A DNA stretch of 64,000 bases from Ensifer adhaerens (GTDB lineage Bacteria; Pseudomonadota; Alphaproteobacteria; Rhizobiales; Rhizobiaceae): assembly GCF_002007205.1 (NCBI RefSeq), contig NZ_LAZS01000012.1, positions 806,001 to 870,000 of the forward strand, read 5' to 3'. This document shows positions 1 to 64,000 of this stretch, one piece after another (within the stretch, counting starts at the first letter, position 1; each line of letters starts with the position of its first letter). Below the pieces are notes generated by a model, which was not told the DNA's origin, searched no databases, and was given only the letters and a program-made list of their open reading frames with translations. The position numbers were made by a program, and so were the translations under genes.

Positions 1-564
1 GCGGGACAGTTGGTCAATCATAGCGGATTCGGCTCGGCCCTCGGACTATCCAGTGTCACCGCTCAAAAGTATGTCGCAATCCTTGAACGACTCTTCCTTG
101 TCCGAACCCTCGCGCCATGGTCCAACAACCGGCTTAGTCGTCTGGTGAAAACACCAAAGTTGCATTTTCTCGACACTGGCCTGCTCGCAGCCTTGCGCGA
201 AGACGATGTCAACAGCATCCGTGAAAACAGGGCGCGTTTCGGTCCTTTGCTTGAGAGTTTCGTCGCATCAGAACTCATGAAGCTTGCATCTTGGTCCGAA
301 CGCCGACTTTCGTTCTCTCACTATCGGACAAAGGATCAGACCGAGGTCGATGTTGTTGTCGAGGACCGGCGCGGTCGCGTCGTCGGCATCGAGGTCAAGG
401 CATCGTCGACGGTCAAGGCTGAGGACTTCAAAGGACTTCGTCAGTTACAGGAGGCGGTAGGCGACCGCTTCCTGCACGGCATCGTTTTGCACGATCACGA
501 CCGCGTGACGCCATTCGGCGAAAAATTGCACGCCGCACCGCTTTCGGTCCTGTGGACGATGTAA
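1..564 (+). CDS. DUF4143-type ATPase, C-terminal part (5' end outside window)
   Basis: The frame is open to the left edge, so only the last ~187 codons are present. The visible part matches the C-terminal half of the AAA-type ATPase family that ends in a DUF4143 domain: a helix-turn-helix-like stretch (SSVTAQKYVAILERLFLV), the FLDTGL motif, then a PD-(D/E)XK-like core with EVDVVVE and VGIEVKAS. The Walker motifs would lie upstream. Family members are common in genomic islands and their role is mostly unknown; some have been suggested to act in toxin-antitoxin-like or DNA-related functions. The TTG at 10 is an internal codon, not a start. Family assignment is good, function is not. Confidence 0.8.
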   Translation, partial: AGQLVNHSGFGSALGLSSVTAQKYVAILERLFLVRTLAPWSNNRLSRLVKTPKLHFLDTGLLAALREDDVNSIRENRARFGPLLESFVASELMKLASWSERRLSFSHYRTKDQTEVDVVVEDRRGRVVGIEVKASSTVKAEDFKGLRQLQEAVGDRFLHGIVLHDHDRVTPFGEKLHAAPLSVLWTM

Positions 565-712
565 GATCACGTAAGATTTATTATGGAACTTATCTTTGTT
601 GATGATCAGCGGGAATTTAACGTAGCGTCGCATGGGGCAACAGCAATCAAACTGCCACTTGAAATTGCGGCCCCGACGGCTAGGCTGCCGATGGACGATT
701 GAGGGGGCAGAC

Positions 713-1549
713 ATGCATGCACATCGCATACCCGCAACCGCACAAATGGCGACCCACATTGCCGTCGCGCTTTCCGTGACGCTTTTGTGTCCGACGGTGT
801 CGAACGCCGCCGATTTCGACCAGACGCGCATGGCGCCGCAAAGCGACTGGACGGTGATCGTCAGCCCCTATGTCTGGGCGGCGAGCCTCAAGGGGGACGC
901 ATCGCTTGCCGGCTTCGACACCGATGTCGACGTGCCCTTCAAAGACACGCTTGACCATCTCGACCTGGCGCTGATGGGAAACATCGAGCTGACCAACGGC
1001 CAATGGGGCGTCTATTTCGACGGCCAGTACGTCCGTACCAGCCAGGATGAAGAGCTGGCCAGCCATGAGATCGGCCTCGACATCAAGATGACGACACTGG
1101 CGGTCGGCGCGTTCTATCAGGTCTATGAGCAGGAACTCGGCGGCAACACGGTCTTCGGCAAGCCCCGGACGCTTTCGATCGAGCCGACGATCGGCCTGCG
1201 CTGGACGAAGCTCGAAGCGGACGTGTCCGTGGCCGGCTTCAACAAGAGCAAGAGCGCCGACTGGACCGACCCTTTCGTCGGCCTGCGGCTCAATGCCGAT
1301 CTCAGCGAACGCTGGAACCTCGTCGCCGAGGCCGACGTCGGCGGCTTTGATGTCGGCTCGAAGCTCAGCGTCAACGCCCAGGCCTATCTCGGTTACCGCA
1401 CCGAAATGTTTGGCCAGCCGACAATTTTGCGCGCCGGCTACCGGCTGCTCTACCAGGACTACGAAAACGACGACTTCACCGGAGCGAACAAGTTCCGCTG
1501 GGACGTGAACCAGCATGGCCCGGTCATCGGCTTTTCCATGCTGTTCTAG
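713..1549 (+). CDS. Outer-membrane beta-barrel-like protein
   Basis: 278 residues from the ATG at 713, which follows a GAGGGGG ribosome-binding site; an upstream in-frame ATG at 632 lacks one. An N-terminal signal peptide ends near SNA-AD. The mature part is rich in alternating polar/aromatic strands (SPYVWAASLKG, GVYFDGQYV, GYRLLYQDY) and ends in phenylalanine (GFSMLF), the usual C-terminal signature for insertion by the BAM complex. It is probably a small outer-membrane barrel of unknown cargo. It lies 70 bp upstream of the amide hydrolase on the same strand and may be co-transcribed with it. No specific family could be named with certainty. Confidence 0.65.
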   Translation: MHAHRIPATAQMATHIAVALSVTLLCPTVSNAADFDQTRMAPQSDWTVIVSPYVWAASLKGDASLAGFDTDVDVPFKDTLDHLDLALMGNIELTNGQWGVYFDGQYVRTSQDEELASHEIGLDIKMTTLAVGAFYQVYEQELGGNTVFGKPRTLSIEPTIGLRWTKLEADVSVAGFNKSKSADWTDPFVGLRLNADLSERWNLVAEADVGGFDVGSKLSVNAQAYLGYRTEMFGQPTILRAGYRLLYQDYENDDFTGANKFRWDVNQHGPVIGFSMLF

Positions 1550-1619
1550 TCCGCCGCACCTTCATCTGGACACACGACTTGGATGCTCCGGACACGCTTA
1601 ACCCGCAAAGGAGATTGGT

Positions 1620-2696
1620 ATGATGTTCATCGGAAAGTCCGCTGCCCGATCGATGACTTCAGCACTTGCCGCCCTTCTCATGCTTGGCCACACCACTGCC
1701 GAAGCCTGCACTCGGCTCGTCTATCTCGGCCCGAACGACAGCGTCATCACCGCCCGCTCCATGGATTGGAAAAGCGACGTCGCGACCAATCTCTGGGTCT
1801 TGCCGCGCGGCATCGAGCGAACCGGCCAGGCAGGGCCGAATTCGTTCAAGTGGACGGCGAAATACGGCAGCGTGGTCGCGACCGGATACGACGTCTCCAC
1901 CACCGACGGCGTCAACGAGGCGGGTCTCAATGCCAATCTGCTCTGGCTGGTCGAATCCGAGTATCCCAAGTTCGATGACAAATCGAAGCCGGGCCTGACG
2001 ATCGCCGCCTGGGCGCAATATGTGCTGGACAGTTTCGCAACCGTCGAAGAGGCGGTCGCGGCGCTCGAAAAAGAACCCTTCACCATCGTCACCGACAACG
2101 TGCCGGGCGAGAACCGGTTGACGACACTGCATCTGTCGATCTCGGACAAGACCGGCGACAGCGCCATTGTCGAATACATCGGCGGCAAGCAGGTCATCCA
2201 CCACGACCGCAAGTACCAGGTGATGACCAATTCACCGGTCTTCGACCAGCAACTGGCGCTCAACGCCTACTGGAAGCAGATCGGCGGCACGGTGATGTTG
2301 CCCGGCACCAACCGCGCGTCGGACCGCTTTGCCCGGGCCTCGTTCTACGTCAACGCCATTCCCAAGGACGAGAACCCCGACCGGGCGCTGGCCAGCGTCT
2401 TCAGCGTCATTCGCAACGTCTCGGTTCCCTACGGCCTCAATACGCCGGAGGAACCGAACATCTCCTCGACCCGCTGGCGCACCGTCGTCGATCACAAGCG
2501 CAAGCTCTATTTCTTCGAGTCGGCGCTGACGCCGAACACCTTCTGGGTCGACCTCAAGAAGATCGACTTTGCCAAGGAGACCGGCAAGGTGATGAAGCTC
2601 GACCTCGGTGACAACCAGGATCACACCTATTCGGGCGATGCCACCGGCGACTTCAAGCCCGCCGAACCGTTCAAGTTCCTCGGCCTGCAGATGTGA
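1620..2696 (+). CDS. Secreted choloylglycine hydrolase / penicillin V acylase family amide hydrolase
   Basis: 358 residues, preceded by AAAGGAGAT. The signal peptide is cleaved at AEA|C, exposing Cys30 as the N-terminal nucleophile of the Ntn-hydrolase fold. Conserved family residues follow: Arg32 next to the nucleophile, RSMDW (catalytic Asp region), and NEAGLNANLLWL. These enzymes cleave linear amide bonds; Gram-negative members hydrolyse penicillin V and often acyl-homoserine lactones, so quorum quenching is possible. The enzyme would act in the periplasm. Substrate is inference; the fold and nucleophile are clear from the sequence. Confidence 0.88.
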   Translation: MMFIGKSAARSMTSALAALLMLGHTTAEACTRLVYLGPNDSVITARSMDWKSDVATNLWVLPRGIERTGQAGPNSFKWTAKYGSVVATGYDVSTTDGVNEAGLNANLLWLVESEYPKFDDKSKPGLTIAAWAQYVLDSFATVEEAVAALEKEPFTIVTDNVPGENRLTTLHLSISDKTGDSAIVEYIGGKQVIHHDRKYQVMTNSPVFDQQLALNAYWKQIGGTVMLPGTNRASDRFARASFYVNAIPKDENPDRALASVFSVIRNVSVPYGLNTPEEPNISSTRWRTVVDHKRKLYFFESALTPNTFWVDLKKIDFAKETGKVMKLDLGDNQDHTYSGDATGDFKPAEPFKFLGLQM

Positions 2697-2764
2697 GCGT
2701 TTGGCCCAAGCACGTTTGAAGGCTTGCTTCGGTATCCGGCTTCAATAGTATCCTGCACGATGGG

Positions 2765-4309
2765 GTGGCGGTATACGTGACGAGAGGCAGGACGTTGAGA
2801 CTCTCCACTGCAGCGAACTCGATCATCGTTGCTATGTTCGGAGCGCTTGTCGCTCTACTAGGCCTCTGGATCTACGAAAGCTACCAGACTTCGATGCGAC
2901 GCGCGGAAGAGCGCGTTGTTGCTGCTTCCAAGATCGTATCAACGAACGCGTCGTGGATTAACGCGCTTGCAGTGCAGACGCTCCAGCGTATTGATGATTC
3001 TCTGGGACCAACCCTCGGCCTTGCTTCAGACGAAGTAAAGAACCTCAACGAGGCAGTGTCAAACCTCCCGGGCAAAGTCCAAGCATATGTGGTCGATCGC
3101 AACGGACGCACACTTTTTTCGACGGATCCAAACATAAGGCCGATTGACATCAGGGATCGTGAGTACTTCTCGGCCGTTGCGAAGGGCGAACCTTTTCACG
3201 TCTCGGGACTACTTGTGAGCAGGCTCAACAACAAGCAGATATTTGTGTTCAGCAAACGCCTTGAACGAGACGGTGTATTCTCGGGGGCTGCGATGGTTTC
3301 GTTCGAGGCGGAATTGCTTCGGGATGTCTGGGAAGCGGTATCGCTCGGCGAAAATTCGACGGTAAGCATGATCAGAAAGGATGGGGAACTCGTCGCACGA
3401 TTTCCCGCTTCTGATGGTCCGATGAATATGAGCAGTTACGTGCTCTTCACTGATTATTTGCCCAAGGCTTCGAGTGGGACATATGTGGCGAACTCCCCGG
3501 CGGACGGCGCTCGGCGCGTCGTTGCATACCGCCTCGTGGAGGGAACTGGAATAGTCGCGCTCGCGTCCGCAGACTACGAAGCTGGCTTGACACCTTTTCG
3601 GAGTGACCTCTTCATTGCAGCAGCCGTTTTGGTCTTGGCTTCAATCTCGTCGCTCGCTGCATGGGGCTGGATTCGATACGTGGGGAAGCGCGACGCAGAA
3701 AAATCGGCACGTTTGGAGGACGCTCTGGAAGACAACAGATTGTTGCTTCGAGAAATCCTCCATCGTGTCAAAAACAACTTTCAAGGCGTCCAGAGCGTTA
3801 TTCGCATGCATCAACTACCAGCGGACGCTCAAAAATTATTGTTTGACCGCATCGGCGCCATGATAGCCGTCCACGAGCAGATCTACGGACGCGACCAGTT
3901 CAGCGCCATAGGTGCAAACGATCTCATCCCCTCAATCATCGACAAGCTGATCAGCGCCTATGGCGACAACGTGGCCGCACGCTACGACATAGAGGACTTC
4001 TATCTGGATCCGGATCAGGCCACGCCCGTAGCACTACTGGTGACTGAAGTGGTCACCAATAGCCTCAAATACGCCTATCCAGACGGACGACAGGGGACCT
4101 TGACGATCAGCCTTCGGAGGCATGGCGATCTCGGGGCCACTTTAGTGATTGCCGACGACGGCGTGGGGTTCAACCCTGATGATGTGCGCAGAGGTATGGG
4201 AAGCCGACTCATTCGCGGTGTGATGGGCCAGTTGCGCGGCTCGTTCGAGTACAAGTTTCAAGGGGGCACCGTGTTCACCGCTCAACTCGCGCTTATCCCG
4301 CGCAAATAG
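2765..4309 (+). CDS. Membrane sensor histidine kinase, HisKA_2/HWE type with extracytoplasmic Cache-like sensor
   Basis: 514 residues from GTG at 2765 (no strong ribosome-binding site; GTG at 2777 is an alternative). A transmembrane helix lies at ~15-38, then a periplasmic PDC/Cache-like domain (VVDRNGRTLFSTDP, IDIRDREYFSAV), a second helix at ~280-300, and a short coiled coil. The dimerisation domain carries ILHRVKNNFQGVQSV with phosphoacceptor His333. The C-terminal ATPase domain has the N box (VTEVVTNSLKYAYP) and G box (DDGVGF). Such kinases in rhizobia often feed the general stress response. No response regulator lies next to it, so its partner is unknown. Confidence 0.85.
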   Translation: MAVYVTRGRTLRLSTAANSIIVAMFGALVALLGLWIYESYQTSMRRAEERVVAASKIVSTNASWINALAVQTLQRIDDSLGPTLGLASDEVKNLNEAVSNLPGKVQAYVVDRNGRTLFSTDPNIRPIDIRDREYFSAVAKGEPFHVSGLLVSRLNNKQIFVFSKRLERDGVFSGAAMVSFEAELLRDVWEAVSLGENSTVSMIRKDGELVARFPASDGPMNMSSYVLFTDYLPKASSGTYVANSPADGARRVVAYRLVEGTGIVALASADYEAGLTPFRSDLFIAAAVLVLASISSLAAWGWIRYVGKRDAEKSARLEDALEDNRLLLREILHRVKNNFQGVQSVIRMHQLPADAQKLLFDRIGAMIAVHEQIYGRDQFSAIGANDLIPSIIDKLISAYGDNVAARYDIEDFYLDPDQATPVALLVTEVVTNSLKYAYPDGRQGTLTISLRRHGDLGATLVIADDGVGFNPDDVRRGMGSRLIRGVMGQLRGSFEYKFQGGTVFTAQLALIPRK

Positions 4310-4498
4310 CGCCGGCTCGAGTCGGGCCCGAGAACAACGCTCGAGAAAAGAATCTGCACAAGCCTGGGTACTCCAGAGCCCGTTCGCCACATGGTCTTAT
4401 GCGAGCGATCTTGAAAGCTGAGGGCTCGCGGCTAGATTTTGTCTTGCCAATGACGAGCCCAGAGGATCGGCCAGTGAGGGCCGACTTGAAGAAACATT

Positions 4499-4705
4499 AT
4501 GGTCGATGAAAACCAACTTCGCGACGCGCGTGATGCTGGAGAACGGTTGCTGTCGTCGCATCCATCCGAAGATCCTTTCGCGGCAGCCTTCAAGGCCACG
4601 CGCATGCCTATGTTGATCACCGATCCACGCCAGCACGACAATCCGATTATTTTTTCAAACCGCGCCTTCTCTCAACTCACGGGGTATAGTCAGTTCGAGT
4701 TGACT
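4499..4705 (+). pseudogene. Truncated LOV/PAS-domain sensor gene
   Basis: Codons 1-68 match the N-terminus of rhizobial LOV-type photosensor kinases (DPFAAAFKATRMPMLITDP, NPIIFSNRAFSQLTGYS). Similarity stops abruptly after SQFEL, just before the place where the flavin-binding GRNCRFLQ motif should be. The frame then continues as meaningless sequence antisense to the ABM-fold gene and stops at 5068. The LOV cysteine, the rest of the PAS fold and any kinase domain are absent. This marks a deletion or recombination end-point between 4702 and 4775. Confidence 0.7.
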
Positions 4706-4775
4706 AGTCGAGTGGGGACCGACCAAGCCGTTTCGCCGGCAGCGCTGATAGCCGTCCTCGTCAGGCGCAGTCCGA

Positions 4776-5081
4776 TCACCTGTTCCCCGTGGGCTCCGCC
4801 GGAAGCAGCCGAAAAATGTCGATCGGGCTTGCCAGCAGGCGGTCGATCTGACTCAGCATCGGCTTCAGGTGCTGCATTTCCATGTGCGCGTCGAGATCCG
4901 CCTGGCTCTTCCAATTCTCATAGAACACGAAGACGTGGGGATCCATGGCATCGACGTGAAGGATGTAGTCAATGCAGCCATTTTCGGCCCGGGTTGGCTC
5001 GACCTGATCGACGAGAAGGCGGAAAAGCTCTTCTCGCGTTTCCGGGCCGCCTGTCAGCGTTGCAATGAGCGAAACGATCAT
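4776..5081 (-). CDS. Antibiotic biosynthesis monooxygenase (ABM/YgiN-like) family protein
   Basis: 101 residues from ATG 5081, four bases after the permease stop, so it is the last gene of the minus-strand sugar operon. It is a dimeric alpha+beta barrel of the ABM family: ENGCIDYILHVDA, FVFYENWKSQADLDAH and HMEMQHLKPML are typical. Members act as quinol monooxygenases, haem-degrading enzymes or sugar mutarotases; in a sugar locus a mutarotase-like or reactive-carbonyl role is possible but unproven. The longer frame starting at 5117 overlaps the permease and lacks a ribosome-binding site. Confidence 0.8.
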   Translation of the reverse strand: MIVSLIATLTGGPETREELFRLLVDQVEPTRAENGCIDYILHVDAMDPHVFVFYENWKSQADLDAHMEMQHLKPMLSQIDRLLASPIDIFRLLPAEPTGNR

Positions 5082-5085
5082 GGCA

Positions 5086-6021
5086 TCAGCTCCGCTTCTG
5101 GCTGAGCGCGACGGCAAGAATGATGATGCCGCCGCGGGCGATCAGTTGCTGGCTGAATTCGAGTCCCATCAGAATGAGACCGTTGTTGATGAGGCCGATC
5201 ATCAGGGCGCCGACGATGGTGCCGATCACCGTTCCCTTGCCGCCGAAGAGGCTCGTGCCACCGAGCACCGCAGCCGCAATGACCGAGAGTTCGTCGCCCT
5301 CGCCAAGCTGGAAGCGGCCGGATTGCAGACGCCCCGCATAGAGCATGCCGGCGAGCGCTGCCGCAAGCGAAGAGATGACCAGCACCTTGAACTTGATTGC
5401 CTTCGTGTCTATGCCGGAATAGTGCGCCGCCGTCTCGCCGCCCCCGGTCGCCAGCACCCGCCGGCCGAAGCCCGAGCGCCGTAGCGCGATATGGCCGATG
5501 CCGCCGAGCACCGCCATCCAGAAAAGCAACACCGGCACCGGCCCGAGATTGCCACCGCCGAAGAGCCAGGAATAACCGGGCGACAGGATCGGTACCGCCG
5601 CCGTCGCGGATATCCACATGGCGACGCCCTTGGCGATACCCATCATGGCAAGCGTGGTGAGAAACGAGGGAATGCCAATGCGGGTGGTCAGCCATCCGTT
5701 GAACATGCCGACCGCAAGACCCGTGGCGATGCCGGCCCCGACGCCGACGATCGGCCCGCCTGCCGCGATTGCCATGGCCACGGTGACGGTCGAAAGGCCC
5801 GCGACTGCGCCGACCGAAAGGTCGATCTCACCCGCCGAGAGCACGAAGGTCATGGCGATCGCCATGACGGCGATCATCGCCGTCTGCCGCACGATGTTGA
5901 GCAGGTTGTTGGGATTGAGAAACCCCTTGTCGGCCAAAGTCACTGCGAAGACGAGGAAGACTGCGACGAAGCCGATATAGATAATGTTCTGGCGCCAGTT
6001 GGCGAAGAAGGCGTTAGCCAT
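5086..6021 (-). CDS. Sugar ABC transporter permease, RbsC family
   Basis: 311 residues from ATG 6021, which overlaps the ATPase stop by eight bases, evidence for translational coupling. About eight to ten hydrophobic helices are visible, plus the family motif MTFVLSAGEIDLSVG and the conserved GKGTVIGTIVGAL loop contacting the ATPase. It forms the inner-membrane channel of a CUT2-type (ribose/inositol/xylose-like) importer. The in-frame ATG at 6105 would add 28 residues inside the ATPase gene and is not favoured. Substrate cannot be read from the permease alone. Confidence 0.92.
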   Translation of the reverse strand: MANAFFANWRQNIIYIGFVAVFLVFAVTLADKGFLNPNNLLNIVRQTAMIAVMAIAMTFVLSAGEIDLSVGAVAGLSTVTVAMAIAAGGPIVGVGAGIATGLAVGMFNGWLTTRIGIPSFLTTLAMMGIAKGVAMWISATAAVPILSPGYSWLFGGGNLGPVPVLLFWMAVLGGIGHIALRRSGFGRRVLATGGGETAAHYSGIDTKAIKFKVLVISSLAAALAGMLYAGRLQSGRFQLGEGDELSVIAAAVLGGTSLFGGKGTVIGTIVGALMIGLINNGLILMGLEFSQQLIARGGIIILAVALSQKRS

Positions 6022-7588
6022 TGGATACCTCTTGAACCGCAAGGGCTTTCTGGATTTCGATTTGCAGCCGCTGTTCGGCCGCCTGGAGACGGTGGGCAAG
6101 GTCATCAGCGGGCACCGACGGGTCTTCCAGCGCCTCGCGCACCAGATCCTGGTGCACGCGTCCCTCGGACATGACGAGAATGCGATCGCAGGCGGTCAGA
6201 AGCTCTGAGAGTTCGGATGAGATCATGATGATGCCCTTGCCGGCAGCGGCAAGCTCGCGAACCAGACGGATGATCTCGGACTTCGAACCGATATCGATGC
6301 CTGCCGTCGGCTCGTCGAGGATGAGGATGTCCGGATTGGTGGCTAGCCACTTACCTATAACCACCTTCTGCTGGTTGCCGCCCGAAAGCGTCGAGACGGC
6401 GTGGTCGCGGCCCGCCGTTTTCACCCGCAGGCGCTCGATTTGCGCGTCGGTCAGGTCGTTTGCCGCCTTCGCATCAACGAGGCCGACCGTGGAAAGCCGA
6501 TCGATGACGGCGAGGACCATGTTGGAGGCAACCGAATGGGCGGGGATGATGCCCTGCGTGGCACGCGCTTCCGGCACCAGCGCGACGCCCGCGGCAATGG
6601 CGTCCCCCGGCCTACGGATCGAGACGACGCGGCCCTTGATGCGTATCTCGCCCTTGACGACCGGTTCGATGCCGGCGATCACCCGCGCAAGCGACGAACG
6701 GCCCGAGCCGAGCAGTCCCGCCAGCCCCAGGATTTCGCCGCGATGCAGCGTCAAGGAAATGTTCTCCGGCTTTTGAAGGCCGCTGACATTCGCGAGTTCC
6801 AGCAGCACTTCGCCCTTGACGGCCTCGCCGCGCTCCACGTCCGACAGCCCTTTCGAGCGCCGGCCGACGATATGCTCGATCATCGTGTCGATCGGCAATT
6901 CACTCAGCGGCGCGGTGATGACGTGGCGACCGTCGCGCAGGATCGTCGCGCGATCGGCGATGCGAGCGATCTCGTCCATGCGGTGGCTGACATAGATGAT
7001 CGCCACCCCCTTCGCCTTCAGCTTGCGCAGGAAGATGAAGAGCCGCTCGACATCGGAAACGGCAAGCGCCGTCGATGGTTCGTCCAAAACCAGCACCTTG
7101 GCATCCTGCGAGATCGCCTTGGCGATCTCCGTCAACTGTTTCTGGCCGGCGCCAAGATCGCCGACCACGGCCTTCGGATCGACGAAGACGTCGAGCATCG
7201 CGAAAATGTCCGCCGCGCGCCGCTCGGCTTCCCGGTCATCGATGAAGCCCTTGCCATCACGGCATTCGCGCGTCAGGAAGATGTTCTGGGCGACCGTCAA
7301 GGTCGGGATCAGGCTCATTTCCTGGTAGTTCATCGCGATGCCGGCCGCGCGGGACGCCTCCGGCGTATGCGTCGTCAGGGGCACGCCGGCGACCTCGATT
7401 GCGCCCTGATCGGGGCGATGCACCCCGTTCAGCACCTTGAGGATCGTCGACTTGCCGGCGCCATTGCCGCCAAGCAGCGCATGCACCTCGCCGGGCAGGA
7501 CCTCGAAGGATACGCCGTCGAGCGCGCGCACCCCTCCGAAAGCCTTGGAAATGCCGGTCATGCGGACGGCAGTGGCGCTCGCAGTCAT
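6014..7588 (-). CDS. Sugar ABC transporter ATP-binding protein with two nucleotide-binding domains, RbsA/MglA type
   Basis: 524 residues. The ATG at 7588 overlaps the stop of the dehydrogenase gene (ATGA). The first domain has Walker A GGNGAGKST and Walker B VLVLDEPST; the second has a degenerate P-loop (GLLGSGRSSLARV), a canonical signature LSGGNQQKV and Walker B ILILDEPTAG. This duplicated layout with one degraded P-loop is diagnostic for CUT2 importers such as RbsA and XylG. It powers uptake of the sugar captured by the binding protein encoded upstream. Confidence 0.93.
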   Translation of the reverse strand: MTASATAVRMTGISKAFGGVRALDGVSFEVLPGEVHALLGGNGAGKSTILKVLNGVHRPDQGAIEVAGVPLTTHTPEASRAAGIAMNYQEMSLIPTLTVAQNIFLTRECRDGKGFIDDREAERRAADIFAMLDVFVDPKAVVGDLGAGQKQLTEIAKAISQDAKVLVLDEPSTALAVSDVERLFIFLRKLKAKGVAIIYVSHRMDEIARIADRATILRDGRHVITAPLSELPIDTMIEHIVGRRSKGLSDVERGEAVKGEVLLELANVSGLQKPENISLTLHRGEILGLAGLLGSGRSSLARVIAGIEPVVKGEIRIKGRVVSIRRPGDAIAAGVALVPEARATQGIIPAHSVASNMVLAVIDRLSTVGLVDAKAANDLTDAQIERLRVKTAGRDHAVSTLSGGNQQKVVIGKWLATNPDILILDEPTAGIDIGSKSEIIRLVRELAAAGKGIIMISSELSELLTACDRILVMSEGRVHQDLVREALEDPSVPADDLAHRLQAAEQRLQIEIQKALAVQEVSNG

Positions 7589-8751
7589 CCCACCTTCTCC
7601 CATTGGCCCGTCTCACCGGAGCGGATAAGGGCGTCGGCGACGAGTTCGGTCAGAAAGCCATCTTCGAAGTTAGGGCTCGGCTGCCGGTTCTTCGCGATGG
7701 CCGAGAAGAAATCGTAGCACTCGACGATCTTCGTCTCCGAATAACCGATGCCGAGACCCGGGATCGGCCAGAGGCCCTCGCCATAGGGGTGCGCCGGGCC
7801 GGTGTAGACGGTGCGGAAGCCACGCGCATCTGCCGGATCGTCGGCAAACATCACCTGCAGCTCGTCGCGGCGCTCGTAGTTGAAGTGGATCGAGCCCTTG
7901 GTGCCGTGAATTTCCAGGGTGATGAAGTTGTTGCGACCATAGGCGTTGCGGGTTGCTTCAAGGCTTCCGATCGCGCCGCCCTCGAATTTCAGCATCGAGA
8001 CGACCTCGTCGTCGACATCCACCTCGCCGCGCTCGGCATCCGTCGCTTTTTCCGCCGCGCCAAGTTTGTCGACGCCTCCCTGCTGGAGCGGCCGCGTCTT
8101 GTTGTAGGTCGTGGTCAGGGCGTTTACCTCGGCGATCGGGCCGACGAGATAGTGCGCAAGATCGACCACATGCGTAGCGATGTCGCCAACCGAGCCGGAC
8201 CCGGCGATCTTCTTCTGGAAGCGCCATGACAGCGGTGAATCCGGGTCTGCCGACCAGTCCTGCAGATAGGTGCCGCGGAAATTCAGGATCCGGCCGATGC
8301 GTCCCTCTTCGATGTACTTCCTGGCAAGCGCCACCGCCGGCGTGCGGCGATAGTTGAAGGCGACCATGTGGATGACGCCCGCGGCCTTCACCGCGTCGCG
8401 CATCGCCCTCGCTTCTTCGACGGTGCGGGCAAGCGGCTTCTCGCAGATGATGTGCTTGCCAGCCTTCGCCGCCTCGATGGCAATCTCGGCATGCACATTG
8501 TTCGGCGTGCAGATATCGACGACGTCGATGTCCGGCCGATTGACGACGGCCCGCCAGTCCGAGGACGCTTCCTCAAAGCCGTAGCGCCGGCGCGCTTCCT
8601 CCGCCATGCCGTCTGTCACGTCGACGACGACCTTGCGATTGGGAATGGCCGGTGCGGGCCAGAAGAACATCGGCATGGAGGCATAGGCCATGGCATGCGC
8701 CTTGCCCATGAAGCCGCCGCCGATCATGGCGACGTTCATCACTTTGGTCAT
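7585..8751 (-). CDS. Gfo/Idh/MocA family NAD(P)-dependent sugar dehydrogenase
   Basis: 388 residues from ATG 8751 behind AGGAGA. The N-terminal Rossmann domain has the dinucleotide motif IGGGFMGKAHAMAY, the loop DICTPNNVHAEIA, and the catalytic Glu-Lys-Pro motif in CEKPLA. The C-terminal domain carries HVVDLAHYLVGPI and the family IHGTKGSIHFNYE strand. It probably oxidises or reduces a hydroxyl of an inositol, sugar or sugar derivative brought in by the adjacent importer. Substrate unknown. The in-frame ATG at 8796 lies upstream of the ribosome-binding site and is rejected. Confidence 0.9.
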   Translation of the reverse strand: MTKVMNVAMIGGGFMGKAHAMAYASMPMFFWPAPAIPNRKVVVDVTDGMAEEARRRYGFEEASSDWRAVVNRPDIDVVDICTPNNVHAEIAIEAAKAGKHIICEKPLARTVEEARAMRDAVKAAGVIHMVAFNYRRTPAVALARKYIEEGRIGRILNFRGTYLQDWSADPDSPLSWRFQKKIAGSGSVGDIATHVVDLAHYLVGPIAEVNALTTTYNKTRPLQQGGVDKLGAAEKATDAERGEVDVDDEVVSMLKFEGGAIGSLEATRNAYGRNNFITLEIHGTKGSIHFNYERRDELQVMFADDPADARGFRTVYTGPAHPYGEGLWPIPGLGIGYSETKIVECYDFFSAIAKNRQPSPNFEDGFLTELVADALIRSGETGQWEKVG

Positions 8752-8825
8752 CAGTTGTCTCCTGAAAGAGGTCGGCTGCAGCGAGCCGCGTTCCATCTGC
8801 CGGCAGAAGCCGGATCATGTCGTTC

Positions 8826-8856
8826 GGCGCGGAGCACGGGGGTCGCGCCCCGCGCC
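8826..8856 (-). terminator. Hairpin between binding-protein and dehydrogenase genes
   Basis: GGCGCGG at 8826-8832 pairs with CCGCGCC at 8850-8856, just after the binding-protein stop. No U-tract follows. Partial terminators or mRNA-stabilising hairpins here are common in ABC operons and raise binding-protein output relative to the downstream genes. Role is inferred. Confidence 0.4.
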
Positions 8857-8863
8857 TGTTCGG

Positions 8864-9985
8864 TCACTGTGAGAGGCTTGACTTGATGTTGTCCGTCGCC
8901 TCGGTGGAATAGACCGCTTTCCAGCCGTCGAGCAGCGTCTCTCGCGTCACCGGTAGAGCCGGCAGTGCGACGAAGGCGGGCGCCTGCTTACCAAGCAGCG
9001 CATAACCGGCAAGCTTGGCTTCGACCACACCGGCATCGTAAGGCCGCTGCGCGCCGAGCCCCTTGACGAAACCGCCCTGCGCCATCGAGATCGCCACGTT
9101 CTCGCCGAGGTCGATCGTGGTAATGGCAAGATCGTCGCGGCCGGCAACGCGCGCTGCCGAGATCACGCCTTCGGCTGGCACGTCCCAGACCGCCCAGATG
9201 CCGTTGATGGCCGGGTTGGAGGTGAGGATGGCGGACGCCGCCTTTTCCGCGTCACCCGAGAAGTCCGGTCCGCCGATACCCTGCTCGGCCACAATCTTGA
9301 TATTGGGGTAGTCGGACGCGATCGTTGCCTTGAACCCGTCGTAGCGCTGCCTGGTTACGAAGAAGTCGGCAGCATGGAAGACCAGTCCTATATCGCCCTT
9401 CCCGTTCAGCGCCTTCGCCATGAGATGCGCCGCGGCGACGCCATTGCCGTAGTTGTCCGCCGACACGACTGAAACGTAGTCCTTCCCGGCCACAAAACCG
9501 CTCGGAACGTTGTCCATGAAGACGAGCTTGGTGCCAGCCTCTGCCGCTGCCCTATAGGCACCGGCGGTCGCTGTCGGGTCGGTCGGGATGGACACGATTA
9601 TGCTCGGCTTCTGGGCCATGATGGTCTCGATGTCGGAGACCTGCTTTTCCGGCTTGAAGCCAGCGTCGGTCACAGCCAGGACCTTGATGCCCATCGCGGC
9701 AAACTGCGTTTGCAGGCCGTTGATCTGAGCGCGCGACCAGTCGTTGCCGCCGTAGTGCATGACGATCGCAGCCGTTGCGTTCATCGCCTTGATCTTCGCC
9801 AACTCCTCCTCGGTCAGCGTCACATCGGAGGCGGGCGACGGGTCTTCACCTGAGGGCCCTTTGGACAGAACGGTCTTTTGAAGGTCAGCCAGAGCGGTGT
9901 CCGGATCGGCCAGCGCCGATCCGGCATGGGCAAGGGCGAACGCCAGTACGGCGGCCGTGCCCAACAGAGTTCGTCTTTTCATCAT
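8864..9985 (-). CDS. Periplasmic sugar-binding protein of the CUT2 importer
   Basis: 373 residues from ATG 9985 (GGAGGAGAAA upstream; a GTG and another ATG flank it). A signal peptide covers ~1-27 (AHAGSALA-D). The Peripla_BP_4 fold is shown by AIVMHYGGNDWSRAQINGL, VSIPTDPTATAGAYR, KLVFMDNVPSGFVAGKDYV and GIWAVWDVPAEG. It delivers the ligand to the permease and ATPase encoded downstream. Its close sequence match to the leaderless protein at 12389-13420 suggests both bind related ligands. Confidence 0.92.
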   Translation of the reverse strand: MMKRRTLLGTAAVLAFALAHAGSALADPDTALADLQKTVLSKGPSGEDPSPASDVTLTEEELAKIKAMNATAAIVMHYGGNDWSRAQINGLQTQFAAMGIKVLAVTDAGFKPEKQVSDIETIMAQKPSIIVSIPTDPTATAGAYRAAAEAGTKLVFMDNVPSGFVAGKDYVSVVSADNYGNGVAAAHLMAKALNGKGDIGLVFHAADFFVTRQRYDGFKATIASDYPNIKIVAEQGIGGPDFSGDAEKAASAILTSNPAINGIWAVWDVPAEGVISAARVAGRDDLAITTIDLGENVAISMAQGGFVKGLGAQRPYDAGVVEAKLAGYALLGKQAPAFVALPALPVTRETLLDGWKAVYSTEATDNIKSSLSQ

Positions 9986-10030
9986 CACTTTCTCCTCCCG
10001 AAAGTGGGGCTCCCGCCCCGGTGCCGGCCG

Positions 10031-10843
10031 TCAGGCCGATTTAAGATAGGCCATGCTCGCCTTTGCTCCCTCAAGCGGATCAGGCCAGGAATCGAGTTCG
10101 GTACAAACCCAGCCGGAAAAGCCGGCCTCCCGAAGGGCCGCGATGATGCCGTCCGTTGGAACGTCGCCACGGTCTATCGGTGTGAAGGCGAAGGGCTCTT
10201 TCTGGAACCCCTTCAGATGGACATAGGAGATGCGCGCCGCATGCTCGCGGACAAGCGCCGCCGGATCGCCGCCAGCAGCCGCGAGATGGGCCGTGTCCGG
10301 ACAGAAATCGATACCGGTAAGCGCGAAAATCTTGCGCACTTCCGCCGGTCCCTCGACAATCGTCGAAAGATGGGGGTGGTAGTGGGCGGTAAGGCCCCGC
10401 GCTTCGGCGATCTCCTTCACCCGGTCGAGCGCTGCCGCCAGCTTGTGATAGTCCGCCTCGCGGATGCCGTCGAAGCGCTTTGCACCCCCGCCGACGACGA
10501 GATGCGGCGCGCCCAGTTCGGCGGCGCGATCGGCAGCACGGACGACCCGGGCAAGCTCCTCCGGCAGAATATCGTCGAAGATGAAATTGCCACCGGCATA
10601 GGTCGCGACAAGCGCGAGACCGTTGTCGGCAAGCAGGGAACGCATGTCCTCGATGCTGAAATCGAGAAGGTTGCCGTCGAAAAGCTCGACACCGTCGTAG
10701 CCCGCCTCCGCTATGTCGGCAAAGGCGCAGCTCATGTCGCCAAACGTCCGGTAGGCGAGATTGGTGATCGACGTGACGCCGACCGCGTCCCCGCCCAGGC
10801 TGCCCCAGCAATTCGCATGATAGGCGAGCTTGAAATCCGACAT
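10031..10843 (-). CDS. Sugar phosphate isomerase/epimerase-like TIM-barrel protein
   Basis: 270 residues from ATG 10843 with GGGAGGAAG upstream. It belongs to the AP-endonuclease-2-like TIM-barrel family (IolE/IolH, tagatose epimerase-like). Probable metal ligands are visible: Glu in GYDGVELFDG, His in HYHPHLST, Asp and His in CPDTAHLAAAGGDP, and Glu in VCTELDSWPDP. It probably isomerises or dehydrates the keto-sugar or inosose made by the neighbouring dehydrogenase. It is the first gene of the minus-strand operon, facing the ROK regulator. Confidence 0.88.
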   Translation of the reverse strand: MSDFKLAYHANCWGSLGGDAVGVTSITNLAYRTFGDMSCAFADIAEAGYDGVELFDGNLLDFSIEDMRSLLADNGLALVATYAGGNFIFDDILPEELARVVRAADRAAELGAPHLVVGGGAKRFDGIREADYHKLAAALDRVKEIAEARGLTAHYHPHLSTIVEGPAEVRKIFALTGIDFCPDTAHLAAAGGDPAALVREHAARISYVHLKGFQKEPFAFTPIDRGDVPTDGIIAALREAGFSGWVCTELDSWPDPLEGAKASMAYLKSA

Positions 10844-10932
10844 CGGCGCTTCCTCCCAGTGACCGTCGTTGCAGCTGGTCTTACGCCGAAGAAAATTCGA
10901 TGTCAATCATTTACCGGCATAACTGCAATCTC

Positions 10933-10953
10933 TTTTGCTGATTTAATGCAAAA
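10933..10953. promoter_or_regulatory. Inverted repeat in the divergent promoter region (candidate ROK operator)
   Basis: TTTTGC (10933-10938) and GCAAAA (10948-10953) form an inverted repeat with a nine-base AT-rich centre between the isomerase and ROK genes. ROK repressors commonly bind AT-rich palindromes in such divergent regions. Assignment is inferred from position only. Confidence 0.4.
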
Positions 10954-11025
10954 GTATGATGTTGCCAGTCGAAACAAGCCGCTTTATCAAGGGATGGAAG
11001 GCAAATTTGCCAGAAAGGAAGAGCC

Positions 11026-12378
11026 ATGCCGACGACGGCGAGCGTGCAAACTGATGGGCATCCGCGCCGCAAAGGGCGTCCGCGCGTCTCCGAAACCGCT
11101 GCACCCAGCCTTGTCGATATCCTCAACCTCGTCCGCACCGAACAGGCCACCACCCGCCAGGAGATCGAGCGGCGCAGCGAGCTTGGACGCGCCGTCGTCG
11201 CTGATCGGCTCGGAACGCTGCTGGAGCTCGGCCTCGTCGATGAAAGCGAGCTCGGTACCGCCACGGGTGGCCGGGCGCCGCGCCTTGTGCGGTTTTCGGC
11301 GGACCGCGGACGCATTCTTGTCGCCACGCTCGATCAGACCGCACTTGGCGTGGGCGTTGCCGATCTTGCCGGATCGCTGCTCATGGAACATCACGAAGCG
11401 ACCGAACTCACCCAGCCGGTCTCAGCCCTTGCCGAACGGTTGGTGACACTCTTCCGCTGGATTCTAGAGCGGCAGTCAAATCCTCAACTTTACGGGATTT
11501 CCATTTCCGTCCCCGGCGCCGTGTCCGACGGCGGCGAGACACTCTTCCAGCGCGCCACACCTGGTGTCCTACCGGGTTGGGAGAGCTTTCCGCTGGTCGA
11601 GACACTGGTGGCTGCCTTCAATGCTCCAGTCTGGCTTCGCTCCAGCGTCGAAACGATGACGATGGGCGAACTTCACGCCGGCGCCGGACGCAATCAGCGC
11701 ACGATGCTGCTGGTGAAGGTCGGCAAACGCATCGGCGCCGGGCTGGCAAGCGACGGGACGCTGTTTCGCGGCGCTCAAGGTACCGTCGGCCTCATCGGCT
11801 CCATACCGGTGACGATAGGCGACAGGACCGGCACGCTGGAAGCAATGGCGGGATCGGACCACATCGCCCAGGATGGCAGGCTTGCGGCGGAGAACGGAGC
11901 GAGCCCGGTCCTCGCCGAGCTTTTGCGGCGCGGCGGCGACATCACGGCGCTGGAAGTCGCCCAGGCCGCACAGATGGGTGATGCCGCGGCAATCGAGATC
12001 CTGTCGCAGAGTGGCCGGCTGATCGGCCAGGTGGTCGCGACGCTCGCCAACATGCTCAATCCGGCGCTGATCGTTCTGTGTGGCTCGATCGCCCAGACCA
12101 ACGACATTCTTCTCGCCTCGGCGCGCGAGGCAATTTACGGCGCCTGCCATCCGCTCGTCAGCCGCGATCTGCAGATCATCCGCTCCCAGATGGGCAGCTC
12201 ATCGGGGCTCGTCGGGGCCGCCATCGTCGCGACCGAAGGCCTGTTCGCAGCCCCCATGCTGCGAGACTGGATTATGTCGGGACATCCCCAGGCGCATCCG
12301 CTGTTCCAGCAGATGAAAAACGAAATCGCCCGACGGACGGTCATCAAGGGAGACAGTGTCCGGCCGCCGGACATGTGA
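11026..12378 (+). CDS. ROK family transcriptional regulator
   Basis: 450 residues behind AAAGGAAGAG. A winged helix-turn-helix occupies ~28-85 (TTRQEIERRSELGRAVVADR) and is followed by a ROK kinase-like effector domain (ISISVPGAV, GVLPGWESFPLVE, LLVKVGKRIGAGLASDG). The usual zinc-binding CxCGxxGC signature of ROK proteins is absent: the corresponding region reads GAQGTVGLIGSIPV, so the zinc site is lost, as in some other regulatory ROK proteins. It is divergent from the importer operon and probably represses it in the absence of the sugar. Confidence 0.87.
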   Translation: MPTTASVQTDGHPRRKGRPRVSETAAPSLVDILNLVRTEQATTRQEIERRSELGRAVVADRLGTLLELGLVDESELGTATGGRAPRLVRFSADRGRILVATLDQTALGVGVADLAGSLLMEHHEATELTQPVSALAERLVTLFRWILERQSNPQLYGISISVPGAVSDGGETLFQRATPGVLPGWESFPLVETLVAAFNAPVWLRSSVETMTMGELHAGAGRNQRTMLLVKVGKRIGAGLASDGTLFRGAQGTVGLIGSIPVTIGDRTGTLEAMAGSDHIAQDGRLAAENGASPVLAELLRRGGDITALEVAQAAQMGDAAAIEILSQSGRLIGQVVATLANMLNPALIVLCGSIAQTNDILLASAREAIYGACHPLVSRDLQIIRSQMGSSSGLVGAAIVATEGLFAAPMLRDWIMSGHPQAHPLFQQMKNEIARRTVIKGDSVRPPDM

Positions 12379-12388
12379 GGAGGATGGA

Positions 12389-13420
12389 ATGGCGATTACT
12401 GGTCTTGGCCCTCACGGCGAGCGCGCAGCAGCACCCGAACGGGTTCTGCTTCTGCCCGAGGACATGGAGCGGGCGCGCGCCGGCGGCTTCCGCGTCGCGA
12501 TCGTGCTCCACACGCTTGAGAGCGACTGGGCCAAGCAGCAGCTTTCGGGCATCGTCGGCACGCTCGGCAATTGCGGGATCGCCGTCATCGACGTGGTCGA
12601 TTGCGCCTTCGACCCGCAGGCGCAGATCGAAGCCCTTGAGCGCCTGATCCTCGAGGCGCCGGATGCAATCATATCGCTGCCCGTCGCCAACTCGAAAGTC
12701 GCGGGCTCGCATGCGCGCGTGTCGTCGGCCGGCATCAAGCTCGTCCTGCTCGACAACGTGCCGACCGGCCTGCTTCCGGGCAAGGACTATATCTCGCTGG
12801 TCTCGGCGGACAATTTCGGCCTCGGAAAGATCGCGGCCGAAGGATTGTCGCCGCATCTGCGCGAGGGTGCCGAGGTCGGCGTGCTCGGCTATGACGCCGA
12901 TTTCTTCGCGACCAACGAACGCGAGATCGCTTTCGTGAAATGGATGCAGGTCAATCGCCCAGACGTTTCGCTGCGCGTACAGCGTTTTCCGGCGCTGTCG
13001 GCGGTCGCAGCAACCACGCGGACGCTTGCCGAAGCCCATCCGGAACTTGCCGGCCTCTTTGTCGTCTGGGATACGCCGGCAATGACCGCAGCCCGCGTCC
13101 TCGAAACAATGGGCCGCAAAATTTCGATGGCGACCGTGGATCTTGGCCAGGAGGCCACAATCGGGCTTGCGGCCAACGAGCCGCTTGTGGCCATTGCCGC
13201 CCAGCAGCCGTTCCGCCAGGGCGAAACCGCCGCGTCCATCACCGTCACCGCCCTCCTCGGCCGGCTTGCCCCGGCCTGGGTCGCCCTTCCAGGCCTCGCC
13301 GTGACCGCGCGCAATGTCGTGGAGTGCTTTCAGACCGTATGGCGCATGCCTGCGCCGCATGAAGTTCTCCGCACGCTCAGTCTCGTCGGCCGGAAGCGAT
13401 CGGACCGGCATCGACCTTGA
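12389..13420 (+). CDS. Leaderless cytoplasmic paralogue of the periplasmic sugar-binding protein
   Basis: 343 residues from ATG 12389 behind GAGGAGGA, 10 bp after the ROK stop, so co-transcribed with it. The fold is Peripla_BP_4. Blocks match the transporter binding protein at 8864-9985: LLDNVPTGLLPGKDYISLV against FMDNVPSGFVAGKDYVSVV, ADFFATNER against ADFFVTRQR, and FVVWDTPA against WAVWDVPA. There is no signal peptide and no DNA-binding domain (unlike LacI proteins). A role as an intracellular ligand sensor or partner of the ROK protein is inference. Confidence 0.85.
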   Translation: MAITGLGPHGERAAAPERVLLLPEDMERARAGGFRVAIVLHTLESDWAKQQLSGIVGTLGNCGIAVIDVVDCAFDPQAQIEALERLILEAPDAIISLPVANSKVAGSHARVSSAGIKLVLLDNVPTGLLPGKDYISLVSADNFGLGKIAAEGLSPHLREGAEVGVLGYDADFFATNEREIAFVKWMQVNRPDVSLRVQRFPALSAVAATTRTLAEAHPELAGLFVVWDTPAMTAARVLETMGRKISMATVDLGQEATIGLAANEPLVAIAAQQPFRQGETAASITVTALLGRLAPAWVALPGLAVTARNVVECFQTVWRMPAPHEVLRTLSLVGRKRSDRHRP

Positions 13421-13473
13421 GAGCTTGCCCCTTGAAGGGTTGCAGTTTCCGGGAAAGGAACAATATTTAAGCG

Positions 13474-14340
13474 ATGTCGAATGCTCTGCGCATCGCACGT
13501 GGCCGCTTCGGGAGAGTGGCGCTGCTGGATATGGATCGGCCCCTGGTGCGGCACGCGCACCCGCATTGCCATGTCCTGCTGAAGGTCGAGGGGGCCGACA
13601 CGCAGTTTTCGGTGCGCGATCGGCTCGTCCCGCTGACAGACGAAAGTGCGGTTCTCATCAACGCCTGGGAACCGCACGCCTATGCGCACGACCAGATGCG
13701 GCCGAAGACGGTGATCCTTGCGCTTTACATCGAACCGCAGTGGCTCGGCCATTTCCGGCCGAATTGGGCGACGAGCCATGCCCCCGACTTCTTCGCCTCC
13801 AATGTGGGTTCGATCAGCCCCAATATCCGTTCGCGCACGCATGCGCTTTGGCAATCCATGGTGCACGAGCCCAACAGCGCCGAGGTCCACGAGGTGCTTC
13901 TGGGCGAACTGATGATCGCCGTTATCGAGCGTTTCGCCGACTGGCGCGCACTACCGAATTCGATCCGTGACCTCGCTTGGCGCCCGATGCTCGATTTCCG
14001 CATCCGCAAGGCCGTCGAGCGCATGAAGGCGACACCGGGCGAGATCTCCGATCTAGACCGTCTGGCGATCGACGTCGGCCTGTCGCGGGCGCATTTCTTC
14101 CGGCTCTTCGAAACATCGATGGGGGTGACGCCGCGCGTGTTCCTCAACGTGCAGCGGCTCGAGCGGGCGGTTACGGCCGTCGCCGACGGACCGCAGAGCT
14201 TCGCGGCGCTCGGCGACCAGCTCGGCTTTTCCGTGCCGGCGCATTTTTCACGCTTCTTCCACGATCACGCCGGGTCGTCGCCCAGCATCTTTCGCAATGT
14301 CACCCGCCTCTCGGCCCCAGAATTTGAGACTCCTCGGTAA
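13474..14340 (+). CDS. AraC family transcriptional regulator
   Basis: 288 residues. A cupin-like N-terminal sensor (PLVRHAHPHCHVLLKVEG) is followed by the two AraC helix-turn-helix motifs: LAIDVGLSRAHFFRLFETSM and FAALGDQLGFSVPAHFSRFF, ending with the HAGSSPSIFR tail. It is 90 bp upstream of the furoate operon on the same strand, which makes it the likely activator of that operon with furoate or furoyl-CoA as inducer (inference). Confidence 0.87.
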   Translation: MSNALRIARGRFGRVALLDMDRPLVRHAHPHCHVLLKVEGADTQFSVRDRLVPLTDESAVLINAWEPHAYAHDQMRPKTVILALYIEPQWLGHFRPNWATSHAPDFFASNVGSISPNIRSRTHALWQSMVHEPNSAEVHEVLLGELMIAVIERFADWRALPNSIRDLAWRPMLDFRIRKAVERMKATPGEISDLDRLAIDVGLSRAHFFRLFETSMGVTPRVFLNVQRLERAVTAVADGPQSFAALGDQLGFSVPAHFSRFFHDHAGSSPSIFRNVTRLSAPEFETPR

Positions 14341-14430
14341 GACCTGATACGCCTCGGTATCGCCTGATCGCGCACCCACCTCCACTCTTTGCTCCACGGC
14401 ACCTTCCACCAACGGGTGCGGGAGGAGAAA

Positions 14431-17406
14431 ATGACGAGATTGGAAACGACGGGAGGCCTGATCGGCCGGACCGTCGAACGTGTCGAGGATGCCGGACTTC
14501 TGACCGGCCGCGGCCGCTACATCGACGACCTGCCGGTCCGGCGTGACACCGCGCATCTGGCGATCCTGCGCTCGCCCCATGGCCATGCCGGGATCAGTGC
14601 CATCAATACGCATGCCGCCCGCGCCCTGCCAGGCGTCATTGCCGTCATGACCGGCGCGGACGTGGCAAGGCTCACCCGCAGCATGACGGTCGGAGTAAAG
14701 GCCAATGTCGAATGCTGGCCGATTGCCCGCGATCGGGTGCGCTATGTCGGGGAGCCCGTTGCCCTTGTCGTCGCCGAAAACCGCTATGTCGCCGAAGACG
14801 CGCTCGACCTGATCGAGGTCGATTACGAGACGCTGGCCGCCGTCATCGATCCCGAGAAGGCGCTAGCGGCGGACGCACCGGTGCTGCATCCGTCGCTCGG
14901 CACCAACCTTATCAACGAGCGCGCCTTTCGTTATGGCGACCCGGAAAAAGCGTTCGCCGCGGCCGCCCACCGCGTTTCCATCCGCATCGCCTATCCGCGC
15001 AATTCCTGCACGCCGATCGAGACCTACGGCGTCATCGCGGAATATGATCCAGGCGAGGACGCCTATGACGTCACGGCGAATTTTCAGGGTCCGTTCTCGA
15101 TCCATGCGGTGATTTCCCGTGCCCTGAACGTGCCCGGCAACCGTATGCGACTGCGCACGCCGCCCGATTCCGGCGGCTCTTTCGGCATCAAGCAGGGCGT
15201 GTTTCCCTATGTCATCCTCGCGGCCGTTGCCGCACGCGTCTCAGCGCGGCCGGTAAAATGGATCGAGGACCGGCTCGAACACCTGACGGCATCCGTATCG
15301 GCGACCAACCGCGTCACGACGCTGGAGGCGGCCGTTACCGCCGATGGCCGCATCACCGCGCTTTCCTGGGATCAACTCGAAGACTGCGGCGCCCATCTGC
15401 GCGCGCCGGAGCCGGCAACACTCTACCGCATGCACGGCAATATGACCGGCGCCTATGCGATCGAAAACGTCGCCATTCGCAACCGCGTCGTGCTCACCAA
15501 CAAGACGCCGACCGGGCTGAACCGTGGTTTCGGCGGGCCGCAGATCTATTTCGCGCTTGAACGGCTGGTGCACAAGATCGGCGACGAACTACTCCTTGAC
15601 CCGCTCGACGTCATTCGCCGCAACCTCGTACCGGCGGACGCCTTCCCTTACCGCACCGCGACCGGCGGGCTGCTCGATTCGGGCGACTACCGGGCAGCGC
15701 TCGATCGCGCCACGACGGAAGGCCGCCTCGATGCGCTGCGGCGTCAGCGGGACGCAGCGCGCGCCCAAGGGCGGCTCTACGGCATCGGCTATGCGGCGGT
15801 GGTCGAGCCGAGCGTCTCCAACATGGGTTACATCACGACCGTGCTGACGCCTGAGGAACGGGCAAAGGCCGGGCCGAAGAACGGCGCGCAGGCCGTCGCG
15901 ACGGTGGCCATCGATCCGCTCGGCTCCGTCACCGTCAAGGTGGCCTCCGTGCCACAGGGACAGGGTCATCGCACCGTTCTGGCACAGGTGGTTGCCGAGC
16001 GGCTCGGGCTTGCCATGGATAAGGTCCGCGTCAATACCGAACTCGACACCGAGCGCGACGCCTGGTCGATCGCGTCCGGCAATTATGCAAGCCGCTTCGC
16101 TCCCGCCGTCGCGGGCGCTGCGGCACTTGCGGCCGACCGCATCCGTGCCCGGCTTGCAACGATCGCCGCTCGCCAGCTCAACGTCACGCCTGACCGCGTG
16201 GACTTCAGGGCCGGAACGCTGCTGGACCGCGACAATCCGGACAACGCCGTCTCCTTCGGACGCGTCGCAGCCGCAAGCCACTGGGCGCCCGGCACCCTGC
16301 CCGAAGGTACCGACCAGACGATCCGCGAGACGGTCTTCTGGACACCGGACGAGCTTCAGGCCCCGACGGCTGCGGACGGCATCAACTCGTCGCTCTGTCA
16401 CGGCTTCATCTTCGACTTCTGCGGCGTGGAAATCGACCGGAAGACCGGCCAGGTGCGTATCGACCGCTATGTGACGATGCACGACTGCGGCCGCATCCTG
16501 CATCCCGGGATGGTCGACGGCCAGGTTCGCGGCGGCTTTGCGCAGGCAGTCGGCGCCGCGCTCTACGAGGAGTATGCCTATGGCGGCGACGGAAGCTTCC
16601 TGACCGGAACGCTCGCCGACTACCTGATCCCGACCGTCATGGAGACGCCGGAACCGCTGATCCTCCATTACGAGACGCCCTCGCCCTTCACACCGCTCGG
16701 GGCCAAAGGCGTCGGCGAGGGCAATTGCATGTCGACGCCCGTCTGCATCGCCAACGCCGTAGCCGATGCGCTCGGCGTCGAGGACATCCGGCTGCCACTG
16801 TCACCAAGCCGGGTCAGCGAATGGCTCTATGGCGAGGAGCGACCGCCGTCGAAGCCGCTAGATCAGACCCCGGTCGCCACCGGCGCCTCAGGCGAGCGGA
16901 TGCTGACCGGTTCGGGTTCGGCTGAGGTTACCGCCACCCGCGAATCGGTCTGGGCGATGCTGCTCGACCCGAACACGCTGAAGGCGATCATCCCCGGTGC
17001 GCACGAGGTCCGGAAAGTTTCCGACACGCATTTCCGCGCCGAGGTCACACTCGGCATCGGGCCGGTCAAGGGCCGCTACCGCGCCGACATCCGCCTGTCG
17101 GACATGGTCGAGCCGGAAACCGTTACGCTCTCCGGCGGCACGGAAGGCGCACTCGGCTCCGGCCGCGGTACGGGCCGCGTCACGCTGACCGAAACCACCA
17201 CCGGCACCCGCATCGACTATCGCTACGAGGCGGCGATCGGCGGCAAGGTCGCCTCGGTCGGCGGGCGCCTACTCGACGGCGCGGCGCGTGTGGTGATCGG
17301 CCAGTTCTTCCAGGCGCTCGCCCGTCATGCCGGCGGGGGCGCGCCTCCCAGCGCCGCCGCCGGCTTCATCCAGCGGCTTCTCCACCTGTTCGGGAGGCAC
17401 CGATGA
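14431..17406 (+). CDS. hmfA: 2-Furoyl-CoA dehydrogenase, large molybdenum subunit fused to a CoxG-like domain
   Basis: 991 residues from ATG 14431 behind GGGAGGAGAAA. Residues ~1-800 form a xanthine-dehydrogenase-family molybdopterin subunit: RVEDAGLLTGRGRYIDDLP, PDSGGSFGIKQGVFPY, TPTGLNRGFGGPQ, and the active-site GAKGVGEG with Glu763. Residues ~830-980 form a CoxG/SRPBCC domain (GSGSAEVTATRESVWAML, AEVTLGIGPVKGRYRAD). It hydroxylates C5 of furoyl-CoA. Substrate is inferred from the hmfABCDE gene order (large, FAD, FeS, CoA ligase, hydrolase). CO dehydrogenase is less likely because a CoA ligase and thioester hydrolase are coupled to it. Confidence 0.82.
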   Translation: MTRLETTGGLIGRTVERVEDAGLLTGRGRYIDDLPVRRDTAHLAILRSPHGHAGISAINTHAARALPGVIAVMTGADVARLTRSMTVGVKANVECWPIARDRVRYVGEPVALVVAENRYVAEDALDLIEVDYETLAAVIDPEKALAADAPVLHPSLGTNLINERAFRYGDPEKAFAAAAHRVSIRIAYPRNSCTPIETYGVIAEYDPGEDAYDVTANFQGPFSIHAVISRALNVPGNRMRLRTPPDSGGSFGIKQGVFPYVILAAVAARVSARPVKWIEDRLEHLTASVSATNRVTTLEAAVTADGRITALSWDQLEDCGAHLRAPEPATLYRMHGNMTGAYAIENVAIRNRVVLTNKTPTGLNRGFGGPQIYFALERLVHKIGDELLLDPLDVIRRNLVPADAFPYRTATGGLLDSGDYRAALDRATTEGRLDALRRQRDAARAQGRLYGIGYAAVVEPSVSNMGYITTVLTPEERAKAGPKNGAQAVATVAIDPLGSVTVKVASVPQGQGHRTVLAQVVAERLGLAMDKVRVNTELDTERDAWSIASGNYASRFAPAVAGAAALAADRIRARLATIAARQLNVTPDRVDFRAGTLLDRDNPDNAVSFGRVAAASHWAPGTLPEGTDQTIRETVFWTPDELQAPTAADGINSSLCHGFIFDFCGVEIDRKTGQVRIDRYVTMHDCGRILHPGMVDGQVRGGFAQAVGAALYEEYAYGGDGSFLTGTLADYLIPTVMETPEPLILHYETPSPFTPLGAKGVGEGNCMSTPVCIANAVADALGVEDIRLPLSPSRVSEWLYGEERPPSKPLDQTPVATGASGERMLTGSGSAEVTATRESVWAMLLDPNTLKAIIPGAHEVRKVSDTHFRAEVTLGIGPVKGRYRADIRLSDMVEPETVTLSGGTEGALGSGRGTGRVTLTETTTGTRIDYRYEAAIGGKVASVGGRLLDGAARVVIGQFFQALARHAGGGAPPSAAAGFIQRLLHLFGRHR

Positions 17407-18230
17407 AACCCGCATCCTTCGATTTCCTCTGCCCGGAAACAACAGAGGAAGCGCTGGCCGCGCTCGCCGAGGGCGGCGGCGAAGCGCGCGTGATCGCCGG
17501 CGGACAGTCGCTGGTGCCGATGCTCAACATGAGGCTCGCCCGCCCTGCCCTGCTCGTCGACATCATGCGGCTTGAAGCGCTGCGCCGGATCGAGACATCG
17601 GGCGACGAGATCGTCGTCGGCGCGGGCGTGCGGCAGGCGGAACTGGAAGCTTGGCCCACCCTTTTGCGCGACCTGCCGCTTCTGGCCGCCGCCTTCCCGT
17701 GCCTCGGGCATGTGCAGACGCGGGCTCGCGGCACGGTCTGCGGCTCGATCGCCCATGCCGACCCGAGCGCGGAGCTGCCGCTTTCCCTGGTGACGCTCGG
17801 CGGCGCGGTCAGCCTGCGCAATCGCAAGCAGAAGCGCAGGGTCAAGGCGGACGACTTCTTCGTCGGTATGATGGCCACCGACCTCGCCGAGGGCGAGATG
17901 ATCGAAGCCGTACATTTCCCGAAGGCCCGGCACGGCAGCGGTTATGCCTTTCGAGAGGTCGGCCGCCGGCATGGCGATTTCGCCATCGTCGCCTGCGCCG
18001 CCGTCGCCGATGACAGAGGCCTGCGCCTCGGCATTGCCGGCGTCGACGACCGGCCTCGCGTCTTCCCGCTGCCGGCGCTCGACGACGACCAGTTCGACGA
18101 TACCATCAACGACATCGCCTGGTCGCTGAACGCCCGCGACGACATTCACGCAAGCGCGCGCTACCGGCGCGAACTGGTCCGCAGCCTTGGCCGCGAGACC
18201 CTGAAGGAGGCAAGCCGATGCCGCGCATGA
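17403..18230 (+). CDS. hmfB: 2-Furoyl-CoA dehydrogenase, FAD-binding subunit
   Basis: 275 residues. The ATG overlaps the large-subunit stop (ATGA). It is a CoxM-type FAD subunit: the pyrophosphate-binding motif ARVIAGGQSLVPMLNMRL near residue 30, a second flavin-contact segment in RGTVCGSIAHADPSAELP, and a C-terminal CO-dehydrogenase flavoprotein domain. It passes electrons from the iron-sulphur subunit to an acceptor. Function in furoate breakdown rests on the operon. Confidence 0.85.
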   Translation: MKPASFDFLCPETTEEALAALAEGGGEARVIAGGQSLVPMLNMRLARPALLVDIMRLEALRRIETSGDEIVVGAGVRQAELEAWPTLLRDLPLLAAAFPCLGHVQTRARGTVCGSIAHADPSAELPLSLVTLGGAVSLRNRKQKRRVKADDFFVGMMATDLAEGEMIEAVHFPKARHGSGYAFREVGRRHGDFAIVACAAVADDRGLRLGIAGVDDRPRVFPLPALDDDQFDDTINDIAWSLNARDDIHASARYRRELVRSLGRETLKEASRCRA

Positions 18231-18730
18231 ACGCTGCCCGGAAGCACCCGGTCGACTTCACCCTGAATGGCCGAACGGTCCGTGCAGAGGCTGAAAATCG
18301 CATGCTGCTCTCGGACCTGCTGCGCCACGAGATCGGGCTGACCGGCACCCACGTCGGCTGCGAACACGGCGTCTGCGGAGCCTGCACCGTGCAGATCGAC
18401 GGAAGGCCGGCCCGCGCCTGCCTGACGCTCGCCCAGCAGGTGCGCGGCGGCGATGTGCGGACTGTGGAAGCGCTTTCGCGCGACCCGGCCGAACTCTCGC
18501 CGCTTCAGGCGGCCTTTCGCCGCCACCACGGCCTGCAATGCGGCTTCTGCACGCCGGGCATCCTGATGTCGCTCGACGTCCTTTTGCGTGAGCGTCCCGA
18601 CGCGGGCCGGGAAGACATTCGCGAGCACCTCTCCGGCCATCTCTGCCGGTGCACGGGCTACGCGACCATCGTCGAGGCGGCGCTCGCCGCCGCGGAGGAA
18701 CAACGGAAGGAGGAGAAACCGAATGTTTGA
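18218..18730 (+). CDS. hmfC: 2-Furoyl-CoA dehydrogenase, [2Fe-2S] subunit
   Basis: 170 residues, starting inside the end of hmfB behind AAGGAGGC. The plant-type [2Fe-2S] cluster is bound by CEHGVCGACT plus the Cys of ARACLT; the helical second cluster domain has CGFCTPG and LCRCTGY. This is the complete four-helix CoxS architecture. The short N-terminal extension (MPRMNAARKHP) is unremarkable. Confidence 0.87.
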   Translation: MPRMNAARKHPVDFTLNGRTVRAEAENRMLLSDLLRHEIGLTGTHVGCEHGVCGACTVQIDGRPARACLTLAQQVRGGDVRTVEALSRDPAELSPLQAAFRRHHGLQCGFCTPGILMSLDVLLRERPDAGREDIREHLSGHLCRCTGYATIVEAALAAAEEQRKEEKPNV

Positions 18731-20240
18731 TCTTGGAACGAGCTTCCTCGCAAGCGTCGAGCGCGACCCGGACCGGCTCGCGATCGTCGACGGGGCGATG
18801 CGATTGAGCTATCGCGACTGGTACGGTAAGGTCTCGGCGCTTGCCGCAGCCCTCGACGAGACCGGCCTGAAGCGGGGCGACCATGTGCTCACCGTCATGC
18901 AGAACCGTTGGGAGAATGCGTCGCTGCACTGGGCCTGCCAATTCCTCGGCCTGATCGTCACGCCGCTCAACTGGCGGGCCAAGGCCGACGAGATCGACTT
19001 CGGCATCGCGGATGCCAGCGCAAAGGCCGTGTTCTACGAGGCCGCGACGGAAGAGGCCGTGCGCCTGTCGCGCCTCGCGCGGGACCTGCCGCAATTCTCC
19101 ACCGATGCGCTCGCTGGCATCATGGATGGCAGCGCCCGCGATGCTGTGCCGATGGCGGACGCCGCGGACTGGTCGCTGATGCTCTATACGTCCGGCACGA
19201 CGTCGAAGCCCAAGGGGGTGCCTCGGCGGCATCGGGCCGAGCGCGCCGGCGCCCTGGCCCACGTCGCGCAGAACCTCTACCGGCATGGCGAGCGCACACT
19301 TGGCGTCATGCCGCTGTATCACACGATGGGCGTGCGTTCGCTGATCGCGTCCGCGCTGATCGGCGGGACCTTCGTCTGCCTTCCGCGCTTCGACGTGGGA
19401 AAGGCGCTCGATCTCATCGATCGCGAGAAGATCACCAACCTCTATCTGGTGCCGACGCTCTACCACGATCTCGTGCATCACGAAGCCTTTTCGCCCGAGC
19501 GCGTCGCCTCCGTCCGCAAGCTCGGTTATGCCGGCGCTTCGATGACCGACGGGCTCCTGAAGAGACTTGATCAGACTTTCAAGCCCGAACTTTTCGTCAA
19601 TCATTACGGCTCGTCGGAGATCTACACCTTCACGATCGAGCAGATGGCGGCCGGCAAGCCCGGCTCGGCCGGTCGCGCCGGCATCAACCAGATGATCCGC
19701 GTCGTCAAACTGGGCAGCCGCAACCCGGACGAGCGGGCGGCCGTTGGCGAAGAAGGTGAAATCATTGCGCTGATGAAGAGCGACGAGGCCTTCGAAGGCT
19801 ACTGGAACCGGCCGGACGCGGATGCCAAGGCGCTTCACGGTGGCTGGTATTTCACCGGCGACACCGGCTTTGTCGACCCGGATGGCGATCTCTTCGTCAC
19901 CGGGCGGGCGGACGACATGATCATCACCGGCGGCGAGAACGTTTCGCCGGTCGAGGTCGAAAGCTGTCTGTCGCTGCATGAGGGCGTCGCCGAAGTCGCC
20001 GTCGTCGGCCTGCCGGACGAGCGTTGGGGCAAGATCGTCGTCGCCTTCGTCAAGCGGCGCGGCACTGTTACGGCTGAGGAACTCGATCGCCATTGCCGCG
20101 AATCCGGCCTTGCCAACTTCCGCCGGCCACGCCGGTTCGTCTTCGTCGAGGCTATCCCGAAATCCCCTGTCGGCAAGCTGCTGCGCCGCCTTCTGGTGGC
20201 CGGTGAGTACACCGAAGAACGCATTCCCGAACATCAGTGA
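18723..20240 (+). CDS. hmfD: 2-Furoate-CoA ligase (acyl-CoA synthetase)
   Basis: 505 residues. ATG 18723 overlaps the hmfC stop by eight bases. ANL-superfamily motifs are in order: A3 LYTSGTTSKPKGV, A5 HYGSSEIYTF, A7 WYFTGDTGF, A8 TGRADDMIITGGENVSPVEVE, and the C-terminal catalytic lysine in PKSPVGKLLRR. It activates an aromatic acid with ATP and CoA, the first step of the pathway. Furoate as substrate is inferred from gene order; benzoate-type acids cannot be excluded from sequence alone. Confidence 0.83.
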   Translation: MFDLGTSFLASVERDPDRLAIVDGAMRLSYRDWYGKVSALAAALDETGLKRGDHVLTVMQNRWENASLHWACQFLGLIVTPLNWRAKADEIDFGIADASAKAVFYEAATEEAVRLSRLARDLPQFSTDALAGIMDGSARDAVPMADAADWSLMLYTSGTTSKPKGVPRRHRAERAGALAHVAQNLYRHGERTLGVMPLYHTMGVRSLIASALIGGTFVCLPRFDVGKALDLIDREKITNLYLVPTLYHDLVHHEAFSPERVASVRKLGYAGASMTDGLLKRLDQTFKPELFVNHYGSSEIYTFTIEQMAAGKPGSAGRAGINQMIRVVKLGSRNPDERAAVGEEGEIIALMKSDEAFEGYWNRPDADAKALHGGWYFTGDTGFVDPDGDLFVTGRADDMIITGGENVSPVEVESCLSLHEGVAEVAVVGLPDERWGKIVVAFVKRRGTVTAEELDRHCRESGLANFRRPRRFVFVEAIPKSPVGKLLRRLLVAGEYTEERIPEHQ

Positions 20241-20278
20241 GCGGCCAGAACGCCCCCAGACCCACGAAAGGAAAATCC

Positions 20279-21085
20279 ATGACTGAACAAGCCGCATTCC
20301 AGGACCCACGCCTCGCAGAGCTCGACGGATTCACCGTCACGATCGATGCGGCGCGCCAGCGCGCCGACATCACACTCGACCGCCCGCCCTACAACGTCGT
20401 CTCCATGGTGGCGCGCGATCAGTTGCGCCTGGTCTTCGAGGCTCTCGACGAGGACGATCGCGTACGCATTATCGTCGTTGCCGGCAAGGGCGAGCACTTC
20501 TCGTCCGGCGGCAACATCAAGGGCTTCCTCGAGGCAAGCCCGGAGCACGTCTCGCACCTCGCCTGGAATATCGCAGCACCTGCCCGCTGCTCCAAGCCGG
20601 TGATCGCTGCAAACCGCGGCTATTGCTTCGGCGTCGGCTTCGAACTGTCGCTTGCCTGCGACTTCCGCATTGCGACGGATACCACGCGCTACGCGCTGCC
20701 TGAGCAGAAGCTCGGCCAGATTCCGGGTTCCGGCGGCTCGGCCCGCTTGCAGAAGATGGTAGGCGTCACCCGCACCAAGAACATCGTGATGCGTTCGAAG
20801 CGGATCACCGGCCAGGAGGCTTACGACTGGGGCATCGCCTCGGAGATCGTTGCGGATGCCGATCTTGAAAAAGCCGTCGATGCGCTGGTCGAGGAACTGA
20901 TCGGCTTTTCGCCGCTTGCCCAGCGCACCGCCAAGAAGCTCCTGAACGACACGGACGACGCGCTGCTGTCGACGGCCATCGAACTCGAGGGCCACTGCTA
21001 CAGCCGGCTTCGCACATCGGAGGATTTCCGCGAAGGTGTGCTCGCCTTCCACGAAAAGCGCGCGCCGGCCTTCGTCGGCCGCTGA
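20279..21085 (+). CDS. hmfE: 2-Oxoglutaryl-CoA hydrolase (enoyl-CoA hydratase/isomerase fold)
   Basis: 268 residues from ATG 20279 behind AAAGGAAAA. It has the crotonase fold: oxyanion-hole segments HFSSGGNIKGF and NRGYCFGVGFELSLACDFRIA, and the C-terminal helices. In hmf operons this protein hydrolyses 2-oxoglutaryl-CoA, the last step before 2-oxoglutarate enters the TCA cycle. The assignment relies on its position directly after hmfD; on its own it would be called only a crotonase-family protein. Confidence 0.78.
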   Translation: MTEQAAFQDPRLAELDGFTVTIDAARQRADITLDRPPYNVVSMVARDQLRLVFEALDEDDRVRIIVVAGKGEHFSSGGNIKGFLEASPEHVSHLAWNIAAPARCSKPVIAANRGYCFGVGFELSLACDFRIATDTTRYALPEQKLGQIPGSGGSARLQKMVGVTRTKNIVMRSKRITGQEAYDWGIASEIVADADLEKAVDALVEELIGFSPLAQRTAKKLLNDTDDALLSTAIELEGHCYSRLRTSEDFREGVLAFHEKRAPAFVGR

Positions 21086-21163
21086 GGTATCGGCCGGGCG
21101 GGAACCCGGCCGCATTTTCCACGAGGAGGGAGCGGCCTCGGATCCGCTTCGGGAGGATAGAAA

Positions 21164-22426
21164 ATGGACACGATAGAGCAGACCACGCAGGAAAAACGCC
21201 TTGTCGAACGGGGACCCGGCCTTACGTCGGGTCTGCGCGACCTGCCGAAGCATCTCGGCATCAAGACGATGAGCGCAGGCCTCGTCGCCGCCATCTTCGG
21301 CTGCTCCGGCCCGGCTCTCATCGTCATCGGCGCGGCCGAGGCTGGCCATCTGACCAACGGGCAGACCGTCGCCTGGCTCTTTGCGATCTACGTGCTCGGC
21401 GGGCTCATCAGCCTGCTGCTCGCGCTCTACTACAAGCAGCCGGTCAACGGCGCCTATTCGATCCCGGGGGCAGCCCTCGTCGCCGGATCGCTTGCGACCA
21501 TTCCGTTCAACGAAGCTGTCGGCGCCTTCATCCTGGCGGGCGCGCTTGTCCTGCTGCTCGGCGTCACCGGGCTCATCGGCAAGGTGATGCGTTGGCTGCC
21601 GATGCCGATCGTCATGGCGATGATCGCCGGCGCCTTGATCCGCTTTGCGACAGGCGCCGTGACCGCGCTCGGCACAGCACCGCTGATTGCCGGCTCAGCG
21701 ATCCTCGCTTTCTTCGTCTCCATGCGGTTGTCCAGGACCATCCCGCCGGTGCTGGCCGCCCTCGTCGCCGGCCTGATCGCGGCGCTCGCGACCGGTGCGG
21801 TCGGAGGTGGCGCGGCCAACATCGCCTTCGCAGCGCCTGAATTCACGATGCCGGTGTTTTCGATCGATGCCTTCTTCGCGATCGCCATCCCGCTTGCCCT
21901 TCTCGTGATCGGTGCCGAAAACGCGCAGGCGACCGGCGTGCTCATGGCCGAAGGCTACCGGCCGCCAGTCAATGCGATGACGATCATTTCGGGCATCGGC
22001 GGTGTGGCGGCTGGCTTCCTCGGCGGACACAATGCCAATATCGCAGGCCCGATGACAGCGATATGCTCATCCGAGCAGGCCGGCGAGAACAAGGAGGGGC
22101 GCTATGCCGCGACGGTCGTCAACGGCGTGCTCTTCGCCGCCTTCGGCCTCCTCGCCGGCGCCGCCGTTCCAATCGTGCTCAGCCTGCCGTCGGCCCTCAT
22201 CGGCACGGTCGCCGGCCTTGCGATGATCGGTGTGCTCCTGTCCGCATTCCAGAACGCCTTCGGCAAGTCACTCGGCAACCAGACCGGCGCGTTCGTGGCG
22301 CTTGCAGTCGCCATGTCGAACGTCTCGCTTCTCGGCATCAGCGCGCCCTTCTGGGCACTCGTCGCCGGCGTCATCGTATCGGCCCTGGTCGAGGCCGGAA
22401 CGTTCAAGGCAAAACAGGCTGCGTGA
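21164..22426 (+). CDS. BenE family aromatic-acid transporter (probable furoate importer)
   Basis: 420 residues behind GGGAGGATAG. The hydrophobic profile shows about 10-12 helices. BenE family motifs are GLVAAIFGCSGPALIVIGAA, YYKQPVNGAYSIPGAALV, and GFLGGHNANIAGPMTAICSS. BenE proteins are benzoate:proton symporters. Its place 78 bp after hmfE suggests it carries furoate (inference). Only a short gap separates it from the operon, so co-transcription is likely. Confidence 0.87.
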   Translation: MDTIEQTTQEKRLVERGPGLTSGLRDLPKHLGIKTMSAGLVAAIFGCSGPALIVIGAAEAGHLTNGQTVAWLFAIYVLGGLISLLLALYYKQPVNGAYSIPGAALVAGSLATIPFNEAVGAFILAGALVLLLGVTGLIGKVMRWLPMPIVMAMIAGALIRFATGAVTALGTAPLIAGSAILAFFVSMRLSRTIPPVLAALVAGLIAALATGAVGGGAANIAFAAPEFTMPVFSIDAFFAIAIPLALLVIGAENAQATGVLMAEGYRPPVNAMTIISGIGGVAAGFLGGHNANIAGPMTAICSSEQAGENKEGRYAATVVNGVLFAAFGLLAGAAVPIVLSLPSALIGTVAGLAMIGVLLSAFQNAFGKSLGNQTGAFVALAVAMSNVSLLGISAPFWALVAGVIVSALVEAGTFKAKQAA

Positions 22427-22456
22427 CACCCATAGGTGAGCGGTCGCGCGGAAAAC

Positions 22457-22505
22457 ACTGCCCCGGTGCATCCGTACCGGACCTTCCGGGGCAGTCCAAT
22501 CTCGG
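22457..22505 (+). terminator. Inverted repeat after the furoate operon
   Basis: ACTGCCCCGG (22457-22466) pairs perfectly with CCGGGGCAGT (22496-22505) 30 bases after the transporter stop. The long loop and lack of a T-run make it a weak intrinsic terminator candidate. The rest of the 360-base gap to 22786 shows nothing recognisable. Confidence 0.4.
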
Positions 22506-22786
22506 CCATTGAGTGGGTTCTGACTGTTCAGTCCCGAGAGGACATCGACGGACGCGCCGCGCCGGCAGCAGCTCGCACGCCTAGGGGTCCAAGTCGCTTG
22601 AGCCTGTCCATTATGACGCCAAGGATTGCTGACCGCATCCCCAAGGGTTACGTTGGGCGTTGCTGGAACCATCGGACGATGATCGGGTCGGCAGTAGAAC
22701 TGCAGGGTCAATGCGGTAGTTCCAACCGCCGACATGATCGATGGCCCTGTGCGCAGCAGCGCCGTTCGAAACACTCAGGCGTCCCT

Positions 22787-23383
22787 ATGTGCAACGAGTA
22801 CGAGCAACAGATCGGCTACACCGAATACTGCAAGGTGATGCAGGATCTCGCACTTGGCATCCCAACGCATCAAACACAACTGGATATGCCGTCGGCCAAC
22901 GGAATCAAGCCGGGCGATATGGCGCCCGTTATCAGAGCTGCGGGCGATCATATAGTGGAGCTGACGCAGATGAAATTCGGGCTTCCCCGAACCCGGACCG
23001 GCGGCCCCTTATTCAACCTTCGATCGAAGGGAAAGCATTTCGGCGACAGCCATCGGTGTCTCGTTCCAGCCAGCGCGTTCTTTGAACATGCGGGGAGGAA
23101 AAACCCGACGGCCAAACACCGTTTCACGCTCGTGAGCGCGCCGTTCATGGCGATTGCCGCGATCTGGAAGCCCAGCCAGAAGGGCCAGCCCGCAGCGTTC
23201 ACGATGTTGACAACGCAGCCGGGGCCGGATGTGGAGCCTTTTCACAATCGCCAGGTCGTTGTTCTTCATCCGATCGATTGGCAGGCATGGATCAACCTCA
23301 CGAAACCTGAGGAAGAATTGTTGTGCCCACTCCCCGTCGGCTCGCTAAGGATGGAGACCCGAGGGAACGGGTCGACTGGCTAG
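22787..23383 (+). CDS. SRAP (HMCES/YedK-like) family protein, divergent copy
   Basis: 198 residues from ATG 22787, required to place Cys2 (MCNEY) as the residue that crosslinks abasic DNA after Met removal. Other SRAP marks: FGLP for WGLIP, NLRSKG for NARSE, RCLVPASAFFEH with the catalytic Glu, and FHNRQVVVLH in place of HxRMPVIL. It shields abasic sites in single-stranded DNA. No ribosome-binding site or LexA box is visible nearby. A second, more typical copy lies at 54795-55466. Confidence 0.85.
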   Translation: MCNEYEQQIGYTEYCKVMQDLALGIPTHQTQLDMPSANGIKPGDMAPVIRAAGDHIVELTQMKFGLPRTRTGGPLFNLRSKGKHFGDSHRCLVPASAFFEHAGRKNPTAKHRFTLVSAPFMAIAAIWKPSQKGQPAAFTMLTTQPGPDVEPFHNRQVVVLHPIDWQAWINLTKPEEELLCPLPVGSLRMETRGNGSTG

Positions 23384-23644
23384 CTGCGCTCGAAGGAAAT
23401 GAGCCGTGTGTCAGTACCGGAACGATACTCCCCTCTTAGGGCCGTTCAAATCTCCCCGGTTTGCGCGTTCTAGCCAGTCTTTCGGGGCGCAGCCCGGGAG
23501 ACCGGCGGACTGAGGGAGACGCTCACGGTATGACCCATGACTTTGGCCGTGCGCCAGGCTTTCGAAGCCTTGAAATTCGCTCCGGTGGCGCCAATATCAA
23601 ACGCACTTCTTTTTCATCCGGTTTGAATGCAAAAGGAGGACATC

Positions 23645-23947
23645 ATGATCAACCCGGAACTCGTTTGGATGACGCCGGTTACCGTCCAGTTGAAGGACGG
23701 AACGCGGCAAATCTTCGCTTGTGTCAATGACGCACTAGATTTCCTCGAAGGCGATTGGACCATTGACCGAGGCAGAAAATTTAACCGAGCCGCTCAATCT
23801 TGCCGTCGCGCGCTCAACCGTGCAACACCGGTAGCAATCGCGCGCGACGCCTTCATAGACGCTTGTCGAGATGCGGGCATGTCTGCGGATACCGCCGACC
23901 TGTTTGATAAGCAGGCCGGTACTGGCGGTCAACGCTCACTTGCCTAG
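23645..23947 (+). CDS. DUF982 domain protein
   Basis: 100 residues behind AAAGGAGG. The DUF982 pattern is clear: LVWMTPVTVQLKDGTRQ, NDALDFLEGDWTID, CRRALN and ARDAFIDACRDAGM. These small alpha+beta proteins are almost confined to Rhizobiales, occur in many copies per genome, and have no known function. It is one of four copies in this window. Confidence 0.85.
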   Translation: MINPELVWMTPVTVQLKDGTRQIFACVNDALDFLEGDWTIDRGRKFNRAAQSCRRALNRATPVAIARDAFIDACRDAGMSADTADLFDKQAGTGGQRSLA

Positions 23948-23955
23948 ATGGTTTT

Positions 23956-23980
23956 GGCCGGGGCAAACCCTGCCCCGGCC
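23956..23980 (+). terminator. Perfect hairpin after DUF982 gene
   Basis: GGCCGGGGCA (23956-23965) pairs with TGCCCCGGCC (23971-23980) around a five-base loop, nine bases after the stop codon. A very stable stem, but no long T-run follows. Confidence 0.6.
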
Positions 23981-24538
23981 TTGGCACCGCGCCGCGCAAC
24001 TGCAATCCGTAACCGCGGTTTGAAGGGTAGAAACTGCAAGAGTGGCCCGCACTGGTTCTTGCCGTGGCCCTTTTGTCGCCGAAACCGTGGCTAGCCTTGT
24101 TCTGGGTTTATGGCTGGCGGTCTCGCCTTAGATTTCGCTATCACGGCGAACATCAGTCCATATGGCCCCACGGTGTCCTCGGCCCGCCGGCGGGCATACT
24201 GGGACAACCAGAAAAATCCGCAACCGCATATAAGGTCAATAGCAGGCAGGCACTGCCCGCCGCGCCGGCGGCGGGCAGGTCACCAATCTGCCAGGGGGAT
24301 TCCGCTCGGTCCCGACGCTTCGGTGCAAGGCGATGTCGGCTCCTGGCATAGGAAGTCGGTTTGAATTTTATCGGCCCATCATCCCGCTAAGACCCTCTCG
24401 CGAACGTCAGCGGTCAAGGCCGCAGCATGAACGCGATCCGACATTCCTCGCGGAGAACAAAAGGTCCGCTTCACGAAACGCCGGTCCTTGTCGCCGGTTT
24501 CCGGTTTGCTACCCTCCTTTCTTCTCTTTCGCTCTGGA
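23981..24538. other. Gene-poor stretch
   Basis: Apart from the hairpin before it, about 560 bases contain only short frames lacking ribosome-binding sites or family similarity. GC-rich stretches (CCCGCCGCGCCGGCGGCGGG near 24260) could fold, but no RNA family was recognised. Confidence 0.4.
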
Positions 24539-24994
24539 TTAGGCCGCTTTGCCGCCTTCGATCTGCTTCGAAGCCGGTTTCGTCGTCTCCGGCTGGATAG
24601 CGATCCGCCGCGGCTTCATCTGCTCGGGAACTTCCTTCTTGAGATCGATGACGAGCAGCCCGTTCTCGAGCTTTGCGCTTTCGACGAGGACATGATCTGC
24701 GAGTTCAAAGCGGCGCACAAACGGCCTCAGAGCAACGCCTTGATGGAGGTACTGAGCCTCCCCGTTTTCCGTTTTCGCACCGTTGATCACCAGCTTGTTC
24801 GTCTCATGCGTGACCGTTAGCTCGTCCTCGGCAAAACCGGCGACCACGATTGCGATGCGGTACGCAGCCTCACCAAGCTTGACGATGTTGTAGGGCGGCC
24901 AATTGTCCGTATTCAGGCTGCTGTTTTCGAGCAGGTCGAAGATACGGTCGAATCCGATGCTCGACCTAGCGAAGGGGGAAAAGTTCGTTCTCAT
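24539..24994 (-). CDS. Small heat-shock protein, Hsp20/IbpA family
   Basis: 151 residues from ATG 24994, placed by the GAGGAT site in a ROSE-like leader. An N-terminal arm typical of IbpA (FARSSIGFDRIFDLLEN) precedes the alpha-crystallin domain (YNIVKLGEAAYRIAIVVAGFAEDEL through LADHVLVESAKLENGLLVIDL). The IXI-like tail is PRRIAI. It holds unfolding proteins for refolding by DnaK and GroEL. Heat control is probably double: an RpoH-type promoter plus an RNA thermometer. The longer frame to 25156 would read through the leader and is rejected. Confidence 0.92.
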   Translation of the reverse strand: MRTNFSPFARSSIGFDRIFDLLENSSLNTDNWPPYNIVKLGEAAYRIAIVVAGFAEDELTVTHETNKLVINGAKTENGEAQYLHQGVALRPFVRRFELADHVLVESAKLENGLLVIDLKKEVPEQMKPRRIAIQPETTKPASKQIEGGKAA

Positions 24995-25083
24995 AGCTAC
25001 ATCCTCAATAGAGCAACATAGGTACGAGGGAGCGCCAAGAAGCTTGGGCTCCCTGACTGGGATCGACCCACTGGGCGTCGACG
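24995..25083 (-). ncRNA. ROSE-type RNA thermometer in the Hsp20 leader
   Basis: The leader carries a hairpin (GGGAGC and CCAAG arms on the plus strand at 25029-25041, closing at 25054) with a bulged base. The 3' element follows: TTGCT at 25016-25012 opposite the ribosome-binding site GAGGAT at 25006-25001. ROSE elements in rhizobial Hsp20 genes hide the ribosome-binding site by pairing it with a U(U/C)GCU motif. The same TACC-ATGTTGCT block precedes the second Hsp20 gene. Confidence 0.75.
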
Positions 25084-25089
25084 ATGATG

Positions 25090-25118
25090 AATTGGTGTTC
25101 ACGGCGCGGCGCGTCAAG
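25090..25118 (-). promoter_or_regulatory. RpoH-type heat-shock promoter of Hsp20 gene
   Basis: CTTGAC (25118-25113), a 17-base spacer, then CCAATT (25095-25090), about 95 bases upstream of the start codon. It resembles alphaproteobacterial RpoH promoters and has the same spacing as two other promoters in this region. Confidence 0.6.
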
Positions 25119-25159
25119 AGGCGGCCAGCTCCGTGAGGTTTAAATAGTTCTATCAATTC

Positions 25160-25423
25160 ATGCCGATAGCAATCGTAGGTGAAAGCGCCAGAAAACGGCG
25201 CTCCGCCTACGAAAACCTAAAAAAAAGAAACCCAGTCGTTTCGCGCGGGACGCCCGCCACAAGCAGGCACGATCCAGCGATCCGAATATGGGGCGGAGGA
25301 TTTCTGGAAGAACTGCTTGCCAGACGAATAGAGGCAATGCAGGCGGGCGCGGAGGACTTTAAGATCAAGCAATTCAGCGCCGCGCGTCTACGCGCGTGGA
25401 GGCGCGGCTGGCCCAGCGCATGA
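25160..25423 (+). CDS. Possible small protein of unknown function
   Basis: 87 codons starting 40 bases outside the Hsp20 promoter, in the opposite direction. The C-terminal half (FLEELLARRIEAMQAGAEDF) looks like an ordinary amphipathic helix and is more protein-like than a shadow frame. There is no good ribosome-binding site and no recognised family. Reported only as a candidate. Confidence 0.3.
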   Translation: MPIAIVGESARKRRSAYENLKKRNPVVSRGTPATSRHDPAIRIWGGGFLEELLARRIEAMQAGAEDFKIKQFSAARLRAWRRGWPSA

Positions 25424-25582
25424 TCAGTGCAGTCGAACCGCCATCTTCCCCGCATTCACGCCAAAGATGGCCCAGTAAAATCGGTGTAATCAACGAAAAA
25501 GGCCGGGCGGACCCGACCTTCTTACATAGTACCGCCTCAATGGCCACTGCCAGTACATCCGTGGTCAACGGCCAGAAGCGAG

Positions 25583-25792
25583 TTACGCAGTTGCGAGGTT
25601 ATCGGCAGCGTTCTTACCTGAACGCGCATCCCGAACGATGTCGAAGCTAACCTTCTGGCCTTCCACGAGCGAACGCAAGCCAGCCCGCTCGACTGCAGAC
25701 GCGTGGACGAATACGTCCGAACCGCCGTTCTCCAGTTCGATAAAACCAAAGCCCTTGATGCTGTTGAAAAACTTTACTGTTCCGGTGTTCAT
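25583..25792 (-). CDS. Cold-shock domain protein, CspA family
   Basis: 69 residues behind AAAAGGAA. The OB-fold carries both RNA-binding motifs: RNP1 KGFGFIEL and RNP2 DVFVHASAV. The start [13 protein letters not shown] is canonical. It binds single-stranded RNA or DNA as an RNA chaperone; in rhizobia many paralogues exist and not all are cold induced. Confidence 0.93.
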
Positions 25793-26377
25793 TACAATTC
25801 CTTTTCAAAATCTCGGATTGAGTTCACCTGCCGACAAAATGACAACTGAGGCAGATAGGTCGATTTTGAGAGGAAAGGTCGGCTTGAACGCAGAACGCGA
25901 GAAAACAAAGCTCAACAAGCAAAGATCGATGCAGCGATACCTATGGACCGAATGTGTCCTAAACAAGTCGTCTCCCTGCGGTTGGCAAAGGGCGAGGATC
26001 GACCTGAGTTTAAATGGATCCCGAAATCGGCAGAGCATCATAGCCAGCACCCGCCTCGGAAAAGTCGCCGGGTTATGCGGTTGCCGTCGCGCCGATTCAA
26101 TCTCGGTGCCGGCACATCGTCGCGCCGCACCATACGACAGCAAACTGTCGCACGACGTTGCGGACCTGCAGCTGGTTCGCCTTTCTAACACCGAGCGGCG
26201 CATCCAGCACGACAAGCCTGGCGGAGCCATACCGAAAATCGAAGCTGTTACCCAGCCTGTGGAGGAACGGCATCTTGCCGATTTGACGTGCCTCCCTGCT
26301 AAGTTTGACGGGCCGCCTGATATCGAGACCGCCCGTCGTAACGCCAGCAAGGCGTGAGAGAGGAGGATACAGCCCCC
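25793..26377. other. Gene-poor stretch between csp and stress genes
   Basis: Long frames cross this region on both strands (plus 25638-26357 and 26305-27174, minus 25805-26350). None has a ribosome-binding site or recognisable domain, and they collide with the csp and DUF982 genes. No gene is supported. Confidence 0.4.
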
Positions 26378-26656
26378 TCAGGTATCGTACCGCGAATCGA
26401 GCTCTCCCAGGGCAGACCGAACCTCATCGATCGAAACCGGCTCCGGCGTTCCCGGAACATGACGGAGAGCCGGCTTCGAATCTATCGCGTAGAAGTCCGA
26501 AGCCCATGCGGCGAGGATCGTTCTTTTGTCATCGACAGAAAGTGCAGGATCCTTCACCACATCCATTGGACGTCGAAACGGCGACCAGTGAGAGGCGAGA
26601 ACGTTCGGTCCGTTGCTCACGGCAGATGGGGCAATCTGCTCAAACATGTTATCCAT
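26378..26656 (-). CDS. Conserved small rhizobial protein, function unknown
   Basis: 92 residues, 11 bases downstream of the DUF982 stop and with its own GAGGTGACC site, so it is in the same operon. The core DVVKDPALSVDDKRTILAAWASDFYAI resembles a small protein family seen in Rhizobiaceae next to stress genes. Acidic C-terminal helix (VSIDEVRSALGELD). No signal peptide, membrane segment or catalytic motif. Confidence 0.7.
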   Translation of the reverse strand: MDNMFEQIAPSAVSNGPNVLASHWSPFRRPMDVVKDPALSVDDKRTILAAWASDFYAIDSKPALRHVPGTPEPVSIDEVRSALGELDSRYDT

Positions 26657-26667
26657 GCTCGGTCACC

Positions 26668-26967
26668 TCAGCTCACGTGTGGATCCCGACTCCACCGCGG
26701 CTTAATCGCGATGATGGGGTCGGTTTCCGGCGCCAGCAGGTCGTGCCTTTCCGCGAAGGCAGCAAACAACCCACGCGCGGTCTCAGCTTCGATCTCGCCG
26801 CTCAGAGCAGCGCGACACGCCTTGAGCGCAACCGAATGCGGACCATCCCTCAGCGATATCGGCCACTCGACCAGATGTCGGTAAGCGTCCATCACGCTTC
26901 GAACCTCCGTCGGAAATCCAAGACCGACGAGAATACGAACAGGTTTCTCGAACATATCGGGTTTCAT
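26668..26967 (-). CDS. DUF982 domain protein
   Basis: 99 residues behind AAAGGAGAG. It shows FEKPVRILVGLGFPTEV, VMDAYRHLVEWPISLRDGP, ALKACRAALSG and ARGLFAAFAERHDLL, the DUF982 pattern with the conserved Trp-Pro. It is the first gene of a two-gene unit between the two Hsp20 genes. Function unknown. Confidence 0.82.
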   Translation of the reverse strand: MKPDMFEKPVRILVGLGFPTEVRSVMDAYRHLVEWPISLRDGPHSVALKACRAALSGEIEAETARGLFAAFAERHDLLAPETDPIIAIKPRWSRDPHVS

Positions 26968-27036
26968 AATGCTCTCCTTTCCAACCCGGTGTGCTCATGG
27001 GCGCCATCGAAACGGCGCCCATCTCCAATGTTCCGC

Positions 27037-27510
27037 TTAGGCGGCGCTCTGGTCTTCGATCTGCGGCGCTGTGTGCGGGCGTCCAAGCGCGGAACCGTCA
27101 ATGCTGACCTTGCGCGGCTTCAATGCCTCCGGGATTTCCCGAACGAGATCGATCGTCAGCAGGCCATTGCTTAATCCCGCTCCACTCACCCTGACATGGT
27201 CGGCAAGCTCGAAACGATGCTCGAACGGGCGCCCGGCGATACCGCGGTGCAGATAGGTTTCGGACGGAGAATCCTGCTTCTTGCCAATCACGGTGAGAAG
27301 ATTGGTCTGGAACGTTATGTCGAGGTCGCCCTCCGCGAAGCCAGCAACCGCAATCGAGATGCGGTAGCTGTCGTCACCCGTCTTGACAATGTCATAGGGC
27401 GGCCAGTCGCTGGTCGAACGGTCGCGCTGGGCGTTTTCCAGAAGATTGAAGAGCCGGTCGAAGCCTACGCTCGATCGAAAGAGAGGCGTGTAGTCGTAAG
27501 ATGTTGCCAT
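27037..27510 (-). CDS. Small heat-shock protein, Hsp20/IbpA family (second copy)
   Basis: 157 residues. The ATG at 27510 is favoured because it lies eight bases from AGGAGG; the ATG at 27516 is too close. The N-terminal arm has FRSSVGFDRLFNLLEN. The crystallin domain runs from YDIVKTGDDSYRISIAVAGFAE to HVRVSGAGLSNGLLTIDL, and the tail is PRKVSI. It is clearly paralogous to the copy at 24539-24994. Rhizobial class A Hsp20s form mixed oligomers, so the two may work together. Confidence 0.93.
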   Translation of the reverse strand: MATSYDYTPLFRSSVGFDRLFNLLENAQRDRSTSDWPPYDIVKTGDDSYRISIAVAGFAEGDLDITFQTNLLTVIGKKQDSPSETYLHRGIAGRPFEHRFELADHVRVSGAGLSNGLLTIDLVREIPEALKPRKVSIDGSALGRPHTAPQIEDQSAA

Positions 27511-27600
27511 AGCCATATCCTCCTGAAAGCAACATGGGTATGGAGCGCCGAAAGACGGCGCTCTCAGCATTGCCAGCCCTGTTGGTCAGCCGCTGGCGGC
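27511..27600 (-). ncRNA. ROSE-type RNA thermometer in the second Hsp20 leader
   Basis: A perfect hairpin (GAGCGCCG at 27543-27550 with CGGCGCTC at 27556-27563, plus-strand view) is followed by ATGTTGCT (TTGCT at 27532-27528) and the ribosome-binding site AGGAGGAT (27524-27517). The arrangement matches the leader of the first Hsp20 gene and known ROSE elements. Confidence 0.78.
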
Positions 27601-27605
27601 ACAAG

Positions 27606-27634
27606 ATCTGGTATCTGAAAAATCCGGCTTCAAG
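27606..27634 (-). promoter_or_regulatory. RpoH-type heat-shock promoter of second Hsp20 gene
   Basis: CTTGAA (27634-27629), 17 bases, CCAGAT (27611-27606). Both hexamers and the spacer length are identical to the groESL promoter at 28084-28112. Predicted start near 27600 gives a ~90-base leader. Confidence 0.72.
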
Positions 27635-27662
27635 TGCTGCCCTGAAGATTTTTTTGCAAATC

Positions 27663-27935
27663 TCAGTTCAGCTTGAACTCACCTTCAATGCGCCGCCATT
27701 CGTTCGGCCGGATCAGGTGCTGATGCGTATAGCGAACGGAATGCAGCGGTCCATCGAGATTGGCCTGCCAGAAATCGAGGAATTTCTGCATTTCAGGAAA
27801 GTCGGGAGCGAGATCGTAATCCTGCCAGACATAGGTCTGCAACACGGATTCGAAATCGGGAATTCGGTAGAGAATATGCGCGGTGGTCAGTCCGTAGCCG
27901 CTTATTTGACGCTCGAAATCCGGTGAATATCGCAT
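27663..27935 (-). CDS. Usg family protein
   Basis: 90 residues. Family signature: YGLTTAHILYRIPDFESVLQ, WQDYDLAPDFPEMQKFLDFW and LDGPLHSVRYTHQHLI. Usg proteins were first noted upstream of tryptophan genes in alphaproteobacteria; their role is unknown. Here one sits between the second Hsp20 gene and groESL, away from trp genes. Confidence 0.85.
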   Translation of the reverse strand: MRYSPDFERQISGYGLTTAHILYRIPDFESVLQTYVWQDYDLAPDFPEMQKFLDFWQANLDGPLHSVRYTHQHLIRPNEWRRIEGEFKLN

Positions 27936-28038
27936 GCTTCATCTCCGTTTCTCAACAAGCGCCAAGGTGGCGCAATTGTTCACGATCAGCAACGAAATTC
28001 TAAACGTCAGGAAGACTTTGTTGTTCCTTTACAGCACG

Positions 28039-28065
28039 TTAGCAGCCATTCGGAGCGAGTGCTGA
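28039..28065 (+). promoter_or_regulatory. Degenerate CIRCE element (HrcA operator) upstream of groESL
   Basis: TTAGCAGCC, a nine-base spacer, then GAGTGCTGA. Against the consensus TTAGCACTC-N9-GAGTGCTAA the arms match 7/9 and 8/9. It lies just upstream of the RpoH-type promoter. The mismatches break dyad symmetry in part, so HrcA control may be weak or lost. Confidence 0.5.
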
Positions 28066-28083
28066 TTTTTTTTGAACCGCCCT

Positions 28084-28112
28084 CTTGAAATCAAAAAATC
28101 GCAAAACCAGAT
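28084..28112 (+). promoter_or_regulatory. RpoH-type promoter of groESL
   Basis: CTTGAA (28084-28089), 17 bases, CCAGAT (28107-28112), about 100 bases upstream of the groES start. Identical hexamers and spacing to the second Hsp20 promoter. Confidence 0.7.
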
Positions 28113-28216
28113 GAGTTCGCGCAAGGCGCTCGTATGAGGTCTTGTACCCGTCCGGACTGGTCATCCGGTCCGGTGATGGGGAACAACGCCAATAGTGTTT
28201 GTCCATGGAGGAAAAC

Positions 28217-28531
28217 ATGTCTTTCCGACCGCTGCATGATCGCATTCTCGTCCGCCGGGTCGACTCGGAAGAAAAGACCAGGGGTGGGATCATCATTCCC
28301 GATACAGCGAAAGAGAAACCGCAAGAGGGCGAAGTCGTTGCCGTCGGCGCTGGCGCCCGCAACGAAGTGGGCCAGGTCCAGCCGCTCGACGTCAAAGCAG
28401 GCGACCGCATCCTGTTCGGCAAGTGGTCCGGCACCGAGATCAAGATCGAGGGGGAAGATCTGCTGATCATGAAAGAAAGCGAAGTCCTCGGTGTCCTCCA
28501 AACCAAGGTTGAGAGCAAGCAGGCAGCCTGA
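28217..28531 (+). CDS. groES: Co-chaperonin GroES
   Basis: 104 residues from ATG 28217 behind GGAGGAAAA. The beta-barrel starts with [19 protein letters not shown]; the mobile loop that contacts GroEL is [10 protein letters not shown]; the roof loop and [10 protein letters not shown] follow. A standard 10-kDa co-chaperonin that caps the GroEL ring. It is 55 bases upstream of groEL in one operon. Confidence 0.97.
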
Positions 28532-28574
28532 GCCAGCCTGCCATAATTCCATCAGTCAGATAGCTGCCTATTGA

Positions 28575-30215
<1,641 letters not shown>

Positions 30216-30227
30216 CGCGATTGTTCA

Positions 30228-30252
30228 GGCCCGTTCTCCCAAGGACGGGCCT
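30228..30252 (+). terminator. Terminator of groESL
   Basis: CAGGCCCGT (30228-30236) pairs with ACGGGCCTG (30244-30252) around a seven-base loop, 12 bases after the groEL stop. No T-run. Confidence 0.6.
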
Positions 30253-30340
30253 GACGGACTCCACCGATCGGCCACGCCGGCTGGCAGGCTATCTCGCCCC
30301 CAGGCTGGTGTTGGTGCCGCAGCTATTGAGTGAGGTAGAA

Positions 30341-30643
30341 ATGCACCCGAAGATGTTTGACCGGCCAGTTTACCTGCGTGAAAGGAAGGATCTGGTCCTC
30401 GAAATCACGAACCTGGACGATGCGATCGATTTCCTTGAGGAGTGGTCTAAAGGAGATCGCGACATCATCCACGACGCAACCCTGAAGACGTGCTATCTGG
30501 CACATGACGGTCACAAGCCAGTCGCAGTTGCGCGAGACGCGCTTCACGCCTTTGCGAAAAAGAAGGGCATACTGGTGAAGCCTCCGGCGGTGCTCCCATG
30601 GATGATCAAGGCAAGGTCCGGTGGCGGTCGGATCTCACCGTGA
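30341..30643 (+). CDS. DUF982 domain protein (divergent) ending in a tandem repeat
   Basis: 100 residues from ATG 30341 behind GTGAGGTAG. DUF982 features: FDRPVYLRERKDLVLEI, NLDDAIDFLEEWSKGDRD and VAVARDALHAFAKKKGI. It is 125 bases downstream of groEL and may be read from the same promoter. The last codons and stop lie inside the first copy of a 20-base tandem repeat, which suggests a recent local duplication at the gene end. Confidence 0.75.
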   Translation: MHPKMFDRPVYLRERKDLVLEITNLDDAIDFLEEWSKGDRDIIHDATLKTCYLAHDGHKPVAVARDALHAFAKKKGILVKPPAVLPWMIKARSGGGRISP

Positions 30644-30663
30644 GCGGTCGGATCTCACCGTGA
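30624..30663 (+). repeat. Two exact tandem copies of a 20-base unit
   Basis: The unit GCGGTCGGATCTCACCGTGA occurs at 30624-30643 and 30644-30663. The TGA closing the first copy is the stop codon of the DUF982 gene. Only two copies exist here, with no spacer, so it is not a CRISPR. Confidence 0.95.
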
Positions 30664-30758
30664 CCTGATCCCGCGAGAGGCCGCGATTGTGGCCTCTCCT
30701 TTCGCACCTTTCCGGATGATAAAGTTTCGACCCAGCCGCGTAATCCAGAACCCGGCCA

Positions 30759-31100
30759 CTATCGATAGATCGTCAGATCCGGCGCAATGCGTCTACGATC
30801 GCGAGTTCTCCGACTGTAATGGAATACTTCCCAACGGTTGGTGACGTTATCTGTAGCAGCGGCAGCCTCTGAGGAAACGTGCGCGCACGCCCATCTCGCG
30901 AACTGGTGATTAAGCCACAACAGATCCCCAAGCCCGGCGGAATGGCGGTAATTCCGCATGCCATTCAGGACGCGCCGGTCATCGACACGGCGGACACCTC
31001 GTGACTTGTTGGGAAAAAGCGGCTTGATCACGCGCCACTCGAAGTCGGTTCGGTCGGATCCGTGAAACCCTGCCGAAAATTGGGCAATGCTGGCGTCCAC
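30759..31100 (-). pseudogene. IS5-family transposase remnant (N-terminal part)
   Basis: The first ~45 codons match the start of IS5-type (DUF4096) transposases: RTDFEWRVIKPLFPNKSRGVRRVDDRRVLNG. After NGM the sequence decays through probable frameshifts; FARWACAHV may be a trace of the NRFxRWxxxGV motif. No DDE catalytic domain, full-length frame or terminal inverted repeat was found, so the element is dead. Confidence 0.65.
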
Positions 31101-31874
31101 TCAAATTTCGCGGACTCAGTCCCTTACTGCACCACCAGAACGATCAGCCGGCCGAACAGGCCCGCGGTGCGCCCGGACGTAGCGGTAATCGGAAAACGTC
31201 AAGCGCGATATGCCTAAGGCGCGAGACATTCCTCGCATATGCCACAACCGTCGACGTCCATACGTGAGGCTGGAAACTGCTTTTGACAACACAGGCACGT
31301 CGCAGTGCTCCGTTCGTAACGCTTTATGGGCTTAGGCGGAATGATTTCGATTAGACGATCGGTAGGGGGGTTCAGTGCCACCTGTTCCATCTCGAGGCTC
31401 CATGTCGAGGATCAAATCTGAGATAGGAAGCGCTGAGGCTTGTGCAAGAGACTCCTCTCAAAGAGTCTTCACTGACGCTTTCATCGTTCATCCATCAGTT
31501 GACGGCTGATGACTTCGACAACCAATCACTCGTCCACAAGCGGCTGTTTCCCTTGGTCGTTCGTTCAATTTCCGCCGCGGTCCACTAAAAGCCCCGGCTC
31601 GTGGGAGGGCACGCCCACGAGCCGGGGCTTTCAACGACTACACCGCCCGCCCAACCCCATCCATGCGGCAGGCTTGGCATGGATCATGCTCGGAGGCGGA
31701 CGACGGCCCAGCCAACATCAGAGGCTTACGCTCGGAGGGCTATTCAACTGCCTTGACGCAGATCAAAGCCGAGGCACGCCCGAGAGACTAACACCTGTTT
31801 AGGCACGTGGCAGCCCAGGGGCTGCCTGCTGGTTTGCGCTCAACGCCGTCGATGAAACTGGGCTTCGGCATGCG
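31101..31874. other. Non-coding stretch after the IS remnant
   Basis: About 770 bases without a supportable gene. Its only clear feature is the 18-base-pair hairpin at 31588-31631. Short frames here (minus 31116-31298, plus 31509-31802) lack ribosome-binding sites; one is interrupted by the hairpin. Confidence 0.4.
31588..31631. repeat. Perfect 18-bp inverted repeat (terminator-like hairpin)
   Basis: AAAGCCCCGGCTCGTGGG (31588-31605) pairs without mismatch with 31614-31631 around an eight-base loop. The A- and T-flanks make it a possible bidirectional terminator, yet no gene ends nearby. It is the strongest hairpin seen in the window. Confidence 0.85.
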
Positions 31875-33624
31875 ATGATTCTTCAGAAGTTCCTCCGGCG
31901 GATTCTGACGGCCTTCGGCGGGCACGGACCGTTGGGGACCAACGTACGACGTTTCCCAGTTCTCGCGCGTTTTCAAGACTACAAGCCAGACTGGCTCGGG
32001 AGCGACATCTCCGCGGGCCTGGCGATTGCGGCGGTTGGGTTGCCTAGCGCCATCGCCTACCCTGCGATCGCCGGCCTGCCGCCCGAGACGGGTCTCTACG
32101 CTAGCATAGCGCCGCTTGTGGCCTATGCGGTCTTTGGCCCGTCGCGACAGTTGGGCGACGATGACGGTACTGGCGGCGGTGCTGGCGACAATCTACGAGG
32201 CGCCAGGGGTGACGGCCGACCGCGTCGCAGTAGCCGCGTTGCTGGCGCTCGCCGTGGGAGTGTTCTGCCTCAGCGCCCGCGCGCTACGGCTGGGGGTACT
32301 CGCGACCCTCCTGTCTCGGCCGATCCTGACCGGCTTTCTCGCCGGCATTTCGCTCTCTATCATGATCGGCCAGATCGGGCGGCTCACCGGCGTGAAGTTC
32401 GAATCCGCGGGCCTGATGGGGCCGATACTCGAGATCGTCGACAAGGCCAATTTCATCCACTGGCCCTCACTCGCGCTCGGGGCGGCGATGTTCCTCGTCC
32501 TCCAGGCGGTCCGGATCTGCAAACTGCCGCTCCCCGGGCCGGTGATCATCGTGGTGCTCGCGGTCGTGCTATCCGCGCTCTTGGACTTCGAGGCGCTCGG
32601 GATCGCCGTGGTCGGCGACATTCCGAGCGGCCTGCCGCAGTTTGCCCTGCCGGCCCATTCCGGCGTGCCCGTCGATATCATTCTGCTAGGTGCCGCCTCG
32701 ATCTTCCTCGTCAGCTTTGGCTCGGGCATCGTAACGGCCCGCAGCTTCGCTACTCGCGGCAGCTATGAGGTTGACCCCAACCTCGAGTTGACCGGCTTCG
32801 GCGCTGCCAATGTCGCGGCCGGGTTCTTCGGCGCCTTTCCGGTCACGGCGTCAGACTCGCGTACCGCAGTGAACATGAGCGTAGGTGGCCGCACCCAAGT
32901 CGCCTCTATCGTCGCTGCCGTCACCCTCATCGCAACGCTTCTCTTTCTCGGGCCAGCTCTGCGGATCCTTCCGATCCCAGCGCTCGGCGCCATCCTGGTG
33001 GCGGCGGCGCTAAGTTTGATCGACGTCGAGGCTCTGGCCGAAATCAGGCGCATCAGCCGCATAGAGTTCCTGTTCGCGATCATTGCACTGATGGGGCCGC
33101 TCAGCCTCGGCGTGTTGCAGGGGATCGTCATCGCGGTCGGGGCGACCCTTGTCTACCTCCTCTACAAGGCGGCGCATCCCCGCGACGCGATGCTCGGGCG
33201 CATTTCGGGTCGCGACGGCTTCTATAAGCTGCACCGCTCGCCAGAGGCCCGACCCGAGCCCGGCCTCGCACTCTGCATCGTTCAGGGCAACCTGCTGTTC
33301 TTCGACACCGACTATGTCAGGGCGCGGCTGCGCACCATCGCGTCCGAACTCCCGCGGGGTACCGAGTGGTTTGTGCTGGACGCAAGCGCGATCGCCCAGA
33401 TCGACTGCACTGCCGCCGCGATGCTCGCGGGGCTCGCCAACGAGTTCGCCGCGCGCGGCCTCGCTCTCGGTTTTGCCGAGGTCCACAGCGAAGCTCTCGA
33501 ACTGCTGCAACGCGCCGGCGTGATAGACCAAATTGGCACCCGGATGGTGTTCGACGATCTCGACGACGCTCTGCGTGCCTTTAGAGCACGCTCGTCCCTT
33601 TCACACATTGCCTCGCCAAATTGA
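31875..33624 (+). pseudogene. SulP family anion transporter with STAS domain, frameshifted
   Basis: Codons from 31875 give the N-terminus of a SulP transporter ([39 protein letters not shown], quoted in part). Near 32150 the frame breaks, and the protein continues in another frame ([17 protein letters not shown]) through about nine more helices. It then runs into a C-terminal STAS domain (FVLDASAIAQIDCTAAAML) ending at 33624. The junction lacks the usual VGPDA-type residues, consistent with loss of about 10-14 bases. If the sequence is right, the gene is inactive. It precedes ppk2 by 25 bases. Confidence 0.82.
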
Positions 33625-33649
33625 GCAACTCTCGAGTTAGGAGGAAGCC

Positions 33650-34488
33650 ATGACCAAAAAGCACAAGAACGACAATCACCCGGGCGACGTTGCGGCCGGG
33701 TCCGCCGAGGCAAAAAAGGAACGCAAGAGGGCCTACGAGAAGGAGATCGCCCGCTTGCAGGTCGAGATCGCGTACCTCCAATCCTGGGTGCAGGCGTCGG
33801 GGGCGCGGATCGTCATCATCTTCGAAGGCCGCGACGCCGCAGGCAAGGGCGGGGTCATTAGGCGTTTCGTCGAGCGAGTGAGCCCGCGGGTGTTTCGAGT
33901 GGTGGCGCTGCCAGCACCGAGTGACCGCGAGAAGAGCCAGATGTACTTCCAGCGGTACATGGCGCAACTGCCAGCGGCCGGCGAGGTGGTGATTTTGACC
34001 GTTCCTGGTATAACCGCACCGGTGTGGAGCGGTTGATGGGCTTCACCACTGAGGACCAGGTCAAGCGTTTCATGCAGGTGGTACCGCACCTTGAGGGGCT
34101 GATCATCGAGAGCGGCGTCATCCTCCTGAAATACTTCCTCGATGTCAGCGAGAATGAACAGGAGCGGCGTTTCCGCCAGCGCATCAACGACCCGGTCCGT
34201 CAGTGGAAGTTGAGCGCGATGGACCTCGAGAGCTATCGTCGCTGGTGGGACTACACCAAGGCCTACGACGAGATGATCCGCGCGACCGACTCGCCACACA
34301 CGCCCTGGTGGATCGTGGACTCGAACGACAAGAAGTCGGCGCGCATCAACTGCATTACCCACCTTCTGAAGTCTATCCCCTACGAGCGGGTGGAGTTCGA
34401 TGAGCCGAAGCTCGGGAAACGGCAGAAGCGTCCTGACGACTACGTCGCGGACGGCATCGCCCGAAACTTCGTGCCACGTGTGTTCTGA
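33650..34488 (+). pseudogene. Polyphosphate kinase 2 (PPK2), frameshifted
   Basis: ATG 33650 behind TTAGGAGG. The N-terminal part has Walker A FEGRDAAGKGGVI and VRR-type helices. At ~33996 the reading TTTTGACCGTTCC lacks one base of the expected ATT-TTC-GAC-CGT-TCC, which would encode the Walker B IFDRSWYNR motif. The rest (GFTTEDQVKRFM, RWWDYTKAYDEMI, NFVPRVF) continues in the next frame to 34488. One restored base would give a normal ~279-residue PPK2, which phosphorylates nucleotides with polyphosphate. Confidence 0.87.
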
Positions 34489-34639
34489 ATGGCGGCTGGG
34501 CGATATCGGCGGCAGCTCGAGCGTTCTCGACGGTCGTTTAGAGGCAGCCGTAACCGCCGCTTTCTGGCCCGAGAGACCGATCCTTGCCAGATTCCACCGT
34601 CGCCGGCATCGTCTCTAGCTAAATGCAGAAAAGATCACG

Positions 34640-35749
34640 TCAGGTTTGACTTCCATCCTGGTCGACACCCTGGTTTTTTCGTTCGCTCATCATGGCCGGG
34701 AACACTGACCACGCCGCCAGGAACAAAGCTGCGATCATCGGACCGACGACGAAGCCGTTGGGCCCGAAGGTGGCGATGCCACCCAAGGTCGAAACAAGGA
34801 TCAGATAGTCCGGGATTTTGGTTTCCTTACCGATAAGGATTGGTCGCAAGAGGTTGTCTACAAGCCCAATCACAAGGACTCCGAAAGCAAGTAGAACTGT
34901 GCCGTCCCAGATGTCTCCTGACGCCAGTAGATAGATGGCGGTTGGTCCCCAAATAAGACCCGTGCCCACCATTGGAAGAAGCGCAAAGATAGCCATGACG
35001 GCGCCCCAAAGCGCGGGAGCACGGATATCAAGCACCCAGAAGATCAGCCCACCGAGTGTTCCCTGCGCGAGCGCCACCACGATGCCGCCCTTCACGATTG
35101 CATTAACGGTTAGCACGAATCGCCCGAACAGTGCCTGGCGTAGGCTGCCGCTGAGCGGCAGAGCATCACCGATCAGTCGCGCCAGCTCGCGCCCGTCGCG
35201 CAGCAAGAAGAACAGGAGGTAGAGCATTACGCATGCGCTTAGCACCAGGTGGAAGGTCGACTGCCCGATGTTGATCGCTTGGCCAGCCAAAAACTGGCCA
35301 CTTTCCGCAAGCGCATTCAACAGCCGCCCCCGAAGCACACCGGTATCGGGCAGTCCAACGCTGTCGACCAGCGCCTTGAGCCAGTCGGGCAGCATCTCGC
35401 GAAGCGTCTGAACCTCGATGCCGGGGGCAAATTGGCCCGTCGCTATACTATTGTAAACCGTGGCCGCCTCGCGGAGGACAAAGCTCGCAATCAGCACAAA
35501 TGGCAGGATGACCATCACGAGAACGATGGCCAATGTGAACAGAGCTGCGAGGTTGCGTCGGCCCGCGATGCTCTTGAGGATCGCGTTATTGACCGGGGCA
35601 AACAGCACGGCGAGCACGGTCGCCCAGAGGATCGCGCCAGACATGGGCCACAGCATCCACGCGAAGGCCAGCGATACAACTACGGTCAGCCAGATGAAAG
35701 TGTTGTCTCTACGTTGCCGCACTCTTCGCTCCCCGGTTGCGTCAGACAA
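34640..35749 (-). CDS. AI-2E family (PerM/YdiK) membrane transporter
   Basis: 369 residues. The hydrophobic profile shows two N-terminal helices (LAFAWMLWPMSGAILWATVL), a soluble middle part, and five to six helices in the C-terminal half. Family motifs include GTLGGLIFWVLDIRAPALWG and FGPNGFVVGPMIAAL. Members export diverse small molecules or sodium; the name AI-2 transporter applies to one E. coli protein only. Substrate is not predictable. Confidence 0.85.
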   Translation of the reverse strand: MSDATGERRVRQRRDNTFIWLTVVVSLAFAWMLWPMSGAILWATVLAVLFAPVNNAILKSIAGRRNLAALFTLAIVLVMVILPFVLIASFVLREAATVYNSIATGQFAPGIEVQTLREMLPDWLKALVDSVGLPDTGVLRGRLLNALAESGQFLAGQAINIGQSTFHLVLSACVMLYLLFFLLRDGRELARLIGDALPLSGSLRQALFGRFVLTVNAIVKGGIVVALAQGTLGGLIFWVLDIRAPALWGAVMAIFALLPMVGTGLIWGPTAIYLLASGDIWDGTVLLAFGVLVIGLVDNLLRPILIGKETKIPDYLILVSTLGGIATFGPNGFVVGPMIAALFLAAWSVFPAMMSERKNQGVDQDGSQT

Positions 35750-35819
35750 GCCCCCGTAATCAAACTCGCAAACACCTGTGGCATTTCCGCCGCCGCACCT
35801 TGCCGGAACTCTCCTGATT

Positions 35820-36536
35820 TCACCCCTTCAGCGCGAGGCTTGGGAGGTTCGAATCGCCCGGCGGAGGGCCTATCCATACGCCTGGCGGTATCACAGGGAT
35901 GCTGTTTGCCAGTCCATTGAGCATGCCTTGCAAGACGCTCTCGCTCAGCTCGTCCATCTTTTCGCGGGGGCCGACGAGGCGGTCTACCAGCAGCAAAGTC
36001 AGACCATGCATCTGCGACCAGAAAATTAGAATAGCACCATCAATCTCACGGGAGTTTGCCGCGGCGGTCGGAATGAGGCGCCCAAGAGCGCCGTCGCTTA
36101 TCGCGTCTACCAGAAGCGCTTTCATGTTCTCAGCCGCAGTTCTTTCGATTGCAGGGCGTCCATCGTCCTGACCGGTAAGATAACCGCCAAACATCAATCG
36201 GTAGAGCGCAGGATTGTTGACGCCGCCGCGCACATAAGCACGCGCCATGGCTGCCAGCCGCTCGCGCGGACTGTCGTGTTCCTTCGTCGCATCGGTCATC
36301 TGCTTTGCCAGGAGCTCGAACCCAACGGCCGAGACGGCCGCCAACAAATCACGCTTGTCGGCGAAGTGTTTGTAAGGGGCGTTATGACTGACGCCGGCTC
36401 GGCGGGCGAGCTCCCGAAGCGAGAACTCTATGCTCTGCGATTCGCTGAGGACATCGAGTGCGGCGCCTACGATCGCCCTGTGCAGGTCACCATGGTGGTA
36501 GGGGCGCGGATCTGCGGTGGTGGTGGCTTTGGTCAT
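35820..36536 (-). CDS. TetR family repressor of the RND efflux operon
   Basis: 238 residues. The N-terminal helix-turn-helix is FSLRELARRAGVSHNAPYKHFADKRDLL. The C-terminal part is the ligand-binding domain of a TetR_C-like type (ALYRLMFGGYL, IFWSQMHGLTLLLVDRL). It is divergent from the adaptor-pump operon, with repeated GTCAACAT motifs in the gap, so it very likely represses both itself and the pump. Confidence 0.9.
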   Translation of the reverse strand: MTKATTTADPRPYHHGDLHRAIVGAALDVLSESQSIEFSLRELARRAGVSHNAPYKHFADKRDLLAAVSAVGFELLAKQMTDATKEHDSPRERLAAMARAYVRGGVNNPALYRLMFGGYLTGQDDGRPAIERTAAENMKALLVDAISDGALGRLIPTAAANSREIDGAILIFWSQMHGLTLLLVDRLVGPREKMDELSESVLQGMLNGLANSIPVIPPGVWIGPPPGDSNLPSLALKG

Positions 36537-36566
36537 ACTCGTCCGTCTAGGCCCTTATGTTGCGCG

Positions 36567-36634
36567 CGTCAACATTTTCGCCGAAGCGATGTTGACGTCG
36601 TCCACTTTAGCCTCTAAGTGGGCGCTGTCAACAT
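36567..36634. promoter_or_regulatory. Operator cluster for the TetR regulator
   Basis: CGTCAACAT (36567-36575) and ATGTTGACG (36589-36597) form a perfect inverted repeat with a 13-base centre. A third half-site GTCAACAT lies at 36627-36634. Position between divergent genes and symmetry suit TetR dimers; binding itself is inferred. Confidence 0.65.
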
Positions 36635-36722
36635 CTGGCCATAGCCCTTAAAGCCATCAGATTTGAAATTTGCAGGCGAACCGCCGGCTGTCTGATGGTT
36701 GCAAATGGCAACGGAGAAAAAA

Positions 36723-37790
36723 ATGCAGCCCCTTCGAATTCTGGGAATTGGTCTCGCCTGCGCCTATCTCGCCGCCTGCGACGACAAAACTGAAGTCGCG
36801 TCGTCGTCGCCGCAGCAGGTTCGGGCCATCAGCGCCTCACAGGCCGAGTATCAGCCCAGCGCCGCGATCACCGGGGAGGTGAAGGCGGGAATTCAGTCCG
36901 AACTATCCTTCCGCGTCAGCGGCAGGGTGATCGAGCGTCTTGTCGACGTCGGAGCGCATGTGCGCGCCGGCGAGGTCCTCGCCCGCCTCAACGACACCGA
37001 ACAACGGGCAGATGTGGAGGTCGCGCGAGCCGGGCTTGAGTCGGCACAGGCGATCGTCAAGCAGAAGATGCTGACCTTTGAGCGGTACGAGGCGCTCTTG
37101 CGCTCGCGCTCTATCTCGCAGTCGACCTTCGATCAGACAGACAAGGAGCTGCGGACGGCGCAAGCGGCGCTGGAGGCCGCCGAAGCGGCGCTGGCGACGG
37201 CCAAGGACGCCTTGTCGCACACCGAACTGAAGGCCGACGCGGCCGGCATCATCACTGCACGCGACATAGAGGTCGGTCGCGTGGTTTCGGCGGCGCAACC
37301 CACCTTCACACTCGCCCATGACGGCCCACGAGATGCGGTCTTCAACGTCTTCGAGGCCTTCTTCATGGACGGGCGACCGCTGAGCGAAGTCGATGTTGCG
37401 CCGGTCGCGGATCGGTCGCTCGGAGCGCAAGCCACCGTTAGGGAAATCGCTCCCTTCATCGACACGAAAACCGGAACGATCCGCATCAAGGTGGCGCTGC
37501 CGGAAGACGCACAATGGCCGCTTGGCACGCCCGTGGTCGGGGAGTTCCGTTCCCCGGCGCGCATGGGGATCGTCCTGCCAGCGAGCGCAATTGCCTCCGC
37601 CCTGGGCGAGCCCGCCGTGTGGCGCATCGACCCCGCAAACCGCTCCGTCGCCCTGCGGAAGATCGCGGTCGCCAGGTACCGTCAACGTGATCTGATCGTC
37701 GCCGGCGGGGTCGCCCCGCACGACCTGATCGTCGCCGAAGGCGGCAAGTTCCTCAGGGAAGGCCAGGCCGTGGCCTGGGAGGGCAACTAA
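36723..37790 (+). CDS. RND efflux periplasmic adaptor, lipoprotein (first)
   Basis: 355 residues from ATG 36723 behind ACGGAG. The lipoprotein signal is LACAYLAAC with the acylated Cys in LAAC-DD. The membrane-fusion protein layout is present: lipoyl half-motifs (SFRVSGRVIERLVDVGAHVRAG), a coiled-coil hairpin (~85-165), and a beta-barrel domain with VREIAPFIDTKTGTIRI. It links the inner-membrane pump to an outer-membrane channel; no channel gene is present here. Confidence 0.9.
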   Translation: MQPLRILGIGLACAYLAACDDKTEVASSSPQQVRAISASQAEYQPSAAITGEVKAGIQSELSFRVSGRVIERLVDVGAHVRAGEVLARLNDTEQRADVEVARAGLESAQAIVKQKMLTFERYEALLRSRSISQSTFDQTDKELRTAQAALEAAEAALATAKDALSHTELKADAAGIITARDIEVGRVVSAAQPTFTLAHDGPRDAVFNVFEAFFMDGRPLSEVDVAPVADRSLGAQATVREIAPFIDTKTGTIRIKVALPEDAQWPLGTPVVGEFRSPARMGIVLPASAIASALGEPAVWRIDPANRSVALRKIAVARYRQRDLIVAGGVAPHDLIVAEGGKFLREGQAVAWEGN

Positions 37791-37791
37791 C

Positions 37792-38889
37792 ATGCTTCAC
37801 TCCCGTACCCACCTCTCGTTTTCACTTCTGGCAGCACTCGCGGTTCTCGTCGGCTGCGATCAGGACGCCGGTACTGGTGAGGCCACAAGGCCGCGCCCCG
37901 TCAAGTCCGTCGCGGCAAGTGCAGCGCCGGCGGAACTGTTGCGCCTGCCTGGTATCGTCCAGGCCAGGGTCGAGACCGATCTTGCATTCCGAACATTGGG
38001 GCGTGTGGTATCGCGCAAGGTGAATGTCGGGGATCTTGTGCGCGCCGGCGACATCGTGGCCGAAATCGACCCAATCGCTCTTGAGCTTGCGGTCCGGAGC
38101 GCCGAAGCCGATCTGCGCAACGCTGAAGCGCAGTTCGAGAACGCCTTGTTGACGCAGGACCGCAAGCGGAGGCTTGCCTCGACGAGCGCCGCGAGCATCG
38201 CCGATCTGGACCTTGCCGATCAGGCGCTGAAATCGGCGTGGGCGAGCGTCGGAAAGGCAAATGCTGGCCTCGACAAGGCGCGCGAGCAGCTTGGTTATGC
38301 CGTATTGAAAGCCGAGTTCGATGGTGTCGTCACCGCCACCTCTGCCGAAGTCGGACAAACGGTGACCGCCGGTCAGCCGGTCCTGAGACTCGCGCGCCTC
38401 GATCAGCGCGACGTGGTCGTCGATGTTCCGGAAGCCTATCTCAGATCCTTGCACCTGGGGGATCGGTTCGACGTTGCCCTGCAGCTCGACGAGTCGCTGC
38501 GGACCTCCGGCGTCCTGCGCGAGATCGGCCCGCAGGCCGATGCGAATACCCGCACCCACAGGCTGAAAATCGCCATCGATCAGGCGCCGGAGGTCTTCCG
38601 GCTTGGAGCGGTGGTGACCGCGGCGCCACCAGACGTCCAGCAAGGGGCGCCGATCGGCGTGCCTGCAACGGCCGTCGTCAAGAAGGACGGCGCCGACCAT
38701 GTCTGGGTGGTCGATCCGGCGACCCATGCCGTTTCGTTCAGATCCGTGCGGCTCGACACCTCCTCCACTGACATCCGTACCGTCCGAATCCTCTCCGGGC
38801 TCAAGGAGGGGGAAAAGGTCGTCGTCGCCGGCGTCAATGAACTTGCCGAGGGGCAGAGCGTGAGAAGCGAACAGGAGCACCGCCCGTGA
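37792..38889 (+). CDS. RND efflux periplasmic adaptor, lipoprotein (second)
   Basis: 365 residues, starting two bases after the first adaptor stops. The lipobox is AVLVGC. Domains mirror the first adaptor: lipoyl motif (FRTLGRVVSRKVNVGDLVRAG), coiled coil (~85-165), and beta-barrel (VLREIGPQADANTRTHRL). Two different adaptors for one pump occur in some RND systems, where they form a mixed hexamer. The stop overlaps the pump start (GTGA). Confidence 0.9.
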   Translation: MLHSRTHLSFSLLAALAVLVGCDQDAGTGEATRPRPVKSVAASAAPAELLRLPGIVQARVETDLAFRTLGRVVSRKVNVGDLVRAGDIVAEIDPIALELAVRSAEADLRNAEAQFENALLTQDRKRRLASTSAASIADLDLADQALKSAWASVGKANAGLDKAREQLGYAVLKAEFDGVVTATSAEVGQTVTAGQPVLRLARLDQRDVVVDVPEAYLRSLHLGDRFDVALQLDESLRTSGVLREIGPQADANTRTHRLKIAIDQAPEVFRLGAVVTAAPPDVQQGAPIGVPATAVVKKDGADHVWVVDPATHAVSFRSVRLDTSSTDIRTVRILSGLKEGEKVVVAGVNELAEGQSVRSEQEHRP

Positions 38890-41800
38890 AAAACTTCAAT
38901 CTTTCGGACTGGGCGCTCGAGCACCGCTCGCTCGTCTGGTATTTCATGATCATTTTCGCAGTGGCGGGAGCCTTTGCCTATCTGAGCCTCGGCCGCGAAG
39001 AGGATCCATCCTTCACGATCAAGACGATGGTGATCCAGGCGCAATGGCCCGGCGCTACCGCGCAGGAAGTGACGCAGCAGGTTACCGACCGCATCGAAAA
39101 GAAGCTGCAGGAACTCAATAATCTCGAGCACACCCGCAGTATCACGACCGCCGGCCAGACGATCGTTTTCGTCGATCTGTTGCCGGAGACGAATGCGCAG
39201 GATGTAAAGCCCACCTGGTCGCGAGTGCGCAACCTGATCGATGACATCAAGCACGAGTTCCCTCAGGGCGTCATTGGTCCGTTCTTCGATGACCAGTTCG
39301 GGGACGTCTACGGCAATATCTTTGCCTTCACGAGCGACGGGCTCAGTCACCGGGAGTTACGGGACTTCGCGGAAGACGCCCGGACCCAGATCCTCAAGAT
39401 CGCCGACGTCGGCAAAGTCGAGATCGTCGGGGCGCCGGACGAGGTCATCTATCTCGAATTCTCCACCCGCAAGATCGCTGCCCTCGGCCTCAACCGCGCG
39501 GACATCATTGCCACGCTGCAGGCGCAGAACGCCGTTACCCAGTCGGGTTTTGTCCAGACGGGACCGGAACGCGTCGCATTGCGGGTCGGTGGGCGCTTCA
39601 TCTCTGAAGACACCTTGCGGGGCATCAATCTGAGGGTAAACGACCGGTTCTTCCCGCTGACGGACGTCGCCACGATCACCCGCGGCTATGTGGATCCGCC
39701 GACCTCGCTCTTCCGCTTCAACGGCAAGCCGGCCATCGGGCTCGCGATTGGTATGAAGACCGGCGGTAACCTGCTTGCCTTTGGCGAGGCGCTCGAAAAG
39801 ACGATGACCGGGATCGTTCAGGATCTTCCGGTCGGCGTCTCGGTCGAACAGGTATCCGACCAGCCGACAGTCGTTCACGAGGCCGTGGGTGGTTTCACGA
39901 AGGCCCTGTTCGAGGCGGTCGCCATCGTGCTCGCGATCAGCTTTATCAGTCTCGGTTTCCGGGCAGGCCTGGTCGTGGCGATCGCGATCCCGCTGGTTCT
40001 CGCCATCACCTTTATGGTGATGCTCTATTCGGGCATTTCACTGCAACGAATCTCGCTCGGTGCGCTCATTATCGCACTCGGTCTTCTCGTCGACGACGCC
40101 ATGATCGCGGTCGAAATGATGGTGGCACGGCTGGAAATGGGTGACAGTCTCAGGAAGGCCGCCACCTACGTCTACACGTCCACTGCCTTTCCGATGCTGA
40201 CCGGCACGCTCGTGACCGTCGCGGGCTTCATACCGGTCGCCTTCAACAAGAGCAGCGCCGGCGAATTCACCTTCACCCTCTTCGTCGTGATCGCGGTATC
40301 GCTCGTCGTCTCCTGGATCGTTGCCGTCCTGTTCACGCCTCTCATCGGCGTTACCTTGCTGCCGAAGACCATGAAGAAGCATGCCGAACACAAGGGCCGG
40401 TTCGCGAGGGCATTCTCGAGCATGCTGCAATTCTGCCTGCGCTGGCGCTGGATGACGATCCTCGCGACCGTTCTTCTCTTCGCAGGTTCGCTCGCGGGTC
40501 TGACATTGGTGCCGCAGCAGTTCTTCCCAAGCTCTGACAGGCCGGAACTGATCGTCGACTGGAACCTGCCGCAGAACAGCTCGATTGCCGAAACGAGCCG
40601 TCAAATGGCTCAGTTCGAGCGCGAGATGCTGGCCGGAAACCCTGCGGTCGATCACTGGTCGACATATGTCGGAAGGGGCGCGCCGCGCTTCATCCTTTCC
40701 TTCGACGTGCAGCCGGCAGACGTTTCCTTCGGTCAGACCGTTATCGTCGCCAAGGAGCTCGACGCCCGCGACAAGCTGAAACAAGAAGCAGAAGCTTACC
40801 TCCAGAAGACCTTTCCCGGCACGGACGCCTATGTGAAGCTGCTGGAAATCGGACCGCCGGTCGGCAAGCCAATTCAGTACCGCGTGTCGGGCGAAGACCT
40901 CCAGACGGTGCGCGACCTGGCACTGAAGCTGGGGTCTGTCATCGGTGCCCATCCTTCCCTCAAGAATCTCGCCTTCAACTGGAATGAACCGGCACGCGTC
41001 GTAAAGATCGACGTGCTGCAAGACAAGGCGCGGCAGCTCGGTGTCTCGTCCCAAGACATCGCGATGGCGCTCAACGCCGTCGTACAAGGTGACGCCGCAA
41101 CGCAGGTCCGCGACGACATCTATCTGGTCGATGTCGTCGGTCGCGCCTCGGAAAAGGAGCGCGGCTCGATCGACACGCTGCTCGACCTGCAACTGCAGAG
41201 CAGCAGCGGTCGGTCGGTTCCGCTCTCATCGGTCGCAACGTTCCGTTACGAGCTCGAACAGCCGACGATCTGGCGGCGCGACAGGGTCCCGACCATCACG
41301 ATCAAGGCCGGAATCAGTGGTACCACGCAGCCGGCGACCATCGTGAAGGCGCTCGCCGACAAGGTTGCTGCGTTCGAAAAGACGCTGCCGGCTGGCTATT
41401 CCGTTGCAGTCGGCGGCGCGGTCGAAGAAAGCGCCAAGTCGCAGGGTCCGATCGCCACGGTGGCGCCCGCTATGCTCCTTATCATGGCGACCCTGCTGAT
41501 GATCCAGCTTCAGAGCTTCCACAGGCTCTTCCTCGTCTTCTCGGTTGCCCCGCTGGCCCTCATCGGTGTCGTGGCGGCTCTGCTCTTCAGCCATGCCCCG
41601 CTGGGCTTCGTCGCGCTCCTCGGCGTGCTCGCGCTGGTGGGCATCCTCATCCGTAACTCCGTGATCCTGATCGTGGAGATTGAAGAATTGCGGGCGGCTG
41701 GAAAGTCCCCATGGAAGGCGGTGGTGGAGGCGACCGAACACCGTATGCGGCCGATCATGCTTACGGCCGCCGCCGCCACATTGGCATTGATCCCCATCTC

Positions 41801-41936
41801 GCACGAAATCTTCTGGGGCCCGATGGCCTACGCGATGATGGGGGGCATTGTCGTGGGAACGGCGTTGACACTTCTCTTCCTGCCGGCACTCTATGTCGCC
41901 TGGTTCCGGATCCCGCGTGAAGTCGAGCAACACTGA
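38886..41936 (+). CDS. RND multidrug efflux pump, inner-membrane transporter
   Basis: 1016 residues from GTG 38886. It is a complete AcrB/HAE1-like permease: first helix LVWYFMIIFAVAGAFAYLSL, porter domains (EEDPSFTIKTMVIQAQWPGA), the proton-relay helix with GLLVDDAMIAVEMMVARLE, and 12 membrane spans in two repeats. The N-terminus and the ERIEK-like spacing resemble the branch that pairs with two adaptors. It expels drugs or other toxic compounds using the proton gradient; substrates are unknown. Confidence 0.93.
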   Translation: MKNFNLSDWALEHRSLVWYFMIIFAVAGAFAYLSLGREEDPSFTIKTMVIQAQWPGATAQEVTQQVTDRIEKKLQELNNLEHTRSITTAGQTIVFVDLLPETNAQDVKPTWSRVRNLIDDIKHEFPQGVIGPFFDDQFGDVYGNIFAFTSDGLSHRELRDFAEDARTQILKIADVGKVEIVGAPDEVIYLEFSTRKIAALGLNRADIIATLQAQNAVTQSGFVQTGPERVALRVGGRFISEDTLRGINLRVNDRFFPLTDVATITRGYVDPPTSLFRFNGKPAIGLAIGMKTGGNLLAFGEALEKTMTGIVQDLPVGVSVEQVSDQPTVVHEAVGGFTKALFEAVAIVLAISFISLGFRAGLVVAIAIPLVLAITFMVMLYSGISLQRISLGALIIALGLLVDDAMIAVEMMVARLEMGDSLRKAATYVYTSTAFPMLTGTLVTVAGFIPVAFNKSSAGEFTFTLFVVIAVSLVVSWIVAVLFTPLIGVTLLPKTMKKHAEHKGRFARAFSSMLQFCLRWRWMTILATVLLFAGSLAGLTLVPQQFFPSSDRPELIVDWNLPQNSSIAETSRQMAQFEREMLAGNPAVDHWSTYVGRGAPRFILSFDVQPADVSFGQTVIVAKELDARDKLKQEAEAYLQKTFPGTDAYVKLLEIGPPVGKPIQYRVSGEDLQTVRDLALKLGSVIGAHPSLKNLAFNWNEPARVVKIDVLQDKARQLGVSSQDIAMALNAVVQGDAATQVRDDIYLVDVVGRASEKERGSIDTLLDLQLQSSSGRSVPLSSVATFRYELEQPTIWRRDRVPTITIKAGISGTTQPATIVKALADKVAAFEKTLPAGYSVAVGGAVEESAKSQGPIATVAPAMLLIMATLLMIQLQSFHRLFLVFSVAPLALIGVVAALLFSHAPLGFVALLGVLALVGILIRNSVILIVEIEELRAAGKSPWKAVVEATEHRMRPIMLTAAAATLALIPISHEIFWGPMAYAMMGGIVVGTALTLLFLPALYVAWFRIPREVEQH

Positions 41937-41937
41937 C

Positions 41938-43236
41938 ATGACAATTTCCAGCTTCTCTTTCCCCGGGCGAAACGACGCCCGGGGACCGCAACGGACTGCC
42001 CGGCCATACCGGATCGCTGCAAGATATGTGTTCCGGCGGAGGACGCTTGCTTCCCTGCTGGTGCTTTGCCTCCTCGCACCCGGCTGCGCGACGCGGGTGG
42101 AGAATGTCCTTCAGCCTCCCGAAGTGGCCGCCCGCGACGCCAGCAGGGTGAACATGCTGGTGGCTACCACACGCAAGCCTTCGGACAACCCCGGTAAACT
42201 CTATACAGGCGAGCGCGGAACGGCAATCTCGCTCAACAGCGTCGCCGTCTCCGTTCCTCCAGATCGGGACCGCAAGATCGGCGAGGTGCAGTGGCCTTCG
42301 CGCGTGCCTCCGAATCCGGAAAGAGAATTCGCGGTACTCGACGTTACCAAGGCCGACTCCGAACGTCAGGCGCTCGAGTGGTTTCAAAAAAATCGAAACG
42401 CCAAGCGTCAGGTGCTCATCTTTGTACACGGCTTCAACAACACCTATGCCGATGCCGTCTTCCGCCTGGCGCAAATCGTTCACGACTCGGGAACGGATGC
42501 CGCACCAATCCTGTTCACTTGGCCGTCGCGAGGGCGCGCGTTCGATTATCTCTATGACAAGGAGAGCGCCAACTATTCGCGTCGCGCCTTGGAGGATCTG
42601 ATCCTTCAGGTCGCAAAAAGTCCCGATGTTCAAGACGTGACGGTTCTTGCTCATTCCATGGGAGGTTGGCTCGCAGCAGAGGCGCTGCGGGGCGTCGCAA
42701 TGCGCGAAAAATCAATCCCGGCGAAGGTCAGGAATGTCATTCTGGCATCGCCGGACATCGACATCGACGTGTTTCGTCGTCAGTTCGTCGAAATGGGGCC
42801 AAAGCGACCGCACTTTGCGATCTTGACATCTACACGCGACAAGGCGCTCGAGGCCTCTCGCTGGCTCTCGGGCGGGGTGGACCGTGTCGGTGGATCCGAT
42901 CTTAGGCCCTATGCCTCCGTTCTTGAAGAACTGGGGGTCTCGGTCATCGACACCAGTGGCATCGCGACCAAAGATCCGCTCGGCCACAATACCTTCGCCG
43001 ACAGCCCTGAGATCGTACGCATGCTCGGGCGTCGGCTGGCCGGTCAGACGCTGGTGGGTGGAGAGGCGACGTTGGCGGATCGTGTGGGGGTCGCTGCCGC
43101 CAATTTCGCCGGGTCGGCAGCGCGCGTGGCCGTAGCCGCTCCAGTCGCTGTCATCAGCGGCGAAGCTCGCGAAGTCTTGAAGCGCGAGCTAACCCCGTCA
43201 ACCGGCCAGATGGTGGACGGACAGATCGCGTACTAA
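41938..43236 (+). CDS. Lipid-anchored alpha/beta hydrolase, DUF900 family
   Basis: 432 residues from ATG 41938, one base after the pump stop. A basic N-terminus and hydrophobic stretch end in a lipobox-like LLAPGC. The alpha/beta-hydrolase core has LIFVHGFNNTYADA (oxyanion loop), the nucleophile elbow LAHSMGGW, and a candidate His in DPLGHNTF. A disordered/amphipathic tail follows. Such hydrolases trail some efflux operons in rhizobia; substrate unknown. Confidence 0.83.
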   Translation: MTISSFSFPGRNDARGPQRTARPYRIAARYVFRRRTLASLLVLCLLAPGCATRVENVLQPPEVAARDASRVNMLVATTRKPSDNPGKLYTGERGTAISLNSVAVSVPPDRDRKIGEVQWPSRVPPNPEREFAVLDVTKADSERQALEWFQKNRNAKRQVLIFVHGFNNTYADAVFRLAQIVHDSGTDAAPILFTWPSRGRAFDYLYDKESANYSRRALEDLILQVAKSPDVQDVTVLAHSMGGWLAAEALRGVAMREKSIPAKVRNVILASPDIDIDVFRRQFVEMGPKRPHFAILTSTRDKALEASRWLSGGVDRVGGSDLRPYASVLEELGVSVIDTSGIATKDPLGHNTFADSPEIVRMLGRRLAGQTLVGGEATLADRVGVAAANFAGSAARVAVAAPVAVISGEAREVLKRELTPSTGQMVDGQIAY

Positions 43237-43271
43237 AGTCAGGAATGTCCAGGCGGGCGGTCAATGTGGTT

Positions 43272-43295
43272 GGCCCTCGCTGTCGCGGGCCTTTT
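43272..43295 (+). terminator. Terminator of the efflux operon
   Basis: GGCCC (43272-43276) pairs with GGGCC (43287-43291), followed by TTTT. Lies 36 bases after the hydrolase stop. Confidence 0.6.
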
Positions 43296-43299
43296 GCTT

Positions 43300-43340
43300 C
43301 ACGGGGCAACGCCGTGACCCGTAGGGTCACACACCCCGTG
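43300..43340. repeat. Nested inverted repeats
   Basis: Inner arms GTGACCC (43314-43320) and GGGTCAC (43324-43330) around GTA; outer arms CACGGGG (43300-43306) and CCCCGTG (43334-43340). Together they could form a long cruciform or hairpin. Nothing else is recognisable in the gap up to 43748. Confidence 0.7.
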
Positions 43341-43748
43341 CTGGCTGTCCCCTGCGTCCCAAGCGCCTGACACCCCCGGCAGCACTTCGCATGGTCATGA
43401 GCATGGGCCAGGGGTGGCGCGCGGACCGCGCCGGCGTTACGTCTCCGTGGGAACTTCGCTTCTTACGAAGATATGCCGCCGCACAGGGATGTCTGTTGCG
43501 CAATGCGTTGCGTCCCGCCTCGTCGGTCCACGCGGATGCATCAACCGGCGCACACCCCATAGTGGGGTTGAGTGCGAGCGCAAGAACGGGCATCGTTTCA
43601 CCGTCGATGGCCGAAATTTTTACAATCAGCCTCGTTGATGACGCGCAGTTCATTTCTCACGCCACCGATACCGCATACTGCTTCGGCTGCAACACGAGGC
43701 CGGATGTTTCAGAGGCCCGAGACCCACACATTGTCGCCCCCCCTCACC

Positions 43749-44639
43749 TCACCTGCCCGGCCTCGCCAGCGACCGGGCAATGTCGATGATGTCGTCCCGA
43801 GACGCTGTCGGGTCCTCCTTGTTCCAGGCGACCCCAAGCCCGATCTTCAGATCGACCCCGCGCACGGGCCGAAGTTCGAAACCACGGTTCGGCAAGTCCT
43901 TCGTCCATTCCGGCGCAAAGCCGATGCCGAGGCCGGCGGAAACGAGCGAGACCAGCGAGAAGGTATCGTCACAGCTGTAGGCGATGTTGCCGGTCAGCCC
44001 ATGGGTCTCGAACATCTCGGAGAAGTACCGCTCGGAGTAGGAGAGGTTCTGACGGGAGAAGGCGATGATTTTCTCTCCCGTCAGGTCCTCGATATCGATC
44101 TCGCTTCGAAGGGCGAGCGGGCTGGTCTTTTCGACCGCCAGCAGATAGCGCTCATGCGCGATCGAGAAGAAGCGCAAGGAGCCGATGTTTTCGACCGGGC
44201 GGATGAAACCGAGATTGATCTGGCCGTTTTCCAGTCCCCGGATGATGTCGCTCGTCGAGCCGCTCGTTACGTGCAGCGCCACATCCGGAAACTTCCGGCC
44301 AATACGCGATAGAAACGCCGGCAACACCCCTATCGTCGCAGGATAGACGGTTCCGATCTTGATTGTCCGCGCCGCCCTGCCGGCAACAGACCGCGCCACG
44401 TCCATCGACAACCCGACATCGCCGATAATCCGGACGGCTCGATCGTAGAAAGCCTCTCCTGCCCGCGTCAGCTCGACCCGGCGCGTCGATCGCTCGAGCA
44501 ACCTTACACCTAGCTCCTTCTCCAGTGCCTGGATGTGGGCACTCAACGCCGGCTGGGCAATGCACATCCGAGCAGCCGCTCGGTTGAAATGCAGTTCCTC
44601 GGCCACCGCGACGAAGAACGAGAGTTGGCGAAGTTCCAT
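43749..44639 (-). CDS. LysR family transcriptional regulator (orphan)
   Basis: 296 residues. The N-terminal winged helix is standard (FFVAVAEELHFNRAAARMCIAQPALSAHI, quoted only as a landmark: RAAARMCIAQPALSAHI). The C-terminal substrate-binding-like domain has IKIGTVYPATIGVLPAFL and SAGLGIGFAPEW. LysR proteins of this branch often govern aromatic catabolism or efflux. No divergent or adjacent target gene exists here, since the efflux operon converges on it and a mobile-looking locus lies upstream. Confidence 0.9.
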   Translation of the reverse strand: MELRQLSFFVAVAEELHFNRAAARMCIAQPALSAHIQALEKELGVRLLERSTRRVELTRAGEAFYDRAVRIIGDVGLSMDVARSVAGRAARTIKIGTVYPATIGVLPAFLSRIGRKFPDVALHVTSGSTSDIIRGLENGQINLGFIRPVENIGSLRFFSIAHERYLLAVEKTSPLALRSEIDIEDLTGEKIIAFSRQNLSYSERYFSEMFETHGLTGNIAYSCDDTFSLVSLVSAGLGIGFAPEWTKDLPNRGFELRPVRGVDLKIGLGVAWNKEDPTASRDDIIDIARSLARPGR

Positions 44640-44774
44640 GAATGCTCCGACTCCAGTCCAGTTTCCGCATACGCGCGGAGGGCGAATTCATAACCAGCTG
44701 AACACAACTTTTATCATCTTTCCGTATAGAATAGCCAGTTATTTAATTCGACACGCAATGGTCATGTGAATGCC

Positions 44775-45032
44775 ATGACACCGCGTGATCTACTAGCTTG
44801 GAATGTTAGAAAATTGAGGGTCAAGCGCGGCCTCTCACAAGAACGGCTTGCGCTTGAAGCTCAATTAGAGCGGGTGTCCATTTCTCAGCTTGAGCGGAAG
44901 CAGGTGAATCTCGGAATAGATTCACTCGGAAAAATCGCCGCGGTTCTCGAATGCAAAATCTTCGAGCTGTTGATCGAACCGCAAAACGGCGAAGAAGCGC
45001 CGGTGAATCTTCCTAGAGGTCGGAAAAGATAA
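44775..45032 (+). CDS. Small Xre-family DNA-binding protein
   Basis: 85 residues from ATG 44775 (GTG 44766 is an alternative). Single Xre helix-turn-helix: VRKLRVKRGLSQERLALEAQ and SISQLERKQVNLGIDSLGKI. The upstream gap and the gene are more AT-rich than the neighbourhood, a sign of transfer. It precedes the nuclease-NTPase gene by 205 bases on the same strand; small Xre proteins often repress defence genes placed directly downstream. Confidence 0.87.
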   Translation: MTPRDLLAWNVRKLRVKRGLSQERLALEAQLERVSISQLERKQVNLGIDSLGKIAAVLECKIFELLIEPQNGEEAPVNLPRGRKR

Positions 45033-45237
45033 ATCTTAGCGCTGTCTGCCGGACGGGCTAGAGTACGGCGCATTCATCCAGCCGGACTATCCGAAAAGTT
45101 CGGACATTGCCCGGCGATCATTCCAGACACTCCTTATCGGTGGATGGCATCAATAGAAGTTGCGCGAAAGAAGGACACGCAACTGTCTTGTGATGTACTT
45201 TCCTGCACACGTTTCACGGCACAGCCTAGGCAGAGAA

Positions 45238-48200
45238 ATGCCACACCCGATACTCACGGTCAGTACAAATGAAATCCAGTCCCTCAACGATGAACGCGCC
45301 AGAGAACTCGTGGCACGGCTCGTTCGCGCAGAAGCAAACCGACTTGGTGCAACGAGTCCCGATGTAACATGGGGTGGCGACCAGAGGGCGAAAGACGGTG
45401 GTATCGACGTAAGGTTTTCGGCGGAAGCCCTGGGCGCAACTTCAGTGTTTCTGCCGGCCAGCACCGTCGGCTATCAAGTTAAGGCAGAGAATTTTCCGCC
45501 ATCCAAGATCCAAAAAGAACTTCTACCTAAGGGTAGCCTTAGTGCGTCGATTGCGGAGATCCTTCGCCACGATGGCTCCTACATCATCGTATCAACGCGC
45601 GACAGCGTCTCAGATTCATCCTTGGCGGCTCGGCGGGCGAAGATGGCCGAGTGCTGCGGGCAATTGGAGCCAGGCACGGGAACCCTCGACTTCCTAGATG
45701 CTCGGCGCATCGCAGACTGGGCAGAGCGCTTTCCCTCAATCGTTGCATGGGTAAAGCACAGCTCTGGCGGCCCTTTGAAAGGTTGGAAACCCTACGGGCC
45801 ATGGGCGTATCGTGAAAGCGACTCCAAGGCTGAATACCTGCTCGACGACAGAGTGAAGGTTTTCACGCCCGACGCAAAGGTTGGTTCGGGGGCAATTGAC
45901 GCGATTGATGCCATCCGAAGCGACATGCTCGCGGGACGAAGCGTGCGCGTAGTGGGCCTGTCGGGCGTTGGAAAGACACGTTTGGTTCAAGCACTCTTCG
46001 ATCCAAGAGTGCTTACAAAGTCGCTCCCGTTGCCTCAGGATGGCGTTATCTATGCCGACTTGTCAGATCATTTGGAGCCTCAACCCACGTCCATGGCAGA
46101 GGCGCTAATCGATGCTGATGCTCCTTCCTTCTTCGTTATCGACAACTGCGGCCAGGACCTACACAAGCGGCTGGCCGAAATAGTCGACCGGGGGCCACAA
46201 AAGGTGGCACTGCTTACCGTCGAGTATGACATTCAGGACGACCTTCCAGAGGGTACACGCTGCTATCGCTTGGAGAGCTCTTCAGACGAGCTCATAAAGG
46301 CGTTACTCAGCCGACGTTACAGCCACTTGTCTGAACCTGACATAAGTCGGGTCGCCTCCTTTTCGGACGGGAATGCGCGCGTGGCGTTCGCGCTAGCGAG
46401 CGCGTCGGAACGCAGCGGAGATCTGGCCCAGCTGGGCGATGACGCGCTTTTCAGGCGCTTGTTTCATCAAAAACGAAGCGAGAACGAAGAGCTGTTGCGA
46501 TGCGCCGAGGCCGCCACGCTCTTGTACTCGTTTGAGGGAATTGAGACCGACCAAGGGTCGGAACTCGCACTTTTGGCTCAAACCGTTGGCTTGTCGGTTA
46601 CCACTCTCTACCGCGGCATTGCTGAACTGCAACGAAGGGGATTAGTTCAACAGCGAGGTAAGTGGCGAGCAGTATTACCGCACGCGATCGCCAACAGGCT
46701 CGCCTCTCGCGCTCTCGAAAACAACCCCGCGTCGAGTGTCGTCGACACACTGCTGGTCAAGGCCGACGACAGGGTTGCCAAGTCCTTCTCTAGGAGACTT
46801 GGTTATTTGCATAATTCAACCCACGCACGGCAAATCGTCGCCTCGCTTTTAAACCCGGGTGGGAGTTTTGAGTTTATTGAAGATCTTACGGACGTCGGTA
46901 GACAGGCACTCAAGAATGTAATGCCCACCGACCCAATCGGTAGTTTGTCGGCATTTAAGAGGATGGTTGAGCGCAAGGACGTTAAGGAGTTGGATGCATA
47001 TGTTGCATCCGATCTCGTCGCTATGGCAAGGTCGCTTGCCTACGATGAGTCTATGTTTGACGATGCACTCGACGTCCTCATGGCTTTTGCCGAGAGGGAG
47101 GACACGACAGCCCGCAGTTCCGCGCCTGATGCGATTGCATCACTCTTCACTTGCTATCTCTCTGGTACAAACGCCTCGCCGGAAAAGAGAGCGGCCGTCG
47201 TTCTCGATCTCCTACAAAGCAAGCAGGAGCTGCACCAGGCATTGGGAAGGGCTGCATTGAAGCAAGCCCTCCAGACCAGCCACTTTGTCGGCCACCTGGA
47301 AGCGGACTTTGGCTCTCGCCCGCGTGACTACGGTTGGAAGCCCGAGACCCGGTTAGAGATCGTCCGGTGGTACGGAGGGTTTATTGAAGTTGCGTCACAA
47401 ATAGCACTCGGGACGGAAAAGCAGGCAATCAAAGTTCGCCAGATACTTGGCCAAGCCGTGCGAGACCTCTGTGAGGAGGCCGGGATGCTTGACGCAATTG
47501 AAGCAGTGGGGCGAGCCCTTGCCGAAAAGGGAGGTTGGCCGGACGGATGGGTTGGTGTTCGCGAAACGATCTACTGGAATAGGTCGTCAGCACCTCCCGA
47601 GATTCTATCGAGGCTAATTGCTTTAGAACGTGCCCTTGCACCGAGAGATCTTCTTGGTGAGATACGGGCGTCTATTCTAACGCAGGACGCTGCGTTGTTC
47701 GGTTTGCTCGACGGCGAGGGTTACGGCGCGGACTACGGTACACGTCGCGAGAAGGTTCAGGAGCGAGCAACTGAGCTCGGCAGGATGGCCGCGGAATCCC
47801 TATCCGTGCTTTCCCTGATCACGCCGGATCTACTGCGGACCCGAGGGAGTGAAACCATCTTCTCGTTCGGCGTCGGCGTTGGCTCATCGCTCAAAGACCA
47901 TTCACAGTACCTGGCCGAAGCAAGTCGCATTGTCGCGACTTTGGACGGATCAGACGCAAATTTTCTTTTTGTGCGAGGGCTGTTGGCAGGTTGGCATGGG
48001 ACTGACGCCGCGGCTGCAGACTTATTCTTAGACGCTGCAGTATCAGATCCTGTGTGGGGACAGTCGTTCCCGGAGCTCCAATGCGTTGTTGGTCTAGAGA
48101 ACAGGGGCATCGAGCGCGTCTTCGAAGCGTTAAACGCAAAACTCGCCCCCATTTGGCAGTATCGCTACCTGGCGATGGGCGGGCTGACGGACGCTCTTGA

Positions 48201-49071
48201 TGTGCGAACGATCGGCAAGCTCGTGCAGGCTTTGTCAGGCCTCTCCGGCGGACCTACAGTTGCCATCGATTTGTTGGGAATGGTCATCCATTCAGGCAGG
48301 GTCAAGAACGACGACTTCCGACAGGAAGTCGCACTGCAGATTGGTTACTTTCTGATCGATACAGATCTCACGGAGATCGACACTCAGGACACGATGGTTG
48401 AGTACCACTTCGACCAGATCCTTGCATTCGCGCTCACTCACGCACCTCCTTCAGCCATGGATGAGGATATCATCAACAAGCTGCTATCATGGGAGCGCTC
48501 AGAAGGCAGAAAGTATGCCTTTAGGCGCGGGCGGTTCCTGCAACCCTTCTTCCGGCTCAGGCCAAGGTTGGCCCTCAATGCAGTGTATCAACCCGATGCG
48601 GACGGAAGATTTCGCACAGCTCGTTCACTAGCTTCAAACTATGACAACGAAAGGGGGAGACGTCCGATGGAAGCAGTCCCCACACCCGAAGCAATGGAAT
48701 GGTGTGCGGAATCGCCTACGGACCGGTATCCCTTCATTGCGGAAACTTGCGCCCTGTTTGTTCCAAAGACCTCCGAGGATCAGCCACAAGAGCGTTTGTC
48801 TGAACTTGCGGGAGAGGTATTCAGGCGTGCACCGGACCAAGAGCACATCCTTGAGATATATCTTCAGCGACTAATGCCAATGAGCTGGTCTGGTTTGCGC
48901 GCCGCCAAGCTCCAACGAAGACTTGGTATTCTGGATGACCTGCTTGCCCAAGCACATCCGGATCAAAAGCAAATGCTTTCCGAGGCCCGAGCCCGCATGC
49001 TGCGGGTCGTAGCCGAAATGGGACAACGCGAAGATGAAATAGAGAGCACGAGGAACGAGACCTTCGAGTAA
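45238..49071 (+). CDS. Mrr-like nuclease / P-loop STAND-type NTPase fusion, candidate antiphage sensor (Avs-like)
   Basis: 1277 residues from ATG 45238 (ATG 45193 and TTG 45160 are weaker options). N-terminal domain ~1-160: PD-(D/E)XK nuclease signature with KDGGIDV (Asp57) and YQVKAE (Gln80, Lys82), as in Mrr-type restriction nucleases. NTPase ~220-420: Walker A GLSGVGKTR (Lys246), Walker B FFVIDNC (Asp302). Winged helix ~440-490: GLSVTTLYRGIAELQRRGLV. From ~500 to the end there are only helical, TPR-like segments. This order (effector, NTPase, wHTH, helical sensor) is that of STAND/Avs defence proteins. It sits between an Xre gene and dnaE2. Function is inferred. Confidence 0.75.
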   Translation: MPHPILTVSTNEIQSLNDERARELVARLVRAEANRLGATSPDVTWGGDQRAKDGGIDVRFSAEALGATSVFLPASTVGYQVKAENFPPSKIQKELLPKGSLSASIAEILRHDGSYIIVSTRDSVSDSSLAARRAKMAECCGQLEPGTGTLDFLDARRIADWAERFPSIVAWVKHSSGGPLKGWKPYGPWAYRESDSKAEYLLDDRVKVFTPDAKVGSGAIDAIDAIRSDMLAGRSVRVVGLSGVGKTRLVQALFDPRVLTKSLPLPQDGVIYADLSDHLEPQPTSMAEALIDADAPSFFVIDNCGQDLHKRLAEIVDRGPQKVALLTVEYDIQDDLPEGTRCYRLESSSDELIKALLSRRYSHLSEPDISRVASFSDGNARVAFALASASERSGDLAQLGDDALFRRLFHQKRSENEELLRCAEAATLLYSFEGIETDQGSELALLAQTVGLSVTTLYRGIAELQRRGLVQQRGKWRAVLPHAIANRLASRALENNPASSVVDTLLVKADDRVAKSFSRRLGYLHNSTHARQIVASLLNPGGSFEFIEDLTDVGRQALKNVMPTDPIGSLSAFKRMVERKDVKELDAYVASDLVAMARSLAYDESMFDDALDVLMAFAEREDTTARSSAPDAIASLFTCYLSGTNASPEKRAAVVLDLLQSKQELHQALGRAALKQALQTSHFVGHLEADFGSRPRDYGWKPETRLEIVRWYGGFIEVASQIALGTEKQAIKVRQILGQAVRDLCEEAGMLDAIEAVGRALAEKGGWPDGWVGVRETIYWNRSSAPPEILSRLIALERALAPRDLLGEIRASILTQDAALFGLLDGEGYGADYGTRREKVQERATELGRMAAESLSVLSLITPDLLRTRGSETIFSFGVGVGSSLKDHSQYLAEASRIVATLDGSDANFLFVRGLLAGWHGTDAAAADLFLDAAVSDPVWGQSFPELQCVVGLENRGIERVFEALNAKLAPIWQYRYLAMGGLTDALDVRTIGKLVQALSGLSGGPTVAIDLLGMVIHSGRVKNDDFRQEVALQIGYFLIDTDLTEIDTQDTMVEYHFDQILAFALTHAPPSAMDEDIINKLLSWERSEGRKYAFRRGRFLQPFFRLRPRLALNAVYQPDADGRFRTARSLASNYDNERGRRPMEAVPTPEAMEWCAESPTDRYPFIAETCALFVPKTSEDQPQERLSELAGEVFRRAPDQEHILEIYLQRLMPMSWSGLRAAKLQRRLGILDDLLAQAHPDQKQMLSEARARMLRVVAEMGQREDEIESTRNETFE

Positions 49072-49098
49072 GCCTTCGCAAGTGAACGCTCGCTCGCC

Positions 49099-52000
49099 TC
49101 ACCGAAAATCCCGCGTCTTCACCTTGATCTGGTCGAGATGCAGATAGGGATCGACGATATCTCGCGGACGCGGCCCCTTCGGCAGCCCGCGCGGATCGGG
49201 CGCCGGCACCCCATGATGAAACTCGTCGCCCCGACCGTGCGGAAGCGGGAAACCGGCGTCCCGATCGCCGACGCTGGCGAGCTCGGCTGACAGGTCGGTC
49301 AGCCTATGGGCAACGAGGTGCACAACCTCGCCTTCCTTCTGAATTCGGCCATAGACGCCGAGCATGCCGGCACCCAAGACCACGCGACGAAACGTCTCGA
49401 AGGTCTTCGCCCAGACAACCAGATTGGCAATGCCGGTTTCGTCCTCGATGGTGATGAACATCACGCCCTTGGCCGAACCCGGCCGCTGACGCACGAGCAC
49501 CAGGCCCGCGGCTTCGAGCCATTTTCCATCGCGGGTTTGCATCGCCTCCCGGCAGGAAACGATGCGGAGTTTGATCAGATCCGCGCGCAGGAACGAAAGG
49601 GGATGGTTGCGCAGCGTCAGCCCGACATGGCCGTAGTCCTCGACCACCTCGCCGCCTGATGTCATGGGCGTCAGCGCCACAGAGGGCTCGTCGAGTTCGG
49701 CAACTGTCCGACTTTCACGCTCAGAGGCCGCGGTAAAGAGCGGCAGCGGCTCGTCGCGCAGCGCCTTGATCGCCCAGAGTGCCTCGCGCCGCGCAAGGCT
49801 CAGCGATGGCTGAAACGCATCGGCTTCGGCAAGCTGGACCAAAGAGGCGGCCGGAACGCCCGCCCGGCGCCAGAGATCGTCGACCGTCTCGAAAGCACGT
49901 TCATCGCGCGCAGCAACGATCGCCGCAGCATCGACATTCGCCAGCCCCTTGACCATGCGAAGACCAAGGCGGACGGCAAAGCGGCTTTCATCCCCCGTTG
50001 CCTCGAGCGTGCAATCCCAGCGGCTGGCGTTCACACAGACCGGCCGGACCGCAACACCATGATCGCGTGCGTCCCGCACGATCTGGGCTGGCGCATAGAA
50101 GCCCATCGGCTGGGCATTCAGAAGCGCCGCGCAGAAGACATCCGGATGCCAGCATTTGAGCCAGGCGGAGGCGTAGGCTATCAGCGCGAAGGATGCCGCG
50201 TGGCTTTCGGGGAAACCGTAGCTGCCGAAGCCTTCCAGCTGACGGAACGTCTTTTCCGCAAAGTCCGCCTCGTAACCGTTTGCAACCATGCCATCGATCA
50301 GCTTCTTCCCGAACTTCGAGACCCCTCCGGTGTGCTTGAAGGTCGCCATGGCGCGGCGCAATTGATCGGCCTCGCCCGGCGTGAACCCGGCGCATTCGAT
50401 GGCGACGCGCATTGCCTGTTCCTGGAAGAGCGGCACGCCAAGCGTCTTTCCAAGCACCTGCTCCAGTTCCGGCTTCGGATAGACAACCGCCTCCTTGCCC
50501 TCGCGCCGCCTGAGATAAGGATGGACCATGTCGCCCTGGATCGGGCCGGGGCGCACGATCGCCACTTCGATGACGAGGTCGTAGAAGGTGCGCGGCTTGA
50601 TCCTCGGCAGCATCGACATCTGCGCGCGGCTTTCGATCTGGAACGTGCCGAGCGTGTCTGCCCGCCGGATCATGGCGTAGGTGCGCGGATCTTCGGCCGG
50701 GATGCTCGCAAGATCGAGATTGATGCCCTTGTGTTCGGCCAGCAGATCAAAGCCGCGCTTCATGCACGAGAGCATGCCGAGCGCCAGGCAGTCGACCTTC
50801 ATGAACTTCAGGATATCGATATCGTCCTTGTCCCATTCGATCACCTGCCGGTCGGCCATGGCCGCCGGTTCGATCGGGACGAGCTCGTCGAGGCGATCGT
50901 TCGTCAGGACAAAGCCGCCCGGATGCTGCGACAGGTGGCGAGGTGCCCCCATCAACTGCCGGGCCAGATCGAGCGTCAGGCGCAGGCGCCGATCGGACAG
51001 GTTGAGATTGAGCTCCTCGGCATGTTTTTCGCCAATGTCCTCGCCCCAGCCCCAGACCTGTGACGACAGCATCTTCGTCATGTCCTCGGGCAATCCCAGC
51101 GCCTTGCCGACATCGCGGATGGCGCCTTTCGACCGATAGCGGATGACCGTGGAGCAAAGGGCCGCATGATCACGTCCATAGGTCTCGAAGACCCATTGCA
51201 TGACGATCTCGCGACGCTCGTGCTCAAAGTCGACGTCGATATCCGGCGGCTCGCGCCGCTCCTCGGAAACAAAGCGCTCGAAGAGAAGGTCGTTGATTTC
51301 GGGGTCGATCGAGGTGATGCCGAGCACATAGCAGACCGACGAATTGGCAGCCGACCCCCTGCCCTGACACAGAATGTCTCGTGAGCGGGCAAAACGGACG
51401 ATCGAATTCACCGTCAGGAAGTAGGGCGCATATTGCAGCTTCTCGATCAGCCTCAGCTCGTGCTCGAGGTTCTTTCGAACCTTTGCCGGCAACCCTTCTG
51501 GGTAGCGCCAGGCTGCCCCCTCCCAGGTCAGCTGCGCCAGCGTCTGTTGCGCCGTCAGCTCCGGATGGGAGCGCTCCTCCGGATATTGATAGGCAAGCTC
51601 GTCGAGCGAAAACCGGCACCGCTCCATGATCTCGACGGTGCGGGCAAGCGCTTCGGGGTAACGCGCAAAGAGACGGGCCATTTCTTCAGGCGGCTTCAGG
51701 TAGCGGTCGGCGTGCCGTTCACGCCGGAACCCAGCCTCGTCGATGGTGATGTTGTGGCGAATGCAGGTGACGACATCCTGCAGGATCCGCCGCTCCGGTA
51801 CATGAAACAGGACGTCGTTGGTGACGACCGTCGGCACGCCGATCAAAGCTGCCAGGTTGGAAAGCTGGTGAAGACGCAGCTGGTCGTTCGGCCGGCGGCG
51901 GAGCGTCAGTGCTAGGTAGGCCCGATCGCCAAACGCTTGCTTTAGGTGGCGCTGCTGACGGGCGCAGTCCTCATCAGCGGCATCGGGAAGGAGGATCGCG

Positions 52001-52365
52001 ATCAGTCCCTCGCCGTAGGTGACCAGATCGTCCCAACCGAACCGGCATTTCGCCTTGCCGCCACGCTTCTTGCCAAGCGACAATAACCGGCAAAGCCGCG
52101 CGTAAGCCGGCCGGTCGGTCGGATAGACGAGGACCGAGAGATCGCCTTCAAGATCGAGACGGCAGCCGACGACCAGCCGCACGCCGACATCCTTGGCCGC
52201 CTGATGGGCACGCACGATGCCGGCGAGGCTGTTGCGGTCGACAACCGCCAGCGCCTCAAGCCTAAGCTCCGCGGCACGCTGAAACAGTTCCTCACAGGAG
52301 GAGGCGCCGCGCAGGAAGGAAAAATGCGAAGTGACCTGCAACTCGGCATAGCGCGGCGGCGTCAT
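49099..52365 (-). CDS. dnaE2: Error-prone DNA polymerase III alpha subunit DnaE2 (ImuC)
   Basis: 1088 residues. The ATG at 52365 overlaps the imuB stop (ATGA) and gives the canonical start [20 protein letters not shown]. Domains: PHP (~5-270), polymerase palm with the catalytic acidic motif [12 protein letters not shown], finger and thumb, and an OB domain near the C-terminus ([18 protein letters not shown]). It carries out mutagenic lesion bypass in the SOS response with ImuA and ImuB. Length and motifs are complete. Confidence 0.96.
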
Positions 52366-53885
52366 CCGAAGATCCCGTGCAGGAACCATTGGTGACTGCC
52401 GGTCTCGCTGTGTTCGCCGTCGCCCGCACGGAAGATCCAGTAGCGCTCACCAGCGTCGTCTTCGACCTGGAAATAGTCGCGCACGGCTACGAGCTCGGCG
52501 TGGCGCTTCCACCACTCTCCAAAAACCCGTTCGGGTCCATCGGCCCGTTTCACCCGCCGGCGCACCCCGCGCCAGGTGAAACTGACCGGCGGATGATCGG
52601 GCAGAAGCGCCATCGTCTCGATCGGTTCGGGATGGAGAAGCAAGCGCACCGGTCGTGGCCAATGGCCGGGCCATGACTGACCTTCATCCGCCGCCATCGG
52701 CGCGATGCGAATTACCGAGCGCTCGGGCACATCACTCGCAACCGGTGCCAAGCGGAAAAGCCGCCGCGCGCCAATGCGATTTCCGAGGATGTCGATCAGG
52801 CCGGAAACATCGGCCTCCGGCTCATCGACCAGCGAGGAAATGATCTGGCTTGCGACAAGCGGCTCGGCATGGGTTGCCGTCAGCGACATGATCTCGATCC
52901 CGAAGCCCGGATCAATCGTCTCTATCCGATCGGTGATGAGCCGGGTCAGGCGCCTGGCGTCGCGAACAGGGGTCGCAGTGCCGGCCCGAATCGCCTGGTA
53001 GGTGTTGTCGACGCGATGGAAGAGAAGATCGACGCGCCGCGCACCAAGGCCCCTTTCTTCCAAAACCCGACAGAGCATGAGCACCAGCTCGGCGGCATAG
53101 CGCGCAATCGTCTCGGCCGCCGCGATCGGTTCACCAAAGGAGCGGCGAACCCCAACGAGATCGGGCGTGCGCACAGGATCGATCGGCTCGGCGACCTTTC
53201 CCATGGCCTGGTCGATGCGACGGCCAAGCTCGGGTCCAAATCTGAGAGCAAGCGGTGCCCGCGGCACGCCGACGACTTCGCCGATCGTATTGAAGCCTAG
53301 CACGCGAAGGCCATGGACGATTGCGGGATCGAGACGGAGGGCGGCGATCGGCAGTTTGCGGATCGTATCCTGCTGCCCGCTCGGCGCGGTGACGTGCGTC
53401 GGTCGCGCAAGAAACCGGGCGGCGGCATGGGCCGCCCCCCAGGTATCGGCGACCGCCGCACGGGCCTCGATGCCGGATCCGAAGAACCGGTTGACCATGC
53501 CCGACAACATCAAGTCTTCGCCGCCGTGCAAGTGGTCGGCACCCGTCGTGTCGATGACAAGGCCATCGGGTGGATCGGTGGAAACGATCGGCGCGTAGCG
53601 CTGCAGGGCCCAGAGCGCCAGGCGTTCGAGCGCTTCTTGATCGGCGGCCGAATCGGCGTCCATGACGACAAGACCTGTGACGAGCGCCTGGGCCTTCGTG
53701 GCGGCCATGCCGGGTCTCAGGCCTGCGGCAATCGCCGCGGCATTTACCGAGAGCACCACACGCCTTTGCTTTTCGCGGCCCACAAGGACGAGAGGCGTTT
53801 CAGCCGGCGGCGCTGCGTCGCCGAGTTTGCGCCTCAGGCGATCCGTGGACCAGCTCGGAAGGAAGAGCGATACGACCCTTGGCAT
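52362..53885 (-). CDS. imuB: ImuB, inactive Y-family polymerase-like protein
   Basis: 507 residues from ATG 53885, inside the end of imuA, so translation is coupled. It has the Y-family fold but at the place of the catalytic DMDAFYASVE motif reads [12 protein letters not shown], without the acidic residue, as expected for ImuB. Middle region [20 protein letters not shown] is the helix-hairpin-helix part; the C-terminus is the ImuB tail ([19 protein letters not shown]). It acts as the hub that links DnaE2, the sliding clamp and ImuA. Confidence 0.94.
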
Positions 53886-54561
53886 CTGGGGCCTCCACTT
53901 CGAAATCTGCACTTTCGCCAGCGCGGCAGCGGATGAGTTCGACGAGCCAACGCGCGCGGCCGACGCCTGGAACCGGCAAGGGGGCGGATGGAAGGACGGA
54001 AACCCGCCAGCGCGTGACCGATGCCGTCGGCTGCCCGAAATCCGAGGCTTCGGCCTGGCGTCGCCAACGGCGGATCGCAAGGCCTATGGTTCCGGAACGC
54101 TCGGCCGCAAGCTGCAATCGGCGTGAGGCGGCCATCGGAAGGCGCGCGAGTTCGCCGACGACGGCACCGAGACCACCGTGTCGAAGCCCCTCCTCCATGC
54201 AGGATAGAAGCGCTTTTTCGTCGCCGGCCTCCACATAGATGACGCGGCTCGGCGAAAGACCTACTTGAGCCAGCGCCGGAGCGAAGAGATCCGGTCGTGT
54301 CACGCACCAGAGCACCTTGCCCTTGGTACGGGCGGCAATGCCCGCCGAGAACAACGCCGCCGCCGCGCCGTCGATCGCACCGTTGCCGCCGCCGGCGACC
54401 TCATGCAACGAGCCGAGTGCGAGCCCCTCACCCGGCAGTCGCCGATCGATCTCGGCAACGCCAAACGGCAGGACCTTCCGCCCGCGTCCGCTCGTACCTT
54501 CGAGGCGCTGGATGCGCTCGCGAAGTTCTGAGACGACGGTATTGTCGACTGGACGGGGCAT
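53800..54561 (-). CDS. imuA: ImuA, SOS mutagenesis RecA-like protein
   Basis: 253 residues. RecA/SulA-like fold: LPFGVAEIDRRLPGEGLALGSLHE matches the family start, followed by KGKVLWCVTRPDLFAPAL and ALLSCMEEGLRHGGLGAVV. It is the first gene of the imuA-imuB-dnaE2 operon and overlaps imuB by 86 bases. A LexA box lies 51 bases upstream. Together the three form the ImuABC mutasome. Confidence 0.94.
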   Translation of the reverse strand: MPRPVDNTVVSELRERIQRLEGTSGRGRKVLPFGVAEIDRRLPGEGLALGSLHEVAGGGNGAIDGAAAALFSAGIAARTKGKVLWCVTRPDLFAPALAQVGLSPSRVIYVEAGDEKALLSCMEEGLRHGGLGAVVGELARLPMAASRRLQLAAERSGTIGLAIRRWRRQAEASDFGQPTASVTRWRVSVLPSAPLPVPGVGRARWLVELIRCRAGESADFEVEAPDAKGRIALPSELVHGSPEAQTRRRSAAG

Positions 54562-54612
54562 TTTGGAAGGAACAACTCCTCAGGGCTATGCATTAGCGCT
54601 TCCTGTTGATAT

Positions 54613-54627
54613 GTTCTCTATTTGTTC
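54613..54627. promoter_or_regulatory. LexA (SOS) box
   Basis: GTTC-TCTATTT-GTTC, an exact match to the alphaproteobacterial LexA site GTTC-N7-GTTC, in the gap between imuA (minus) and the SRAP gene (plus). It very likely controls imuA-imuB-dnaE2 and may also serve the divergent SRAP-dinB side. Confidence 0.85.
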
Positions 54628-54794
54628 CTATTTGGGTTGCGAGTCAACGAAGTTCAGAAAAGAGACTGTTGATTGCGATAGAGACATCAGCGCGGACACG
54701 CCGCTTGGTGCAATGAATGGATCGGGCGCCGAGGAACGGCGACAGACCTAAGCAGTCGCTGATATGAAGCAAGGTGAGAAAGGGAGACTGAACT

Positions 54795-55466
54795 TTGTGC
54801 AATCTCTACAACATCACGACGACACGCGATGCCGTGATTGCATTCACCAAGGCATTCCGCGACAAGGCCGGCTGGAACCAGCCATCCTATGACGTCTACC
54901 CCGGCTATCAGGCGCCCGTAGTCCGCGTCGGCGAAGACGGAGAGCGAGAGATCGCGCGCGTCACCTGGGGCATGCCCTCGCCGCCGGCTTTCGTGAAGAA
55001 CTACGATTCAGGCGTCACCAACATTCGAAACGTCGCCTCAGCGCACTGGAGACGCTGGCTTGGGCCGACCAGTCGCTGCGTCGTCCCCTTCACCTCCTTC
55101 GCCGAGCCGGACCCGGCAAGCCAAGTTCCCGGCGGCAAGATCCCCAATGCCTGGTTTGCCGGGACCAAGGAGCGGCCGCTGATGTTCTTCGCCGGCTTCT
55201 GGACGCCATGGAAGGGTGTCCGGCGCGTGCGCGACGGCGAGCGCGAATACGAGCTCTTCGGCTTCCTCACTACATCACCGAACGAGATCGTCTCGCCCGT
55301 CCATCAAAAGGCCATGCCGGTGATCCTGACCACACCTGACGAGGTCGATCTGTGGCTCACCGGATCCTGGGACGACGTGAAGCACCTGCAGCGGCCGCTT
55401 CCGGGCAACATGCTTGTTGTCGTCGAGCCTCCTGCCGCCCTGCCCGAAGAAGACCTGCTGCTATGA
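54795..55466 (+). CDS. SRAP (HMCES/YedK-like) family protein
   Basis: 223 residues from TTG 54795, the start that leaves Cys2 (MCN) as the abasic-site crosslinking residue; GAAAGGGAG lies upstream. Other SRAP residues: VTWGMP, NIRNVAS (the NARSE position), RCVVPFTSFAEP with catalytic Glu, and VHQKAMPVIL with the catalytic His. It is placed beside SOS polymerase genes, fitting a role in protecting abasic sites during damage tolerance. Confidence 0.92.
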   Translation: MCNLYNITTTRDAVIAFTKAFRDKAGWNQPSYDVYPGYQAPVVRVGEDGEREIARVTWGMPSPPAFVKNYDSGVTNIRNVASAHWRRWLGPTSRCVVPFTSFAEPDPASQVPGGKIPNAWFAGTKERPLMFFAGFWTPWKGVRRVRDGEREYELFGFLTTSPNEIVSPVHQKAMPVILTTPDEVDLWLTGSWDDVKHLQRPLPGNMLVVVEPPAALPEEDLLL

Positions 55467-55492
55467 CCAGTCGTTGGGTCGCGTGATCGGTG

Positions 55493-56576
55493 ATGGAAAC
55501 GCTCTGAGCGCACGCGAAAGATCATCCATGTCGACATGGATGCCTTCTACGCCTCGGTGGAGCAGCGGGACAACCCCGCACTTCGCGGGCTTCCGATTGC
55601 CGTTGGCTTCGGCGAGGCGCGCGGCGTCGTGGCTGCCGCAAGCTACGAGGCGCGCAAATACGGCGTCCATTCGGCCATGCCGTCGGTCACCGCCAAGCGG
55701 AAATGCCCGGAGCTGATTTTTGTGACGCCGCGCTTCGATGCTTACCGCGCAGTCTCACAGCAGATCCACGCGATCTTTGCCGAATACACGCCGCTCATCG
55801 AACCGCTCTCGCTCGACGAGGCCTATCTTGATGTCACCGAGAACCTCAAGGGAATGGAACTTGCGACGGAGATCGCCGAGGAGATCCGCGCCAAGATCAA
55901 GGCAAGGACAGGCCTGACCGCTTCGGCCGGCGTCTCCTATAACAAGTTCCTCGCCAAGATGGCGTCCGACCAGAGGAAACCGGATGGCCTCTTCGTCATC
56001 ACGCCAAAGAACGGTCCGGCCTTCGTCGAGGCGCTGCCCGTCAAGAAATTCCATGGCGTCGGCCCGGCGACGGCCGAGCGCATGCACAAGCTCGGCATTG
56101 AAACGGGCGCCGATCTGAAGGCTCACGATATCGCCTTCTTGCAGCAACACTTCGGAAAATCGGGACCTTACTTCTACTGGATCGCCCGCGGCGTCGACGA
56201 ACGTCAAGTGAAGGCCGACCGGGTGCGCAAGTCCATCGGCGCGGAAGACACGTTCTCCGTAGACGTCCATGATTTCGAGACCGCCAGGGCTGGCCTCGAA
56301 CCGCTGATCGAAAAGGTCTGGCGCTACTGCGAAGCGAACGATATTCGCGCCAAGACCGCGACGCTCAAGGTGAAATGGGCGGATTTCACGCAGATCACTA
56401 GGAGCAAGACAACAGCGGTACCGATCGCAAGTGCCGCAGAGCTTGCCGCGGTCATAACGATGCTGTTATCTCCACTCTTCCCTGCCCCAAAAGGCATTCG
56501 GTTGCTGGGCGTGACACTGTCGTCACTCGATGAAACGACGATCGAAAGCAAGCCACAGCTTGCCTTCGCGCTCTAA
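55493..56576 (+). CDS. dinB: DNA polymerase IV (DinB), apparent frameshift at the start
   Basis: From ATG 55536 the frame gives 346 residues, but this start cuts off the catalytic Asp of HVDMDAFYASVE. The codons for RKIIHVD are present just upstream (55515-55535) with no in-frame start codon before a TGA. Removing one base near 55505 would join ATG 55493 (METLERTRKIIHVDMD). The rest is complete: PLSLDEAYLDVTE (catalytic Asp-Glu), FHGVGPATAERMHKLGI, and the little-finger domain. Either a sequencing error or an inactivating one-base insertion. The protein would perform Y-family translesion synthesis. Confidence 0.85.
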
Positions 56577-56683
56577 AACACCTTGCTCGTCCGTCAGGAC
56601 ACCGATCGACCGAATGAGTGTTGGCGATCAACTATGCGCCGGCTACTAAAAGTGGATGGTTCTTGCGGCCAGCTTCGCCTCGC
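56577..56683. other. Spacer before panD remnant
   Basis: Roughly 100 bases after dinB. A plus-strand frame at 56583-56801 runs antisense through the panD remnant and is not supported as a gene. Confidence 0.3.
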
Positions 56684-56769
56684 CGTGATAGACCGAGTTG
56701 CAAATGACGGCACGTCCGTGCAGCCCTTTGAGAATGCAGCAGCGCGAGCCGCACCCACCGAGGATCGCT
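56684..56769 (-). pseudogene. Remnant of an aspartate 1-decarboxylase-like (panD) gene
   Basis: Read on the minus strand, this gives AILGGCGSRCCILKG and VICNSVYHGEA. These match the panD-like protein at 58491-58943 ([15 protein letters not shown] and [12 protein letters not shown]), with the segment in between shortened. No start, processing site or C-terminus remains. It is a decayed partial copy about 1.8 kb from the intact gene. Confidence 0.7.
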
Positions 56770-56850
56770 CCATTCACTCGAACAAATCATGGAAATCGTG
56801 ATCACCGAACGGGCGGCCTTTTCGGGGAGCCTTATTCAGTAAACTCTTAA

Positions 56851-56858
56851 TTAACCAT
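56851..56858. promoter_or_regulatory. Possible CtrA half-site in an AT-rich gap
   Basis: TTAACCAT within CTTAATTAACCATAACC, matching the alphaproteobacterial CtrA half-site. A single half-site is weak evidence. Confidence 0.25.
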
Positions 56859-56915
56859 AACCTTGCAGACTTTGTTCAGTCGCCAATCACATTCCAGCGT
56901 ACAGCGGCAACTCAG

Positions 56916-56944
56916 AACCGTAACCCCGCCCCCAGGTTACGGTT
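56916..56944. terminator. Inverted repeat with T-tail
   Basis: AACCGTAACC (56916-56925) and GGTTACGGTT (56935-56944) form a perfect 10-bp stem with a nine-base loop; the plus-strand end runs into TTTT. Confidence 0.6.
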
Positions 56945-56992
56945 TTGCCCATAAAACCAGGCACCTCTCAACCACGAGCGCAAGGTTAAGCG

Positions 56993-57115
56993 ATGAGTTA
57001 TGACTGGAGCGGCGCGCGGCATCGCCGGATGAAGGTTGCACGTCTTGGCGCCGCGCTCACTGTGGCGGCCACGGTCGTTGCTGTTGTAGTCCAGGTCATG
57101 GGAAGTGCGCTCTAG
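56993..57115 (+). CDS. Very small putative membrane protein
   Basis: 40 codons from ATG 56993 to TAG 57115. A basic N-terminal part (WSGARHRRMKVARLG) is followed by one hydrophobic helix (ALTVAATVVAVVVQVMGSAL). The shape is that of small single-pass proteins common in rhizobia. There is no strong ribosome-binding site. Unknown function. Confidence 0.45.
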   Translation: MSYDWSGARHRRMKVARLGAALTVAATVVAVVVQVMGSAL

Positions 57116-57207
57116 AGCGACGCAATTGCCGTGAACGGATGAGGTTCGGCTCATCGATACGATGACCAACTCTGCGTCCTTGTTTCCCGAAGAGGAAAGG
57201 TTCGCAT

Positions 57208-57486
57208 ATGGTTGATTGGAATACGGACGGTCACGGCAACATAAGGGCATCAACGGTCGTCGGATGGAACACTGCAATCGACGAGACGGGCGAGCTTTTC
57301 CTTAGGATCGAATTCTGCGCCGATCCGGATCTCGAAAACGTGTCGGCGCTGCAGTTCAGATTGACCGCGCAGCAAGCAATGCAAATAGCGGAAAGGCTGA
57401 CGAACACTTATCGGCAGTCCTCGACGGCGCGCGAGCGCACAGACCAATCCTTGCTACTGACGTCGCAGGGGCGCCCCGCGCCATAA
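57208..57486 (+). CDS. Small hypothetical protein
   Basis: 92 residues behind AAGAGGAAAGG. An orderly alternating pattern (ASTVVGWNTAIDETGELFLRI, then ALQFRLTAQQAMQIAERL) suggests a compact alpha+beta fold resembling small conserved rhizobial proteins. No catalytic motif or signal peptide. It is followed after three bases by another small gene. Confidence 0.65.
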   Translation: MVDWNTDGHGNIRASTVVGWNTAIDETGELFLRIEFCADPDLENVSALQFRLTAQQAMQIAERLTNTYRQSSTARERTDQSLLLTSQGRPAP

Positions 57487-57489
57487 TGA

Positions 57490-57708
57490 ATGGGCAGACC
57501 AGGAAGGGGAAAGGACGTGGCCACACGCAAAGAAATCGCCGAACGTGTGATTGCCAAGTGGCAAGCCAGGGGCATTGCAATTGACCACGCCGGCGAGTTC
57601 CAGGCTCTGCTCAGGCTCTGGATTGCGGGTGACATTTCCATCGATGACATCCGGCGGAGGTACCTGAAATTGCTGCGCGAACGTTACCGAACGGCAAAGC
57701 GCAATTAA
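57490..57708 (+). CDS. Small basic helical hypothetical protein
   Basis: 72 residues from ATG 57490, or about 63 from GTG 57517, which has AAAGGAC upstream. RKEIAERVIAKWQARGIAI and DISIDDIRRRYLKLLRERY form basic helices. It seems to be translated with the preceding small gene. Function unknown; a nucleic-acid or regulatory role is possible because of its charge. Confidence 0.6.
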   Translation: MGRPGRGKDVATRKEIAERVIAKWQARGIAIDHAGEFQALLRLWIAGDISIDDIRRRYLKLLRERYRTAKRN

Positions 57709-57785
57709 GCGACGAGACACGTCTTGTGGCACCGCCGGCTACTATTGAGCCCAACGACGCATCGCCACGGCAAACCGGCTTCCGT

Positions 57786-58082
57786 TTATTTCACTGATAG
57801 GACGACCAGGCCTGCAATTGGGTCGGTTACGCCGAGCCCTCCTCCGAGGTCCTCGAGCGTCTCACGAAAGCTGTCAAGCGTGGCGACCATCTGCGGCCGG
57901 CTGGCCGCCAATGCCTCCATGCTCTCCCATTCCGCGATAATGCAGTATCGTCCCTCGCCAGCCTCGATGATGTTGGCATGACGCAGACCCGACCAGCTTT
58001 GAGCTATGTCCCGGTGAGCACCGAGAAAAGCCTCAGCCATCCCTGGCTTGACCTTGAAGCGGACAACATTGAATGCGGTCAT
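57786..58082 (-). CDS. ABM-fold (antibiotic biosynthesis monooxygenase-like) protein
   Basis: 98 residues behind GGGAGGC. FNVVRFKVKPGMAEAFLGAHR, IAEWESMEALAASRPQM and the dimeric alpha+beta barrel pattern fit the ABM superfamily. It differs clearly from the ABM protein at 4776-5081. Activity unknown. Confidence 0.78.
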   Translation of the reverse strand: MTAFNVVRFKVKPGMAEAFLGAHRDIAQSWSGLRHANIIEAGEGRYCIIAEWESMEALAASRPQMVATLDSFRETLEDLGGGLGVTDPIAGLVVLSVK

Positions 58083-58219
58083 GAGCGCCTCCCTGAGCCA
58101 TGTTCTGCCTCTGATAATCTGCTGCCCAAATTGCGCTTTTGGCTAGAGCCTGCACCCGACCGAGAAAGCCTTAAGTACGAACTCGCCAATCGGAGATATA
58201 TTGCCGGAGTTCGAGGAAA

Positions 58220-58389
58220 CTAGTCCGGGATAGAAAGGTTCTGAGTGAGTGCGAACGCCGTCTCGGCGCGCCGACTAGTTGCTCCAAACCGCTCAAGCAT
58301 AGCTCGTAGTTGTGTATTTTCTTGCCGACGGCAATATGCCGGCAGTCTGCGGTTTTCTTCTTCCAGTGCGGCAAAGTCGTCGGCAACTG
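58220..58389 (-). pseudogene. Possible remnant of a SyrB-like coiled-coil regulator
   Basis: On the minus strand a frame without start codon reads DDFAALEEENRRL, then ENTQLRAMLERFGATSRRAE, and ends at 58220. Such leucine-heptad tails occur in rhizobial SyrB-type regulatory proteins. A TGA lies directly upstream and another frame continues it, so it looks frameshifted and truncated. Low certainty. Confidence 0.35.
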
Positions 58390-58490
58390 TTCAGCAACAA
58401 CGAACGCCGTGTTGCTGGCGAGGTGGCGACCGCTGCGTTTTTGTCCTTGGCGACGACACAGCGTCAGGTTTGCCTGTTGGCCAAATTCAA

Positions 58491-58943
58491 TCAGCTGCCG
58501 GACACCATGAGCGGTATCGGCAACGCCTTCTCAGACTCATCGAGGATCTCGAAGGTGTATTTGCCAGACGCATCGACCCCAACCGAGTAGCTGAGGCGAT
58601 CTAGCACGCGGTTGTTCTCGTCGAAGGTCAGCACCTTCGGCTTCAAGGAAGTGAGCCGGCTTTCATCGAGATACACCGAGTTGCATATGATGATCTGGTC
58701 GCCGGGCTGGCATGTGCGTGCGGCCGCACCATTGAGGATGCAGCACCTGGAACCGCGTTCACCGAGGATGACGTAGGTGGAGATGCGCGCCCCGGAATTC
58801 TTGTTCCAGATCTCGACGAACTCCATCGGCAAGATGCCGGCCTCCTCACAGTGGTCCGGGTCAAGAGTGATCGACCCATGATAATTGAGGTTCGCCTCGG
58901 TGACATAAATACCATGGAGCTTCCCTGCGACCAGCTTTCTCAT
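58491..58943 (-). CDS. panD: Aspartate 1-decarboxylase-like protein (PanD family)
   Basis: 150 residues. PanD landmarks: [20 protein letters not shown] with the Gly23-Ser24 self-cleavage site that creates the pyruvoyl group, [11 protein letters not shown] (Arg53, Tyr57), and [16 protein letters not shown]. It would turn L-aspartate into beta-alanine for CoA synthesis. It is about 25 residues longer than E. coli PanD, and the CC pair and tail ([15 protein letters not shown]) are unusual, so a diverged function is possible. No good ribosome-binding site. Confidence 0.82.
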
Positions 58944-59043
58944 GCTTTTTCACACCTCGCGGTTGATCAGGTTTCGTCGCGCCCTGGCGCTGCCGACCGA
59001 GGCAGAAATCTTCGCGCACGGACAATCGCCAAGCGGAGAGAAA

Positions 59044-59065
59044 GCCCCGCCGGGGAAGGCGGGGC
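59044..59065 (-). terminator. Hairpin upstream of panD
   Basis: GCCCCGCC (59044-59051) with GGCGGGGC (59058-59065), six-base loop. On the minus strand it runs into TTTCTC, so it could stop transcription coming from the right or act in the panD leader. The remaining gap 58944-59403 holds no gene; TATAAT at 59353-59358 may be a promoter element for the next gene. Confidence 0.45.
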
Positions 59066-59403
59066 AAGGTTCGCACCCAGATGGCTCTCTGAACGCGGGG
59101 AAGAAAAACTCCATCGGCCAGGCCGACGCGTTCAGATACGAGCAAAGTCCCCCCGCAAGGAAGGTCGCTTTCGGCAATTCCGGTACGGCTTTGCTAATAT
59201 ATCAACTTGCTCAAAGTGCCCTTGAATCTGGACCGGCACCAGCTTCCCTTCTCGCGTTGTCGCAATCCGTACGGCGAATGTACTAGCCCGGCCCCCCGAG
59301 ATGACTACTGTATCAACGTTGAAGGGCGGAGCTTCTCACTGTATAGTTTCCTTATAATTTAATTCATTTTTTTCAATCCGTTAGCCTGCGGAAGGAGGAC
59401 ATT

Positions 59404-59709
59404 ATGCGCCTTCCTGAGATACCTTGGACGGTTCCGTTATCTGTCCGCCTACAGTCAGGAACAAACCGCATTTTCGCATCGGTCTACGACGCGCTGGATT
59501 TTCTCGAACACGAATGGCCGATACGGCACGGACAAGGCTATGAGCGAGCCATCATGACGTGTCGAGGTGCGTTGAACCACTCGGTCCCATCTGCAGTCGC
59601 CCGCGAGGCCTTCATCGGCGCGTGCCTGGAGGCTGGCATGGCGACGTCAGCAGTTGCTGCCCACTATCATGCGCGTTCGGGACCTCATGGCAACAAGCCA
59701 CTGTCCTGA
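59404..59709 (+). CDS. DUF982 domain protein
   Basis: 101 residues behind GGAAGGAGG. It is the copy closest to the one at 23645: IPWTVPLSVRLQSGTNRIFASV, YDALDFLEHEWPIRHG, CRGALN, and AREAFIGACLEAGM. Both genes share the GGAGGACAT leader end before ATG. Function unknown. Confidence 0.85.
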   Translation: MRLPEIPWTVPLSVRLQSGTNRIFASVYDALDFLEHEWPIRHGQGYERAIMTCRGALNHSVPSAVAREAFIGACLEAGMATSAVAAHYHARSGPHGNKPLS

Positions 59710-59908
59710 TCACAAGAACCGCGTCGGCCTCAATGCCGCGGCCGAGCGAAGAATGCTCCAAGCTCCCCCGAACCGCATGGCCGGTTGTGGTCCAAGGCAA
59801 AAAGCGCTCGGGACGTGGTGGCATTATATTCGAACTTGGAAATATACCTGGCACCCAAGTCCAATCGGAAGGAACAGCCCCTATCCCGTAGAGCCTAGGT
59901 AACGAATT

Positions 59909-61159
59909 CTAAAGATTTTGCCTTGGACGATCCATTGCGAAGAGGTCGAACCACTGGGCGTAGGTGCCGGCCATCATCTGCGACACGATGCGCGAGGCGA
60001 GATAAGAGAATGTGATGCCGTTGCCGCCGTATCCGTAGGCGGCATAGACATTTCTGGCACCCGGAACCTTCCCGATAAAAGGCAGGCCGTCGGCCGTTTC
60101 GCCAAATGCACCGCACCACCCATATGCAATATCGAGCTTGGCATCGGGTAGCAATCGATGAAGCTTGTCTTTCAGCATCTTGAGCTTTTCGGGCAGCATG
60201 CGGTCACGCTCGACCGGATCTGATATCCGCTCGTCCTCGCCGCCGATGACGATCCGGTTGTCAGCCGTCGCTCTCAGATAAAGGTACGGGTCTGTTGCCT
60301 CCCATATGAGGTGTTCGTGCGGCCAAAGACCGGTTTCGTCTTGAGGCATGGTTGCCAGTGCGAAACTTGAACTGACGACGTGGCTTTCAGGCATCACGAA
60401 ATGCGGCATGACATAGCCGGTAGCGAGCACCACATGCTTCGCTTCGATAACGTATGGGCCGCCCGTTTCAACGACGACGTGGCCGCCCTCGTCGTGAAAG
60501 TCTTTGGCATCAGCCGTAAAAAGACGAACACCACAAGTGACTGCGTTCGCCAGGAGCGACCAGCAAAGCAGGAGAGGATCGGCTTGCGCCGAGCCGGGGG
60601 ACAGGATGGCAGCTTCGCGATCAAAACCAAACTCTTCAGAAAGTTCGCGATGTGTGAGCAGCCGCCCCTTAAGGCCAGCGCGATGGCGCAGGTTCAATTC
60701 CTCGCGCAACTCCCGCAACCCGGACTGTCCCCCCGCGAGGTACAGGCTACCCCGACGTTCAAAATTGCATGCAACTCTGTTTCCGACGACCAGATTGGCA
60801 AGCCCTTCGACCGATGCCAGACTTCGCTGATAGATCAGCGATGCCTGAGAAAACCCATAGGCATGGGTCAAATCAGTCATCGATGCGTCGATCTCCCATT
60901 GCAACATCGCTGTGCTGGCACGCGTGCTGCCGAGGCCTGCCTTTTCGCGGTCCATCGCCACGACATCGTAGCCAAGGGCGCCCAAGTGTTCTGCAACCAA
61001 GGCCCCGGTAACGCCACAGCCCACCACGACCACATCGGTCTTGAAGCTCTCGGTGAGGGGAAATTGATGAGGGGCATTCCATTGCATGCCCCAAGGAGAC
61101 GAGCCGCTAAGAAGGTCGTCATGGTCGGTATCCTCAAAACCCAACTCCGGTCCGATCAC
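59909..61159 (-). CDS. FAD-dependent amino-acid/amine oxidoreductase (DAO family)
   Basis: 416 residues from GTG 61159, chosen because GGAAGGGGG lies just upstream; the frame stays open to an ATG at 61321 but that part (CSCTCRRC) is atypical. The FAD motif is VVVVGCGVTGALVAEHLGALG, with the ribose-binding acid in MDRE. C-terminal FAD contact: AYGYGGNGITFSYL. It resembles gamma-glutamylputrescine/glycine-type oxidases, releasing peroxide and an aldehyde or keto acid. Substrate unknown; it stands alone. Confidence 0.82.
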   Translation of the reverse strand: MIGPELGFEDTDHDDLLSGSSPWGMQWNAPHQFPLTESFKTDVVVVGCGVTGALVAEHLGALGYDVVAMDREKAGLGSTRASTAMLQWEIDASMTDLTHAYGFSQASLIYQRSLASVEGLANLVVGNRVACNFERRGSLYLAGGQSGLRELREELNLRHRAGLKGRLLTHRELSEEFGFDREAAILSPGSAQADPLLLCWSLLANAVTCGVRLFTADAKDFHDEGGHVVVETGGPYVIEAKHVVLATGYVMPHFVMPESHVVSSSFALATMPQDETGLWPHEHLIWEATDPYLYLRATADNRIVIGGEDERISDPVERDRMLPEKLKMLKDKLHRLLPDAKLDIAYGWCGAFGETADGLPFIGKVPGARNVYAAYGYGGNGITFSYLASRIVSQMMAGTYAQWFDLFAMDRPRQNL

Positions 61160-61459
61160 TTCGCCCCCTTCCAGCACTCGACATCGCCGACACGTACAGG
61201 AACACGCCGGGGCCGGTCTGGTTCCAGGCGGTGGATTGGCCGGACCGCTTGCGGCGATGAAGTCGTCCCGCATCGCGAAGCCTATAGCAGCCCTGGCCGA
61301 ATTGTGCCCCGCCCCGACCATGGTCCGAAGGCGGGCGGGACCAATGGCGGTTTCCTATCCGACTGAGGTCCAATCAACGGAACGGAATTGTCGAAACCGG
61401 GTTGAATTGCCGTTGCCCCACTGAGGGGTGAGACCTCAACAATCGAACTGGAGAAGATC

Positions 61460-61765
61460 ATGAAAAAGCTTGTCAACTCCCTTCTTGCGGGGCTGTTTCT
61501 GCTCGGCGCTTCCAGCGTCGCCGTCGCACAGACGGTCGTTATCACGCCGGAACAAGAAACGGTCGTTCGCGAATACGTGAAGAAGAAGCCAATTGCTTCC
61601 ATCAACTTGCCTGGAGTGGAGCTAAACGTCGGCTCGGCCATTCCGGAAAAAGTGGAGCTGCACACGATCGATGCGCCGGACATCACCTACCGCTATGTGG
61701 TCGTCGACAACCGCACCGTGCTCGTCGATCCCGGCACCCGCAAGATCATTCGGGTTATCAACTGA
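61460..61765 (+). CDS. Secreted DUF1236 domain protein
   Basis: 101 residues behind CTGGAGAAG. A clean signal peptide (LLAGLFLLGASSVAVA-Q) is followed by a DUF1236 domain: TPEQETVVREYVKKK, VGSAIPEKVELHTI and VDNRTVLVDPGTRKIIRVI. Small periplasmic proteins of this family occur in several copies in rhizobia; function unknown. Confidence 0.85.
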   Translation: MKKLVNSLLAGLFLLGASSVAVAQTVVITPEQETVVREYVKKKPIASINLPGVELNVGSAIPEKVELHTIDAPDITYRYVVVDNRTVLVDPGTRKIIRVIN

Positions 61766-61780
61766 CCATTCATACCCGGT

Positions 61781-61804
61781 GTCCCTTCCTCTCGGGGAAG
61801 GGAC
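61781..61804 (+). terminator. Hairpin after the DUF1236 gene
   Basis: GTCCCTTCC (61781-61789) pairs with GGAAGGGAC (61796-61804), six-base loop, 16 bases after the stop. No T-run. The remaining bases to 62155 hold nothing recognisable. Confidence 0.5.
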
Positions 61805-62155
61805 GGCCATGTATGCTTGGTGCCTCAACGACATCTCACCTTGGCCATCTCCACCTGCAGTGGCGGTATCGGCTATCTCACGGAGACCTGGATCGCGATT
61901 GTTCATCGGCAGGAGAGCGCATAGAGACACCCGCTGTTGATTGTGCGCGCACTCGTTATGGCTTCCCCTCCTCCTCGATGAAAGCGGGATCGCTTTATGT
62001 CTGGGCACCCCAAGAGTGCTGATCACCCCGCACGGGCCCAAGCCCGAAGGTGCATCGGGCGCGACTCCACGGCCGGATGCCGAGCCCGGGCGGAGACCAG
62101 CCGGTGCGGTCACGCAGATAGTCGATGTCGTCGGACGGGCCCGGGGCCAGGCCAG

Positions 62156-62410
62156 TCACATGGGATCATTGCCCTTCATCGCGTTCGACATGTGCGTCTT
62201 GCATTTGTCGCTCTCGTTGGATGCAAGCGCTTCTTTTGCCATCGCCAATTCCTTGTTGGCGTAGTCCTTCTTCATCTCGTCGGTGATGGCCTTGACGTCA
62301 TTTTCGAGCTTGGTCATGTTCGCTTGATCACACGCGATATCGGACAGGGCAAAGGCAGAAGAGCCAGCAAGCGCAACGAGTACAGCCGCGGTCGTCAGTG
62401 TTTTCAGCAT
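62156..62410 (-). CDS. Small secreted helical protein
   Basis: 84 residues behind GGAGGAC. Signal peptide AAVLVALAGSSAFA, then a short helical body with two cysteines (DIACDQAN, DKCKTH) that could form a disulfide in the periplasm. Similar short proteins are widespread but unnamed in rhizobia. The 382-base gap upstream to 62792 shows only a small GGCAGGTATC doublet. Confidence 0.72.
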   Translation of the reverse strand: MLKTLTTAAVLVALAGSSAFALSDIACDQANMTKLENDVKAITDEMKKDYANKELAMAKEALASNESDKCKTHMSNAMKGNDPM

Positions 62411-62792
62411 GGTTCAGTCCTCCATAATCTGATTGAACGACGGGCCAACTCTTTAACAAATCTGACGTTCCTCTCGCCCAGAACACATCGTCGTGATCTG
62501 CCGTCAGACCATTCTGAGCAAGGCAGGGGCCGGCTCGGCGGCAGGTATCGGCAGGTATCCCGCCCGAGTTTGGGACGCTCCGCTTCGTGGACGCCGGGCT
62601 ACGAAAGGAATGGCCCCGCCGGTACCGACGAGGCCATAGGGCACTTATGGAGAAGGCTTCACTTCCGGAGGGGTCATGAAGGTGTCGCCCTGTCGGGGTT
62701 CAGGGTTCCCACAAAGCGTGAAACACCACCACGGTAAAAGAGTTCCCGAAAAAATGGCCCCTGATGTCTTCGGTTGACACACGATCACACCG

Positions 62793-63203
62793 CTAATGCC
62801 ACCGGTTGTCGTTCGTCGAGGTTGAGCTTTCCAGGACAACAATACCGGAATAGAGCACTGGCGTTCCGCCGCGATCGCGAAAACAGCGGCCAAAAGCGAC
62901 GACCGCAACGTAGAAGCCGCCCCGCGTTTTCACACGATAGAAAGACTGGTGCGCGCGACCGGCAACGATCGTTTCCGTGATCGTCCTTGCCAAAGATGAC
63001 CGATCCTCTGGGTGGACACGATCTAGGTAGAGCTTAAGGGGTAAGCCCTGGTTGGTCTCCTCGGCCACAAGACCGAAGAGTTCCGCCAGGGCCGAATCTC
63101 CATAGACGAGGTCCCGGATTATATCCCAGGTAAAGATCCCTGAGTCTGCCGTATCCGTATCGCAGAGTTCGACAACGAAGGCGCGTTCGCTATTGTCGGT
63201 CAT
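62793..63203 (-). CDS. Single PAS-domain protein
   Basis: 136 residues from ATG 63203 behind GAGGGGAG. It consists of one PAS fold of the PAS_3 kind: GIFTWDIIRDLVYGDSALAELFG, DRVHPEDRSSLARTI and a final sheet. No kinase, cyclase or DNA-binding output domain follows, so it would act through a partner or is a stripped-down sensor. Rhizobial single-PAS proteins are frequent and mostly unstudied. Confidence 0.78.
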   Translation of the reverse strand: MTDNSERAFVVELCDTDTADSGIFTWDIIRDLVYGDSALAELFGLVAEETNQGLPLKLYLDRVHPEDRSSLARTITETIVAGRAHQSFYRVKTRGGFYVAVVAFGRCFRDRGGTPVLYSGIVVLESSTSTNDNRWH

Positions 63204-63304
63204 TGCCACTCCCCTCATGCTTTAGCGTACCCTAACAAGCCCTCATCGCAGACGGAAGAGAGCTAGCTTGATCTCCCGGGCCGAGCCGTTTTACGCCCCG
63301 CTAC

Positions 63305-64000
63305 CTATCCGAGGGGTGCGACACGCCACACTTTGTTGCCAACGTCATCGGCGACCAGCAACGCACCATCGCGGGCAATGGCGACGCCGACCGGCCGACC
63401 CAGGGCCTTGCCGTCGACGCTGAGGAAACCCGTGAGGATATCGCGCGGCGGGCCGGACGGTCTACCGGCGGTGAACGGCACGAAAATGACCTTGTAGCCA
63501 CTGCGCGGGATGCGATTCCATGAGCCGTGCTGACCGACAAAGGCGCCATTTTTCATCTCAGGCCCGAACAGATCGCGGGTATTAAAGGTCAATCCCAGAG
63601 ATGCGGTATGGGGCCCGAGCGCATAGTCCGGTTTGGCCGCGACCGCGACGAGCTCTTCGTTCTGCGGCTGGACGCGATCATCGACATGTTGACCATACCA
63701 ACTGTAGGGCCACCCGTAGAATGCACCGTCGCCTACGGACGTCATGTAGTCAGGAACCAGATCGGGGCCGATCTCGTCGCGCTCATTGACGACAACCCAG
63801 AGCTCACCGCTATCAGGCTGCCAGGAAAGCCCATTGGGGTTGCGAAGTCCGGAGGCGAACAGTCGCATCTTGCGCGTGAGGAGATCGATCTCATGCACGG
63901 CGGCTCGCCCATTTTCTTCCTCCATGCCGTTCTCGCCAATGTTCGAATTAGACCCGACAGTGGCATAGAGCTTGGTTCCGTCCTGGCTCGCGATGACGTC
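63305..64000 (-). CDS. PQQ-dependent sugar dehydrogenase (sorbosone/glucose type), C-terminal part
   Basis: The frame is open to the right edge, so only the last ~231 codons are present. The soluble beta-propeller quinoprotein pattern is clear: [62 protein letters not shown] and [19 protein letters not shown]. It would oxidise a sugar or aldehyde in the periplasm using PQQ. The signal peptide and active-site half lie outside the window. Confidence 0.88.

Follow-up and report, generated by a model that had tools for sequence, protein, structure and literature searches.

Closest Described Systems

The PD-Lambda-4 family is credited to a selection for phage resistance in E. coli by Vassallo et al. 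in 2022, a report which describes 21 candidate systems, each of which lowered the plating of its own selecting phage (PMC9519451). In the literature that uses this name, the passages returned by a full-text search state no mechanism. A similar layout of domains is found in Avs1-4, which another paper presents as proteins made of a nuclease effector, an NTPase and a C-terminal sensor (PMC12931631).

The gene discussed here encodes a protein of 1277 aa (45238-49071, + strand) and lies in a 64-kb window, that is, the whole stretch of DNA that was analysed. Judged from its sequence, the product is a PD-Lambda-4 A protein, and thus the earlier note's description of the locus as an undescribed system does not hold. 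The preferred reading, to which we assign a probability of roughly 0.7, is a stand-alone anti-phage protein of this family, most likely consisting of a STAND switch, a nuclease and a solenoid sensor. This reading is built on computed evidence, namely family membership, conservation of the motifs, predicted folds, the lack of a constant partner in the compared loci, and recent exchange of the gene.

Family Assignment and the Second Gene

The PADLOC model PDLC03991 (PD-Lambda-4_A) matches residues 5-1277 of the large protein over positions 3-1283 of its 1283 (E = 3.3e-238, 791.6 bits), and an E. coli protein that adjoins gene B reaches 2517.8 bits with the same model. The likeness extends across the whole of protein A and includes the same invariant motifs, with 27-28% identity to two E. 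coli PD-Lambda-4 A proteins (alignment A1). The role in defence put forward earlier is supported by this homology to a family credited to a selection for phage resistance (PMC9519451). Searching by sequence gave no convincing homologue of solved structure. A link to MADS was also considered and rejected, as one of the 22 family members matched mad8 at 1.9e-4 and none of seven distant proteins did so when scanned singly.

The E. coli family members have a second gene, B, which is missing here, so that A alone might not suffice. The PD-Lambda-4 system definition of PADLOC requires both genes; because, unlike in E. coli, B (PDLC03992) has no match in the genome that carries the large gene, the locus is filed as an A-only homologue and not as a complete two-gene system. 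It could then be argued that PD-Lambda-4 needs B, and that a copy without it is an incomplete or decaying system. B does adjoin A in two E. coli loci (L041 and L043), and among 5426 E. coli genomes B-like DNA occurs in 156 and A-like DNA in 173, each set being counted on its own whatever their overlap, so in most E. coli the two may go together; in addition, the copy of A in Ensifer E-60 carries a frameshift. However, this explanation is unlikely when the wider distribution is considered: A is matched in 24 of 397 genomes of the order and B in none of them, B lies near A in just 3 of 43 loci, and E. coli STEC434 has an open A of 1283 codons with no B beside it. Moreover, B is often split, as it spans at least two annotated features in 36 of the 40 E. 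coli rows among the matches listed, whereas the A copy studied here is open and shows few amino-acid changes.

Pfam and NCBIfam scans assigned B to no protein family. Apart from B, no constant partner emerged from the 43 loci, a set that includes the present locus and some near-duplicates and has flanks of unequal length. Gene groups shared by 3-5 of these loci encode IS3-type transposases, integrases or recombinases, or else stand at no fixed distance from A. The exception is a set of genes common to three E. coli-like loci.

Domain Architecture

The layout was examined by aligning the large protein with 21 others, 17-36% identical to it, and by AlphaFold2 modelling as two separate halves with 19 sequences per half. 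Some rows of alignment A1 begin a few codons 5' of the true start, which leaves the counted columns unaffected, and the homologues back the ATG taken as the start of the large gene. The models (mean pLDDT of 84.3 for residues 1-510 and 84.8 for residues 490-1277) consist of an alpha/beta head resembling a nuclease, followed by a P-loop ATPase, a winged helix and an extended alpha-solenoid, in agreement with the order of domains proposed in the earlier note. The motif residues that it had singled out (D57, Q80-x-K82, K246 and D302) are found at their positions and, together with D53 and with E94 in the nuclease region, are the same in all 22 aligned homologues; at identities this low, such conservation is not due to chance.

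Residues 1-180 (45238-45777, + strand) are predicted to form a PD-(D/E)XK-type nuclease. The core of this fold has the order alpha-beta-beta-beta-alpha-beta, with an aspartate before strand 2 and a Q/E-x-K motif in strand 3. The model gives helix 18-35, strands 42-45, 58-61 and 76-82, helix 103-110 and strand 114-119, with D57 just ahead of strand 58-61 and both Q80 and K82 within strand 76-82; judged on order alone, this fits the core. The N-terminus therefore agrees with a nuclease in its order of helices and strands, and not at the level of Pfam, where the large protein matches no nuclease family at E up to 1 and none occurs among the 18 families tallied for the 22 members. One of these 22 matches SbcD_C at 0.008.

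The P-loop NTPase and its helical lid occupy residues 205-400 (45850-46437, + strand), as indicated by the alignment, the model and a sub-threshold match to Pfam AAA_16. Walker A is G240-T247 (GLSGVGKT, with K246) and Walker B has D302 in VIDNC; the pattern GxSGxGK[TS] and D302 are kept in all 22 homologues. STAND NTPases are characterised by Walker A and B motifs, a G-x-P in the helical lid, a winged helix, C-terminal superstructure repeats and ligand-triggered oligomerisation. In the lid, G378 is invariant, and the G-x-P itself occurs in 6 of the 22 homologues, while the other 16, the large protein included, read G-N-A/S at this site. The following region (residues 401-495; 46438-46722, + strand) is modelled as helices 401-410, 417-426, 442-449 and 454-466 and strands 470-473 and 476-479, of which the part spanning 442-479 is a winged helix placed after the NTPase, with weak Pfam HTH matches within 433-475. 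Like bacterial, plant and animal NLR/STAND proteins (6mfv, 9jap, NRC2-4, RPP1 and NOD2), the large protein combines a P-loop NTPase with a winged helix and a repeat arm, and it differs in reading G-N-A/S at the G-x-P position.

When residues 1-510 were compared with the PDB by Foldseek, the best match was Avs3 with phage terminase (8dgc, E = 8.3e-9) and the second a STAND-TPR protein, and EfAvs5, plant NLRs and NOD2 were also among the matches. These matches are scores for the 510 residues as a block and do not by themselves demonstrate a match of the nuclease head, and the TM-scores are low, about 0.3, in part because the orientations of the domains differ. The resemblance to Avs proteins is thereby supported for the fold, as well as for the layout described for Avs1-4, and it is not matched by sequence models: the PADLOC library includes AVAST models, and none of them hit the large protein at E up to 1. 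Accordingly, the fold matches to Avs3 and STAND proteins and the full-length match to PD-Lambda-4 A back a STAND-type protein, and not a new system.

Residues 490-1277 are modelled as an alpha-solenoid with HEAT-type Foldseek matches, the form that the C-terminal superstructure repeats take here, and residues 500-1277 (46735-49068, + strand) are proposed to be the sensor. Compared with 15 closer homologues, the N-terminal domains average 36-50% identity, whereas the solenoid averages 25% and its last third 20%; this fastest divergence is what a sensor would be expected to show. A second alternative is direct reading of DNA by a restriction-like nuclease-ATPase, whose solenoid would hold DNA with no sensing of a phage protein. 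In favour of this, clamp loaders (from rank 3 on), ORC and RuvB follow the STAND matches with close E-values, and HEAT-type solenoids are also present in DNA-handling proteins, among them FANCI/FANCD2 and CAP-G. We regard it as quite unlikely, since the two best matches are Avs3 and a STAND protein and the solenoid is the quickest-diverging part, unlike a general DNA-binding surface.

Genomic Setting and Exchange

The large gene is flanked on the left by a LysR regulator gene (43749-44639, - strand) and on the right by dnaE2, which encodes an error-prone DNA polymerase (49099-52389, - strand) and belongs to a dnaE2-imuB-imuA cluster. Between LysR and the large gene is that of an 85-aa Xre-family regulator (44775-45032, + strand); this ORF and the large one are open where the earlier note had placed them. 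The flanks were also as that note had them, except that the LysR gene, far from being an orphan, forms a divergent pair with the Xre gene. As claimed, the large gene is poorer in GC (0.560, compared with 0.614 for LysR and 0.631 for dnaE2), also at third codon positions (0.595, compared with 0.778 and 0.763).

The Xre gene is part of this LysR-Xre pair and for this reason is not the companion of the defence gene that it had been taken for. That Xre acts as the repressor in a two-gene system with the large gene is very improbable, even though the two genes stand on the same strand 205 bp apart and both occur in Ensifer E-60 too, because Xre was found at 2 of 29 A loci, the present one counted, and at none of 20 A loci from IMG/VR, and the 14 Rhizobium plasmid records that keep the LysR-Xre pair do not overlap with the 39 A-bearing records. 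No other Xre-type gene was found in 10 upstream ORFs scanned at A loci; the same ORFs include one resolvase and one DUF2971 protein.

The large gene looks recently exchanged, as its sequence is 99.1% identical to the E-60 copy, whereas identity is 88-89% for LysR and dnaE2 and 95% for xre. The two copies differ by 24 synonymous and 12 non-synonymous codons, a pattern as under selection for function. The gene is at this place in none of 15 other genomes of the genus, so it is not a fixture of the Rhizobiaceae here, and this, with the E-60 identity and the count of 24 in 397 order genomes, agrees with the horizontal mobility proposed earlier. A mobile element with short terminal repeats was considered and rejected: no direct or inverted repeat of at least 8 bases is shared between 44996-45260 and 49031-49150, and the 64-kb window contains no tRNA gene.

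Proposed Mechanism and Significance

We infer nuclease activity, ligand sensing, multimerisation and cell death for the large protein, which would most likely operate as a STAND switch in the following way. The C-terminal alpha-solenoid would keep the protein off until it binds a phage product, upon which the P-loop ATPase and winged helix would exchange nucleotide and multimerise. Once gathered in this way, the N-terminal Mrr/PD-(D/E)XK-like nuclease heads would cut DNA and halt the infection, probably with the loss of the cell.

For the family as a whole, it may be suggested tentatively, at somewhat less than even odds, that PD-Lambda-4 A acts on its own as a STAND immune receptor made of one protein, forming a further class beside Avs1-5 and recognising a phage product through its HEAT-like solenoid, with B an accessory of E. 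coli-like loci and not part of the core. The combination of a conserved nuclease-switch head with a fast-diverging solenoid makes this a testable proposal, in which PD-Lambda-4 A would be a STAND receptor and B dispensable. For Ensifer, the locus would represent a defence gene exchanged between lineages as a short block, at one place beside dnaE2.

Family Assignment

The large ORF (45238-49071, + strand) encodes a protein of 1277 aa and lies downstream of a small Xre ORF (44775-45032, + strand). Both were confirmed as the earlier note had described them, as was the AT-richness of the large gene, which has GC 0.560 and GC3 0.595 compared with 0.61-0.63 and 0.76-0.78 for the neighboring LysR gene (43749-44639, - strand) and dnaE2 (49099-52389, - strand). 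An alternative, longer start exists at a TTG at 45160; the alignment with homologues begins at the ATG at 45238.

The PADLOC model PD-Lambda-4_A (PDLC03991) spans residues 5-1277 of the large protein (E 3.3e-238), in a scan that covered the Xre and large genes of the window only. The remaining matches listed for the protein were two shorter PD-Lambda-4_A models and, on the winged-helix stretch, weak matches of CARF3 and CasR. All 22 members of our alignment matched the A model, and in E. coli a gene scoring 2517.8 bits with it directly precedes one scoring 653.2 bits with the model of the second gene of the system, PD-Lambda-4_B (PDLC03992; hereafter B). Given the full-length match, the system, proposed earlier as likely undescribed, is a known one: the window gene (hereafter A, with its homologues) joins the PD-Lambda-4 family, which has already been published together with its role against phages. 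In the accessible part of a review, a table places PD-lambda-4 under P-loop NTPase and credits it to Vassallo et al. 2022 (PMC10952713). The accessible part of that work describes an E. coli fosmid selection that yielded 21 systems, with each of which the selecting phage plated less (PMC9519451); the name PD-lambda-4 was not found in this part of the body text. A full-text literature search by name returned two papers that use it, the second of which gives it just as a list entry, and no mechanism for PD-Lambda-4.

Predicted Architecture

The AlphaFold2 model of residues 1-510, built with 19 sequences, has a mean pLDDT of 84.3 and a pTM of 0.77. The PD-(D/E)XK nuclease fold places D before one strand and Q-x-K at the end of the next. 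In residues 18-119 of the model, the order of helices and strands sets D57 just ahead of one strand, and Q80-x-K82 closes the next. This nuclease-like head is followed by a P-loop NTPase and then by a winged helix. In the 22-sequence alignment, whose other 21 members are 17-36% identical to the window protein, the invariant columns are D53, D57, Q80, K82, E94, G240, S242, G243, G245, K246, D302, and C304; because these residues are invariant at such identities, the catalytic and P-loop assignments made earlier hold. A distant PD-Lambda-4_A-like subfamily (loci L049-L053 and L056), 17-21% identical, keeps a STAND-like G-x-P, which in the main clade is G-N-A/S.

When residues 1-510 were compared with the PDB by Foldseek, the first match was Avs3 with phage terminase bound (8dgc_A, E 8.3e-9), the second a STAND-TPR protein (E 4.5e-7), the third an E. 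coli clamp loader (E 5.5e-7), and the fifth EfAvs5 (E 1.5e-6). Further matches included tomato NRC proteins, NOD2, and RPP1, interspersed with clamp loaders, ORC, and RuvB. Against a library of modeled viral proteins, the top match carries an NLR-related label, and many of the rest are AAA ATPases, of the clamp-loader or another kind. Since the TM-scores are low and aligned ranges are not given, these matches show kinship of layout, not a detailed match domain by domain. Avs proteins consist of an N-terminal effector, a central NTPase, and a C-terminal sensor, with nuclease effectors in Avs1-4, according to the accessible part of PMC12931631.

The model of residues 490-1277 (mean pLDDT 84.8) is nearly all helix, and its best matches are HEAT-type importins, transportins, and SF3b. 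Compared with 15 closer homologues, the window protein has a mean identity of 35.8% for the nuclease, 42.0% for the NTPase with its lid, and 50.2% for the winged helix; the value drops to 25.4% for the solenoid (residues 500-1277, the proposed sensor) and to 19.6% for the final third of the solenoid. A recognition role would predict such a pattern, in which the effector and switch are conserved and the arm varies.

Neighboring Genes

The Xre gene had been regarded as the companion of the large gene. A phmmer search of locus ORFs, with flanks of unequal length, found the Xre protein at 2 of 29 A loci (the window and Ensifer adhaerens E-60), and none of the 20 IMG/VR A loci gave a match. Xre matches (E ≤1e-12) occur in 15 of 151 family genomes, exceeding 50% identity in one besides the window genome. 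Near close Xre relatives, a divergent LysR gene lies 94-102 bp away in three of the four regions opened, the fourth having a LysR-like stretch of 53 residues at that place. A LysR-Xre DNA query matched 298 of 72,556 plasmid records, 15 with at least 80% covered at one place: E-60 and 14 Rhizobium records, none of whose accessions is among the 39 A-bearing plasmid records. On these counts Xre is rejected as the partner of A. LysR and Xre together make up a regulatory module of rhizobia, next to which the large gene sits as cargo. Divergent LysR/HTH pairs are repeated across rhizobial plasmids (L103:2280-5261; window 43749-45032), and R. leguminosarum WSM1325 has two of them, adjacent.

No B match was found in the window's genome or in the 397 genomes of the order, 24 of which match A (E ≤0.001; some are short pieces). 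B is present at 3 of 43 A loci (L041 and L043 of E. coli, and L129), which also have their next downstream genes in common; outside these three, no non-mobile gene family holds a constant position. By annotation or PADLOC match, A loci have ABC-three-component genes nearby (L007, L014), a SIR2 gene (L008), a PD-T4-5 relative (L014), or a helicase with DUF2290 (L043).

Among 5426 E. coli genomes, 173 contain A-like DNA, which at no single place reaches 80% of the Enterobacter query; B-like DNA occurs in 156, of which 152 cover 80%. With the two counted separately, most E. coli A genes may have B alongside. In E. coli STEC434 no B was seen among the neighbors of the A gene, and an E. coli control genome gave a match to the B model and none to the A model, so that genes like B exist without A as well. 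Among the 40 listed of the 156 matches, B lies beneath at least two annotated features in 36 and is therefore often split or shortened; the L041 ORF (L041:11898-12810) has 248 aa versus 303.

Distribution and Recent Exchange

The large gene does not sit at this place in all Rhizobiaceae, a possibility the earlier note had raised: A is absent from all 15 other genomes of the genus. Homologues occur in 39 of 72,556 plasmid records and at 20 IMG/VR loci, and in none of 50,697 phage records. At 11 other dnaE2 loci (some duplicates), LysR lies near dnaE2 in two, a third has a single LysR-like piece of 92 bases, and A is found in none. Viewed by eye, one compared locus (G010) has 720 bp between the LysR and dnaE2 homologies, with a small, different HTH-like ORF between them, and in E. 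adhaerens M8 two features come after LysR: a second, partial dnaE2 (L089:8440-9603, near dnaE2, in the same variable place) and an ORF containing a stretch that resembles a P-loop. In named Ensifer strains the regions that match are on large plasmids, and the window's contig is presumably one as well.

Plasmid p-2 of E. adhaerens E-60 has the gene order of the window, LysR-Xre-A-dnaE2. DNA identity between the two is 99.1% in A, 95.0% in xre, 92.6% in the xre-A gap, 88.6% in dnaE2, and 88.3% in LysR; it climbs again to 95-98% at 54500-56000, so that A is not the sole highly similar stretch. Identity changes abruptly toward dnaE2, with no difference between 48896 and 49132, and gradually toward xre. 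This pattern, with the flanks lower than A, points to a recent exchange of the A block, probably by recombination in the shared flanks. The E-60 copy, the nearest one, has a frameshift near codon 185, which is either decay or a sequencing error. Copies of A also look interrupted, by frame changes or an internal stop, in two IMG/VR contigs (L122, L131) and two plasmids (L009, L010).

With the computed family, motifs, and predicted folds, and with no constant partner at the compared loci, the large protein is best read as a PD-Lambda-4 family receptor of the STAND type that acts autonomously, through a predicted nuclease. Such a receptor would sense a phage product, oligomerize, and cleave DNA, and cell death would follow.
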